Assembly: GCA_961205875.1 (NCBI GenBank)
Contig: OY540822.1
Location: forward strand, 16,370,501 to 16,434,500
Length of the DNA stretch: 64,000 nt
Source of the DNA: Sialis fuliginosa
Taxonomy: Eukaryota; Arthropoda; Insecta; Megaloptera; Sialidae
Reading direction: 5' to 3'
Under the pieces are notes generated by a model. The model did not search any database. It was not told where the DNA came from and saw only the letters and a program-made list of their open reading frames with translations. Below are positions 1 to 64,000 of this stretch, piece by piece (position 1 is the stretch's first letter; each line of letters begins with the position of its first letter). The position numbers were made by a program, and so were the translations under genes.

Positions 1-164
1 GGTTGGATTTCTAGTAATAACTGTTTTGATGATATTTCTTGATGCAGTCGTATATCAGATTCAACATATTTTCCGATTATACAAGATTGTTTGAGCATAG
101 GATACCTAGATCCATCTCCGCCGTTTCTTTTCAGAATTATTATAGAACCATATAACTTATTCAT
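1..164 (-). CDS. FHA-domain protein, Ki-67-like N-terminus (partial, runs off the window)
   Basis: Reading the minus strand from the ATG at 162-164 gives 54 codons open to the window edge. After MNKLYGSIIIL comes KRNGGDGSRYPM, then CIIGKYVESDIRL and ISSKQ. This order (KR-x-G-x-DG, then I-I-G, a conserved E-x-D-I-R, then SKQ) is the start of the forkhead-associated domain at the N-terminus of vertebrate Ki-67 (MKI67), which binds phosphothreonine partners on mitotic chromosomes. The family's usual FHA core Arg (G-R) is GK here, so phosphopeptide binding may be altered. A three-codon upstream ATG (ATG TCA AAA TGA) ends by overlapping the start codon in ATGA. The FHA call is strong; that it is a true Ki-67 orthologue rather than another FHA protein is inference, since the rest lies outside the window. 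Confidence 0.7.
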   Translation of the reverse strand, partial: MNKLYGSIIILKRNGGDGSRYPMLKQSCIIGKYVESDIRLHQEISSKQLLLEIQ

Positions 165-1050
165 TTTGACATAAAACCGAATTATATGTATTTTATTACT
201 TACACAACGCCTACCGCGAGTTAAAACTTGATAAGTATAAACATTAGTTACGCCGAAGGCGGCCGAAACCAAACTACACTTTAAATTAAATAGGGACTGT
301 CTCCGTGAATATATGTAATGTGAATCGTTGCCGGCACTCGGTCCGATTCGGTAGTACTCGGGATCAGCGTTGCCAACTTTCTGACGAGAAATTATGATAC
401 AATCCCTTAAGGTATTTCTCGGAAAAATGAAAAGATTCAAGAGTAAGCTCAAATTTTGTAAAAAACTAAAAAAAGGTTATTAGAAGCTCCATTCAAAATC
501 TTAAAATGATTGACCATCTGTGAACGAAGATATCGTCAAAATAAAATCAAAAATTTAACATTGCGAGTATAGGGATTACGATATTTTAAGCGGATTTTCA
601 ATGAAAAAATAAATAATTTTATGTGAAGGAAGATCAAGAAATTTATGAAATTTTCAGGGAAACTAAATTAATATAATTGGAGTTAATATAAAAAATCTCA
701 AGTATTTTCACCACTCCGTTTTTAAGTTATAAGTAAAATAAAAACTAATTTTTTGATAAAAAATATCACGGTACTAGCTATGACAACGCCGCAAAGTATT
801 GACAATTGCCGCGGTATTTAAAAATCGTACGTGCTGAATATATTGTTCTTTTAATTTTAAGGAATAATAAAAATAATAAAAGCCATTTCTTAATTATAAA
901 CTTATAATATATAACAAATTCAGCATTCTCCTTTTTTGAACAGATGTTACACCATTGAGTTAATACAGTATGCACTGTCCATTCTCTATGTCTATGACCA
1001 CGGCTATCTTGATTTTATAGTACATACACTTTTTTTTCCTTTTCTAACAT
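165..1050. other. Non-coding 5' flank of the FHA gene
   Basis: No conserved coding signal on either strand. The first ~200 bases upstream of the FHA start are richer in CG dinucleotides than the sequence further out and presumably hold its promoter, but I see no clear TATA box. The rest is AT-rich with short poly-A and poly-T runs. Confidence 0.4.
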
Positions 1051-1086
1051 ATAGCGTACCTTATTTCTCCCCGAGAAATACCTTAA
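407..1086. repeat. Inverted-repeat pair, possible small DNA transposon
   Basis: The 16-mer TTAAGGTATTTCTCGG at 407-422 recurs inverted at 1071-1086. The two flanks also share ATTATGAT-type sequence. The ~680 bases between have no coding content. This may be the ends of a non-autonomous element, but I could not find a target-site duplication. Confidence 0.3.
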
Positions 1087-2115
1087 AAATTATGATGTTT
1101 ACCAAAAAATTATGATATTCCTTGAGTTGTTATGGTTGAATTGTAATTTCTCCGGGTTTTGCAAAAAAATAACGACTAAAAAAAAAAAAAAGGTCGTCAA
1201 AAATAAATAGAGCAGAGGACATAACAATGCAAATTATGGGTAACAAATTTTATGAAAAAACTAATATCAGGGTTTGCCAAAACTAAAATCTGGTCACCTT
1301 AAAAAAAAAACGACTATAAACATGATTTAATACACATTATCTTATAACATTACAGGAATTTATCAATAAAGTAAAAAACTTAAACAATAACTTATAAAAG
1401 CATCAAAAATAAAATTTTCTTTTTTTTATAGGAACTTTATTAAAGATTAAAGCTTACGGATTGCACATAATTAATCATGGTTACAATTACTGCACACATA
1501 AGAATATAGAAATTAACATTATGTACTTTTATATTTAAGTTTAACATCAGTAACGTAATTACAGCTACCTAGCTGGACTGTCAAAAACCAGGGGTCCTAG
1601 ACAGATATCCAGTTACCTTTATTTAGGGTCACTTTGTATCCTGAGTTGTTGAGATTTTTATATTTTAGAGAATTTTCCAGCTATATTATTAATATTATTA
1701 TTATGTATGTTTATATGTGTATTTTATATTGAAAGAAACATAGTTTTTTACTTTAAACTTTCGTTTTTATTTATTTTTTCCAGAATTTCCTACGTAAAAA
1801 AGTATAACAGTAAAAAGTTAAAAAAACGGCATGACATTGGGGGGGAGGAGCAAACAAAGCTCTAGTCCAAAGGAGCAAAAACAAAGTCATTGAATTAATC
1901 TAAAAAATTTTACTGGTGGACCGAAAAAAAAACCAGGTCGAAAAAAATTTCTTAAGGATAAGAATGCTATAATTAGGGGTTTCTAGGAAAAAAATAATTT
2001 GAGGCCCCTTCTTGTTCAGAAATTTTGGTAATATGTTTATTTAAAAAAATGAAATACAATATATAGTTATTTTAAAGGGGTCGCTCCCTCCATAATAGGG
2101 GAAGGAGGTCTCGAC
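1087..2115. other. Non-coding, repeat-derived fragments
   Basis: No gene seen. 1140-1300 carries phrases also found in the duplicated segments at 11.1 and 27.7 kb (TTTCTCCGGGTTTTGCAAAA; AAAACTAAAATCTGGTCACC), so part of this stretch is an old copy of the same repeat family. Confidence 0.4.
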
Positions 2116-2250
2116 GGTCTTATAGGGCATTTGATAGTCTTAAAGTTAATGATGTAAGCTATATTTTAAAAAAAAGTTTGAGTCTGTCGGATCGCGCCAA
2201 GCTGAGATATCAATTATTCAACTTATTTGTTAATTTATCAATTTTAATTG
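2116..2250 (+). repeat. Solo diverged copy of the ~160-bp unit found inside the 13.8-15.1 kb element
   Basis: This stretch runs GGTCTTATAGGGCATTTGAT, then a TCTTAAAG/AATGATGTAAGC block, then the GATCGCGCCAAGCTGA block and ATTCAACTTATTTGTTAA. The same order makes up the tandem unit at 14224-14920. It is a single, more diverged copy, so the unit exists outside that element. Confidence 0.6.
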
Positions 2251-3165
2251 ACATTTTCGGTGATTTTTTAACATTTTTTTAGAGGGAGAGAGGGCGGAAA
2301 AATAAATCTCGCCCAGGGCGCCAGATTTGCTAAGGCCGGCTCTGTATATGTTAATATAAGAATGCAGTGGTTGCCGGGGTTTTGACGGTACGGATCGTGC
2401 ATATAAGTATACTCCATTTTGTCGCAATATGGTTTAGCTCATAGATATACATAGATAGAACATGGACCGCGCATCTGACACGAAACAGAGTTGTTTCAAA
2501 AGAAAAGAAGATATTTTGATTGCAGATAGGTACGTGACGAATTTTTGAAAACCAAGAGAGAAGTGATGATTTTCTATAGAACAACTTGACTTTGACCAAG
2601 GCGTCGCGACGTATGGGGAATGGAGGGGATAGACGTCTTATTATTAGAAAATCATTAAACGAGTCTTTTTTAATGTATTTAAATACAAAAATACATTTTA
2701 TAAATACAATCTATTTTAAAAATATTTGAATGTTTTATTTTCAAAGAAATTAACAAATTAAAAAATTAAATCTCGTATATGCAAATATTGAAAAGGAAGA
2801 ATAAAAAATAATTAATATGATTTTGGTAGGCGTCGGTGCCCGGTGATTAAACACAAGGACGAGTGGGAGATTTCGACGCTCGGTCAGGAGTCAGGACAAT
2901 ACAGGATTATTTTGAGCGGGGAAAATTTCAAATGTGTTAATATAATTTTCTTGGTGCTGTAATAAGGTCTCTAAATATAACCGATACCTAAAATATAATC
3001 AAACTGTTATTAATTATTATAGTAAATGATCAGGGCTCGATTAAATCTTTAAAAAAGCCCTTAAATAATGTATTATTTTTATTTTATTTTTTAAATGAAA
3101 ATGACAAGTTTAGCTGAAAATTTAAAAAGCATTTTGAAGAGGCTAAGCTTTAAAATCTAACATAG
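2251..3165. other. Non-coding stretch
   Basis: AT-rich with short low-complexity runs. The short open frames here have no recognisable domain, splice structure or codon signal. A GC-richer patch lies at 2827-2900 but does not fold into a recognisable tRNA or other RNA. Confidence 0.35.
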
Positions 3166-5521
3166 ATGCCGTGTTTAGACCGAAAAAACAAAACAGCAAC
3201 ATCGTGTCTTTTTAACAAAAGCCCAGTAATCGAAAAAGTAATCAAACAGAATCATATTTTGACGTTTCATTCCGGAATCTGTTAAATTCCGTAATCAAAT
3301 GTAACAATTTCAATCTGTTTAATTATGATTTAATACGATCAAGCGGTCTGAAGATGTTTGCAGTACTACCAATCCATGATACAATTTACCAATACACATT
3401 GCCAACCTTTCTTTTAACTGTAAATTTTGATTCCGATTTAGTTCGAATGATTACGTTGATCCGTATCGTTCCGGTAAACGACATTCAGTTTGAAAATATT
3501 CAATACGTATTATTACGTTCGGTGTTTTGAATCCGGTTTATTATGTTTTAAGGAATTCAGATTGGAGGTTTCGAATACGGATCATTATGGTTCTCAACTA
3601 TGTTCGTTTTAATACGTTTTTTGGAACTGAATCGTAATTAAACAAATTCAGTTTACTGAATGTCAGCACTAAATGAATACGGTTAATAACGAAATGATAT
3701 TATCATTGTAATTTTCAAAACGTAGCATTTGAACGTTAATTTAATAGTTTACATCACCTTTTTTTATTATATCACGGGGATGACATGATAAAATTTGAGT
3801 CGTTTGGCATATAAGAGGTAATAGAGTGTTTTGCAAAATAGTACAACATTGATACAATTGAAGACGCCATTTACTTTTTCTGTTTTCTTAAAATGACGCA
3901 ATTACTTAATGTCGACACGTATTATCCGTATTATACTCTGTAAATAGTGTTAAAAAATAATTATGAGTTTACTCGATTTTAAAACTATATTGAACTAAAG
4001 TTTCGACAAAAATGTGACGAGAAACTGGAAACTGTGGTCACAGAACTTTGAAAATTGAAATATTCCGTTCTACTTGGTTATGATTGACTATTACAGAACT
4101 TTCGAATACAAGAAAAATGAAGATATCTCTCTTATTTTCAATATATTATAAAAGGTAAAGGGCTATGGAATTTTTTATAACAATAATATGTACATAATTT
4201 TATTTTATTTTTTTTCAACAAATAAATGTTTTTTTAGTTTCCAATCTGACAAAGAAAATAAGAAGTGATTATTGAAATTTATATATTAATAACACATGAA
4301 GAATGTCAGTTGAATTTTTGACGGAGTCCAGTAGTTTGAGAGCAGAAAACAGTACATCGAGCGTAGTCCACGATTAATTATTAACCTTTAACTAGTAAAA
4401 CGAACAGGTACCGTCTGTGAAAGTGATAATTTTAAGGACAAAAAAACGTTATTCTAACAAAATATCTTGAAACTATTAATATAACTTGAATGTCTGGCTA
4501 ATACGAAGTGTATGGGTGTCCGCTGTCAGATTTATCAATAATCACGTAAATAATTATTCAGAATAGAGTTGATGCTCTAATAATATACATGTTAACTGTC
4601 CTTGGTTAGAGTTGATTAGCTTTTATTAGGTTCGGTTAGGTTAAAAACGGAGAATCAATCTCGGCCACAACAAACTGTTTTAAAATAATTTTATCAATTA
4701 AAATAAACATGACGGTAAAAATGTTCTAGTCATGCAAGCACATAAACTCTATTCTAAATTACTATATATGTAATTTTTAACAATTCTGACAGGGGACACG
4801 CATACACTCCGTATTTACCGAACGTCTAAGTATTATTTTTTACTAAATTGTTAACAGAAAAATTTTAAGAAAAAAAAGCTTACTAAAAAATCAGTTGATC
4901 GTATTAAAATATGATTAATATGACTATTTCAAAGCACAAAACAGTACCAAATCAAATATTAGGTATCATTTCAACTTATTTTTATATAATTTACAAGTAA
5001 AAACAGTTTAAAAACCACTAATTTTTGTTTTGCACCCATGCTCGATATATCAATGCTAATACATATATCTATCCTTGTTTACATAACCTATAAAAAAATG
5101 TCAATATATGTATTAAATGATGTGAATATTATGTATTTATTGTTGTTTTTTTGTAAAAAAATATTATATTGAATGTGTATTTATTGTATAAAATAAATTT
5201 CAGGTGAAATTATTTAAATAAATATTAATTTTATCACGCGTCAATTACACCCATAGACTTATATTTGTACTCGCGTCATTTGCACCCATAGACTTATATT
5301 TGTATCGTATTTCCTGAATCCGGTAATATTCGTTTTAGTTCGGTTAGTTTGATTTCTCATTCCGTATTAATACAAAAAATGGAATTCAGATTCCGGAATA
5401 AAACAGAATGGTATTTCATTCTGTTTGATTACTTTTTCGATTACTGGGAGGGCAATAAACGCTGTACATTTTTAAAACACGATATTGCTGTTTTGTTTTT
5501 TTTTTGGTCTAAACAAGGCAT
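3166..5521. mobile_element. 2.36-kb terminal-inverted-repeat DNA transposon, non-autonomous
   Basis: The left end reads ATGCCGTGTTTAGACC and the right end, inverted, ATGCCTTGTTTAGACC. The match continues inward for about 150 bases with small gaps, including an AACAAAACAGCAA block, then CCCAGTAATCGAAAAAGTAA and CAAACAGAAT, then TTCCGGAATCTG. There is no transposase frame. Inside, 4480-4830 forms a second, smaller inverted repeat, and 5235-5310 has two direct copies of CACCCATAGACTTATATTTG. I could not identify a clean target-site duplication, so the superfamily is open. Confidence 0.7.
4480..4830. repeat. Nested inverted repeat inside the 3.2-5.5 kb element
   Basis: The stretch around 4493-4600 (TAATACGAAGTGTATG, then TGTCCGCTGTCAGA, then TCAGAATAGAGTTGATG) is matched inverted by 4738-4830 (CATAAACTCTATTCTAAAT, then TCTGACAGGGGACACGCATA, then CACTCCGTATT). 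It could be a separate small element inserted in the larger one, or part of a long hairpin structure of the host element. Confidence 0.55.
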
Positions 5522-6781
5522 AATACTTAAAACTGATTGATACAGCTGAACAATCAATTAGGTAACTAATAGCTTAAGTAAACTAAATAATGAATTACGA
5601 GGTCTATAGTGGCCTATAATATTGAATTATTTTACCACCATTTTTTGTATTTAAAACCCTATTCGACTTATTTATTATTGGCTTAAGTACACTTAAACTT
5701 GTTTTTAAAAGAGAACAGGTAATACAGGTAATAATTCCCAGAAAACATACATACATATCTCATTGGAGAATTTCAACCAATAAGAATTCATGTTTACAGT
5801 AAAATGGCGTCATATTATCTATAGAAAATTCAACATATTATTTTTATTTGTTAATCATACGTACGTGAAAATAATTAAATTACCTAAATAAATATGATAT
5901 TTTAAAAATTATTAGTACAAGCTTTAAATTATCAAATATAAATTAATCATTTATTTATTATTTTTAAATATTTTCTATTGATGCATATTTATAAACAGGT
6001 TTTCTTATTTTTATTTATTTAATAAATATTTTACACTACAAAAATATAACTAGAGAGTTATTACCAGAGCCGTAACTAGAGGCTCTGGGGCCCCGGAGGA
6101 GCTAATAATCGAGGGGCCCATTATAAAAATTGTGTTGAACAATTTTCATGTGTACGACTATTTTCGAAAAAAAAATTTCAATAAAAATGTGAAGGCCTTC
6201 AAATTTTAATTAACAACAAATATTACGTAATTCAAAGAAGCATGTACGAGTATATTTTATTGAAGAAATGTATAAATAAAATCAGACTAAATTAATTATT
6301 TCTATATCTTAGAGACTAAAGGGTCTCTAAAAGTAGTTTTCCTAAGGCCCAAATCAGTTATTGCGATATATTGAATTACGCCTCTGGCCCAAATACTGAA
6401 AAAATAAGTCATATTCCGATGTGATACCTATATTTTTGTAATAAATATTTTGCTAGGAAAAGCAGTGAATTTAGTTCAGTGTCGTAATGCTTGGCCGGGA
6501 TGGGGGGGGGGGGGGGATGGGGCAGAGAAACCTGGCACCCCTCCAGTGGGGCCAACATATAATATAATGTAATTGCAAAATTAGAACCTTTATAATTTAT
6601 AATTAAAAAATCAATTACTAACATATATAGGTATATAGGTATCGCACATGAAAATGTTGATAATCTATTATCTCAGATCTAAACTATAAACATCAGTCAA
6701 TAATTTGTGTCACTTGCATTTGCATTAACACTTCTTAGACAACTGTATAGGTAACTGCACGTATTTTTGATCGGATTAAAA
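5522..6781. other. Non-coding stretch upstream of the small-gene cluster
   Basis: No coding signal. It contains a short GC-rich patch with an AGAGCCGTAACTAGAGG motif near 6067, of the kind seen at the ends of many small insect DNA transposons, and a poly-G run near 6505. The last ~100 bases before 6782 presumably hold the promoter of the first small gene. Confidence 0.35.
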
Positions 6782-7075
6782 ATGAATTTTGTAATAACAT
6801 CGGAAATGATCGATCGTGGAGAAACAAAAACTGTAAGTTAATTCATTTATTAATATTATTATGTATCAATGTTTTAGAATATTTCATTTTTTCAGATATC
6901 TGCTGCGATTACTGATCTTTTAGCAAAAAATGGAAAAATTTTGATTCAACCTCCTTATTTTAGTCCGGACGATATAGAAATAGTAAATGATAATACTACA
7001 AGAGTGAGGTACTTACAAATATTGGAAAAAATTGCTCTACAAAATAGAACATCTATTCAAGGTAATACGAAATAA
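6782..7075 (+). CDS. Small helical protein, cluster member 1 (two exons, 74 aa)
   Basis: Exon 1 is 6782-6832 (17 codons, ending GAA ACA AAA ACT before GTAAGT). Exon 2 is 6896-7075, after TTTTTTCAG. The intron is phase 0. Exon 1 encodes MNFVITSEMIDRGETKT and exon 2 opens ISAAITDLLAKNGKIL. The frame is 74 aa, with no signal peptide or membrane segment, and a predicted helix in its last third (YLQILEKIALQ). I do not recognise the family. It shares intron position, phase and the I-x3-I-x2-L-x3-N spacing with the three neighbours at 7390-7826, 8337-8887 and 9786-10201. A possible donor (CAAG then GTAATA) lies just before the stop, so a further exon cannot be excluded. Confidence 0.6.
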
Positions 7076-7389
7076 AATGTATCTCAGGGCAATTTTAAAT
7101 TTACCTTCCACAAATGTCATTTAAGTTGTAAACAAATAATAATACTATGTTATTTTATTTAAATAAATACAGTTCTTGTTAATTGTGTTTTATTATTCAT
7201 TAATATGAACACAGATATTTTAGTAAATTCTACGTGAAAGTATCTTATAATCTCTGAAAATAGGAAAAACCTGCAGATAACCTTTATAAAAAATAACATA
7301 CAATTTCTCAAATCATTTATTTAACCAAACTTCTTACAGGTAAGTATACATAAAGACATTTAAAAACACGTCAAATACAAACAAAAAAT

Positions 7390-7826
7390 CTATTTTTTAG
7401 GTTTCATCTTTCTGCCACTGTTTGCAATTGCAATATTAAAAAGTAAACTGATTTTTGCGTCTCGACGTAGTGACAAAAGTTCAGCTATCAATTTTCGATT
7501 CATAATCACTTTGTTCTGCATACCAGGGCTCAAAATTAGGATCGTACGTCTAATGGTGAAGTTTACTAATGCCAAATGTCGAATTGCCGTATCGATCTAA
7601 TTGTAAGAAATTCAATAAATACCAATATATGAATATAAAAACGATAATATATAAATATTAACTTATATTCATATCAAGTTATCATTAAATATAAAGGGTT
7701 GGTCACTTTGACTTCTGAATAACTCAAATGTTTGATATTTAATATGTTGAAATGACTTACCACAGAAGTATCTCCTTCAAGTATCATGTCCTCTGTTATT
7801 ACGTACTGGATTCTCTCAGGCATCAT
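7390..7826 (-). CDS. Small helical protein, cluster member 2 (two exons, 90 aa)
   Basis: Exon 1 is 7761-7826 (22 codons from a double ATG, ending GATACTTCTGTG before GTAAGT). Exon 2 is 7390-7596, after TTACAATTAG. The intron is phase 0. Exon 1 ends IQYVITEDMILEGDTSV, close to VITSEMIDRGETKT of member 1. Exon 2 opens IDTAIRHLALVNFTIR, again with Ile, Leu and Asn at positions 5, 8 and 12. The C-terminus is basic (GRKMKPKK). The protein is 90 aa with no known domain. It lies head to tail with member 3 and convergent with member 1, 314 bases apart. The similarity to member 1 is what supports both as real genes; function is unknown. Confidence 0.6.
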
Positions 7827-8336
7827 AGGTATATCTATTTGTTAATTAAATAATTAATACTAATACCTAAATGTCAATATTGAATATAAATCACTAGTAA
7901 ATTTGACAACGTTATATAACTAGAAAACTCGGAAATCTTCTACTGCGACATACGTAGGTATTTGATATTTGGTGCATACAATGTTAGAAGCAGATACCGA
8001 TATAAAATATCTAACTAAATATTCACAGTACTCAAAAAATTGTATTTTTATTTCAATACCTATTTGTTAAAATATAACGAAATAATAGTAGGTATAATTA
8101 CTTATTCTTTATACTTATATAAGGTACAATTAAGAGAATCAACATTTTAAATGTATTATAATACGTTAACTACCTATACATATATTATTTATTTAATTAT
8201 TAATTATTACAAAACAATTATAATATATAGAAAATAAAAAAAGTTGATAATGATTTTCACATTCCATAAAATATCGATTAAAAAATGTTTATTACATAAA
8301 AACTTAAAACGAATTAAACTTAATTTTAAATTTAAA

Positions 8337-8887
8337 TTAAAAACTATCAGTATCTTCACTATCTTCAGATTCGAGGTTAGAATTTTCTTCTATTGGATTG
8401 TTTTTGAAAAACATTTCCATTTGCTCGAATCGCTGTTTCTGTTTTAAATAGATTTCTTTTAATTTTGAAACATGGGATTGCATATCCGTTAAATTATTTT
8501 TAAATTCTTTCATCAGTTTCGGATCAGAATCCTGCAAAACTAGCACTTTGTTCCTGAAATTTAGTTTGTGTATAGCCTTTAAAGCCTGTAAATAAAAAAA
8601 TTAATCAATATTAAATTCTACAGATTTAGCTTAATCGATCAAAATGTATTTTTATTGGGACCTTCTCATGACCCCCTTCAAGGAATCAAATAATTTGGGA
8701 TTAATTAAAAATTAATTTAATCGCTGTTTTGGGCACCTTCCCCTACCTCCCTTGTGGGGTAATAAATCTATACACGACAGGGTTTTAGGATTTATTATAA
8801 GTTATAACATGAAACATTCAAGAAAATTCAACTTACCAAATGTTGTTCTTTTCCTTTAACAAATTCCTTGTTCAATTTGAAATCCAT
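8337..8887 (-). CDS. Small coiled-coil protein with acidic tail, cluster member 3 (two exons, 99 aa)
   Basis: Exon 1 is 8837-8887 (17 codons, MDFKLNKEFVKGKEQHL, donor GTAAGT). Exon 2 is 8337-8585, after a TTTATTTACAG acceptor. The intron is phase 0. Exon 2 opens ALKAIHKLNFRNKVLVL, keeping the Ile, Leu and Asn of the family at positions 5, 8 and 12. A likely coiled coil follows (roughly residues 40-82, including VSKLKEIYLKQKQRFEQMEM). The last residues are strongly acidic (ESEDSEDTDSF). Exon 1 is the same length as that of member 1. I infer common descent from the shared gene structure and spacing; overall sequence identity is low. Confidence 0.6.
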
Positions 8888-9785
8888 TTTGATTATTATT
8901 ATTAATAAAATTAGCACAACTAGATAACTGTGTGTATGTTTGTCACCATTTAAAATAATTTCAAAAATATTGAACTCTAAAATGTACGTACGTACACTTA
9001 AAAATATTTTATACAAATAACAAATTAAATGGGTGTTAGAAAATATTTCTAATATTTTATATAATTTTATACAAAATAAGTATTCTTATAAGTATTTTAT
9101 GTTATACAATACTTATAGTCCATAATATACGTCACGAAATATTCATGCTTTTTTTAGCCTTCCCTCCCACCCCCTTTATCAAAATCTCTCCAAAGGAATG
9201 ATTATTAGTTTATTAGTAACATAAAAAAATGAAGACAAAGTGACCACATAAAGTATTTGTAGATAGATAGATACTGTATATATTTAAGTAATATAAATTA
9301 TAATTAATAATAAAATAATTGGTACTTGGTAATGTATACATTTGTATTACATTTTCTCTAAAATAATAAATAGAAGTTAATATTTTTACTAATAACATAT
9401 TTAACACATTCTCAAGATTTGCATATGATATATGCGTGTAAACAAATATTATACAAATGTGGTAATTTATTATTATTATTAGATCATATATATGTATTGT
9501 CATTCCAAAGAAATTATTATTTTTTATGATTATTAGTAACATACAAACATGAAGACAACACATAAATATTTGCATGGTTATATTATTATTGATATTTGTA
9601 TTTTTGAAAATAATACAAACAATATCGCCCCTGCCCCCACCCCGACGTTAAAAAGTGATTGGTATCCGTGTAGACTTGTTTTTTTTATATAAGGTGCCAT
9701 ACTGACAATAAGTATACGATCTGATAAGATAATTTCAGTTAGAACAGTTTTCTTAAGTATAATACAGTATAATAGATATCTGAAA
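8888..9785. other. Divergent intergenic region between cluster members 3 and 4
   Basis: This 0.9-kb AT-rich stretch separates the two divergent genes. The long minus-strand open frame in it (9213-9575) is low-complexity Tyr/Ile/Asn sequence and not a credible gene. A TATATAAGG motif at about 9690 fits a promoter for member 4. Confidence 0.4.
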
Positions 9786-10201
9786 ATGATGACACTTTCG
9801 TTTTTCCGACACCTTGCTTTCTGTGGATTAACTGAAACGGTAAGTTAAGTAAAAACTGAATGTTCAATAATAATCAATGAATTGTTTATTGTTTACAGAT
9901 AGAAGCTGAAATACGTTCTCTACATTCTCGGAACGATATGATCATTTTGAAATACCGTTTAACCGATTCTCTCCGTGCTGAGATAATAAGAAATTACGAA
10001 CGTATTGAATGTTTGACAAATCTAAAACGTATAGCTGAAGAAAAGGCTTATCAATTAGAGAATAATGCTGTTTCAAGCAATGTTAGTGATAATTCTCAAG
10101 ATCTGAGTGGATTGAGTGATGTTAGTTCTACTTTCGAAGAAGGAAGCTTGTCAGAAATTGAGTTTTTTGATGAAGAATATGATGATGATTTTGATTATTA
10201 A
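9786..10201 (+). CDS. Small helical protein with acidic tail, cluster member 4 (two exons, 118 aa)
   Basis: Exon 1 is 9786-9839 (18 codons from a double ATG, ending GGATTAACTGAAACG before GTAAGT). Exon 2 is 9899-10201, after TTTACAG. The intron is phase 0. Exon 1 ends FFRHLAFCGLTET; exon 2 opens IEAEIRSLHSRNDMII, with the family's Ile, Leu and Asn. A helical stretch follows (IIRNYERIECLTNLKRIAEE), then a Ser/Asp-rich linker and a very acidic end (FFDEEYDDDFDY), like member 3. A TATATAAGG box sits about 95 bases upstream of the ATG and a TCAGTT initiator-like motif about 50 bases upstream. The function is unknown. Confidence 0.6.
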
Positions 10202-10647
10202 TAAAATGTAAAATCCATATTATTTAATTTTAAAATTTTCTGTATTACAAGTTATGTCGAATTAAACATATAAATATCAATTTTGTATAGTAATGTTTGG
10301 TTTTTATTTTTACTTACCTATATATAGTTATTACCTTTAATTACAAATATATTAAATAATGTAGGGGCTGGATTATTTTTGACATTTAAAATAATACAAT
10401 AAGACATAAACAAAAGGCCATCACATTTATATTAAATAAACATAATATAATATCATTGCAGTTAGATTAGAAAGATTATCAGAGTGAGGGCCCCCAATTC
10501 AATCAATCAGATTAAAGCAATATGCAGAAAGGTATTTATATACCCCCACATCCTATTGCGAGTCCCCACGCCAGGATTTCCAATTTCTGGCCCCTTTTTG
10601 CTAAGAAATGTACATTAATAATTTATTTATTTGATTGCTAAAAAAAA
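10202..10647. other. Non-coding 3' flank of cluster member 4
   Basis: The stop codon of member 4 is followed directly by AATAAAATG, a possible polyadenylation signal. The rest is AT-rich without a gene. Confidence 0.4.
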
Positions 10648-11318
10648 TAACTTATTTTCATTTTATTTGGCAAACATTTGAGTTATACACGAAAAAAAAG
10701 ACTATCAAGTGAATATTTTGAAAAACAATCGCAAAGCTTCTCGTATCTTCGATATGACGATATAATAATAAATTATTTTTAGATTATGATCTGCTATAGA
10801 CGATGTAAAAAAAACATTAGAGAAAAAGATGATGTTTGTATCAATAAAATAAAAAAAATCTTTTGCTGCGTTTAAAGACAAAAAAATAGACGAAAAACAA
10901 AAGTAAATAAAGTTTATATACAAATATTTTTTCGATTTATTGACAAATACATCCTATCAAGACATTTATTCTGACGACCTATACTAAAGCCCTGTTAGCT
11001 CCCCCATTCTGAAAATGTCTTCACTAAAGAATAAGGTGACCAAGTCTCCGGTTTTGACCCAGAGTCTCAGAATTTGCACACTGGATCTCCGGGCTCAGGG
11101 TTTGGGTGCAATTTCTCCGGGTTTTGCAAAACTAAAATCTACTAAAGAAGCAAATCAACAAAAAAATACTATACATCTCTAATGTAATAACTTTACATTT
11201 ACATATTATATGACATTCCATTGATATTAGAACCACTGCTGCCACCTATTGGAAAAATATATCAAACAAATATAGATATCTGTATTTAGATCTGGACAGA
11301 AAATAATTCAGTATTTCC

Positions 11319-13341
11319 TCCCGGAGTGACGCAGGAACGACTCCGGAACGACCCCGGAGCGACGCCGGCACGACGCCGGAACGACCCCGGAGTGACGCCG
11401 GAACGACTCCGGAACGACCCCGTAGCGACGCCGAAACGACCCCGGAGCGACGCCGGAACGGCTCCGTTAGGTGAGGTTGGGTTAGGTTAGGTTAGGTCAG
11501 TGACTCCGGGGACTCCGGAAATGACCTTACTGACTCCGGAGACTCCGGAAAGACATCACTGACTCCGGGGACACCGAAAATGACCTCACTGACTCCGGGG
11601 ACTCCGGAAATGACCTCACTGACTCCGAGGACTCCGGACATGACTCCGGAACGACCCCGGAACGACCCCGGAGCGACGCCGAAACGACGCCGGAACGACT
11701 CCGGAACGACCCCGGAGCGACGCCGGAACGACCCCGGAGCGACGCCGGAACGACTCCGGATCGACCCCGAAACGACGCCGGAACGACCCCGGAGTGACGC
11801 CGGAGCGACGCCGGAACGACCCCGGAGCGACCCCGGAGCGACGCCGGAACGACCCCAGAGCGACTCCGGAACGACCCCGGAGCGACGCCGGAACGACCCC
11901 GGAGCGACGCCGGAACGACCCCGGAGCGACTCCGGAACAACGCCGGAACGACCCCGGAGCAACGCCGGATCGACCCCGGAGCGACGCCGGAACGACTCCG
12001 GATCGACCCTGGAGCGACGCCGGTACGACCCCGGAGCGACGCCGGAACGACCCCGGAGCGACGCCGGAACGACCCCGGAGCGACGCCGGTACGACCCCGG
12101 AGCGACGCCGGAACGACCCCGGAGCGACGCCGAAACGACCCCGGAGCGACGCCGGAACAACCCCGGAGCGACGCCGGAACGACCCCGGAGCGACGCCGGA
12201 ACGACCCCGGAGCGACGCCGGAACGACTCCGGATCGACCCCTAAGCTACCCCGGAACGACGCCGGTACGACCCCGGAGTGACGCCGGAACGACTCCGGAA
12301 TGATCCCGGAGCGACGCCGGAACGACTCCGGAGCGACGCCGGAACGACTCCGGAGCGACTCCGGAGCGACTCCGGAGCGACTCCGGAGCGACGCCGGAAC
12401 GACCCCGGAACGACGCCGGAACGACCCCGGAGCGACTCCGGAACGACCCCAGAGCGACGCCGGAACGACCCCGGAGCGACGCCGGAACGACTCCGGATCG
12501 ACCCCAGAGCGACGCCGGAACGACGCCGGAACGACGCCGGAGTGACGCCGGAACGACTCCGGAACGACCCCGGAGCGACTCCGGAACGACTCCGGAACGA
12601 CCCCAAAGCGACGCCGGAACGACCCCGGAGCGACGCCGGAACGACCCCGGAGCGACCCCGGAGCGACCCCGGAGCGACGCCGGAACGACCCCGGAGCGAC
12701 TCCGGAACGACCCCGGAGCGACGCCGGAATGACCCCGGAGCGACGCCGGAACGACCCCGGAGCGACGCCGGAACGACCCCGGAACGACGCCGGAACGACC
12801 CCGGAGCGACGCCGGAACGACCCAGGAGCGACTTCGGAACGACGCCGGAACGACCCCGGAGCGACGCCGGAACGACACCGGAGCGACGCCGGAACGACTC
12901 CGGATCGACCTCGGAGCTACCCCGGAACGACGCCGGTACGACCCCGGAGTGACGCCGGAACGACCCCAGAGCGACGCCGGAACGACCCCGGAGCGACGCC
13001 GGAACGACTCCGGATCGACCCCGGAGCTACCCCGGAACGACGCCGGTACGACCCCGGAGTGACGCCGGAACGACTCCGGAACGACCCCGGGGCGACGCCG
13101 GAACGATTCCGGAGCGACGCCGGAACGACTCCGGAACGACTCCGGAGCGACGCCAAAACGACCCTGGAGCGACGCCGGAGCGGCGCCGGAACGACTCCGA
13201 ACCGACCCCGGAGCGACGCCAAAACGACCCCGGAGCGACGCAGGAACGACCCCGGAGCGACGCAGGAACGACCCCGGAGCGACGCCGGAACGACCCCGGA
13301 TCGACGCCGGAACGACCCCGGAGCGACTCCGGAACGACTCC
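11319..13341. repeat. GC-rich minisatellite built on an 11-bp unit, ~2.0 kb
   Basis: The array is made of GAC-G/C/T-CCGGA-A/G-C units of 11 bases, most often paired as GACGCCGGAAC + GACCCCGGAGC (22 bases), roughly 180 units in all. Every unit carries one or more CpGs and a CCGG. Because 11 is not a multiple of 3, all three frames on each strand read the same 11-residue cycle, TPERRRNDPGA on plus and VAPGSFRRRSG on minus; this is why long open frames cover it. A longer GACTCCGGGGACTCCGGAAATGACC variant and a GGTTAGGTTAGG patch lie at 11466-11660. The sister segment at 27.9 kb joins TATTTCC directly to TTGTTGAAA, so the array occupies a single point. Confidence 0.92.
11466..11500 (+). repeat. 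Short TTAGG-type (insect telomere-like) repeat inside the minisatellite
   Basis: The sequence GTTAGGTGAGGTTGGGTTAG, continuing as GTTAGGTTAGGTC, holds several TTAGG pentamers, the usual insect telomere unit. It interrupts the 11-bp array. It is too short to be a telomere and may be an interstitial fragment or chance. Confidence 0.5.
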
Positions 13342-13793
13342 TTGTTGAAAAATCCTTATTTATCAAAAACAAAAAAAGGAAACATGTTTTTTAAGATTTG
13401 TTGTTAAGGGGCCTTTACTAGGCCTAACGTAGGGTCTCTCTACTGCATTTTATAAATAATACAGTTCATCAAGGACTTTTGGAGGAAATGCAGAAAGGGA
13501 AAACAACGTAAAGATAAAACGAAGATAGTTTAAATAAAATTTTATTGAATACACATTCCATAAAAATAAATATTTCTACCCTAATAATATAATTCTTTCT
13601 TTAGAAGACAATTTACGATACCTGAAAATAATTACAATTATATGAAGAATATACAAATATAATTTCAATAAAGAAATAATGTTAATCTTAGATTACAAAT
13701 AACTAAACAAGGAACTTTTCAACCCAATGTTGCTGGTTGCTGCAGAACACATTAAAACTCAAACATATCAGTTTACGCTATGCTATCTAACGC

Positions 13794-15080
13794 TAAAGTG
13801 ACCAGACGTCCCGGATTGTGCGGGACAGTCCCGGATTTGAGTGGCCTGTCCCGCATCACAAAGTGTCCCGGAAAACGTCCCGGATTAGACATTTGAAGAC
13901 CTTTTTTTTTGTTGAGTGTTTATGCAGAAAATAATAAAAAAAAAAGGTCATTAGATTTTATTCAAACTGTAAAATGTAAAATTTTTTAATCTAAAATACA
14001 AAAACTGTATTATTTAAATTTTTTTTAAAAACATTTTTATCAAATTTTTTTATTTTTATTAAATATTTTTCCCTATGTATATGTGGGGGGAGGTGTCCCG
14101 CATCAGGGTTTTAGAATTCTGTTCACTTTAATATAGTATATACTATATACTATATGTATATACGTGTAATACTTTACACTATAGTTTACACTATTATATA
14201 CTATTAGATTATTACTATTATATGGTCTTCGGGCATTAGATAGTCTTAAAGATAATGGTGTAAGCGATATTTAAAAAAAAACTGGAGTCTCTTCGATCGC
14301 GCCGAGCTGACATATTAACTATTCAACTTATTTGTTAAATTTTCAATTTAAATTTCTTAATAATAGCCGAAGGCGCACTCGAAGGTCTTCGGGCAATAGA
14401 TAGTCTTAAAGATAATGGTGTAAGCTATATTTAAAAAAAACTGGAGTCTCCTCGATCGCGCCGAGCTGACATATTAACTATTCAACTTATTTGTTAAATT
14501 TTCAATTTAAATTTCTTAATAATAGCCGAAGGCGCACTCGAAGGTCTTCGGGCATTAGATAGTCTTAAAGATAATGATGTAAGCTATATTTAAAAAAAAA
14601 ACTGGAGTCTCTTCGATCGCGCCGAGCTGACATATTAACTATTCAACTTATTTGTTAAATTTTCAATTTAAATTTCTTAATAATAGCCGAAGGCGCACTC
14701 GAAGGTCTTCGGGCATTAGATAGTCTTAAAGATAATGATGTAAGCTATATTTCAAAAAAAAACTGGAGTCTCTTCGATCGCGCCAAGCTGACATATTAAC
14801 TATTCAACTTATTTGTTAAATTTTCAATTTAAATTTCTTAATAATAGCCGAAGGCGCACTCGAAGGTCTTCGGGCATTAGATAGTCTTAAAGATAATGGT
14901 GTAAGCTATATTTAAAAAAAAAAATGTAAATTTTTTTAATCTAAAATACAAAAACTATATTATTTAAATTTTTTTTAAAAACATTTTTATAAAATTTTTT
15001 TATTTTTATTAAATATTTTTCTCTATGTATATGTGGGGGGAGGTGTCCCGCATCAGGGTTTTAGAATTCTGGTCACTTTA
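13794..15080. mobile_element. hAT-like non-autonomous transposon with 8-bp target duplication
   Basis: The ends are TAAAGTGACCAGA and its inverted copy (TTCTGGTCACTTTA at 15067-15080). The 8-base TCTAACGC at 13786-13793 is repeated at 15081-15088, and the sister segment has this site once (CTATCTAACGCAGAAT, near 28388). An 8-base duplication with such ends is typical of the hAT superfamily. There is no transposase frame. The right-terminal ~150 bases occur twice, at 13979-14130 and 14927-15080, bracketing an internal tandem array, so the element grew by an internal duplication. Confidence 0.88.
14224..14920 (+). repeat. Tandem ~160-bp repeat, about 4.4 copies, inside the hAT-like element
   Basis: Copies start with GGTCTTCGGGCA at 14224, 14383, 14543, 14704 and 14865, a period of 159-161 bases. 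Each contains ATAGTCTTAAAGATAATG, TCGATCGCGCC-A/G-AGCTGAC and GCCGAAGGCGCACTCGAAGG. Copies are nearly identical, so the array is young. A diverged single copy lies at 2116-2250. Confidence 0.9.
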
Positions 15081-15165
15081 TCTAACGCAGAATACTGTTA
15101 CTGTTGACCAAAGCTACTTGAATCAAGTTTAATATAAACGTTAATAAATTACAGTAATCTAAAAT

Positions 15166-15616
15166 GGAATCCTTATACTCTGTAGATACATTTATTTTTT
15201 GGGGTTGGCTAAATAGATATAACTAATTCCATGCAGTTTACATATGCGTTTATTCCTGTTTAGTTATGCTATGCCTGTAGGTTAAGAGGAATAGAATAAC
15301 TAAACCTGATTAGTTATATTGAGTGTAATATGCCATCTGCACGCATTTTTAAACCCGGTTTTACTACACCGGTTACAGTAAAACTGGAATAACAGCGCTG
15401 TGTAAACGTACTCATAGATAATTATACATATTTAATTTATCACCACCTACTTTTATAATTAAATTTGCAATATTTACCGCGATATTTAAATATTTGTTTG
15501 TGGCCAAGGAGCTACTTAAACTATGTTGTACTTTACATACCTTAGTTTTAGTCACCTGTTTATCTACAAAGAAGTTTTAGCTGGCATATTTGGACAACAA
15601 TAACAACAAAATTAAA
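15166..15616. other. Non-coding stretch downstream of the TTF2-like gene
   Basis: No gene signal on either strand. The sequence is ordinary mixed AT-rich DNA without obvious repeats. Confidence 0.35.
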
Positions 15617-15812
15617 TTATTAATATTTATTATGCGAATTTACGTTAAAATTTTAAAATACTTAATATAAAATTATATAAAATTAATATTTATTATGCGA
15701 ATTTACGTTAAAATTTTAAAATACTTAATATAAAATTATATAAAATTAATATTTATTATGCGAATTTACGTTAAAATTTTAAAATACTTAATATAAAATT
15801 AAAATAAAACAA
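15617..15812. repeat. 63-bp tandem repeat, three copies, 3' of the TTF2-like gene
   Basis: The unit runs from TTAATATTTATTATGCGAA through TTACGTTAAAATTTTAAA to AATATAAAATTATATAAAA. It starts at about 15617, 15683 and 15746. It ends just beyond the stop codon of the TTF2-like gene (15817), so it probably lies in its 3' untranslated or immediate downstream sequence. Confidence 0.9.
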
Positions 15813-15816
15813 CATA

Positions 15817-18800
15817 TCACATATTAAAAATCATACACGTATCTTCAATTGTTAATTTGGCGCTTCCAATAGTCTTCTGTTCCTGCAGATGTTTGATTCT
15901 TTGTTCTATCGTGTCGATCGAAATAAATCTAGAAGATATTTTAATTAAAAAAAAAAAAGAAAAAATTGACAGGCAATTTTTTTTTCAAAGTTCTGTAGGT
16001 TTTGTAAAATGAATTAGAATTCAACCTATTAAAAAGCATATTTAAGATAGGAGTTTCTTCTTTCAGATGCTTTACAGCAGCGGTCACCAAACTACGGCCT
16101 GGGGGCCGAATCCGGTCCCTGATTTTTATATATAAATATTTTTATATACATTTGTTATATTTTCTTTTGCTCACTTTAAACTCCCATAACTTTACAGAAA
16201 CCAAACAGAACTTAAGTTTGCAAACAGCATAAAAAAGCAGAGATTCCGATCTTTAAAATACTGTTGTTTTGATCCAATTCTGGTGACTTTTACCCCATTT
16301 ACAAAATTTAATTCAAACACTCACTTGTAAATTTTGACAGTCTTCTTCTTTTGGCCCATCCTGTATATTATATCTTGCACTTGCGTCTCCAACTGTGGGT
16401 TCCAGTTCGGTTCAATCAGTAATAAGTGATTTGCTCCGACTAAATTCAAACCTACACCTCCAGCCTTCAGCAAAAGAAGAAGTACCTATGAATACAAAAA
16501 CGATTAGACATTATTCAATCCATTCTCTCACAAACTCCTTACTCTAAATCTGCCATCTGGGTTATTGAAATCGTCAATTATCGGCATTCGCTTATACACC
16601 GGTATATCTCTGCTTAACGTCATACATTCTATGCCGTTGTTATTCAGATGTTTTCTGAGAATTCTCAACATTCCGGTCCATTGTGACACGACTACCGCTT
16701 TGTCAGTGGAATTATCAAGTACCTGGCTGTTGAGGATGTCGAGTATTTTTTTTATCTGAAATAGTAGTTAAGATGAGAAATAATTCCAAAAAAAGTTTAG
16801 TTTTATTTATATATATCCGGATGTCAGTTTTACAGCAAAAACGGTTATTATCAAAAATACAGAGCGCTGAATTTTCTACAAGAATGCTTTATACATTAAT
16901 TTATTCTGTACAATCAATAGTATGTGCGTAATATAGCGTAGAAACAATTGTTTTTATGTTGACAATGAGTTTTTCTAAAATATCTCAGAATCTGTCAGTT
17001 TTATTGCAAAAACGGATATAAACAAAAATTAAGAACACTAACTTCTCTATAAAAATGTTATTTACAATCAATTGTTTCTGTGTAACATAGCAAACAATAC
17101 AAAATTAAATACAATGAAATGTATGTAGGATTTAAAGTAATAGAGGGCGTTATCATACTAAATTTTAAATACTATAAGAAAACATTCTACCTTAGAACTA
17201 GGTACGTTTTCATTAAAAAGTGCATTATCCGGATTGAGTATTTTCCTGGTTGCGTTATTTAGATTGTTATCTTCAGAAGTACTCGGACCCGCATCGTTCT
17301 CTTGCACTTCTTCTTCATCAATATTCAATTTTCTCAAATACTCCAACAAGTCGATATCATTCCCATTGTCATCTTCAATATCGCCAGTCTCGTAGTTATC
17401 CCGGTGTATCATCTGGAAACGAAAGCGAATTAAATAAATAAAGACCCGTACTAATTCTCATCACATTTATACGTACATCTTTTATAAGACATGGGTGGTT
17501 ACAAATCTGGCGTAAACGCAGCAACAACACTAAAACGTCATGCCTTTTCACTTCAGTGGCTCCGTAGACCTGCATCAGTTTCTTATGCATTTTTACATAT
17601 TCTTGATTCTTGTCCGCTACAAAATAAAAAGCAAAAACTTCGGAATGGTGTTAAAATGTGCGTAACGCAGCGTTCTAAGTTAATGCAAAATTTTACCATT
17701 ATTTCATTACTGAATAATTATGAAATTTTTGCATTATTCATTAAAAAATTAATATTTCTTGCATTATTCATTACTATTTCAAGATTTGAATTTATAAATA
17801 AAATTGGAAAAAAGTTGATAAAAACGTTATAAGATGCGTAATAAGTAATCTAATTTACATTATTAAAATTTCAAATAATTTCAAAGAATTGTTTAGTAGT
17901 TACAATAATTTAAGTAAAACTCACAGTTTCGCATAAAGTCACTATCGTATGCGAACTCTGTATTTTTTTCCGCATATTGGTGCAGGAACTTTGCAAATAG
18001 TGCCTTCGAGATGACCAGTGTCTTTTGATAAACCTGCATCTCTTCTTTGTTGAGTACAATCTCGACCACCACCGAGTTTTTCTCTGGAAGTGACATGAGC
18101 GCCCCATCAGCCTGTAGCTGATCTTTTGTGCGTCGTAACATGATCGACTTGACAACCATATGTAACCTTTCTTGGCCACCGGGACTGGTGCTACCGACCC
18201 ATTTTTTCCATATCTGTTAAATGACAACATCAAAATTATCTCCTGAAGAACAACCGAGATCAATATCTGACCTGTAAGTCGTCGAATGGAGAGCACTTCA
18301 AGAATTTCAGCACAGAGAACATATGCATCTCATTATTATGAATCGGTGTACCTGTTATTGCCCAACGGTTGCGGCCTCTTAGTGCGAACATCGCCTCAGC
18401 TGTCTGTGACTTATGGTTCCGGATGGTATGTGATTCATCCAGAATTATGCGGTCCCATTTGATTTTAAAAAGAGGACCCTGGAATAAAAAACAATAAAAA
18501 TTACATAGTTCTTAAAATCACACAGACCCTGAAAGTGCGCATACCTTTTTTTTAAATTCTGTCATACCGATGTTGTATGTTGTTATTACGATTGCATATT
18601 TCGCTAGCCTGAAATAAAATCAGAGATGGTTGACGTAAAAGTGAACATTACAAACCATGCTGCATTTGTGACTGTTTCTTTGGGACTTGGAGTACCGTTA
18701 CTACAGTTACTGTTCATTGGTTACTAAATGTCCATTTTAATCAGAACTGTGTAGAAAACCCCAATGAAAAAACCTTAAATGACTACCTGAGAAACAAACG

Positions 18801-21800
18801 CAGCCTAGTTTTGTGATGTTAATTTACCTTTTGTCTTCCAGTTTGCGGTTAGAACCGTGATAAAGATTTACAGTCAGTAAATTTTTTTTACACTTAGTCT
18901 GTACATCACTTTCCCATTGGTTTATTAAATTTACTGGACATACCACCAGAGTGCCTCCTCCGTAATCTGTAAACATATTTTTATAATCATCTTGAATAAC
19001 AAACAATTTTATGATCGCTTACATTTTTCTCTGGAACTGTTACTATCTTCATCAGAAGGTACATTATGCTCATTTTCGACCATTTCTCGTTTCTTAATGA
19101 TTAATGAAATCATTATCAAGGTCTTCCCCAACCCCATGTCATCCACTGAAATGATAATAAAATAAATACACCTAAAAACTCATTTATCTTGTGAATGGTC
19201 CATGAGACAACAAAAACAATTATAATAAAAAAACAATCATCGTTAGATTCAAAACAAAAGCTGTCATTATCAGGAGCCCCAGTTTCCATGTAAACAGGTC
19301 AAAGTCAGGTCAAATATGACGTAAATAAGAGAAGAGAGATTACGTTACCCAGCAACCCGCCTGGCGGTGTTTGCGTCTCACGCCACAAGAGCCACGCGAG
19401 CGCGTGCTGCTGATGGGGCATCAACGCAACATTCAGCCCCGCGGGATCGGTCTCGCATATATCGGACGCCGGGCATCTCTCTATCGACCCGTGCACTGAG
19501 AAAAAGAATTCATAGTATCAATGTAAACGAAGTTGACTCAATCCCGCCGCGAGTTTAAATGCGGCGAAGCTCGCTACAAGAATGAGTCAACTACTGGGCG
19601 AGTTTAGAGAAATATGTTCGGTCAATCCCGCCGTGAAGTTGAGTTGACAATATGTATTTTGTAGCAAATTTTTACGATATCCATACAAAAAATTTGTAGT
19701 CTATTAAGAGAAATATATACTTAAATTAATATATTAAAGTTTTAGTTTCAACAAAGGTTGAGGTTATAACAATAAAATATTATATTTTGTCAAAAAACGA
19801 AAAAATTTGAACGAACATATATGTATAGGAGCTCCTTGAGTTTATCTACTACCAAAGCCTTTTGGTTGCTGTATGTTACCAAAGCTAATAATAATAAATA
19901 ATAATAACACATCAGTATCCGTTTTGCACGTGAAATATAACAAGCGTTACCTCTTCTGCCGAAACTAGCCGGCTGTACGCGATTGACTGTTTCCTGGATT
20001 GTTTCCCAGGACAGTTGTTGTGACGTTGAAGCTATCAAATGAAACGGTTTAATGATAAACTCAAAAACTACAGAACCAATTTGGATGCAGTTTTCATCAA
20101 CACATAGATAACTTATTTGAACAAGTTTTAGGTTATATATCATCACGCTATTGCACAAGATGGTTGAGCAGTGAACAAAAATATTTTTAAAAAAAGCAAA
20201 AAAACTTACGCATGTTGTTCTTCATAGTTTCCAGCAGCTTCTCCTCTTCTTTCAAACTTTTTTTCTGTTGGTTTTTCAAATCGACAACGTTACAGGTGTT
20301 CTGTTGTCTAATCTTTAGAACTGATGGTTTTGGTTGAAATATTTTTGGTTGTACCATTCTTTTAAATTGTTTAACCGGCACCTAAAAACGTACAATGTAA
20401 AATTAAGATGTCTCGTGTTTGATAGAACTTTGGAAATATAAATCGTACAAACTTCAGATCGGTGTTAAAATATGCATTATGTATTTTAGTTCTATGTATT
20501 AAAATTTCAAATTGTTTAGAAGTTACAGGTCTTTAAGTAACATAGTAAATATCCCATTTGCTCTTCGAATACCTGTGAGTATTAAACGATTTGAAATTTT
20601 AACAAGTAAAACAAGACTATATAACGAATATTTTTACACCAATCTGAAGTTTGTGTGATTTATAGTTACAAAGTAATAAGTCCCCAAACATGAGACGTTA
20701 AAACGCTGCTCGGAGGAGACTTACAATTCTTGATTGAGGTGACAGTTCAATTATTTCATTGTCATCGCTTGTGACGGTGTTGTTTCGCGATATGGCGAAA
20801 GCTAAAATGGAAAACAACACAAAGAGAATAACAAAATCTATTTCTCGATATTTACTTAGGGTTGTCAGACGTCCCGATTAATCGGGATTGTCACCGTTTT
20901 TTAGTCTCATGTCCCGGTGTCCCGAACAAACCTTTCGGGACGCCCAAAAGTCCCGTTTTTCAAATTTTGCATATGGTTTGTTTATTCAATTGTTGAATTA
21001 AAATTTGACAGTTAACATCATTTTTGACTTACAATCAGTCCATCCATGTCAATAATCGATTCATTGAAATTTTTCTAATAAACACACTATTTCAGCGATT
21101 TTCAACGAGTTGGTGAGTTATTGGTTGTTATTAAAATTATAATTAATAAATGATTAGCATTAAAATTTATAAATTTTATTTTATTATTTAATAGAAATTA
21201 AAAATGAAATGGTTGAATATTGTTGATTTTTTTCGGGGGGGGGGGGGGGGGGGGGGCGATTTGACTCACAAGAAATCTGACAACCCTATATTTACTACAA
21301 GTAATTTTTACTTTCATCATCTTCGGCATCTATCCCGACATTCGTATGATACATATTTTTTTCTTGCATCATCGGTAAGCTCTGAAAAAGGGGGTATTTC
21401 AAGAAAAAAAGACAAAAAATAATCAAATTAACTCAACGTACCTCACGTACAAGTATTACGTTCTCATCATTTAGTGCAGAAGGTGATAAGTGCGAAATAG
21501 AACCCTATAAAAAAATAACTATCTTATACATGCTTGAATAACCAGTATTTTGAATATTTCTTGGTTTTTCAAAGAAAATAGGAGGGGTGGAGTTCTTAAA
21601 ACAAATTTCGCAATGCTCTGAAAATATTAGTTTGAAAATTTTTTTTTTTTAATCTACAAATGAATGTTAAAAATATGATATACTTCAATTTCAAGATTCT
21701 TACCAGCATTCAACTTTATTTTAATTAACAACCAAGCACATTTCTTTACTCTGCACGTTCAGGCTCTATATTGCCCTTTCACTCACACTTCCATATGGAC

Positions 21801-23729
21801 AAAAACAGTTTAATATAAAATTAAAGATAATTAAATTCTCTACCAAAAAGATACTGTGCATATTTTTCGTCAGATTCATACTTCACCAAGTAATGATTGT
21901 CTGAATTTATTTCAATGAAAATACAATATTAATAATAATATTAAAATTAGACAGTATTTTTATAAAATTCAGATAGTTGTTACTCGTTGAAATATGAATT
22001 TGACAAAAATTGTATATATAGATCCTTTTTGAAGATATTTTAATTAGCTTTAACATCATTTAAATAAGTAAATAATATCGAAAAATAATAAATTTTTCAC
22101 AAAACTAATTTGCTTCTTAAATACCTCAGGAATGAATCATCAGATCAAGTTGAATTTTGTTTAACCTTCATACATTTTTGTAAAAATTCATAAAACATAT
22201 TCAAAGATCATTAAATATTACCGAAAAATCATTTCTCACTTTAAAATATAACAAAAAAAAACTTTAAAAAATAAAAATAAAACAGACTTCAAAAAAACCA
22301 TAAAAACACTGAAAAATATACCGAATAATTAAATTTTACGGTTTTTTAAGTCGATTTTCTTTTTTCTATCTTAGAATGTTTTTTATTTTTCAGTATTTTT
22401 ACGGGGTTTGAGTGATGAATCTCAAAGTCCATAGTCAAATTCTCATAAAATGTAAATGGGGAATATACTCTTTCAAACAAAAAAATCATACAAATCGGTG
22501 CATATTTCTGTACCTCAGAACCAGACGAACATAAGCCACACGATGCCAAATTTTCAGCAGAACATAAAAAGGCGATGTTTAATCCCGCGGGATCAGTCTC
22601 ATTTGAATCGGACGCCGGACAATCCTCTATATTACCGCTTGCCATTTCTTTCACGAAGTTTTGTAACGAAATGGCGATAACTAAAATGGAAAACAACACA
22701 AAGAGAATAACAAAATCTATTTTTTTAATTATTTAATTTTTACTTTCATCATCTTCTGCATCTGACTCGAGGATTTCTATCCCGACATTCGTATGATACA
22801 TATTTTTTTCTTGCATCATCGGTAAGCTCTGAAAAAGGGGGTATTTCAAGAAAAAAAGACAAAAAATATTCAAATATTAGTATTAATATTAGTATAAGTA
22901 TTACGTTCTCATCAATTAGTGCAGAAGGTGATAAGTGCGAAATAGAACCCTATAAAAAAATAACTATCTTATACATGCTTGAATAACCAGTATTTTGAAT
23001 ATTTCTTGGTTTTTCAAAGAAAATTGGAGGGGTGGAGTTCTTAAAACAAATTTCGCAATGCCCTGAAAATATCAGTTTGAAACTATTTATATTTATCGAT
23101 ACAAAAGAAAGGACTGTAAAATTTTACTTAATACGGATGCTTCAAATTACACGAAATAAAGATTCTTGTTCTCAGTGGCGTATTTACGTTAAGTGCCGCT
23201 CTAGGCCAAAAAAAAATGCCGCTCTGGGTAAAAAATAATTGCCGCAAAATAACATGTTTTTCCCAAAACTAACTTGCTCCTTAAATACCTCAGGAATGAA
23301 TCATCAGATCAAGGTGAATTTTGTTTAACCTTCATAAATTTTTGTAAAAATTCATAAAACATATTCAAAGATCATTAAATATTAGCGAAAAATCATTTCT
23401 CACTTTAAAAAATATAACAAAAAAAAACTTTAAAAAATAAAAATAAATACCTCGTTCAAGGCTGCTGATTCAAAAATCTCCAAATCTTCTGAATGTTCAT
23501 TTTCATTTTTTTGTTTAACTAGTACTGTAAAAAAAAACATTGAATGTTTATAAACTTCCTGAGAAATAACAAAAAATGAATATTTATATAAAAAAACATG
23601 CTTAATAAATTAAAATAGCACATTATTAATAAATAATACTTTGCAGTCACTATTAATTTTACAAATAAACTTACTATTTTTATCATTTTTTATAATGTAA
23701 TATTTTTCATTCGCAGATTGAGACGACAT
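15817..23729 (-). CDS. TTF2: SNF2-family ATPase, transcription termination factor 2 / lodestar-like (18 exons, ~802 aa)
   Basis: Exons, 5' to 3': 23675-23729, 23451-23524, 21442-21504, 21312-21381, 20725-20801, 20210-20381, 19951-20031, 19349-19495, 19023-19145, 18828-18966, 18545-18608, 18272-18478, 17925-18213, 17477-17616, 17191-17412, 16543-16755, 16325-16485, 15817-15928. All phases join. TTF2 uses ATP to strip RNA polymerase II and transcripts from DNA, notably before mitosis. Seen: [14 protein letters not shown]; Walker A DDMGLGKT (248-255); DESH (369-372); ITGTP (396-400); [25 protein letters not shown] (721-727); and the family's C-terminal pattern KFIS..TIEQRI. Motif VI reads QDIIYRMGQ, with Ile751 where the family normally has Arg. 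At ~800 aa it is shorter than fly or human proteins, which carry longer N-termini. The conserved ATPase half is certain; the first five exons are less so because part of them is duplicated at 22.6-23.1 kb. Confidence 0.88.
16815..17080. repeat. Two diverged direct repeats in a TTF2-like intron
   Basis: GTCAGTTTTACAGCAAAAAC at 16823 and GTCAGTTTTATTGCAAAAAC near 16995 begin two related stretches of ~170 bases; both continue with ACGGATAT/GTTATTA and AACTTCT/GAATTTTCT-type sequence and end with CAATCAAT. They are old and have no coding content. Confidence 0.5.
17617..17924. other. TTF2-like intron with repeat-derived sequence
   Basis: This 308-base intron begins (plus strand) with AACTTCGGAATGGTGTTAAA, close to the end sequence of the palindromic element at 20.45 kb (AACTTCAGATCGGTGTTAAA). 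It probably holds a relative of that element. No exon is visible. Confidence 0.4.
20445..20658. mobile_element. Small palindromic MITE in a TTF2-like intron
   Basis: ACAAACTTCAGATCGGTGTT at the left is matched inverted by ACACCAATCTGAAGTTTGTG at the right, about 210 bases apart, and the match continues inward over AAAATAT. It lies wholly in the intron between exons 20210-20381 and 20725-20801. Related end sequence occurs near 17628. Confidence 0.6.
20857..21288. mobile_element. hAT-like MITE with 8-bp target duplication, in a TTF2-like intron
   Basis: The ends are TAGGGTTGTCAGA and its inverted copy TCTGACAACCCTA. The 8 bases TATTTACT at 20849-20856 are repeated at 21289-21296. The element is 432 bases, has a G run of about 20 (21233-21256) and GTCCCG-rich ends like those of the 13.8-kb element, suggesting related families. 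It is intronic and does not disturb coding sequence. Confidence 0.88.
21640..22449. other. TTF2-like intron sequence, part of the duplicated unit
   Basis: No exon seen. 22095-22283 is one copy of a ~190-base block that recurs at 23255-23450 (shared TTAAATACCTCAGGAATGAA). The rest is AT-rich. Confidence 0.5.
22450..23450 (-). pseudogene. Partial tandem duplication of TTF2-like 5' exons, with a chimeric exon
   Basis: This stretch repeats the exons at 20725-21504 and their flanks: [17 protein letters not shown] is encoded at 22752-22832 as well as at 21312-21381, and [11 protein letters not shown] at 22898-22950 as well as 21442-21504. The intron sequence beyond (22095-22283 against 23255-23450) also matches. 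In this copy the donor after the [11 protein letters not shown] exon is lost. The third exon (FAIS..., here IAIS...) runs into [19 protein letters not shown], a relative of the [19 protein letters not shown] exon at 19349-19495, and then reaches a stop. I read it as a decayed duplicate lying in an intron; alternative use of its intact SLPMM exon is possible. Confidence 0.65.
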
Positions 23730-23974
23730 TATGAACGATTATCGATCTACTAAAAATATATGTGATTTGTGATAAGTTTAAACAATTCAAATTATAACAT
23801 CTGTCGTAATTACATCAAATGCGCATGCATTAATCCAGGGGTCACCAAACTTTTCGGGGATCGGGCCGGATCGAATTTTTTATAAACATTTTATAATTTG
23901 TTTGTGAGCGTTAACATCAGTTTACAAAAATTAAAGAATTTTTAAGAGTAAAAAAATTACACTACACCTTTTCC
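23730..23974. promoter_or_regulatory. Probable promoter region of the TTF2-like gene
   Basis: Immediately upstream of the first ATG (minus strand). I see no TATA box. A transposon-end-like CCAGGGGTCACCAAAC motif lies at 23836-23851; the same type of motif occurs at 16078 (CAGCGGTCACCAAACTA), so both may be remnants of one hAT-like family. Confidence 0.3.
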
Positions 23975-24105
23975 AATTGTATTTCAGAAAGCGTCAATTC
24001 AATTTCAGAAAGCATCAATTGTATTTCAGAAAGCATCAATTGTATTTCGGAATAGTCAATTGTAGTTCAGAAAGCGTCAATTGTATTTCAGAATATAGAA
24101 ATTGT
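23975..24105 (+). repeat. ~22-bp tandem repeat, five to six copies
   Basis: The unit TCAATTGTATTTCAGAAAGC is repeated with small changes (TTTCGGAATAG, TAGTTCAGAAAGC) from about 23985 to 24100. It abuts the hAT-like MITE at 24116. Confidence 0.85.
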
Positions 24106-24115
24106 GAGTAATAAC

Positions 24116-24406
24116 TAGAGATTGGAAAAATAGTTTTTCAACTATTGCGTAAAAATGCATTTATTGTAATTTTTATTACATATCTCCATCGTTTTCAGAA
24201 AACTGGGTTGATTGAACACAATTTGAAATCAACTATTTGCAACTACCTTTCCAACTATTTTAAAACTATTTGCGGCACTTTTTACTGCTTCGTTTGCACT
24301 AATTATTATTAAATCGTAAAAGAAAACTATTTATCAACTATTTTCCGAAAAAAAATTCAACTAGTAACTATTTCATTGAAAATAACAACTATTTTTCCAA
24401 TCTCTA
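24116..24406. mobile_element. hAT-like MITE with 8-bp target duplication
   Basis: The ends are TAGAGATTGGAAAAATAGTT and its inverted copy AACTATTTTTCCAATCTCTA. GTAATAAC at 24108-24115 is repeated at 24407-24414. The element is 291 bases long and non-coding. Confidence 0.9.
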
Positions 24407-24414
24407 GTAATAAC

Positions 24415-25911
24415 ATTGTATAATTGAATAAAAATTTGAAAAAAAAACTTTTTTTAAAAAACAAGCTTTTATCCTTTTATGTATGTATAATTATTGTTTA
24501 TATAATATACAATTGCACTAAAAAGTTAAAAAATAAATTTTCAAACTATCACAGTATATTTAAATCTACAAAATTGCACTAAATTGATTTATATTTTTCA
24601 ATAAAGTCTTAACATACCTATAGGTATCTGTGTTGGAGTATGTGACCATTTTGATCATAATAATAATAAAACGGGATAGGTACTATGGTCAGATATACAT
24701 AGGTATACATTTTATAAGAAGAAATAAAGCTACATATATTTTATGTCATATATCATAAATTAAAATTATAGCACATACCTGATTTTTATATAAAATTTGA
24801 TAATTTTGAACTTAATATTTTAGTTTTCGATTCATTTGTTGAAAATTTTAATATCGTTAAGGATAACCTCTTTTTTTAAAGATGAAACGTCGAAAAAAAA
24901 ATTCAAAAATGTACATATATCAGTTTTGAGAGGCTCGACAGGACTTGAGGAATTGTTTTGGTCAAATCAAATAAAGGATGTTGTTTCTTCAATTTAATTT
25001 TTTTGTTGTTGTTTACTTACGACCATTTTCGATCGATTTATTTGCGTCCAAACATTTGTTGCTTTCTCATCGTTCTGCACTGAAATTAAAAAAAGTTAAT
25101 TTTTTATCAAAAGTTTGGAGTTTAGTTAGGCGAGCGGATTACAGCTAACCGACCAATCAGTGGCGTAGCGGGGGGGGGGGGGGGGGGCAAGGGGGTCTAT
25201 CACGCCTCGGGCGCCACTCACAGAGGGGCGCCAAATGGTCCACAAGACAAACAAGATTTTTCCAAAAAATTAAAAGAACAAACAATTACAATTTTTTTTA
25301 GTGTTTTTTGAAGAACTGTATCTCTGAAAAATGGTCGTATAGAAATGAAAAAAAAAGAAATTTAAAGGTTCAAGTTTTTAGATTTTAAATATTTTAGCAT
25401 AACATTTTTTTGAGTTATCGCGCAATCATAAGAAATAGTGGGACACAAAAATTTTCCAATTTTTTTTAAGGATCCACGGGCTCGGGAATTTTTTTTCAGT
25501 TAAACCAATGCATTGGTCAGTTAACTTGTTTATTCAGCTTTAATTTGTTTTTATTTTTTTTTTGGTGAACATTTTAGTAAACTCTGATATACACTAGACT
25601 TAATTTGTTATTATCGTCTTATAACACAACATGTTTAGTCAAAGAACCGACTAGAATATCATACAAGTCCTCAACTTGCATTGATAATATAATAACAAAT
25701 TCTAACAATTCCCACGAAACTATAAATATCTTATCATAGTTATTAGATCATAATATGGCAATAAGTTTAAATGTATTCACCGAAAGTAACCCTATTAAAA
25801 ACAATAAATTATTTAAATATATACGAACATATAACGAAGACGAAATTATACTCTTTAATTACCTAGGTACTTTCAAATGAAAATTGGGACTTAATTTTCA
25901 ATACTATAGAC
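24415..25911. other. Non-coding, repeat-rich intergenic stretch
   Basis: No gene seen. At 25158 a CAGTGGCGTAGC motif is followed by a run of about 20 G and a GGGCGCC-rich patch, the typical look of a small hAT-like element end in insects. Otherwise AT-rich. A possible LINE or hAT remnant could hide here but no frame supports it. Confidence 0.35.
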
Positions 25912-26919
25912 CAGGCCTGCATAACTCAAAATGTAAGGCGGGCCATAATTCTTTAAAAAAAACTTGTGCGGGCAGAAAAAATAGGACAAAAATAATATTA
26001 TTTAATTATTTATAAATGAAATAAATATTTATATTGTTTTTCTGTAAACCGAGTGTTTTTTTTAACTTTCCAGCGGATTTTTTCCAAAATAACGAATTTT
26101 CAGAAAAAATGTATCAGACAAAGGTTTCATGGTTTTGAGGGGGTTAAATATTGACAATATGAGGTGAATTTAGAAAGGTCACTTCGATGGATTGTCAGTT
26201 TCAACTTTTCTTTTTCAAATTTATACCTATATTTTTTTTACAGATTCCTAATTTAAGAGATAATATAAACAACTTTTGTTTGAAATTTTTTTTTCTGAAA
26301 AAGTGAATTTTATTGATATGAGACAAACCAAAGAGAAATTTTGGGATTTTCTATAACTTTTTAGTCAGAAAGAAAAATCATAAAATAAAAAATGTAGTTA
26401 GAACTAAACAAGGATTCTCGGAGAATTGTTTTTAAAATTTATTGTTAATTTTTTTATGTAACTTTTTTATAAAGAAAAAATTCTGAAATAAAAGAAAATG
26501 AATCACATATTTAAAAAACAGTTTGTGAGAATCTTTGCATAAATTTAAGTACATTTTACCTCTTGCGATTATTTATAAAAATTAGTAATTTTCGAGTAAA
26601 AAACTATGGAAAATCCAGAAAGTTTTCTTTGGTTTACCTACTACTTATAATAAAAAATTGACATTTTCAGAAAAAATTCTCCAAACAAAAGTTGTTGTTT
26701 AGTTTATCTTGTAACAAAAAATATAGGTTTAGATTTGAAAAAGAAAAGTTGAACCTGAAAACCCATCAAAGTGACCTTTCTAAATATTATAAATCAATAA
26801 GCTAGGGAATATTATTTTTAATTTATAATATTATGCATTTTCACCAAAGCCTTCGCGGGCTGCAACGTGGGTACTGGCGGGCCGCATGTGGCCCGCGGGC
26901 CGTATGTTGTGCAGGCCTG
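25912..26919. mobile_element. hAT-like non-autonomous transposon with 8-bp target duplication
   Basis: The ends read CAGGCCTGCATAAC and, inverted from the right, CAGGCCTGCACAAC. CTATAGAC at 25904-25911 is repeated at 26920-26927. Both ends carry GGGCC/GGCCC-rich stretches. No transposase is present; most of the interior is a separate palindrome (26168-26785). Confidence 0.9.
26168..26785. mobile_element. Fold-back (palindromic) element nested in the hAT-like transposon
   Basis: ATTTAGAAAGGTCACTTCGA at 26168 is matched inverted by the right end, CAAAGTGACCTTTCTAAAT, at 26785. The match runs inward through CAACTTTTCTTTTTCAAAT / ATTTGAAAAAGAAAAGTTGA and through CAAACCAAAGAGAAA / TTTTCTTTGGTTTACC. 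Arms are about 250-300 bases and somewhat diverged. Confidence 0.7.
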
Positions 26920-26989
26920 CTATAGACGCTAACGAATGTTATAATCACTTTTACGATATTTTTTCTTTCTATTTTAACTTATTTTTTTC

Positions 26990-27264
26990 CGATTAAACGA
27001 ATTAATATTATGAAAAATACTTCAAATAAAACCGATAAAACTTGGCTTACACCAGAAATTAAATCACTTTGTAAATATAAATATGATCTTTTTATTATGT
27101 TGCGAGATTTTAAAACAGATGGTTTAAATTGTAAAAATCTTACTTTAAAATACAAAAATATATGTAAAGAAGTATCGACAAAAGTTAAAATTGCAAAGAG
27201 CAATTATTACAGTGATATTCTCATTAACTATATAGCTTCACTGGGCTGTCATATTTATATATGA
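26990..27264 (+). mobile_element. Fragment of a LINE-type retrotransposon
   Basis: The plus-strand frame from 27010 to 27264 contains WLTPEIKSLCKYKYDL, then KYKNICKEVSTKVKIAKSNY and YSDIL. The order W-[IL]-T-P-x-I-K, then a long basic helix, then K-x-AK-x2-Y[YF] marks the linker between endonuclease and reverse transcriptase in many non-LTR retrotransposons. Only this linker is present, with no catalytic domain, so it is a dead fragment. Confidence 0.6.
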
Positions 27265-27273
27265 AAGGGTAGG

Positions 27274-28473
27274 TAACTTATTTTCATTTTATTTGGCAAA
27301 CATTTGAGTTATACACGAAAAAAAAGACTATCAAGTGAAAATTTTGAAAAACAATCGCAAAGCTTCTCGTATCTTCGATATGACGATATAATAATAAATT
27401 ATTTTTAGATTATGATCTGCTATAGACGATGTAAAAAAAACATTAGAGAAAAAGATGATGTTTGTATCAATATAATAAAAAAAATCGTTTGCTGCGTTTA
27501 AAGACAAAAAAATAGACGAAAAACAAAAGTAAATAAAGTTTATATACAAATATTTTTTCGATTTATTGACAAATACATCCTATCAAGACATTTATTCTGA
27601 CGACCTAAACTAAAGCCCTGTTAGCTCCCCCATTCTGAAAATGTCTTCACTAAAGAATAAGGTGTCCTAGTGTCCGGGTTTGACCCAGAGTCTCAGAATT
27701 TGCACACTGGATCTCCGGGCTCAGGGTTTGGGTGCAATTTCTCCGGGTTTTGCAAAACTAAAATCTACTAAAGAAGTAAATCAACAAAAAAATACTATAC
27801 ATCTCTAATGTAACATTTACATATTATAAGACATTCCATTGATATTAGAACCACTGCTGCCACCTATTGGAAAAATACATCAAACAAATATAGATATCTG
27901 TATTTAGATCTGGACAGAAAATAATTCAGTATTTCCTTGTTGAAAAATCCTTATTTATCAAAAACAAAAAAAGGAAACTTATGTTTTTTAAGATTTGTTG
28001 TTAAGGGGCCTTTACTAGGCCTAACGTAGGGTCTCTCTACTGCATTTTATAAATAATACAGTTCATCAAGGACTTTTGGAGGAAATGCAGAAAGGGAAAA
28101 CAACGTAAAGATAAAACGAAGATAGTTTAAATAAAATTTTATTGAATACACATTCCATAAAAATAAATATTTCTACCCTAATAATATAATTCTTTCTTTA
28201 GAAGACAATTTACGATACCTGAAAATAATTACAATTATATGAAGAATATACAAATATAATTTCAATAAAGAAACAATGTTAATCTTAGATTACAAATAAC
28301 TAAACAAGGAACTTTTCAACCCAATGTTGCTGGTTGCTGCAGAACACATTAAAACTCTTTATCAAACATATCAGTTTGCGCTATGCTATCTAACGCAGAA
28401 TACTGTTACTGTTGACCAAAGCTACTTGAATCAAGTTTAATATAAACGTTAATAAATTACAGTAATCTAAAAT
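27274..28473. repeat. Segmental duplication, simple copy (sister at 10648-15165)
   Basis: This copy starts at TAACTTATTTTCATTTTATT and ends AGTAATCTAAAAT. It lacks the minisatellite (direct join TATTTCC-TTGTTGAAA near 27936) and the hAT-like element (single TCTAACGC near 28388) found in the sister. It therefore preserves the state before both insertions. Confidence 0.88.
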
Positions 28474-29765
28474 CAACAAGAACAATTCTCAAATAAGTAA
28501 CGTAACTTGTTTATTTGTTTTAGTTCTACTTTGAACTTATTCTTGATTAATATGGCAAATATTAAAGTCACTTTTGGTAAACATGGTAAAATAAAGAACT
28601 TGATTGTTGTTCACCTTTCATTATGGCGTTTGTTCTAAATTTGCACCACGTGTGTTTGATATCAATATACTCAATGTAAACAATACATCCAGTATATTTA
28701 ATTACTTCTAATTGATAAAATAAATTAACTAGTGTACATATAAAAAAATTACGCCCACATAAAAATCTACGTTACAAGCTTTTTATCCGTATTTATTTAT
28801 TTCTTTATAATTAAACCGCACAATATGATTTATAAATTAATTTTAGCTGCGATAACACAAATCAGGAAGTAATTACGTAATAAAATTTCTTTAATTAAAA
28901 TCATTACATACATACAGGAGTGTGAAAGAGCCGGTTGTTAACATTTTTCAAAATCGACTAACCGGTTGGTAAATTATTTGTTCAGATCATTTTTATGTTT
29001 TCTTTTTCTGTCCTCGATTCTGCCAATCGTTTATATGGTACTTGTGCTTTATATCTCCGGCCATTATAGTCTCATGTTTTATATGTTTTGATCAACGGCA
29101 GGCAATGTGAGCCCATTGTTAAATGTTTGCCAGTACACCCCTGCTTATATTATATGTATATATATACACTTTGGGAATAAATGCATCCATCAGATGCAAT
29201 TTCTGATACACACAAATAAACCAATTTAAATAAAATACTGACACCGGTCTTGGCTATTTTAAGAGCAAGTTTTACTGTTCTTTGTAATTATTATCAACTC
29301 GTGTTACTTATAACTGTGTTACAACTACCTCTTTATTAAATACATTTAATTAGCAAAGTACGCAAATAAAGTAATGGGCTAATAATTACAAAAGTTATAA
29401 GATAAACAACAAATTAATCTGTTTTAACCGAGACTAGTGCCAGTACTTTTAGCCTTTAGTATTTAGTATTTAAAGTGAATAAACAAATAAATAAAGAAAA
29501 GAAAGCTCTTCTTTTGATCAGATAGTGGTCCCACATAAAACTCATGATATCTATCATTCAGACCCATTTTCTTAACGGTAACGGGATTTTACATATTCCA
29601 TTTAATAAATACTTTAAACCAATACAAATCATTTTTACGTAAATAAATAGACAAATATTACGGTACTTCTACGTTAAAAAGAAATACCGCGCAACATTTA
29701 AATGGATGTCCTAACTTCACAAGAGTCTCTTTATAAATATACACTGTACACGTTATCACGGTTGA
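28474..29765. other. Intergenic stretch 3' of the DUSP10-like gene
   Basis: No coding signal. Ordinary AT-rich sequence; some of it is likely the 3' untranslated region of the phosphatase gene that ends at 29766 on the minus strand. Confidence 0.4.
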
Positions 29766-32700
29766 CTATATGCTACATCCAGTGGTTACTTCCTCGCCTG
29801 TCTTGTGATTCCAACAGCACTGGTGATACAACGTAGGTCCACTTTCTGCAGATGCAGACGCAGGCGCAGGCGCAGGAGCTGGTAACAAAGACAGAGATTC
29901 TGTACTTAGACTCTGTTCTAGTTCCAATAGTTGTCCCATGAAGTTCAAGTTAGGTGAGATGATAGGTCGCACGTTCTTTACCATCTTGTACGCTTCCACC
30001 ATCGACAGATGTTTGTATTTCATTATGTAAGCTATCGCTATCGTTGCGCTTCTTGAAACACCTGCTTGACAGTGGATCAGGACACTGTCGCCTCTCTTAC
30101 GGGCCTCCTCTGAAAAGATAAATAACATTATATAACAAGTGTACATCATTGGGTGCTCATTACTGGACAAAAAACATCATCATTTTAAAAATAAACTATT
30201 TTTGCAAACTTTACTAATTAAATTGATTTAATAAAGAGGCCAAGACTGGTGCTAATACCTTACACACGTTGCATAAATCGATAAATTCATAGATAATACA
30301 CAAATATTAGCTTATTTTTTGTTACTGCGAGATATTTTAAATATTAAATATAATTTTGATAAAAATTCGCAAAATGTAAAGGGTTGGTCACATTGACTTC
30401 TGAATAACTGAAATATTCGACTCACGTTGCATAAATCGATAAATTCATAGATAGTCCGGTTCTGTAAAAATGATTTCAACACAACCAAGATTAAAGCTAA
30501 CATTGCGCAGTAGTTCTATGTGTGAGTGTGTGTGCGAGTGTGTGTGCGTGTGAGCGAGTGTGTGAACGATGACTCATAGCTAAACACAGCTGCCCATGCC
30601 GGTTGGGTTATCAGCTAAGAGAAGGTACAAGGGGGGTCCCAAGTTGAGTGCTCGGGGAGGGGCTATAGTACAGACCGTTTGTCGCGATATGAGTCATAGC
30701 TTACATGTGGATAATCGTATGTGTATACAATATATATATATATATACACATATACATACGTGGACCGTATTCAGATCGCTTTTCACTGGGTTATGCATTC
30801 CGTCCGTATAATTGTTGCTTTATTTGTTTCACTATTAGTTGGGCGCATAGATTACAAACAAGCTCGTTCTATACATTCCATAATAGCTCTATGTTTCATT
30901 TTATTGTCATTTGGTGACTGGCGCCCATCTAACAGTCAAGTACTGATCAAATAATCAAGTCAACTAGTTTTTAAGAAATTATGCATGTAAATAAATTTAA
31001 AAAGTACAATTGAAATAAAAAAACAAAAATAAATAACAAAAGTAGTGAATAATGAATTCAAATCCATGCTCGTGTGAATCATAAAAGATACATTTCATTT
31101 GTTTACTTTGTTTTGTTCAATGTTTATTAATAATGTTTCAAAGTTTGCAATACAGCCATTTACGTCATTGACTAACTTAAAAAATAAAATCGACTATAAA
31201 GTGCAGGGTGGGATTTATAAATTGAATGCCCCCCCTAAAACTTTGAAAGGACCAAGATATATTTTATCCTTTCAAATATATATTTAGATAAAATTGGGCG
31301 CATATGTAAGGTTAATTCGGGAAACACTGTTCTATATAAAGTATGAGTCATTCTCGCGGTAATGCTATTAACTTATTTTTGAAATGAGGGCAATGTTACT
31401 TTCGGCACATAATTGCGTACTGGGCTAATTGTTTAACATTTATTTTAAAATCATGTCTACCAGTTTTAAAAATAAATAATTATTATTTTTACCGATAAAG
31501 TCGAAGGCCTCCTCGAAGTACTGTTTAAGGTTTTGTTGGCCCGAATCCGAAGCGGGTATCTGTTTGTAAGTGAGCGGGCCCGGAAGAGCCCCTGATACCG
31601 GAGGTCGAGGCAGATGTGCCGTCACGTTGAGAACACAGTTGGCTCCGAGTTCTCGCAATCTTTGTGGATCTGCAGCATCCCGTCCGTTGCCTAGATACAG
31701 AAACGGGAGCACTCTAGAAGCGGGATGTGTGTCTATATCGCTGTTACTTCCGTCTGAAATGTAATTGACAACTAAGTACGACTTACATTCGGGTTCATAG
31801 AGTTACCTTCATTCATTTTACCTGTTGATTCAACAGCTGTGTAAAGTGGTTTTTCTAATAGAGCGTCTTCGCACATTTCTGTATACCTCCTATGGAATTC
31901 TTTGTGGCCTCCTGAAATAAATTAAATAACGATAACAACATACATATTATAATAATCAGATTACCTACATACGTATGTCTATATATCAAAGATATGTAAT
32001 TCACCAAGATTTTAATTCAATTTATTTCATGCAAAATACAATGTGAAAATGAGTTCAAGGAAGTTCAAAATATATATTTCCATTAAAATCTCATATTAAT
32101 GTGAATACAAAAAACAGCGACGATCAAGGGAAGAGGGTAGAGGGTAGATTGGTATGTTTTTAACACATCCCCTTAGTCATAGTACGAGTAGAAATGATGA
32201 TTCATCGACTAGTTAGCTGTTAGTATACGAGTAAGTTGTCGTTTACATTTTACATCGACTTGGCCATTGTTTAAACCTGCAGTCCAGTGGTACCGAGAGC
32301 GCAAGGCCGACGCGCTGCCTTGAGATCGCTATTTCCTTGTTTCTTTATTTTATAAACCAGGGGTAACCAAAATTACTCAAACATACGTGGATTCAAATTT
32401 AACTTATCTCTACAATAATATCAAAATTAAGAAATGTTTGTTTTAGATGTAATATTGGCAACCCTGTGTTATACAGGTAAAACTTGTATGTATACAAATA
32501 TATCATCAATTTGTGTGCATTATGTTGCAATTAAACTGACTCATTGCAATTATAATGCATATAGATAAATATTGTATTTAATTCATATTCTTAATAGGGG
32601 TAAAAGTTAAATGGTTTTAAATTAAATAAATATCATATGAATCAGATTGTATTTAAATTTATTTAGATAAATAGAGGAAGTTTTAATTATTAATATTATT

Positions 32701-35700
32701 ATGAATCATTTGATTTGAAGGATTCTTTTGCAAAAACTAAATTGTTGATTTTTTATTAGAAATTTTGATGGAATGGACATACGTTTTAAATTAATAAATA
32801 TTTTAACAACAAAGATTAATCATAGTTATAAATTTTATTCATTGGATTTTTTATGCATGATACATCAAAAATATTAAATTACTTAAAATCAATACGAGTA
32901 CCAATACCTATATAAATTTGTAGGTTCTGACTGTACAAATATAAATATTATACGTCATTTTATAGGCATTTCTGTAATCTTTTTTTAATTTCACTGTTAG
33001 AAAGCCTAAGTCCCTGAATTTAGTTTAGACTATATGATAATTGATTTCTAATAAAAATACGTAGTTGTCGATATTAATGTAATTAAAATCAGCAATTAAA
33101 TAATTAGATCTAACACGTATTTGTTATTGAATTGAATTAACAATTATTAAATTAAAATATTGGTATACAGTTATTAACCTTGTAAGCACATAATATATTA
33201 ATTAATTAATTCAAATAAAATAGCAACAAAGAAAATTGACGATTTATCTGTATTTATAAGATAATTAATAAGATAACTTATATTATTAATTCAATAAGGT
33301 GGCGCTTAGAATAAATAATCTATATTTATTTATAATGTCCCATATTTGTCAATGTGTTATTTGCGCAGGAAAAGACGCGTTTAAAAGTGAACACCATTGA
33401 CATGAATAACAATTCCTAGAACATAAAACACGTAACTTTTGGGTTACAAATAGTCCTGATTCATATATCCTGATTCCTAACCATGTGCACCAACAATATA
33501 TTGTTGCTTATATAGGGGGACATTTTATCACAAATTATTATCTTACATATAGATTTATCTACACGAACCCGCCAATTTCATATTTAGATTATCTTTTTAA
33601 TACAGTATTGTGGATAATTCATTATTTCATTACCTTTTTAACGATATTAAAAATACATAAATATTATAAATGCGAAATTGACAGGGTTACTTTTTATGTT
33701 ACCTTTTCATGACAGGGAGATAAGCTACTTTGTATCGCGAAAAAAATATTAGAAGTCGCGGGTTACATTTGTTACAAAAGTTTTTATTGAAATGATATGA
33801 TTCAATATAGTTCTTAAAAATCACAACCACCTATTATGAATATGCATAGAAGAATATATATTACGTAGAAGAAAAAACTATCAATTTACAAACACACGCA
33901 AGAGGTGCATACATTTTACAACACAGGTGGATACAAAAGTATGAATCATAGAGTTCTGGACATTTGTTCAAATAACCGACTAAGTTTTTTATGAATGTGT
34001 CATTGAAGCTTGTGTATGAAGTCATTTAAAAAATTAATTATTATTTCACATTGCAATTGTTATCAAATTAAACATTTAATTCATGCTTCCTCTACACACA
34101 ATTCAAAATCATTAAATATTGCCCCTCTCAATTTTATATATTATTAATATACAAATGGCCTGTTCATTTATTCGAACAATCAAACCTATTATAAACAAAA
34201 TGTCGATTATTATGTTTTCAAAACATTTATTGAAAAGCTATAATAATACACGGGGCACCATTGTTCTGAAACCAAAATAAGCAATTCGTATCTCAAAACA
34301 TCGATTACAATCGAATGGTTGTTATAAACGTGAGCTAATATAATATCAACCCGAACAAATACCAGCTTTGTTTTATTGTTAGAAAATTAACATCGATCAG
34401 TTCGAAGATGTTATCAACATTCAACATGCACAGGCGCTAAACACTTTCTAATTCAATTTATAAACTGACTAAATAATAGTTTCATTATTATCATAGGTGT
34501 TTATCAATAGAGTTATCAACACGTGTGAATCAGAATCAGAAACAGATAAGAATAATTCCAACAAACCTGATTGTTGAATGGGCATTAGAGTCAAAACCAA
34601 GCATGGGGCCCTAGTTTTCAGCCTCATATCGAAATCCCAAAGGGCACTAACACTATAACAGTATGTTTAGTGTTCTGCACTAACTATTAACTATCACAGC
34701 ACTAGTTTACAACGTCCGGTACATTTATCACATCACAGCTACCCATTACCCATCCAACACTTACTAAAGTCAATTATAACTATTTGGAAATAATCCGCTT
34801 TCTATAGCGTGTACTAGTATTGTTGTTGCCCCCCTTCCGATACTTATTCTATCTTTGTCTACATGTATACAACGTCATCCGAATGAGTGGGGGAAACATA
34901 CATACATATATATATTGAATCATTTTGTAAATAATACACAATGATCATAAGTTATTGTTTATTAATGTTACTACATATAATAGATTAACTTAATTAAGGT
35001 ACCTATTTTAGATATTTCTATGTCAGTGACGTAGATAGCTTTTTGCGATGGGGGGGGGGGGGGGGATATGACTTAGTATTTAATCTCATATTTTTGGTTC
35101 AGGGACCTTAAATACGTGTCATTCCGTTAAAATCTCGAGTTCGATTTTTTTCATGATTACTATAAATTATTATACAGTACATTTCATGTATGTATAATAA
35201 AAAATATAAAAAAACGTTTAAAAAATAGCTGAAAATAAAATTCTATTAGACTCTTTTCGTATTAACTATTGCATGTTAAAAAAAGTTGATTTTGTTAGTA
35301 CTAGAAGAGTTTAAAAAAATGTCTGAGTTTTTAGTTATATAGTAGATACATATGCAAAGAAAAAAATTCAAAATAGTAATATATAATTTGTAAATATACC
35401 CCCTTGTTACGTCCTGAATCTTTACCAACCAATAACCATTTTTAATTTCGTTTTTATGTCAAGTTAGTAATGATCATTACAAATATATTATATGATGTAA
35501 ATTATCACTAAAACACATCACGTATATATTATAACTAATAGGTATTTATAAACTTTAATAGATTTCGTTCTATTTAATAAATTTATATAGAACAGTGGCG
35601 AGGCGTGAAATTTTTAATAAGGGAAGCATATTTTGTCAATCCTTCCCCTCCTATTAACAAAATAAACTAGTTATGAAACACCTTAAATTCATGCTTTTAC

Positions 35701-38700
35701 CTTTTTAAATTCTTATATAAATATTTGTATAGTGACTAAATGATTCTACGTCTTATTTTCTTGTATTTTAGTCGATATTTGTATGACGAGTTGAAGTTCA
35801 CTGCAGGAAATTTCACTAAAAAATTTCGAATTTTTTATTTCGTTAAAAGTGTGTTTATTGTATAGAAAATGACGTGAAAAGTTGTTTGTTTCAAACCGCA
35901 AGTCTGTATCTTAAACCGTTCTCGAGATATAGCCTCTCAAAGTTTTAGTTTTTTCAAATTTTTGGAGAAAAAAGGCCATAACTTTTTAACGCGCGGTCGG
36001 AATTGATTTTAGTTGACGGATTTGAAATCAGCGTGTCAAAATCTATATAATGACATGTATAACACTTTAAAATCCGACAAAAAAAATTTGGCCAAAAATC
36101 GACATTTTTTTAAGGTATACCCCTTTGAATTTTTTCGATTTTTCGTGAATTTTTTTTTTTCGAGTTTTAAGGTATTATACATGTCATTATATAGATTTTT
36201 ACACGCTGATTCCAAATCCGTCAACTAAAATCAATTCCGACCACACGTTCAAAAGTTATGGCCTTTTTTCTCCAAAAATTTGAAAAAACTAAAACTTTGA
36301 GAGGCTATATCTCGAGAACGGTTTAAGATACAGACTTGCGGTTTGAAACAAACAACTTTTCACGTCATTTTCTATACAATAAACACACTTTTAACGAAAT
36401 AAAAAATTCGAAATTTTTTAGTGAAATTTCCTGCAGTGAACTTCAACTCGTCATACAAATATCGACTAAAATACAAGAAAATAAGACGTAGAGGTATTAT
36501 AGTTTTATAACTGAGCGTGTAAATTAATATTAAATGCGATTTTTAATTAAAATGTTTGAGTTGCGCATAAAGACCAATATTCTAATAATATTTTTAAATT
36601 ATTAAATAACGATTTTTGACAAAATTTAGAAAACTTGTAGTGATTGAGCAATGTATGTAATGTACCAAGGGTGTAATTAAGTCAAATATAATATTTGTTA
36701 TTAATAATATTGAAATATTGACACATTTTTACTCATTTCATAAAATTAAACAATTATTCATCGTATATTTCATACAACAATGACTCATTTAGGATAGTAA
36801 AAAGCAATACCGATAAATATTACCCATCCTATCTATAACAATAACAATATAGTCAAACTTACAACATTTTAAATATCATTAATTACATTAGTTATGCATT
36901 TCTAGAAAAATATTAATAATAATGATATTATATTAATGAATTCGGTGAATTATATTATAATAAACAAAAAACTATGGATACTACATAGAAATTAGTTTTA
37001 ATAGATAAAAAATGGTTATGAAAATCCCAAATAGTAATTTCAAATCATGATTCATACAATGACATATATTATATATAGAAATATAAATATATATTATAAT
37101 TAATCAACAAAAATTATATTCATAACATTGTAAGATAGTATTCGTAAAAAAATACATCATTTTCTATACACAATAAAAAAGTTGACTTGGACCAAGAAAT
37201 ATTTGTTTTATATTTATAACAAAAATAATAATATGGTATATTCTCATATTAAGAAAATATCGTTTTCCTTATACCTATGTATATAAAACAAGGATTTCTT
37301 GACTCAAGTAAAATTCTTACCTGTGTACCTACTTAATTTAAAAAGGAATACCCCAAAATAAGCTTTAGTTTTTATAAAAAAATAATGTATTAGAACATTT
37401 AGAACACGTTACGAAAATCATATCATAAAAATAAAATACGAAGAAATTATGTGAGAAATATTTTCCGGAAAAGTGAATACTTTCAGGGATGGCCAGATTA
37501 AATATTATAATTTATTTGACTTTTGATAACTGTCACGACAAAATTAGGTAAAAACGTTATTTTATTTTCTAATCGAAAAGGAAGAAATTCTTAATCATGT
37601 TGGACGTTTTTTTTTGTTTGTTTGAAAGTGCATATTCTCAGGATGGTCGCATAAAAAATTTCATCAGAATCTGACCATGGACTTTTAAAATACGCCACTC
37701 AAAAGGGAAAAATAAAATACTTCTTCAGAAAAAAATAAACCGACTTCAAAAACTGTAAAATTTTTGGTAATTTTATTTTTTTTCTTAAAAAGTTTTTTAC
37801 TATTAGATTCTGTTAATTGTACATCTATCGCACTATCGGGGTCTAGGTTAGGTTAGACTGAAGTCACATTGTAACCATCCTGTATGTATTATGTGCACGA
37901 ACACGGTTAAAAGCTGGCAGGCTTCCAGAAATACACAAAAGCTTCATTCTCACGAATGAGTCACCGTCCAGATGAGATCGCTTTAATTTTATTTTTAACT
38001 GTACATATTTGCAGATATCGGTCCTCTCTGTACATATACAAACTCACCGACTACGCACCTATCTTTTTAATTGATTACCAAATTCAAATTATAGATAATA
38101 CAGATACAGACAAGACTTCAATATTATAATTTCAAATCAAATTCAAAAACAAGCATTACTAAAATAATACTAACGTATTTCTTACGAGAATTTACATCAA
38201 TCACAAATATTTTATTCTTTTATCAGTACCCCCCTCCCTTCCCCACACACACCCAAAAAAATGAAGTAAGACATCAAATGCCAAATTACGAAAGAAAAAA
38301 ATAATATACAGTTTTTATTTTTACTCCATGTGTAGAAAAGCGTGACTTGGGCCAAGAAATCCTTGTTTTATGTATAAGGAAAACAATATTTTCTTAATAT
38401 ATAATTACTTCAAAAATAACATAGTTGAAAATGGCCCAATACATCCATTTTCTTTGCATCCAACTGTATATTTTATAATATCTAAAAACAATAAAGAATG
38501 CTAAATATTGAATCATAGTTCATTATGATATTTATTTTGTTATCATAACCTTTATCAATTGATGCAATGACGCGAAAACTAAGATAAATATAACGTCAAA
38601 CCATTATTGTTTTTGCATTACGTAAATTATACTCAACTTATGTCAAATGGCCTTTCTTTCAGCTTTTTAAATTTTCGAAAAAATTTTAAATTATATTTTG

Positions 38701-40551
38701 TATACAATCATTTATCAGGAGTATATTTAAAATTTAAATAACTATCATTGCAATAATCATTTTTAATGTTTACGTGAAAAATACTTGATTTTTTTTGAAA
38801 AGAGTAAATGGACCTTGAATTTGTATTTGTCAACAAACATCTAAAAATAGAATAGTCATGTTTTTAAAACATATTTGTTCAAAAGTATTAAATGTGTATG
38901 ATTATTTCACTTAAATGTTCTGAAAATTACTGAAATCGATATTTTTATAGGATCATTAAACAAACATAGAACATATATTCAAAAAATTCGAAAATTCAAT
39001 TGAATTTAAACCGAAAAAAAGTTGAGATTACGAACTTCAAAATGATCTATTTGAATTTTGTCTATTATTAAGTATTCAGTTTAAACAAAAAAAAAACGTT
39101 TTTTTTTTTAAATAATGACAATATTATATTTTAAATACAATACCTAAGATAAGATTGTTCTAAAAAAAGCAAAAATACAAAACAATTAAATACTATATGA
39201 TAATGTAAGAATTTTAATAAAATTTATTAGGCTTATCAAAATAAAGCTACATTATAAAATAATTAATTCTTCTGTTATTTCAAGATTCATGATCATAAAC
39301 TGATCTAATTAATAATTGTTATCCTTTTCAATGTATTCATGTCTTATGTTTTCCCCTTTCTCTTGTATAGCAAATTGTCCTATTTAATAAATAAAGGTTT
39401 TTCCAATCATTATTTATGTTAAGAATATTGAATTGTTTTCTGGGCAGTAGGTTAAGTTACTAATTTAAAAGTGTTAAACGATTTTAAAATCAACTAAATG
39501 TAGAAATTTGAGAACAATATACACTTATGTATTACAAATAGAGTAAAAGAAATAATTAATATAATCACATGTATAGTTAATATAATCTTTACTTAATCTA
39601 TATATTACATTAAATAAAAAAAATCTCTAAGTATTTATTCAGTTAAAATAAAACAAAGAAATGAACTTTTAATAAATGATTTCAATTACCATTGTTTAAA
39701 AATCATACAAATAACAAATTTCAATTATTATACAAACGAACAAAATAAATGTATTAATCGTTCTATATTTTTGAATTTTTTAATGAATCTTATATATTTT
39801 TACAGTCTGCCCTATTACATTTTTACGTATACCCTGGTATATATTTTCATGTTTTAGTTTTATAAAAAACTACTAAACAGGGATCGATGAATCAGCTGTA
39901 ATCTTAGCTAGACTACCCTTGGCCTTATCTTCATTAATTCATTAATTAATACGTAAGAATTAGTAATACATAATATACAACAAACGTGTTAATATATGTA
40001 TGTTAAGATAGCTTAAGTCAAAATGAGATAAAAGACTTACCCAGAAGTACAGTAGGTTCCCTGTCTTCATCGACCAATGTGGCCAATACAATAAACAGAG
40101 GATGTGAAGACGGTAACTTGTCCAAGTCAGCTGTTGCATCATCATAAACAAGAACTTCCTTAGATACACTCTTTCTCAAGAGCTCCTTACCATCTCTGGA
40201 AGTGACAAGATCTGCCAGAGTGGCTTTACCTTGTTGTAAACGTCTTCTATTAAGTCTATCCGAACAGTTGACGTTGATAGAACCACGAATATGACTAGCA
40301 TTATAAGCAATGAATGGTCTGCAGTCTAGAAGTAATAATGCACGTGAACTCATCTCGGTTAGTTTACCGACAAGAGCGTCCGGGTCAAGAGTTCTGACCC
40401 GCTGTAGTACGCCTTGGGTATGGGTCGAGGTGTCCAGCTTGAGGCGCTTAGACTTTACGTACTCCGTAGGGCCTGGTTCGCTTAGACTGCGACTTAGCGA
40501 TAGCTTCAGACCATTCCGCGGCCGACTACCGATAAATACTAACGTGGACAT
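29766..40551 (-). CDS. DUSP10: Dual-specificity MAP-kinase phosphatase, DUSP10/MKP-5-like (4 exons, 401 aa)
   Basis: Exons 5' to 3': 40041-40551, 31822-31911, 31493-31753, 29766-30109. All introns are phase 1. MKP-5 enzymes dephosphorylate JNK and p38. Residues 70-170 form the rhodanese/CH2 domain ([19 protein letters not shown]), including the kinase-docking arginines RRR (102-104). A basic KSKRLKLD (33-40) may be a nuclear signal. The catalytic domain (~213-335) opens [10 protein letters not shown] and has the general acid Asp270 (IPASDS) and the active site HCQAGVSRS with Cys301 and Arg307. [16 protein letters not shown] follows, characteristic of DUSP10. An Ala/Pro run ([12 protein letters not shown]) sits in the C-tail. 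I chose the ATG at 40549-40551, since the frame upstream has only a GTG. The first intron is 8.1 kb and contains an alternative first-exon candidate (34567-34627). Confidence 0.93.
30110..31492. other. Third intron of the DUSP10-like gene
   Basis: 1.4 kb with no exon signal. It holds a GT-rich run near 30515-30560, a (TA)n near 30730, and two copies of CACGTTGCATAAATCGATAA at about 30267 and 30424. GGGTTGGTCACATTGACTTC near 30380 is close to GGGTTGGTCACTTTGACTTC at 7697, a shared repeat fragment. Confidence 0.5.
31912..34566. other. First intron of the DUSP10-like gene, 3' part
   Basis: No exon or RNA gene recognised. AT-rich, with a somewhat less AT-rich patch at 32130-32340. The short open frames in this stretch are not credible genes. 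Confidence 0.4.
34567..34627 (-). CDS. Candidate alternative first exon of the DUSP10-like gene
   Basis: On the minus strand an ATG at 34625-34627 opens a 61-base exon, [20 protein letters not shown] plus one base, that ends CAG before GTTTGT. The phase (1) fits the next coding exon at 31822-31911. Splicing would give a protein lacking the rhodanese and docking domain but keeping the whole phosphatase domain. The surrounding 34550-34900 is higher in complexity than the rest of the intron, as a promoter would be. Other MKPs are known to have alternative starts; here it is inference from frame and splice site only. Confidence 0.35.
34628..35744. other. First intron of the DUSP10-like gene, middle part
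   Basis: 34628-34900 could be the promoter of the alternative first exon. Around 35030-35066 a CAGTGACGTAGATAG motif followed by a G run looks like a hAT-like element end, and near 35594 there is a similar CAGTGGCGAGGCGTG motif. No gene. Confidence 0.35.
35745..36492. mobile_element. Fold-back (palindromic) element, 748 bp, in the DUSP10-like first intron
   Basis: TCTACGTCTTATTTTCTTGT at the left is matched inverted at the right end. The match runs nearly unbroken to a centre at about 36118, so each arm is about 370 bases with few differences. Open frames of 62 and 71 residues mirror each other on the two strands and are by-products of the symmetry. No target-site duplication is evident. Confidence 0.85.
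36493..40040. other. First intron of the DUSP10-like gene, 5' part
   Basis: No exon seen in 3.5 kb. It is strongly AT-rich, with one small inverted-repeat element (37181-37310) and a related end sequence at 38341-38370. Confidence 0.45.
37181..37310. mobile_element. Small MITE with inverted ends
   Basis: GACTTGGACCAAGAAATATT at the left is matched inverted by AAGGATTTCTTGACTCAAGT at the right (37290-37309), both followed inward by TTGTTTTAT. A further end-like copy, GACTTGGGCCAAGAAATCCT, lies at 38343, so the family has more than one member in this intron. Confidence 0.55.
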
Positions 40552-43500
40552 CGCACAGTCTGTTACAAATAACGTCACGGCTATATCCGTACAGCACCCG
40601 ACATCGCACTACGATATTTCCAGGCTGGGACTCGGAATCGCCACCTATCGATCAAAATCATATAAATAACAACAAACAATTTCCATATTTTTACTCGGTT
40701 TATCTATCATACTCAATATAATAAACCATTCAACATTTTCAATAATATGCAATTGATTTTTTCTTTTAATATTGTATCTATGGTTATACTTATTCCATAA
40801 AACACACAATAGTTAAATATATTTTATCATATCTGACATTTTCTAACAATAAGTAGGTACATATTAATATGTATATTTTGAGAACGAATATATTTCTTAC
40901 AATTAGTAACAAGATAACTTAATCCGGGTGCTATAAAAATATCCAAACGTTAGCTATATGTATGTTATCAAAAACCTGATATAAAGTAGATAATGACATA
41001 TTTACTTTTATTTTACTCAGGTAGGTGTTTGTCGTACTCGTACTTAATACTTATGTATGTAGATACCAATATAATATCTATCTACTTATTACATATTACG
41101 TACCTACATGTAACATACAATATATATACATATATTATGTAACTTTAATTATCAATCATCATCAAAAAATAAACTATATTATGATCAAATGTATAATTTA
41201 CCAATATTTTCTTATAAATTTTAGCTACTTTTAAATTCCATGAAAAATCATGTAATGTAAACAAAAATGTGAAATGTATAAAAAGTCTATATACAGCAAT
41301 ATTTTTAGATTATGTTACATACACTGTTCTGTTGTAATTTTTGTTTATATATTAATGTTAGTATGTATATTCTTTATAAACTAGATCAGAGATTATTTAC
41401 GTCTATAATGTGTCAAAATATTTAATTATAAAAATAGGTAATTCTTTAAAATTCTGTAATTATGATAAAATAACGCATTCTCATTTCGAATCAACTTCGT
41501 TTTTCAAAAAACATTCTCATAAATATACTTCAATTCAATACATAAGTTCGAATTTTAAAACTGAATCGATATTTTTTACGAAATTCAAGTGGAAATGATA
41601 TTTTACACAATATTTTATAAACTGGCTAATTTATTTAAAAATGTGTCAATTTCAAGTGGATACAAATAAAATTTTGATAAGACAAACAGTTAGCTGATAT
41701 AAATAATATGTAAACAGCATGTGTGTATACAGAAAGGGGGTTATTCATAATTTTGACAAAAATTGAGTGTCGAAAATTTTCCCAGTTTTATTGTATTAAA
41801 TAATCGTCATTCCTATATATATAAATATAGTGAAATATTAACTAATGTTATAAACAATATATATTCCTGATTAATAATTTGGTTTTGTGACGTCATACTT
41901 TAGAGCTATGACGACATCGACATTATTTTTAATATCAAACTATAATTTTACCACAAAATGAATAAGCATTAATTATATTTATGAATGGATGTAAAGTGAA
42001 TAAAACGTATTAACGTAACCCTTCGATAAATAATACATATATTCAAAAACTGTACATGACGTCACGTCTCTCTAGTATGACGTCACGAAATTAAATAGAA
42101 ATATGATTATTTTTATCAAATTTCATTATTTTAAATAACTACCCCCTCCCACCTCAAAAAAGCAATTGATAATTATTGTATAGGTACCTATTTATTTTCT
42201 ACATACACATAAAATATATGTATATCATTTTAAAGAAGTAGCTAGTTTGATATCGTTACTAGTTACTATGATAAAAAACAGATAGTACATATTATAAAAT
42301 ATATTTAATATTTGTTTATTACATAAACACACATTAGCTTAACCTTTTCAATAACAATATAATTACTTATTTGTATAACACAACTAAACAGTGAACAATT
42401 TTAATTTTTAAATGGGAGATACCTATTTGTAATAACTACAACTAGGTACTGTATATATGGAAATACGTTCAGTCTATTGTTTTATACAAATAATAATACG
42501 TATATCGACTCGTTATATAAAGAGTGGTTGGTATTTTTGCAAAGTTCCATTGAAACTGAGATTAGTAAAGTATTTTTGAATGATTCATTTAGCAAGGCCG
42601 TTCAAGTAGGTATTCACTTCAAGTTTAGAATCTCGTATGTTAATTTTGTCTATATGTAAATAAGAATAGCATTAACCCCTTAACAAACTTGTTTTTAAAA
42701 CTAAATACCTATTTATTTAGTCTTGTATCATTATAGAAGGTCCTGTATTTTCCCTTAATCAATGTGTTTCTAAAAATATCTGGTATATAAATACAAACTA
42801 CAATTTATACGTTATTGCACACTTATTATAGATGACTCATAATAGAAATGTCAATGTAGCATTATTGTATAATATACTGTAGATGTATGTATTTATCAAA
42901 TACATATGTACATATTGTAAAATCAATAAAGGAAATTGTATAATTACATAGGTAGGTATATCTTAAACTTCAAGTTTTTCTTGTGTACGTACATATTATT
43001 GTTATATGTAAAATATTATAACTATAACTCTGTCTAATAACAAATAAACATTAAATATGTGTACATGGATTTGATAGATTAAATTGATCTCATATTATAT
43101 AAACTCACCATGCGTTTTAAATAAAATATCGTTGAGGCATGACTATGACTACACATACTTATTAAATGTATTCACAATTGTATTTTAAATAAATAAATAA
43201 ACATTAACTTTTACAACACATCACTTACAAACACACAACTTACGAACATATCACACATTAGTTAATTTTAAACACTAAAAAACTTATATGTATCACTGAA
43301 AACCGTAATTCACATCATTAAGTATACAAACATGTACGTATGTATGTACATTTTACTTGTGTCTAATAGAATGAGTCATAACGACATTGTGGTCGCGGGG
43401 AAAGGGGCTTTAGAGGTCGCCCGCATAGCCTCATACCATGAATGTCATCTGTCAAATGTCAATACACTTTTTTCACATTTTATTATTATTATTTCTTAAC

Positions 43501-44139
43501 TCTGATAACACTAACACAAAAGATAATGCAATTAAACCGTACAAAATTTACTTTTGTTATAAACTTATAACTAACCTCTTTATAACATTATTAACTTCAT
43601 TTTTTTGTTTTATCTTTCATTATCACAGATGTATTTATCAGAATTTATTCAATCGATTATGTTAAATTGTTTATTTACAATAGCACGTATTGTTTTTTAA
43701 ATTAATTTCACATAATTAAACTAAAGTTTTTATAAATGTCACTTTATTAAATACATTACGTTCTGATTATGGTGTCAATATTTTCTAGAAATTTGATTGG
43801 ACGATGATCACGTGATTCAATATTTTTAAACCAATCATATTATCAGGTTTGACATTACGAACAACTGTGAATACATCCGTAATTATATTAACGTACATCT
43901 CGCGACACCTATTATTCTTTTAATGAACTAAATAAGTCAGTGATTCCCAAACTTTTTAGACTCGTTAAAAAATATAAATAAATAAGTCAAAAAACTGCAT
44001 TAATGAACAAAATTCATTTATGTATTATTTATTAATCATTAAATTAATGGGATGGATGAGAAATAAATAAATAAATGGCGATGTAGAAAAAAAACAATTC
44101 AATATCAAAAATTAGCAATATATTTATTTTATATGAAAC
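40552..44139. other. Upstream region of the DUSP10-like gene and gene-free interval
   Basis: No confirmed gene. The first few hundred bases upstream of 40551 should carry the promoter and 5' untranslated region of the phosphatase. A GC-rich 60-base patch stands out at 43385-43440. An exon-like frame at 42473-42605 is listed separately. The rest is AT-rich. Confidence 0.4.
42473..42605 (+). other. Isolated exon-like open frame
   Basis: Between an acceptor-like GTTCAG and a donor-like CAA/GTAGGT, one frame reads YIDSLYKEWLVFLQSS, then IETEISKVFLND and SFSKAVQ, an amphipathic helical composition unusual for this AT-rich background. No neighbouring exon was found, so it may be chance, a relic or part of a gene with distant exons. 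Confidence 0.2.
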
Positions 44140-44510
44140 TTTCAAACATTTATAATGAAAATATTATGAAAATATAAAAAAATATTAACTTCAATCAATT
44201 CAAATAACTATAACTTTCTTTTAACTTTAAACTTTTAAACATTTATAATGAAAATATTACGAAAATATAAAAAAATAATAACCTCAATCAATTCAAATAA
44301 CTAACATTATTTTCTCTTTCTTTTAACTTTAAACATTTAGACATTTATAATGAAAATATTACCAAAATATAAAAAAATATTAACTTCAATCAATTCAAAT
44401 AATTATAACTTTCTTTTAACTTTAAACTTTTAAAGATTTATAATGAAAATATTACGAAAATATAAAAAAATATTAACTTCAATCAATTCAAATAACTAAC
44501 ATTCTTCTCT
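44140..44510. repeat. Four ~95-100-bp tandem repeats covering the 3' end of the Ku70-like gene
   Basis: The unit (plus strand) is ATTTATAATGAAAATATTAC, then AAAATATAAAAAAATA, then ACTTCAATCAATTCAAATAA and CTTTCTTTTAACTTTAAAC. Copies begin near 44149, 44243, 44344 and 44435. The last copy joins the terminal codons of the Ku70-like gene. One upstream copy keeps CTAACATTATTTTCTCTTTC, a duplicate of the stop codon and last codons (CTAACATTCTTCTCTCTTTC at 44496). The repeat therefore formed from the end of the gene. Confidence 0.8.
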
Positions 44511-47182
44511 CTTTCTTTTAACTCGCTTTGGTTTTTCAATAACTTCAGGATATTTTCTAAAAGTTAATACATTAAAATCCTTAACAAGATCTCTAACTTT
44601 TCTTCTGACATCATGAAAGTCTTTTGCTAGAAAAAAATAAAATATAAACATAAATAAAATTATATAAACAAAATGATCAATTATTACAAGTTTCTTACAA
44701 GTTTCATCAACAAATGTTGCATGATCTAATGGCTTATTATTACGTTTGGCTTCAAACAAAGCATTTAAATGTACTGCTCTTGGATCTTTAACATCTAATG
44801 TTGAGATATGCGTTCTAAGCGAATCTACAATTCTTTGTTGTACCACAACTAATTCATCATAATCTTCATCTGGTACTATTTCAGTACAATAAGTTTTTTG
44901 ATTTATCTTAGAAAAATCCTCTATAAAATCAATTTACATTACATTATTATAATATAATAACATGTTTTAAATTATTACCTAAATAACCTACGGATGTCAT
45001 TATAAAACAACGTTCTCCTTTAAAAGTAATAGGTCTTACATACGCAATTCTTGCCTTTTTTGTTGCAAACAAACAAACTAAAAGTTGTTTTCTTTTTTCC
45101 AAGTGTTCCCAAAAATAATATGATAAAGCTGATGATTTAGGATCATCTTTTTTTGATGTTAACATTTGACTGGGGCCACTAAACATGTAAAAAGGTTCAA
45201 ATATACGTTGATTGGCAACATATAATAGTTCCAAGCTTCTAGATTTTCTTCCTGGTTTGCGACTCACATTTTCATCTAATTGTTTTAATTCTTGCTAAAA
45301 TTATTAAATAAATAAATTAACCCTTTCAACACTAACACTAAATATGGGTTAACGTAAAATTCAGTTAAAGTTAGATTAGGTTTGGTTTACATAGTGCGGT
45401 AGATAAATATCTAAAATAACGCTTCTCTTAAAATCACTTTAACGTCTTCTTCGCAGTATAACCATAAATGCATTCAGTTAAAACTTATAAAAAAGGAAAA
45501 ATTCACCCAGAATCTACAAAATGATTTTCAGTCGTCGAGAATCAGAATCATTTTTCCATATTATTTAAATGGGAAATGGAACGCCTTCAAGATAATAAAC
45601 TATCTTATTTTGTTTTCTTAACGTAAATATTGATTTTTTCAAAATACTCTTATAACTATTTTTATTTACCATAGAAAATATTCCTTCATCATCTCCCAAC
45701 TTAAAGACCTTCATTAAATTTTTTTTTTTGACATGTGTCGTAATTGGAGTATCAACATCTTTATCAGGTATATAATATTCTTTATAGGAAAGACCCATCG
45801 GTTCATCTTTCACTCCATCGGATGTTCTTCTATCAGTATTATATTCTACAACTGGTTTTGCAATACTTTTCTTTTCACCAAACAATTTTTCAGTTTGAAA
45901 TACTATAACACAACACAAACATCAATGTTAAAATTTTATTTACAAAAACGTTTATGAAATTATCTTACCGATGAAATTTGAGTCATCGTAATATAACTCA
46001 ACTTTATTAGTTTTCCCGTATGAACTCAAACATTCTGCAATATGTTCTCTATCATCAATTAGTTCAGATTGATCAGTTAAAGAAAGCAATGACTAAAACA
46101 AATGCATTAATTTAGAAATTACACAAAATTCTTGTTATCGTAGCGGTCTGTGTCAGACAATTTCATCAGAATCCATTACGCGGACTATTCTTTCAAGTTC
46201 AATTCCATATTTTTACTGCAGAATAAGATGGTCCAGATTTTCCGTAAATAGTTATACTTTTTTCAAGTACTACATTTTGGTAAGGTACATCGATGCAGAC
46301 ATAGTGACATTTGTCATTTATTTATTTGAGACACGATAACAGGTTATATCTCAGGTCGGGAACTTTTGTTTAGAGTTAAATACTTACTGAATAAAAATCA
46401 CTTCCAGTTAAATCTTTTTGTGATAGAGGAGACAATATAAGTGTTATCTCATTCATCCGAAAATCATCAATGTAATTCCATGTCATAATGTCTTCTGAAT
46501 CGGCTGGTATTAATTTAGGTTTTTCGGTATCGGACATTAAAACAATAATTTTTTGTTGGTTCTTTACTGCGCTATAAACAAAAATTAAACCATAAGATAA
46601 ACATTAAACTTTTTATTTATTTAGTGTTTAAACATACTTTTTAACAGCAACTTCAACAGCTTTTTCTAAACCTTCTTTTAATGGCAATGGACCCTCATCT
46701 GTTGAAAATACGGTTAGCATTTATTATTGCATCATAAAAAATTATATACATTTAAAAACTTACAAATTGATGATTCTCCTATATATGACTTAATTTTTTT
46801 AATACCATCATCTAGATCATCTTTAGAATGGAGTAAAATATTAATAGGTTCATCTTTACCTCCAAGTAGTATTATAGAATAACTAGATTTACTATCTTCT
46901 TTTATCCATTCTATCATATCCGATATCATCTGAAAAATAATAATTAAAAGTGAAAATCTTTCATGCGATAGCTGTCAAGTATTAATACAAGTTCTCAGTG
47001 ATCAAATGATTTTCACAGGTTTAAATACAATGAAATTTATATTTTCATGTTCTCACCGTTAAGCAAGATTTCGATGTATCTGCATTTGTGTAATCAATAC
47101 AAAATACAACATATTTATATAGTCTCAAATAACTGAAATCAAAACCTTCGTCTTCATACGCATTTTCTTCATTGTCACTCAT
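44496..47182 (-). CDS. XRCC6: Ku70-like DNA-end-binding protein (9 exons, ~520 aa)
   Basis: Exons 5' to 3': 47057-47182, 46764-46929, 46638-46698, 46388-46571, 45969-46092, 45670-45902, 44979-45294, 44699-44920, 44496-44626. Phases agree throughout. Ku70/Ku80 ring DNA breaks for non-homologous end joining and act at telomeres. The N-terminus looks like the Ku70 von Willebrand-like domain: YKYVVFCIDYTNADTS, then GPLPLKEGLEKAVEVA, IIVLMSDTEKP and GSDFYS (human Ku70 has LFTNEDNP and DISLFY in the same order). The core/bridge region includes FEPFYMFSGPSQML and SALSYYFWEHLEKRK. The C-terminus is basic (KPKRVKRKREEC) with no visible SAP domain. The protein is divergent and shorter than human Ku70 (609 aa). 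The donor at 45670 is my choice; reading on to a stop at 45565 is the alternative. Ku80 is less likely but not excluded. Confidence 0.72.
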
Positions 47183-47680
47183 TTTGTATTATATATTCTT
47201 TAGTACTTTTATTGAAATATTTCAAATTATTGTTTTATAATAATAAACTTTTTAATAATTAATTAACATTATAATAAACACATTCATTCAATTATTTACT
47301 AATGACAACTGAGGATAGCTATGAATGCATCTGTAATTATATTAACGAATACCTCACGACATCTATTGTTTTTTTAATGAACTAAATTGAATCCGTTGAT
47401 TCAGATTAACATTTTCTCGAAATTTGATTGGACAAAAAATCAATATTTTTAAACAAATCATATTGTCGGGTTTTTATTTGAATAACTGTGAATCATCCAT
47501 AATTTAAAAGATTGTGCGAAAATATTTAACATATAAAACACCGAATTTAATATAGAAAATAGATTTCTAATATTTATATTATATCAAAACAATAACAATA
47601 ATTACAATATGAATCGTATTATAATGTTTTATTAAAAAAACAATTTTTTTAAATCTTCTTACAATTGCTTATAAAATGAC
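47183..47680. promoter_or_regulatory. Shared upstream region between divergent Ku70-like and THADA-like genes
   Basis: 498 bases separate the two start codons, which face away from each other. It is AT-rich with no TATA box that clearly belongs to either gene. The arrangement suggests a bidirectional promoter. GTGAATACATCCGTAATTAT at 43866 and ATGAATGCATCTGTAATTAT at 47320 are similar and continue alike, so part of this region is a repeat also found downstream of the Ku gene. Confidence 0.45.
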
Positions 47681-50600
47681 ATGTCAGATATAAACTTCAC
47701 ATGGTATTTTTTGGCTAACCTTAAAGACTTTTACAATTTAACAATAATGTGTGAAGAAGATATATTAGAGAATTTTATCTATAATATTCCATGGACTCAC
47801 AAATCAAAATACATAAATCTAAAGCAAATATGTGTTGAAGGTAAATTTAAAGACTTGGTTAAAAATGTGAACAGTTACAAAATAGCTCGGGGCCTAATGG
47901 AAGGTTTAAATATTCCACATTTAGTGTGCTACACTTCGGATGCTTATCGCACTCTTTTAAATGTAGCTGATACCGATACTCTAGACTGTATTGAAGAACA
48001 GATAGTGTTGGAACTTTTAATCTGTGATCCTTCGTAAGTGTTACTAGTACTTAAACCAAACTTACTTATCAATTTAATCTTATTTCTTGCTTTCAGAACA
48101 ATCCAGTTAAATGCATTCAAGTATGCAGTACAGAAAATAGTAAACAAGCGTACGAACATGATTGATTTATTTTTTACAAGGCTTTCTGAAAAGAATAAGA
48201 TTGATTTACCGTTATACAGTATCATAAAAATTCTACAAATAATCAGAAACGACAAACTTGAAGATTATTACGACAGCTGTCAATCATATACCTGGTGTGT
48301 CCCGGTCAGTTTAAACCACCAGAATGAAAATATACGATTAGCAGCTTTCTGTTACATGTGTGAATCTAAACCGTTACCTTTAACCTTAAAATTCATCAAA
48401 ACGTTTTTAATTCAAAACGCTAGTGTGGAATCCATGTCAGTTCGTAATATGTTAATCAAAGAATTCTCTGGATTCATGTTGATATTACAAAGACATCTTT
48501 ACGGAGAAATAAAAAACAGAAATGTCTCACTTTCAACCGTAGATTTCTTTGTTTGGTTGTCATTCTTTATCAAAAGGTGTCTAGATGAAGACAGTTATCA
48601 GCGAAGGAAATTATGTCTGATGTTCTATGACATCATAATGAAATATTACATAGAACAACCTGGCTTTATAAACAAGGGCGGGCTTATTAAAAAAGGGGTT
48701 GACAGAAACATGTCAAGAATGGTCAAGGATTATTTAATATCACATGAAAAATGGAGTTTCGAAAAAGAGGAAATGATATCCAGTATAACGGAAACATTAA
48801 AAGATAACAACAACGATATTGCAGAACTGGCTAAAGATATTATACTTAACTATTTCTGTGACAGTGAAAAAATAGATCACGTCAGTTTAAAAAAATCATC
48901 TGACATTTATCTCCGCAATCCTCTGTTTTACGTTATTGAATCAGGAACAATTATGCTTGAAGTGGTCTACAGAGTGCAGAATAACATCTCTGATTCATTA
49001 GATCATATCATTTCACGTGGAAAACACTGTGTAGAATCATTACTCGATCAGTTTAAGACAACCATCATGTCTGATAACGAAATATATGCAGTTTTGCTTG
49101 TATTGACTCGATTTCGTGACGACCTGACTTCAAAACAGATAGAGAACATAGTCGAGTTTCTAGAAAATCTGATCCCATATCTTTTGTGCACATTAGCAAT
49201 CGATGCTAGAACGACTTCTGATCACTTTGTCACGTCACCTAGTTTCGGGGAAATGGCAATAGCGATTTCTAGATTGTTGGATTCGAATATTGATGAAGAA
49301 CTCATGTCCGACGAAGAACAATTACTGTTGAATAGAATCTGGCGTAATTTAAAAGTATTTATTAAATTAATTAATAAATAAATTCTTCTATTTAACGTAT
49401 AATTTTATTACAGGCGTGTTGTGAACTTCTAAGTCTAGTTGGCCAACATCACAATGATCCTAAGTTACAAAAGAATTGTCTGATGCTTTTGATGCGAGTT
49501 TTGCTCGCAAACAGACATAAGGGGGTCATTGAAGCCACAGGTCGTGCAGTTATCGGTCTTGTAAAACACATGACAAAGACTCCAGAATCAGCAAAGGTAA
49601 TATGAATTAGTAATTTACTTGGTTCGTACAATAGTAATAAAAATAGATTATATTGAATTTGTTGAATTGTTTTTAGGTGGTTGATGATCACGTTCAATCT
49701 GTATTGAATAATATTGCAAACGGTGTAATATTTACATCTTACACTCGTCGAACAGCTGGTTTAAGTATACTTGTACACAGTATACTAGTCGGAGATCAGA
49801 GATTAGCTAAAGGTCTTGCAACATCCACTATCAGAGAACTGATGCAGATTGCCACAAGTGTAAAAGATCAAGGATATAAAGTCAACAGCGACAATTGTAA
49901 AACTGTACAAGACAAGCCGTTAGCCGTCGCTCTGCATTGTCTCAGACCTATTGTATTTGATAGCGGACTTTGGACTGTAGCCAAGGACTTTGCTACTGAC
50001 TTATTTCACATATGTATTGATAATATTTCTAATCAAAAGGACTGGAGTGTCAGGTATGTAAACTAATTTAAGATTATGTATTGAGTTTATGTATAATTCT
50101 TGTTGTTTATTATTTTAGGAACGCATCCTTGCATCTATTTAGCGCTTTACAGTTGAGAATTCTTGGACAGACGAGGAGCATCACGCTTGAAAAAGTCTAC
50201 AACAAATATCCAAAGTTATTACCTTCACTTTTAGCTGCGTTAGAAAAGAAAGAAACGTCATTTATTATATTATCGTTTCTATCAAAAGCAGCGCCGGTCA
50301 ATTCATCTGAAATGAGTTCAGATTTCTGGTCGAGCACTTTAAAAGTCCGAGAACGACTTTGGATACACATAGAACAAAGTAATAACGCATACGCGACACG
50401 TTTGGCAGCAAAATCGTTGTGTTCTCTCTATCCGATCAGTTCATTTCAAACAACGGTATCTGAAATACTGCAGAAAATCGTAATGTCAAAAAACATGAAC
50501 ACGTGTTACGGATATGCTGTAACTTTAACATTACTAATGGAAAGAATTATTTATGATGGTTATTGCGTGTTACCCGACTCTGTGTTTGTTGATATTCGAA

Positions 50601-51763
50601 ACGATATGAAAAATATGATCGGAGTAGTTGATAAAGTTCCACCTTTTGTAGGAAAGATAATTCACAGAGTTTGGGTGATGGTGAATCAAAATTCTGACAT
50701 GAAACGATTGGCGCACATTGAAGAACATGAATTCTTGCACTGGCATTTGAAGAATTATATAAATGACGTGAATGACGTTCACCAATTGTTAAATGTGATT
50801 TTATTTTTGCTGAATAATCGCAGTGATGATAAAATAATTGAACCGTGCGTCTCGACTCTTGAATTGTTTGTAGAAGACACAAACAAAATTTCTCAACAAT
50901 ACAAAATCAAATTCGCTTTAAAACTATTTGAATGTTTACTCGTACAACGTTACAGTACTGATTGTAAAACACGTTTAGAAAACATCTTAATAGATTTGCT
51001 TATAAACGTAGGTGATATTTATTCTGAAAACAAACTGAATTTCAAGATGGAAGATTTCAAATGTCTAGATATACGATTACCGTTAAAGTGTAGTGTATTC
51101 AGGTTCCTTCCGAAATTATTACAAGTACAAAACAGTGACTATCTCTGTAATCTCTTAGTGGAATATTCAAACCCAGATCGAGAATTGAATCTAAGGCTTG
51201 ACGCAGCTAAAAGTCTTTGCTTATTGACTATCTACAAGTTTCCTGAAATGCAAAAGACCATTTTGAAAGTAACATATTTACTTTTATCTGATTTAGATGT
51301 AGACGTATCGGATTTTGCTTGCGTTTCAATAAAGAATATAAAACAGAATTGTACTGTTCCGGAACACAATTACTGCCAGGTGTTCTTTATCGTTAAACAG
51401 TGTTGTACGTTGTTACAACGTATAGACGCAGCTAGATTACTGATAGACTTTACGTTAGGCTTTAGAGAAGAAGAGTACACATTGAAGGGAGATAGAAGTA
51501 ATCCATATCTTCAATTCAATAAAAGAAATAAATGTTTTGATAATTTTCTTATAGAAGATGTTATGTTTAGATTTTCAGATTTGTTTTGCTCGATGGATGA
51601 AAGAGATAAAGACAATCTTAAGGAATATTTTATAAGTAATTATGAAAGTAAATTCAACTATGAAATAGTTGATGGAGATTCAGATTCTGCGATAAAAATA
51701 AAGAATATTTATTCATTTTTTAGCACTATAATTTATAGATTATTGGTTATTATTACTAATTAG
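47681..51763 (+). CDS. THADA: THADA/TRM732-like protein with DUF2428 region (5 exons, ~1271 aa)
   Basis: Exons: 47681-48033, 48097-49354, 49414-49596, 49677-50053, 50119-51763. All phases join. The family's yeast member TRM732 partners the TRM7/FTSJ1 methyltransferase for 2'-O-methylation at position 32 of tRNA; fly THADA also affects SERCA and energy storage. Seen: IWRNLKACCELLSLVGQ at the exon 2-3 join (family pattern W-R-x-[ILM]-K-x2-x-x-L), SYTRRTAGLSILVHSIL and HCLRPI in exon 4, and DWSVRNASLHLFSALQLRIL across exons 4-5 followed by FPELYP-like NKYPKLLPSLL; these are the DUF2428 hallmarks. The rest is helical HEAT-like repeat sequence. It is shorter than human THADA (1953 aa), mainly at the N-terminus. 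The exon 2 frame runs past the donor to a stop at 49381, a shorter read-through alternative. Confidence 0.88.
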
Positions 51764-54248
51764 GAGGAATAGTTATTATATAGTGTTTTTGTCAACATTT
51801 TTATTTTTAACAATATTAACTGCAATTTATTTCAAATAGAACAATGATAAATATATATAAAAATGTATATTTATTAAAAATAATATACATTTTACATAAA
51901 ATATATAATTTTATTTCAAATTTCCTTTAAATTATCCAGATTTCTGTTTTTAAAAAGGTCGTAGTGGATCATAATAAAAGTGTATTTTTGTTACAAATAT
52001 TTAAAAATGGAACTGTTTTTGGCGCCATTTAGTAAGTGCTTTGACCTTACCAACCTTACTGTCAACAACCTTTAGTTGACTACTGAAGATTTTTTACGAG
52101 ACATTTCTACCTGAACCTGTTACTTAAATTATCGTTTTGAGACTTCCCGTGTCTTTTATCATTTCATAATATAAACAAAACAGTGACGTTTTATTTATAA
52201 TATTAAAAAATGTATCGTTTATGAATTTGTAAAAATTCTGTGCTTGAGATTTTTACACGGGGGTGTCACTCTAGTGGTAAAATTGGAAACACAGTTTGAC
52301 ATTAACGGGTGTAGGGATCTCAGGGGCATGGGCGGTAAGGGGATGTCGGGTGATGGGATCTCAGACGTATGAGAGGTAAGAGGAAGTGTCTTGCACAACA
52401 GTACAACGTTGATAAAAATATTGCAACGATGTAAAAAGTTTAGACATGAAGGAAGATGCGAAGTATTCTAAAATGGCGTATAGAACTTCGGAAAGTGTAT
52501 CGTTTGCAAAACGTTAACGTTATTTTTTAATATTAATGTAAGTATTTAATTATTATTAGTTTTTCTATTACATATGACTGATTTGCTTCTTTATTTTAAT
52601 TTATGTGTTGAGATACAACTTTGAATTGAACTTATTTTTATTAAAAACAAGTATAAATATTTTTATGCTAATAATTAAACTTATAATTTAATGAGATTTA
52701 TTCTTCACTTTACAGACACTACATACATCATATTTCCTGATCTTGAAGATAAAGAAACATTAAGAATATTGGTATGTACTCAAGTTTGATGTGTTTTTAT
52801 AATTAAGGCTCAAGTCCGAGTAGCCACTTCCAGCAACTAAAATATGGCTCAATGTTGCCAAGTAACTGCCAGTGACAGTATGCCTTCAAAACTCGACTTC
52901 AGTTTGTATTCAACTTCGAGGCATTTTTTTAGTGACTTGAAGTGTCTGAGTTGAGCCTAACTTACGAGAACTAGCACCTTTGAAATATCAGGAAAACTAA
53001 CATGTTTAACATATTTTAAAGAAAATTAACATGTTTAAAATATGCAGTGAGTTATCAAAAATGCTAGGTAACGTGGTGAGAAATAAAATGTGCTAATTTT
53101 CATGGCAAAATATCATACATGCTAGTTTTCGTAAGGAATAAAACGTGCTAGTCTTAATAACGCAATTGAAATAATGTAATATTGTACTTGAAATATATAA
53201 ATTTTGTGAATTAAGTGTAAAAAAATGTAAATCAAGTAATTTGTCATAGTTAATAAACATTAATTAAAACAATTTTGTATTTTTATTTCATTAATCTTAA
53301 CGTAAGAATATTTTATTTATTCCTTAATAATCCGTGATGTTTTATTGTGTCTGACATAATTTGTGCATTTAATTTTTTGTACAATAAAAAATATTGTTTG
53401 ACATAATAAAACATCATGGGTTGTATAGGTTAGGTTTAATTCCAATAAACAGAAAACATAATAATATGTGGATTTCAAATATTCGTATACTGGTACATGA
53501 TTGGTTCAGAGTATATATATACCCAACCAATCAGAACCGTCGCACCTCTTAATGTCAAACGATGTTTCCAGTAAAATAACGTTGAGTGTCGCTTCTGTAT
53601 ATTTATTATTCTGTGGATTTTTAAACTTCTTTACCATGGCATTTAAAAGTAGGGAAATGTTTAAAAAATTAAAGTCCACTGTAATTTAAATGGCACCGGA
53701 TCGACAATGAAAAAATAAACAGCGATTAATTAAAATAATTAAATACAGTGCAGTATTTTCGGTATTAAAACTCCTACTAAGGACTACGATTTAATGCTAC
53801 AAAATCATAAGTATAATTGGTTCGGGAAATAGTTCGTTAAATTCAAATTTTCCTTTTATCATATTTACATGAAATAGAAGAATATTAATCGTTTTTGTTT
53901 TGTTAATAAATATAAAGTATACGTGCTAATTTACTTTAATACAAAGTTGTGTTTATATGTGAAAATTGAATTCTAATGCTGTTTTAGAATTTTCTATTTA
54001 AAATAAAAATAAATACATTTTATTTGCTCAAATAAAATAATTATCCTGTTTGTATGGAATTAATTATAAAAACAATATTAATAGATATTTATAACATATA
54101 ATAATTATATCAGAAAGTACGTTAAAACAATCTGACATGACATTTAAAAAACCCTAATATTTAGGTTATGTTTAGTTGGTACCTATGTTTTTTAACAGAA
54201 CGTTTTGACGGTTTTGGCCGTGAATCGGTATAAATAAACTCGGTCCAG
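51764..54248. other. Intergenic region between the THADA-like and ZNF367-like genes
   Basis: No coding signal in 2.5 kb. AATAAAAAT motifs near 51800-51910 could end the THADA transcript. 53335-53415 is a small hairpin (TGATGTTTTATTGTGTC against GACATAATAAAACATCA). 52370-52420 (AAGAGGAAGTGTCTTGCA, AACAGTACAACGTTGATA) resembles 3815-3855 inside the 3.2-kb element, so part of this is repeat-derived. TATAAATA at 54228 lies only ~20 bases from the zinc-finger ATG and is too close to serve that start. Confidence 0.4.
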
Positions 54249-55956
54249 ATGTCGGTTCAAACACCGACGAACCAGGATAAGATTTGGGGGTGTAATGGGG
54301 CTTGTTCTGTCGTAAATGTGTTGGGGCAACGGAACCGTAAAGACAGTTCGTGCAGTCCGGAAAGTGTGTGCAGTAGTCCGGACTTTGTGACGTTAGTTAA
54401 CGGGGAGCATCGCCGAGGCAGACCTAGGGCTGAAGCTCTCACGAACTTAATGATAGTTGGTTCGACGTCACCCAGCGCGATCAAATGTAAATTCTGCAGC
54501 CGAGTCTTCCCCAGGGAAAAATCACTACAAGCTCATATCCGTACACACACAGGTTAGTTTGTTTGCTTTTTATATATTATTTAGAGTGATTGTTGCGTTC
54601 TATCTGTCAAGGAGAGAGACCGTATGCTTGCGATTATCCGGGTTGCGCTCGGGCATTCGTGCAGAGCGGTCAGCTAAGGACGCACCAGCGTCTTCACACC
54701 GGCGAGAAACCCTTCCGGTGCTCGGCCCCCGGTTGCGGAGCTCGTTTTACACATGCCAACAGACACTGTCCAGGTCATCCTCAGAGTTCTCTCGTGCGTT
54801 GTACTTCGCTGCCTGCGTCTCCGGCTTCACCCGATGCACCTCGCACCAGAGAAGTTTTAAATTGGCTTGAACGGTAAGAATTATTATTCATATTCAAGTT
54901 TTGAGATATTTAATGTTTTTAATGCATTTTTCAGTTATAATAAAGAAAGAGCTGATAATTCACCCACTAGACCTACAAAGCGAGCAAGACTTTGTTACAC
55001 AGAACAAGAAAATGTCAGGCCTTCAGAATCACCTTCGAAAAACACTAGATCCAAGTTAAAAAAATCTAAAAACCAAGAAAACTCATCGCCTCTCAAATCC
55101 ATAGGAAAATCATTCCCTTCTCTTTCAGGAAACAGAACCACATTGCAAGCTCTTAACGATAATATCAAAGAAGAAGAAACCAATAAGAAATGCAACGATA
55201 CACCTAAAAGGTTTTCTAACGAGCAACCTAAGAAACGATGGCTAAGAGAAGCTTGCAGGGAAGCTGCGTTATGGGCAGCCGAAGAACAAACGGAGAATTT
55301 AGCTCAACCGATACAGTGGGGAATCGACGACGCATCACCTTCGAGTACAAAATGGAAATCTGCCACGAGCACGCCGCAATCTAGCCTAGAATCTACACAA
55401 TCTAATTCAGGTAATTGATTTAATAATATACAATTGATAATTTATTCTATTATTTATAAACAATGTTTAGTTTCAGATATAACTGATGAAAATAACCCAT
55501 GGTTTATTTCTGAAGATACAAAACCACCTTACAACTGGAAAGTATCTTCTAATTACAAAACAAACGAACCAGCTATTCTCGAATGGCAACAACGTACAAA
55601 CTGTCTAGATAACTCGGTCATAAATAAAATAGTAAATGAAGAAGCGCAATCTTTCAAAGAAGATGATGCAACAACGCAACAAACAAGACCCACAGTTGTC
55701 GTGTGTCCCTCTCACTCGGTTAACTTTGGTATTGTAAGTGTCTTTATCATATCTGGGAATATCTAGTTAGATTTCTAAATGCACTGGTAGGATTCTATCT
55801 CTCGGTACGTTTTAATATTAATTGTTTTTACAGGGCGACGATTCCACATCGGATCATTATTCATCGGCAGACGAACAGAACAAACTGTTAGGTGCGATTG
55901 CGTTAATCGAGCTGGCCGGATGCTGCCAAGTGAAAAATCGGTGTAAGGATCCGTAG
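54249..55956 (+). CDS. ZNF367: C2H2 zinc-finger transcription factor, ZNF367-like (5 exons, 473 aa)
   Basis: Exons: 54249-54552, 54612-54873, 54935-55410, 55477-55733, 55834-55956; all phases join. ZNF367 (ZFF29) is a nuclear, cell-cycle-linked DNA-binding protein. An AT-hook-like [13 protein letters not shown] (55-67) precedes zinc finger 1, [20 protein letters not shown] with Cys80, Cys83, His96, His100. The intron falls in the linker (HTG|ERPY). Finger 2 is [20 protein letters not shown] and finger 3 starts [20 protein letters not shown], matching vertebrate ZNF367 closely, including the HCPxHP end. The motif LNWLERY (human AEWLARY) follows. The C-terminal half is Ser/Lys-rich and unstructured, ending with [15 protein letters not shown]. 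The gene is intact, and its downstream sequence has been copied into the MBD array. Confidence 0.93.
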
Positions 55957-57200
55957 TAGATAGTTTTGATTTGTTAAATCATTTGTTACCTCAGCAGTTC
56001 AAGTTAACTTTAAATTTTGTTTAGTATTAGCGCTGCATATATTTTTATAAATTAATATATCTGGACACTTTTTTTCATAAAATAGAAACATAATTTCTAA
56101 GTAACGGGAGCAGATATCAATACACCTGATATCGCTTTGTTTATATTAAACATGTATTTATTCTTGTCTCGTTACCGAACAATTTCTGTAAAATGTTTGT
56201 TATATGTATAGTCTAGAAGATATAACGTACATTTTAAGACAATTACAATTAGAAATAAGTATTCCTCCTGATTGCAATAACTAACTGAATTGTCTACCTT
56301 ATGTAAATATTAAGACTGTAACGTAGTTGTTATAAAGTATAAGAGTTTATTACAGTAAGTATTGGCCTTCTATTCGGTCCTCAATCTGTTTTACATTACA
56401 CTTTGTCTAATTTATTGTTATATTTAATGTAAACAATATTTGTTTTCATTATAATAGTATTTATGATTATTATTTACGATTATTCGTTGCTGAAATTACA
56501 AAATCGTTAAAGTGACGTGCAAATAAAGATTCCGTACTTTTCAATGTTAATAATGAAAATATAGCAGATTTTATATATACATTACGCATATAGAGGATTT
56601 TTATAATCATATAAAAATATTATTTATAAAATTTTACAAATTTTATTTCAGTATTTTTTAACTAATTTTATAATTACTATAAATAAAATAGAATATAAGG
56701 TAACTGAATAAAATAATTCAATTCTGTATGTTTTTCACAGATTTTAGTATTAACTCTTACAGTACCAAACAGGGTTCTTGTTTTTATGTTTGTATATAAT
56801 GCAATATCGTTTATTTATTAACACTTGTTTTGTATTTTGCTATATATTTAGTACAATATCGATGTGATACTTGTTTTTGTTTTATGTTATGTGGAGGGGC
56901 AGGGAGGGGGGCTTGGGAACTGTATTGCAATATATATATATATATTATTTAATTGCATTTCAAGTACAACGTTTTAGGTTTCTGCAATGATTTGATGCAA
57001 TATAATTTATAATGTTTAGACATTTTATCCGAAGCAGCTTTTATTTATGGTACTGTAAGAGTTATCCATTGTAAATTATTTGTAAAAATAGATTAAATAA
57101 TTTTCTACCGTTATATATTTAAAATTGTTGTGATTTTCTTAATATTTTTTTTATAAATAAACTTACCTTAAACTGTGTTCATTTTTACCTCTGTTATATT
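55957..57200 (+). other. 3' untranslated and downstream region of the ZNF367-like gene
   Basis: AT-rich, with several AATAAA motifs (for example near 56523, 56685 and 57156). 56617-57090 is repeated at 60177-60650 and partly at 58577-58671. No other gene. Confidence 0.5.
56617..57090 (+). repeat. 474-bp segment copied into the MBD array (copy 1, parental position)
   Basis: The stretch from ATATTATTTATAAAATTTTA to ATTATTTGTAAAAATA is present again at 60177-60650 with the same length and few changes (for example AACTAATTTT against AACTCATTTT). Because it directly follows the zinc-finger gene, this is probably the source copy. Confidence 0.9.
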
Positions 57201-58500
57201 CCTTACACAATTCAATTTAAACTTTATTTGTATTATAAAAAAAAGTAAAGAAAATTTTATTTTTAATTGACAATGGATAGTTTTCTTTCATAAATATTTG
57301 ATGATTTTTAACAAAAACAATGTTGTTTTTATTTTTTTATATGGAAAATAGACAATAATTACTACACGTTAAAGCAGTGGTTCTTAAGCACATGAAAAAG
57401 ATACACATAAATTTCTCAGCCTAAGAAATGTTTATCGTTTATAAATTTTCAAATGTTCTTTAACCTTAGAAGGCTAATAATATTTTATCTACGTAGAGGC
57501 GTTTATTATTCTCATTTATTATACTTGTAGTTATTACATTTGATTTTTTATGGTATACATTACCTATTTTAGAGAAATATAAATGAAAAACACAGTTTTT
57601 ATAATTTTTTTATTAAAAGTTACAAAAATCAATCTTATTCTACTTTTATTGAGATCCTAAAACGAACGGTAGAAGTAACAAAAACAAAAACTATATTTTT
57701 TTTTACAAAATAAAGTTACTTTAACTAAAAAAAATTAAAAAGTGAACTTTTTTTAATACATATTAACATATAACAAAAAGTTACAAAGAGACTATTCATT
57801 AGTCTATTCAACTAATAAGAACTTCGTATATCAAAAATGGTGACACTTACCTGCGTGACAAAGTCGTCCCTTGGCACAAAGAATCAAAGCGCTACATTAA
57901 CTATTTAGATAGAGCTGTGTTAGTCAAAAAACTAAACAGTGACATACATATATAAATAATAGCAGTGTGCCTTGAAGATCTCTTTTTATGTTTGAGTGCC
58001 TTCATCTAAAAAATTCATGATTACGTAACTGATATATTAGTTTTTTTAAACGGTTTAAACAAAATTGTTTCATCAGAATATTTTTAATTTGTATAAGTAA
58101 AGACAGACTTGACTTGCTCCTCCCTATTAAAATTAATAACAAGTAAAATACGGACGTTAAATATACATTTTTTTAACAATATGCATTAATTTATTGACAA
58201 TTTTGGAGAAATAAGTATCGGGGAGGTTTATTGTAATAATCACTTCACTGTTACTAAAAATTAATATTTATTATCTGACATATTTAACATGAATGTATTT
58301 TATAACTAAACCGTACATGTTATATACAAATTTCTTATATATAAATATGCTACTTATATTAATTGTTATTAACACTGAAACATCCGGCAAGTGAATCATT
58401 GGACATTTACGTACAGCTGTAAGATGTTTAAGTGTTAATATGTAATTTATTGTGTAACTTGTATTCATAGTATGTATGAAATACATTACAGTATTACACG
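57201..58500. other. Non-coding stretch before the MBD array
   Basis: No coding signal. AT-rich with poly-A and poly-T tracts; short open frames are not credible. Confidence 0.4.
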
Positions 58501-58682
58501 TACCTAGCCATGTGGGGTGTCAAAATGTAGATCTCAATCTATAGATATTGACCCTAATATATATATATATATATATTTGATGCAATATAATTTATAATGT
58601 TTAGACATTTTATCCGAAGCAGCTTTTATTTATGGTACTGTAAGAGTTATCCATTGTAAATTATTTGTAAATATATATATAT

Positions 58683-58740
<58 letters not shown>

Positions 58741-58874
58741 GTCTTAGATTTCCGGAGTAATCTGCGTCCTTTATCCATTGCAGGCGTACGACGTTTCGGG
58801 CAGTGCTCATATATTATTATATATTTTTATGTTTGTATATAATGCAATATCGTTTATTTATATATATATATATA
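58501..58874. repeat. Mosaic of array fragments joined by TA microsatellites
   Basis: GGGTGTCAAAATGTAGATCT at 58516 is the 5' block found before the MBD frames at 62309 and 63151. It is followed by (TA)n, a fragment of the zinc-finger downstream segment (58577-58671 matches 56991-57086), a TA run of about 65 bases (58672-58737), another fragment (58823-58860, ATGTTTGTATATAATGCAAT) and TA again. Joins at TA runs suggest slippage or TA-targeted insertion. Confidence 0.85.
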
Positions 58875-59996
58875 TTAGGGTGTTTCGTTTGAAACGAATA
58901 TTTTTTTTTTTCCTCCGACACTGTGAAATATTGTTCTCAACACTGAAAAAAAAATTCCCTGAAAATTTGAGCCCTTAATTTTAATTTAAAGTACTTCCTT
59001 TTTTATTTTGAATTTTTCCCATTTAAAATACATGTATTTTAAACCACGTTTTTTTTTAATTTCTATATCTTGGCTGGATTTTAAACTATTATGTTGATAA
59101 GCATTGATATTTGTAGTATATTTAACGCTCTTTTGAAGACCTTAGGACAATTTCAACCCAACTTATTTCATATTATTTTTATTAGCCCTGTTAGTCATTT
59201 TTTTTATTTTTTTCACATATTTTTGAAAATATTGAGAAAATGGCTTGTCTGGCTGAAAAAATGTAGAGACAAAAATTGTAGGAAATCAAATTTTCTACAA
59301 AAATGATGTCTATAAATATGTCGCTCGAATGCATAGTTTCGGAAATATGAACAGTTGAATATTTGAAAATCAAAAAAATATTAATTTTTTTCTTTCCTAT
59401 TATTGTTGAAATTTTTCTCTTATAATTTTCTCACGACATTTCTCTACAGGCCTATAGTGAATTTAAGACAGTAAAACTCAAAAAAATTAATATTTTTTTG
59501 ATTTTCAAATATTCAACTGTTCATATTTCCGAAACTATGCATTCGAGCGACATATTTATAGACATCATTTTTGTAGAAAATTTGATTTCCTACAATTTTT
59601 GTCTCTACATTTTTTCAGCCAGACAAGCCATTTTCTCAATATTTTCAAAAATATGTGAAAAAAATAAAAAAAATGACTAACAGGGCTAATAAAAATAATA
59701 TGAAATAAGTTGGGTTGAAATTGTCCTAAGGTCTTCAAAAGAGCGTTAAATATACTACAAATATCAATGCTTATCAACATAATAGTTTAAAATCCAGCCA
59801 AGATATAGAAATTAAAAAAAAACGTGGTTTAAAATACATGTATTTTAAATGGGAAAAATTCAAAATAAAAAAGGAAGTACTTTAAATTAAAATTAAGGGC
59901 TCAAATTTTCAGGGAATTTTTTTTTCAGTGTTGAGAACAATATTTCACAGTGTCGGAGGAAAAAAAAAAATATTCGTTTCAAACGAAACACCCTAA
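58875..59996. mobile_element. Near-perfect 1.1-kb palindrome (fold-back element)
   Basis: TTAGGGTGTTTCGTTTGAAA at the left end is matched inverted by TTTCAAACGAAACACCCTAA at the right. The arms, about 530 bases each, flank a ~60-100-base loop near 59435 and appear almost identical: the mirrored open frames on the two arms (60 and 71 residues) translate to the same residues. It sits inside TA repeats, so a TA target duplication cannot be told apart from its surroundings. Identical arms mean a recent origin or ongoing conversion between arms. Confidence 0.92.
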
Positions 59997-60010
59997 TATA
60001 TATATATATA

Positions 60011-60176
60011 TATAATAGCATCACGAATAGTTTCAGGGTAGTACCAATATCAATATTCTCTGAATCTGATTTAGATATTCTAGTTCATCCAGAACGTATA
60101 TTCTGGAACCCGAAAGATAGTCGACTATGCCTGGTCAGGACGAAGTCAGGGGAAACCAAAAACGATTCTATCTTTT
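60011..60176 (+). repeat. 166-bp MBD-array block, copy 1
   Basis: TATAATAGCATCACGAATAG through ATACCAATATCAATATTCTC-like sequence to AACGATTCTATCTTTT is repeated at 60651-60816, apparently without change. One frame reads IQNVYSGTRKIVDYAWSGRS, with the continuation QGKPK; the same frame is kept at 61480, 62840 and 63935. I do not recognise the peptide and it may be intronic. Confidence 0.85.
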
Positions 60177-60650
60177 ATATTATTTATAAAATTTTACAAA
60201 TTTTATTTCAGTATTTTTTAACTCATTTTATAATTACTATAAATAAAATAGAATATAAGGTAACTGAATAAAATAATTCAATTCTGTATGTTTTTCACAG
60301 ATTTTAGTATTAACTCTTACAGTACCAAACAGGGTTCTTGTTTTTATGTTTGTATATAATGCAATATCGTTTATTTATTAACACTTGTTTTGTATTTTGC
60401 TATATATTTAGTACAATATCGATGTGATACTTGTTTTTGTTTTATGTTATGTGGAGGGGCAGGGAGGGGGGCTTGGGAACTGTATTGCAATATATATATA
60501 TATATTATTTAATTGCATTTCAAGTACAACGTTTTAGGTTTCTGCAATGATTTGATGCAATATAATTTATAATGTTTAGACATTTTATCCGAAGCAGCTT
60601 TTATTTATGGTACTGTAAGAGTTATCCATTGTAAATTATTTGTAAAAATA
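60177..60650 (+). repeat. 474-bp zinc-finger downstream segment, copy 2, inserted in the array
   Basis: A same-length copy of 56617-57090, placed exactly between two copies of the 166-bp block (60011-60176 and 60651-60816). It includes the GGAGGGGCAGGGAGGGGGGC patch of the parent. Confidence 0.9.
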
Positions 60651-60816
60651 TATAATAGCATCACGAATAGTTTCAGGGTAGTACCAATATCAATATTCTC
60701 TGAATCTGATTTAGATATTCTAGTTCATCCAGAACGTATATTCTGGAACCCGAAAGATAGTCGACTATGCCTGGTCAGGACGAAGTCAGGGGAAACCAAA
60801 AACGATTCTATCTTTT
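60651..60816 (+). repeat. 166-bp MBD-array block, copy 2
   Basis: The same sequence as 60011-60176. Here it continues into a TTTTCAG acceptor and an IDPSDQELVYTDNE-stop exon copy (60820-60865), showing the original context of the block. Confidence 0.85.
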
Positions 60817-60819
60817 CAG

Positions 60820-61000
60820 CATTGATCCGTCAGACCAAGAATTAGTCTACACAGACAACGAATAGCCAAAATTTCAGAAACCAAAAACGATTCTATCTTT
60901 TCAGAATACCGGATCTTACTATACCCGAGGAATTGAAAATTCTTAGCAATTCTGATTTAGAATATCTAACACTATCTGACACTATTTTTATTTTTTTATT
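60820..61000 (+). pseudogene. Relic exons of the small acidic protein, out of order
   Basis: 60820-60865 is a copy of the last exon (IDPSDQELVYTDNE, stop) with its TTTTCAG acceptor. 60905-60985 is a copy of the middle exon (IPDLTIPEELKILSNSDLEY) that decays before its donor. Last exon precedes middle exon, so the array joins pieces of different copies. Confidence 0.7.
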
Positions 61001-61008
61001 AGATCAAA

Positions 61009-61278
61009 ATGGATTACACAAAGCCGCTTAATCATGGTTGGACGAGGGAATTAATTTTTAGAGCAAAACGCAAAGCCAACGGTGAAAGAAATTGCGACAT
61101 CTATTACACAACACCGGAAGGCAAAAAACATAGATCGACCAGAGAAGTTGACAACTATTTAAAAAATCATGAAACGGAACTAACATTAAATAATTTTACA
61201 TATAAGAAAGAACCAATAAATGACCCGAGAGAAATCATACGAAATGCTATCTGCAAGAAAAAGAAACAGCTGACTTGA
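61009..61278 (+). CDS. Short MBD (methyl-CpG-binding domain) protein, array copy 1 (89 aa)
   Basis: The ATG is nine bases after a TTTTTTATTAG acceptor-like site. The frame opens MDYTKPLNHGWTRELIFRAK, then RNCDIYYTTPEGKK, RSTREVDNYLKNH and ELTLNNFTYKKEP. GW-x-R-E, D-x-YY-x-[ST]P-x-GKK-x-R-S and L-x-x-F are the MBD/TAM core; the Tyr-Tyr and Arg/Ser residues lie where MBDs contact methyl-CpG. The tail NDPREIIRNAICKKKK resembles what follows the MBD in insect MBD-R2-type proteins, from memory and unverified. Nothing else of a chromatin protein is attached: 89 aa ends at TGA. It differs from copies 2 and 3 mainly in the first 27 residues and in H instead of L after GKK. Confidence 0.72.
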   Translation: MDYTKPLNHGWTRELIFRAKRKANGERNCDIYYTTPEGKKHRSTREVDNYLKNHETELTLNNFTYKKEPINDPREIIRNAICKKKKQLT

Positions 61279-61584
61279 CATCATTAATTATCTGTCCAAT
61301 GGATTTTATTTATTTAATATTTTTATTTATAATTATTTTATAAATAAAGTTACCTTAAATTGAGTTAATTCTACAATAGCTTTACGAATGATTTAATTTC
61401 CGAAACGGATTATAGATTGTGAAGCACGGCGACCTCGCACACCTGGATCACCTCGTTTTCATCGCGAGATGTAGGTGCATCCAGAGCGTACATGCTGGAA
61501 CCCGAAAGATAGTCAACTATGCCTGGTCAGGACGAAGTCAGGGGAAACCAAAAACGATTCTATCTTTACATAACACAACAAGAG

Positions 61585-61985
61585 ATGTTCGATGGTTCTG
61601 CATCCTTATTTTCAGATTACGACATATCTGATTTAACGCTGTAAGTGTACAAATATTCATTTATTTTATTTTGTATGATTTTATGTCAATGGGATTCTTT
61701 CAAAAACGATTCTATCTTTTCAGAATACCGGATCTTTCAATTCATCAGGAATTGAAAGTACTCAGCAATTCTGATTTAGAATATCTGAATCAGATTGACG
61801 GATCAATGGCGTTACTGTCAGTAACAGATGATGCAGAACCATCAGAAATTACAACGTAAGTATACAATTATTAATTGATATTATTTTGTATGATTTTACT
61901 TAAATTGGAATTCTTTCAAAATCGATTCTATCTTTTCAGCATTGATCCGTCAGACCAAGAATTGGTCTATACAGACAATGAATAG
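61585..61985 (+). CDS. Small acidic protein of the array (3 exons, 77 aa)
   Basis: Exons: 61585-61640, 61724-61855, 61940-61985. Phases join and all donors are GTAAGT. It opens MFDGSASLFSDYDISDLTL, continues IPDLSIHQELKVLSNSDLEY, and ends IDPSDQELVYTDNE. It is strongly acidic, has no Cys, and shows a repeated S-D/E-x-D-L motif. The first ATG is my choice; the frame stays open further upstream, so it may be longer. The function is unknown. Partial copies of its exons occur at 60820-60985, 62023-62090 and 62929-62974, interleaved with MBD frames. The exons could instead be the C-terminal half of the same ancestral gene as the MBD frames. Confidence 0.5.
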
Positions 61986-62022
61986 CCAAAATTTCAGAAA
62001 CCAAAAACGACTATCTTTTCAG

Positions 62023-62090
62023 AATACCGGATCTTTCTATCCCCGAAGAATTGAAAGTTCTTAGCAATTCTGATTTAGAATATCTAAAAT
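62023..62090 (+). pseudogene. Relic middle exon of the small acidic protein
   Basis: After CTATCTTTTCAG the frame reads IPDLSIPEELKVLSNSDLEY, then meets a stop (AAATGAGAT) where the intact copy at 61724 continues with NQIDG. No donor follows. Confidence 0.65.
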
Positions 62091-62159
62091 GAGATTGATA
62101 TAATTTTTTTGACATTTTTTTAATAAAGGTTTAAAATACTAAAACAGCCTCGAGCATCA

Positions 62160-62372
62160 ATTTTTTCGTAAATAGTCACTTACATGAAAATTATTTATAA
62201 TGCATAAAATGCATATTGCACAAATCTTAAGTTTTTGAAAATTTCTGAGAATTAAGAAAGGGTGTCATAGAGTTATTTTTTTTAAATTTTCATACCTAGG
62301 CACGTAGGGTGTCAAAATGTAAATCTCAATCTATAGATATCGACCCTATTTTTATTATTTTATTAGATCGAA
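62160..62372 (+). repeat. 5' block of the MBD unit, copy before MBD frame 2
   Basis: From TTTTTTCGTAAATAGTCACT through AATGCATAAAATGCATATTG to GGGTGTCAAAATGTAAATCT and TATAGATATCGACCCTATTT. The same block precedes frame 3 (63047-63216) and a fragment lies at 58516-58555. It probably contains the promoter or upstream exon of the MBD frames. Confidence 0.8.
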
Positions 62373-62633
62373 ATGGATTTCACAAAGCCGCTTGACTATG
62401 GTTGGAAGAGGGAATTAGTATATCGAAAAAAACGCAAACCCAACGGTGAACGAAATTGCGACATCTATTACACAACACCGGAAGGCAAAAAACTTAGATC
62501 AACCAGAGAAGTTGACAACTATTTAAAAAATCATGAAACGGAACTAACATTAAATAATTTTACATATAAGAAAGAACCGATAAATGACCCGAGAGAAATC
62601 ATACGAAATGCTATCAGTAAAAAAAAGAAGTAA
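62373..62633 (+). CDS. Short MBD protein, array copy 2 (86 aa)
   Basis: Opens MDFTKPLDYGWKRELVYRKK after a TTTTATTAG site and has the full MBD core (CDIYYTTPEGKKLRSTREVD, LTLNNFTYKKEP). It ends NAISKKKK with a TAA that lies within AGAAGTAAGT, a good splice donor. The stop may therefore be the edge of an ancestral exon that was once spliced to downstream exons. If the donor is used, the protein would be longer. Confidence 0.72.
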   Translation: MDFTKPLDYGWKRELVYRKKRKPNGERNCDIYYTTPEGKKLRSTREVDNYLKNHETELTLNNFTYKKEPINDPREIIRNAISKKKK

Positions 62634-63046
62634 GTACAGCTGACTTGACATCATTAATTATCTGTCCAATGGATTTTATTTATTTATAATTATTTTATAA
62701 ATAAAGTTACCTTAAATTGAGTTAATTAATTCTACAATAGCTTTACGATTTAATTTCCGAAACTGATTATAGATTGTGAAGCACGGCGGCCTCGCACTCA
62801 TGGATCACCTCGTTTTCATCGCGAGATGTAGGTGCATCCAGAGCGTACATGCTGGAACCCGAAAGATAGTCAACTATGCCTGGTCAGGACGAAGTCAGGG
62901 GAAACCAAAAACGATTCTATCTTTTCAGCATTGATCCGTCCGATCAGGAGCTAATTTATACAGATCAAGAATAGCCAAAATTTCTCTCGGTTCAATGGAT
63001 TTTATTTATTTAATATTTTTATATATATATTTTATATATATATTTA
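62634..63046 (+). repeat. MBD-unit downstream block with a relic last exon
   Basis: The block runs from TGACTTGACATCATTAATTA through AATAAAGTTACCTTAAATTG to the GAAGCACGGCGGCCTCGCAC block and a TTTTCAG acceptor, followed by IDPSDQELIYTDQE and a stop (62929-62974). It matches 61270-61560 and 63724-64000. The AATAAAGTTACCTTAAATTG phrase resembles ATAAACTTACCTTAAACTG at the end of the zinc-finger downstream region (57154), a further link between the two loci. Confidence 0.75.
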
Positions 63047-63216
63047 TTCAATTTTTTCGTAAATAGTCACTTACATGAAAATTATTTATAATGCATAAAA
63101 TGCATATTGCACAAATCTTAAGTTTTTGAAAATTTCTGAGAATTAAGAAAGGGTGTCAAAATGTAAATCTCAATCTATAGATATCGACCCTATTTTTATT
63201 TTTTTATTAGATCGAA

Positions 63217-63486
63217 ATGGATTTCACAAAGCCGCTTGACTATGGTTGGAAGAGGGAATTAGTATATCGAAAAAAACGCAAACCCAACGGTGAACGTAAT
63301 TGCGACATCTATTACACAACACCGGAAGGCAAAAAACTTAGATCGACCAGAGAAGTTGACAACTATTTAAAAAATCATGAAACGGAACTAACATTAAATA
63401 ATTTTACATATAAGAAAGAACCGATAAATGACCCGAGAGAAATAATACGAAATGCTATAAGTAAGAAAAAGAAACAGCAGACTTGA
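63217..63486 (+). CDS. Short MBD protein, array copy 3 (89 aa)
   Basis: Almost identical to copy 2 over 80 residues (MDFTKPLDYGWKRELVYRKK at the start, then the same MBD core). It differs at the end: SKKKKQQT and a TGA, with the splice donor of copy 2 changed. The 5' block is also conserved. Sequence immediately after the stop switches to the inverted insert at 63488. Confidence 0.72.
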   Translation: MDFTKPLDYGWKRELVYRKKRKPNGERNCDIYYTTPEGKKLRSTREVDNYLKNHETELTLNNFTYKKEPINDPREIIRNAISKKKKQQT

Positions 63487-63487
63487 C

Positions 63488-63680
63488 ATTGCCTCTTTTC
63501 ACTCTCTGCGTTCCTTTCTTGCCATTTAATTTCTGCAAGTCCTCATAGGGACTTTTTTTTGTTCGTAAACCTTTATTTGCTTTCGGTACGTCAATGCTGA
63601 CATTCTCTAAATTCTCAATTTCAACTTCATCAACAGTATAAAGTCTCTGTTTTCTCATTGTACGCTTTACTTTTACTGTA
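63488..63680 (-). other. Inverted insert carrying an exon-like coding segment
   Basis: Between the end of MBD frame 3 and a fragment of another MBD frame lies ~190 bases with no counterpart in the other units. On the minus strand it opens after TTTCTCTACAG and reads VKRTMRKQRLYTVDEVEIEN, then ENVSIDVPKANKGLRTKK and SPYEDLQKLNGKKGTQRVKR, a basic, protein-like stretch with normal codon use. I do not recognise it. It looks like an exon captured from another gene during array growth. Confidence 0.5.
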
Positions 63681-64000
63681 GAGAAATCATACGCAATGCT
63701 ATTGGCAAGAAAAAGAAGTAAGTACAGCTGACTTGACATCATTAATTATCTGTTCAATGGATTTTATTTATTTAATATTTTTATTTATAATTATTTTATA
63801 AATAAAGTTACCTTAAATTGAGTTAATTAATTCTACAATAGCTTTACGATTTAATTTCCGAAACTGATTATAGATTGTGAAGCACGGCGGCCTCGCACTC
63901 ATGGATCACCTCGTTTTCATCGCGAGATGTAGGTGCATCCAGAGCGTACATGCTGGAACCCGAAAGATAGTCAACTATGCCTGGTCAGGACGAAGTCAGG
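63681..64000 (+). repeat. Truncated next MBD unit, running off the window
   Basis: It starts with the end of an MBD frame (EIIRNAI-like GAGAAATCATACGCAATGCT, then GGCAAGAAAAAGAA before GTAAGT), followed by the standard downstream block to TCAGGACGAAGTCAGG. The array continues beyond 64000. Confidence 0.7.

Follow-up and report, generated by a model that had tools for sequence, protein, structure and literature searches.

Four short open reading frames between positions 6782 and 10201 of a 64-kb stretch of the Sialis fuliginosa genome (contig C14, positions 16370501-16434500; the window) raise the question of whether they are genes, whether they belong together, and what kind of protein they might encode. 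A first-pass annotation made from the letters alone had described them as tiny two-exon genes that share an intron and an N-terminal motif, and as old or fast-evolving paralogs held together in one place. New gene models, derived from the letters of the window, gave the order A forward, B and C reverse, and D forward, with the following features (window coordinates).

6782..6832, + strand: gene A exon 1, 17 codons, MNFVITSEMIDRGETKT
6833..6895, + strand: gene A intron, phase 0, GTAAGT...TTTCAG, 63 nt
6896..7075, + strand: gene A exon 2, 59 aa and stop; predicted helical hairpin
7761..7826, - strand: gene B exon 1, 22 codons, the last 17 aligning with A
7597..7760, - strand: gene B intron, phase 0, GTAAGT...AG, 164 nt
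7390..7596, - strand: gene B exon 2, 68 aa and stop; basic C-terminus
8837..8887, - strand: gene C exon 1, 17 codons
8586..8836, - strand: gene C intron, phase 0, GTAAGT...TTACAG, 251 nt
8337..8585, - strand: gene C exon 2, 82 aa and stop; acidic tail
9786..9839, + strand: gene D exon 1, 18 codons, the last 17 aligning with A; SF-LA-CG subtype
9840..9898, + strand: gene D intron, phase 0, GTAAGT...TTACAG, 59 nt
9899..10201, + strand: gene D exon 2, 100 aa and stop; long acidic tail

The rebuilt proteins measure 76 aa (A), 90 aa (B), 99 aa (C), and 118 aa (D); the lengths given earlier for B, C, and D stand, while the 74 aa given for A becomes 76. Phase-0 GTAAGT introns and first exons of 17-22 codons, as originally described, are found in all four models. 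Anchored at the donor, the last 17 codons of exon 1 align across the four models, with five extra N-terminal codons in B and one in D, and the second exons begin in register; the exon-2 stretches quoted in the annotation are correct against the rebuilt models.

A scan of 134 kb on both strands for this layout (an ATG, 15-25 open codons, GTAAGT, an acceptor 50-320 nt further on, and at least 55 open codons) returned the donors of A to D only, and 2.0 Mb of simulated third-order Markov DNA, scanned on one strand, gave no match. Two further genes described below, E and F, lie within the scanned 134 kb but outside the limits of the scan, E through its longer intron and F through its short frame. 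Likeness of sequence was assessed by hidden Markov models of the A-E rows, realigned with each member left out in turn: A scored 47.0, B 23.6, D 26.8, and E 49.7 bits, values that were reached by no shuffle among 10,000, and C scored 6.6 bits (p 0.006, 10,000 shuffles), making it statistically the weakest member. Free pairwise alignment with shuffling strongly supported the pairs A-B and A-D, and the best pairing of C reached p 0.047; the membership of C is therefore a matter of layout combined with a weak sequence signal. For the 17-residue exon-1 segment, leave-one-out scores of the seven members identified in this work, C included, ranged from 15.0 to 52.5, against 3.5-11.0, depending on the matrix, for the best of 218 background segments from 276 kb, none of which reached the member tested; the exon-1 match noticed at the outset is in agreement with these values. 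They supersede an earlier scoring with the members inside the matrix (33.8-66.3 versus 4.7), which is circular. A tree of five members was weakly resolved (bootstrap 72 and 65%) and was left unused.

The whole genome (392 Mb in 20 contigs) was searched for further members. A search with gene A identified exon 2 of gene E at C14:8,542,421 (37% identity, E 0.004), preceded by an acceptor. The corresponding first exon was sought upstream by prediction and consists of MKFVITGTMIANGETHL followed by GTAAGT, 1.5 kb upstream of exon 2 and separated from it by an intron of 1,476 nt; it scored 25.5, against 3.5 for the runner-up within 8 kb, and the spliced model at C14:8.54 Mb encodes 92 aa. In its exact form the VIT exon-1 pattern matches three times in 392 Mb, in A, B, and E only. 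When up to two mismatches were allowed there were 28 matches versus 15 with a backwards control; among the 17 of the 28 that were inspected, nine of the others having been left out, the layout was present, beyond the known A and B, in E only. An exon-1 matrix scan of 154 kb then added gene F, which lies on the strand opposite to E and about 2 kb beyond it.

C14:8544563-8544613 (positions 2564-2614 of extracted locus L008), - strand: gene F exon 1, D-like, with donor; followed by a 63-nt intron and a good acceptor

The first 23 residues of F share 11 identities with those of D (11/23, p 5e-6). Its expected frame reaches a stop after 12 exon-2 codons, so F is either decayed (a possible pseudogene) or otherwise spliced, and exon 2 of D finds no match in the other open frame of F (p 0.37). 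An exon-2 HMM applied around the cluster and E (3,218 frames, together with two later loci) found no additional copies and missed F. A pattern taken from D and F led to an intact gene, G, on contig C2.

C2:16438164-16438214: gene G exon 1, followed by an intron of 1,352 nt
C2:16439567-16439803: gene G exon 2; spliced protein of 95 aa

Against the A-E profile the spliced protein of G scored 25.7 bits, the best of 10,000 shuffles reaching 16.1. The D/F pattern itself had 22 matches versus 83 for its control; of 20 inspected, D, F, and G showed the layout and 17 did not, two matches without a locus being left out. In 7/7 copies, A to G, the exon-1 segment of 17 residues runs up to a phase-0 GTAAG donor, and the family comprises at least seven genes in three places on two contigs (the cluster at C14:16.4 Mb, C14:8.54 Mb, and C2:16.44 Mb), six of them intact and F broken. 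Seven is a lower bound because the genome search scores the best candidates only and because a query with the family consensus found E, A, and D but missed B and C. Judged from the DNA, A to D form part of one real, strongly diverged gene family, other members of which lie elsewhere in the genome. The divergent paralogous family with a common intron and N-terminal motif that was proposed initially agrees with the layout scan, the leave-one-out profiles, and the further members; the notion that its members are held together does not, with three more genes at C14:8.54 Mb and C2:16.44 Mb. As for the introns, that of E contains a nested inverted repeat (positions 995-1295 of extracted locus L005, at C14:8.542 Mb) which looks like a small transposon, a MITE-like insertion, and an inverted repeat is visible by eye in the 1,352-nt intron of G.

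Exon 1 occurs in two subtypes, VIT-like (A, B, E, and loosely C) and SF-LA-CG-like (D, F, G). Both places on C14 carry each of them, A/B/C with D and E with F, and no VIT-type exon 1 was found within 19 kb around G. Position 13 of the segment is Gly in all members except C. Among the six intact members the only invariant columns are Leu8 and Leu43 (exon-2 numbering). Of the three residues singled out by the first-pass annotation in the second exons of A to D, all correctly read there, Leu8 is invariant, but Ile5 is replaced by Leu in E and Asn12 by Ile in G.

The nucleotide sequences also bear on coding potential. Over a 33-codon core of A to E, similarity at second codon positions exceeds that at third positions in 10/10 pairs, and similarity at first positions does so in 8/10; over 61 codons the figures are 10/10 and 7/10, both sets being uncorrected for composition. 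Codon-usage scores of all five genes exceed the noncoding mean, although C and D alone rank within the top 5% when set against 240 random open frames: 2% of the random frames score as high as C and 5% as high as D, compared with 15% for A, 13% for B, and 28% for E.

Structure predictions covered exon 2 of A and exon 2 of C. AlphaFold2, run with five rows on exon 2 of A, returned a helical hairpin (helices 2-16 and 24-58, mean pLDDT 90.5), and exon 2 of C folded alone gave a two-helix model interrupted at residue 21 (pLDDT 80). The single-chain predictions suggested in the first-pass annotation, made for these two exons only, are thus in line with its view of the proteins as helical, and the family members probably make small helical proteins. 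The tails differ in net charge (D -14, C -8, B +5), and gene E carries +11 overall, mostly in the core. No secretion signal was evident by eye in the exon-1 sequences, which are mostly polar.

No relative with a name emerged from the databases. None of A to E or G matched Pfam above any curated cut-off, and to that extent the proposal of an undescribed family holds; NCBIfam gave no match to the family proteins, and sequence searches of the PDB gave nothing significant (best E 0.71, 0.53, and 0.1). A Foldseek search of the PDB with the A hairpin returned nothing better than E 1.9, the fold of C gave 0 matches there, and against viral models the best value was E 0.64, with no convincing viral fold. 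A viral or prokaryotic origin gained no support, one protein each having been searched: exon 2 of A found no relative in viral contigs, nor did gene E in prokaryote contigs. Topic searches, which could not use the sequences as a query, found no paper describing such a family in the portions of the literature they returned, and this negative is weak evidence of novelty for that reason.

A near-match concerned gene C, which scored 23.4 bits against the Rad60-SLD/SUMO-like profile (PF11976; cut-off 23.8, E 5e-5). Three scrambled or roughly reversed versions of C hit other families at E 0.03-0.04 or nothing, and the match is stronger than these few controls, since they gave nothing better than E 0.03. 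A SUMO-like domain in C is nevertheless not supported: the score is just below the cut-off, the match is lost without the last 21 residues, and the model is helical rather than a ubiquitin fold.

Other features of the window and genome were recorded alongside. Rfam and tRNA scans of the window found nothing. A GC-rich minisatellite occupies positions 11320-13338; its basic unit of 11 bp recurs about 155 times between 11630 and 13338, and short GTTAG repeats lie at 11466-11497. Several of its reading frames are open, on both strands, and could give spurious long ORFs. Two nearly perfect tandem arrays follow, at 14224-14922 (161-bp unit, 4.4 copies, 97%) and 15619-15809 (63-bp unit, 3 copies, 98%). 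On the - strand, a dual-specificity phosphatase catalytic exon (DSPc, E 5e-27) at 29769-30176 and a rhodanese exon (E 1.6e-7) at 40021-40608 perhaps belong to one MAP-kinase-phosphatase-like gene. The pea aphid is reported to carry an ldcA gene (PMC9116674); a search of the whole Sialis genome for Peptidase_S66 (LdcA) gave no match.

Among insect gene families, the bicycle genes of aphids are one of the closest parallels. Bicycle proteins are secreted and built from many microexons, whereas the family here has two exons and no signal peptide evident by eye. According to PMC9168663, bicycle genes are a highly divergent family recognised, like the present one, through gene structure, for which sequence search yields few homologues, and their products are implicated as plant gall effectors. 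The cassette effectors of the pea aphid, such as KQY, are likewise small proteins with a conserved first coding segment and a divergent remainder, but their conserved segment is a secretory signal peptide and the remainder is encoded by miniature exons (PMC7495047), while the genes here have two exons only, the first of them coding for a mostly polar segment.

We consider it rather probable (about 0.6) that these genes, at least seven in number, are an apparently undescribed, dispersed, and fast-diverging family whose products are small helical adaptors acting inside the cell. That the family exists rests on the gene models, the common intron, sequence homology, dispersal, and the two exon-1 subtypes. 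The genes would be old or fast-diverging and would encode small proteins of 76-118 aa, in which exon 1 would supply the 17-residue segment with its Gly and exon 2 a helix-loop-helix hairpin followed by a tail differing in length and charge between copies. The hairpin may pack with itself or with that of a paralogue as a small helical bundle inside the cell, and the variable basic or acidic tails would set the binding partner of each copy. In this account we infer that the proteins are intracellular and oligomerise, what their tails do, and that the genes evolve fast between species. There is close to an even chance that the family is known but uncurated, represented in insects by orthologues annotated as uncharacterized proteins and perhaps an old subunit too short and too divergent for Pfam; Pfam, NCBIfam, and the PDB can miss short divergent families, and the data searched included no insect proteome. 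This is compatible with the adaptor reading, because what it puts at issue is novelty and not mechanism. It is very improbable, on the other hand, that the four frames are not genes at all, being products of chance or decay, and that their likeness is an artefact of picking similar short frames: they are short, the DNA is AT-rich, the codon scores are modest, and copy F is broken, but the simulated DNA (2 Mb) gave 0 chance layouts and further members were predicted and then found.

Kinship with a known hairpin family deserves as little credence. Both STAR Qua1, the homodimerisation hairpin (PF16544; GLD-1 3k6t), and CDK2AP1/DOC-1 (PF09806; 2kw6) are helical hairpins that appeared among the weak Foldseek matches (20-21% identity to GLD-1 Qua1, 25% to CDK2AP1), and the loop and RVR motif of gene A recall Qua1; the E values of 4.7-6.2 are, however, ordinary for a helical hairpin. 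Pfam listed no Qua1 match for A to E or G at E<=10 (the HMMER filters drop weak ones) and no CDK2AP match, nor was a KH match listed downstream, for which proteins of 76-118 aa are too short. The family profiles failed on the genome's own STAR Qua1 (0.3 and 2.1 bits, p 0.37 and 0.12) and on its own CDK2AP, a clear gene on contig C8 (-0.8 bits, p 0.30, or no score), and at the sensitivity of these searches we regard either kinship as unsupported. The Qua1 gene of the genome, moreover, apparently has its intron at profile position 35/36, inside the domain and not before helix 1, though the second half of that domain matches only at E 0.9. Possible, but doubtful, is that the VIT-type chains (A, B, E, and perhaps C) and the SF-LA-CG-type chains (D, F, G) are obligate partners in one hetero-oligomeric helical complex. 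One of each subtype occurs at both C14 places and the tail charges are opposite in sign; against this, the expected frame of F is interrupted, which may leave the E place without an intact partner chain, the 19 kb around G contain no VIT-type exon 1, and tails commonly differ in charge. A more far-reaching version, which we think unlikely, is a lineage-specific two-component system in which both kinds of chain arose from one duplicated gene and form a dedicated heteromeric helical complex, the paralogues diverging so fast, like genes of conflict or arms races, that little beyond the intron position and the 17-residue segment shows their kinship.

Here gene structure (exon-1 length, intron phase, and donor) has cleanly recovered, in one genome and with its predictions borne out, a family that sequence search nearly missed. 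If expressed and conserved, these genes would constitute a new family of small proteins, and if that family evolves fast between species it points to strong selection acting on some process in the lineage.
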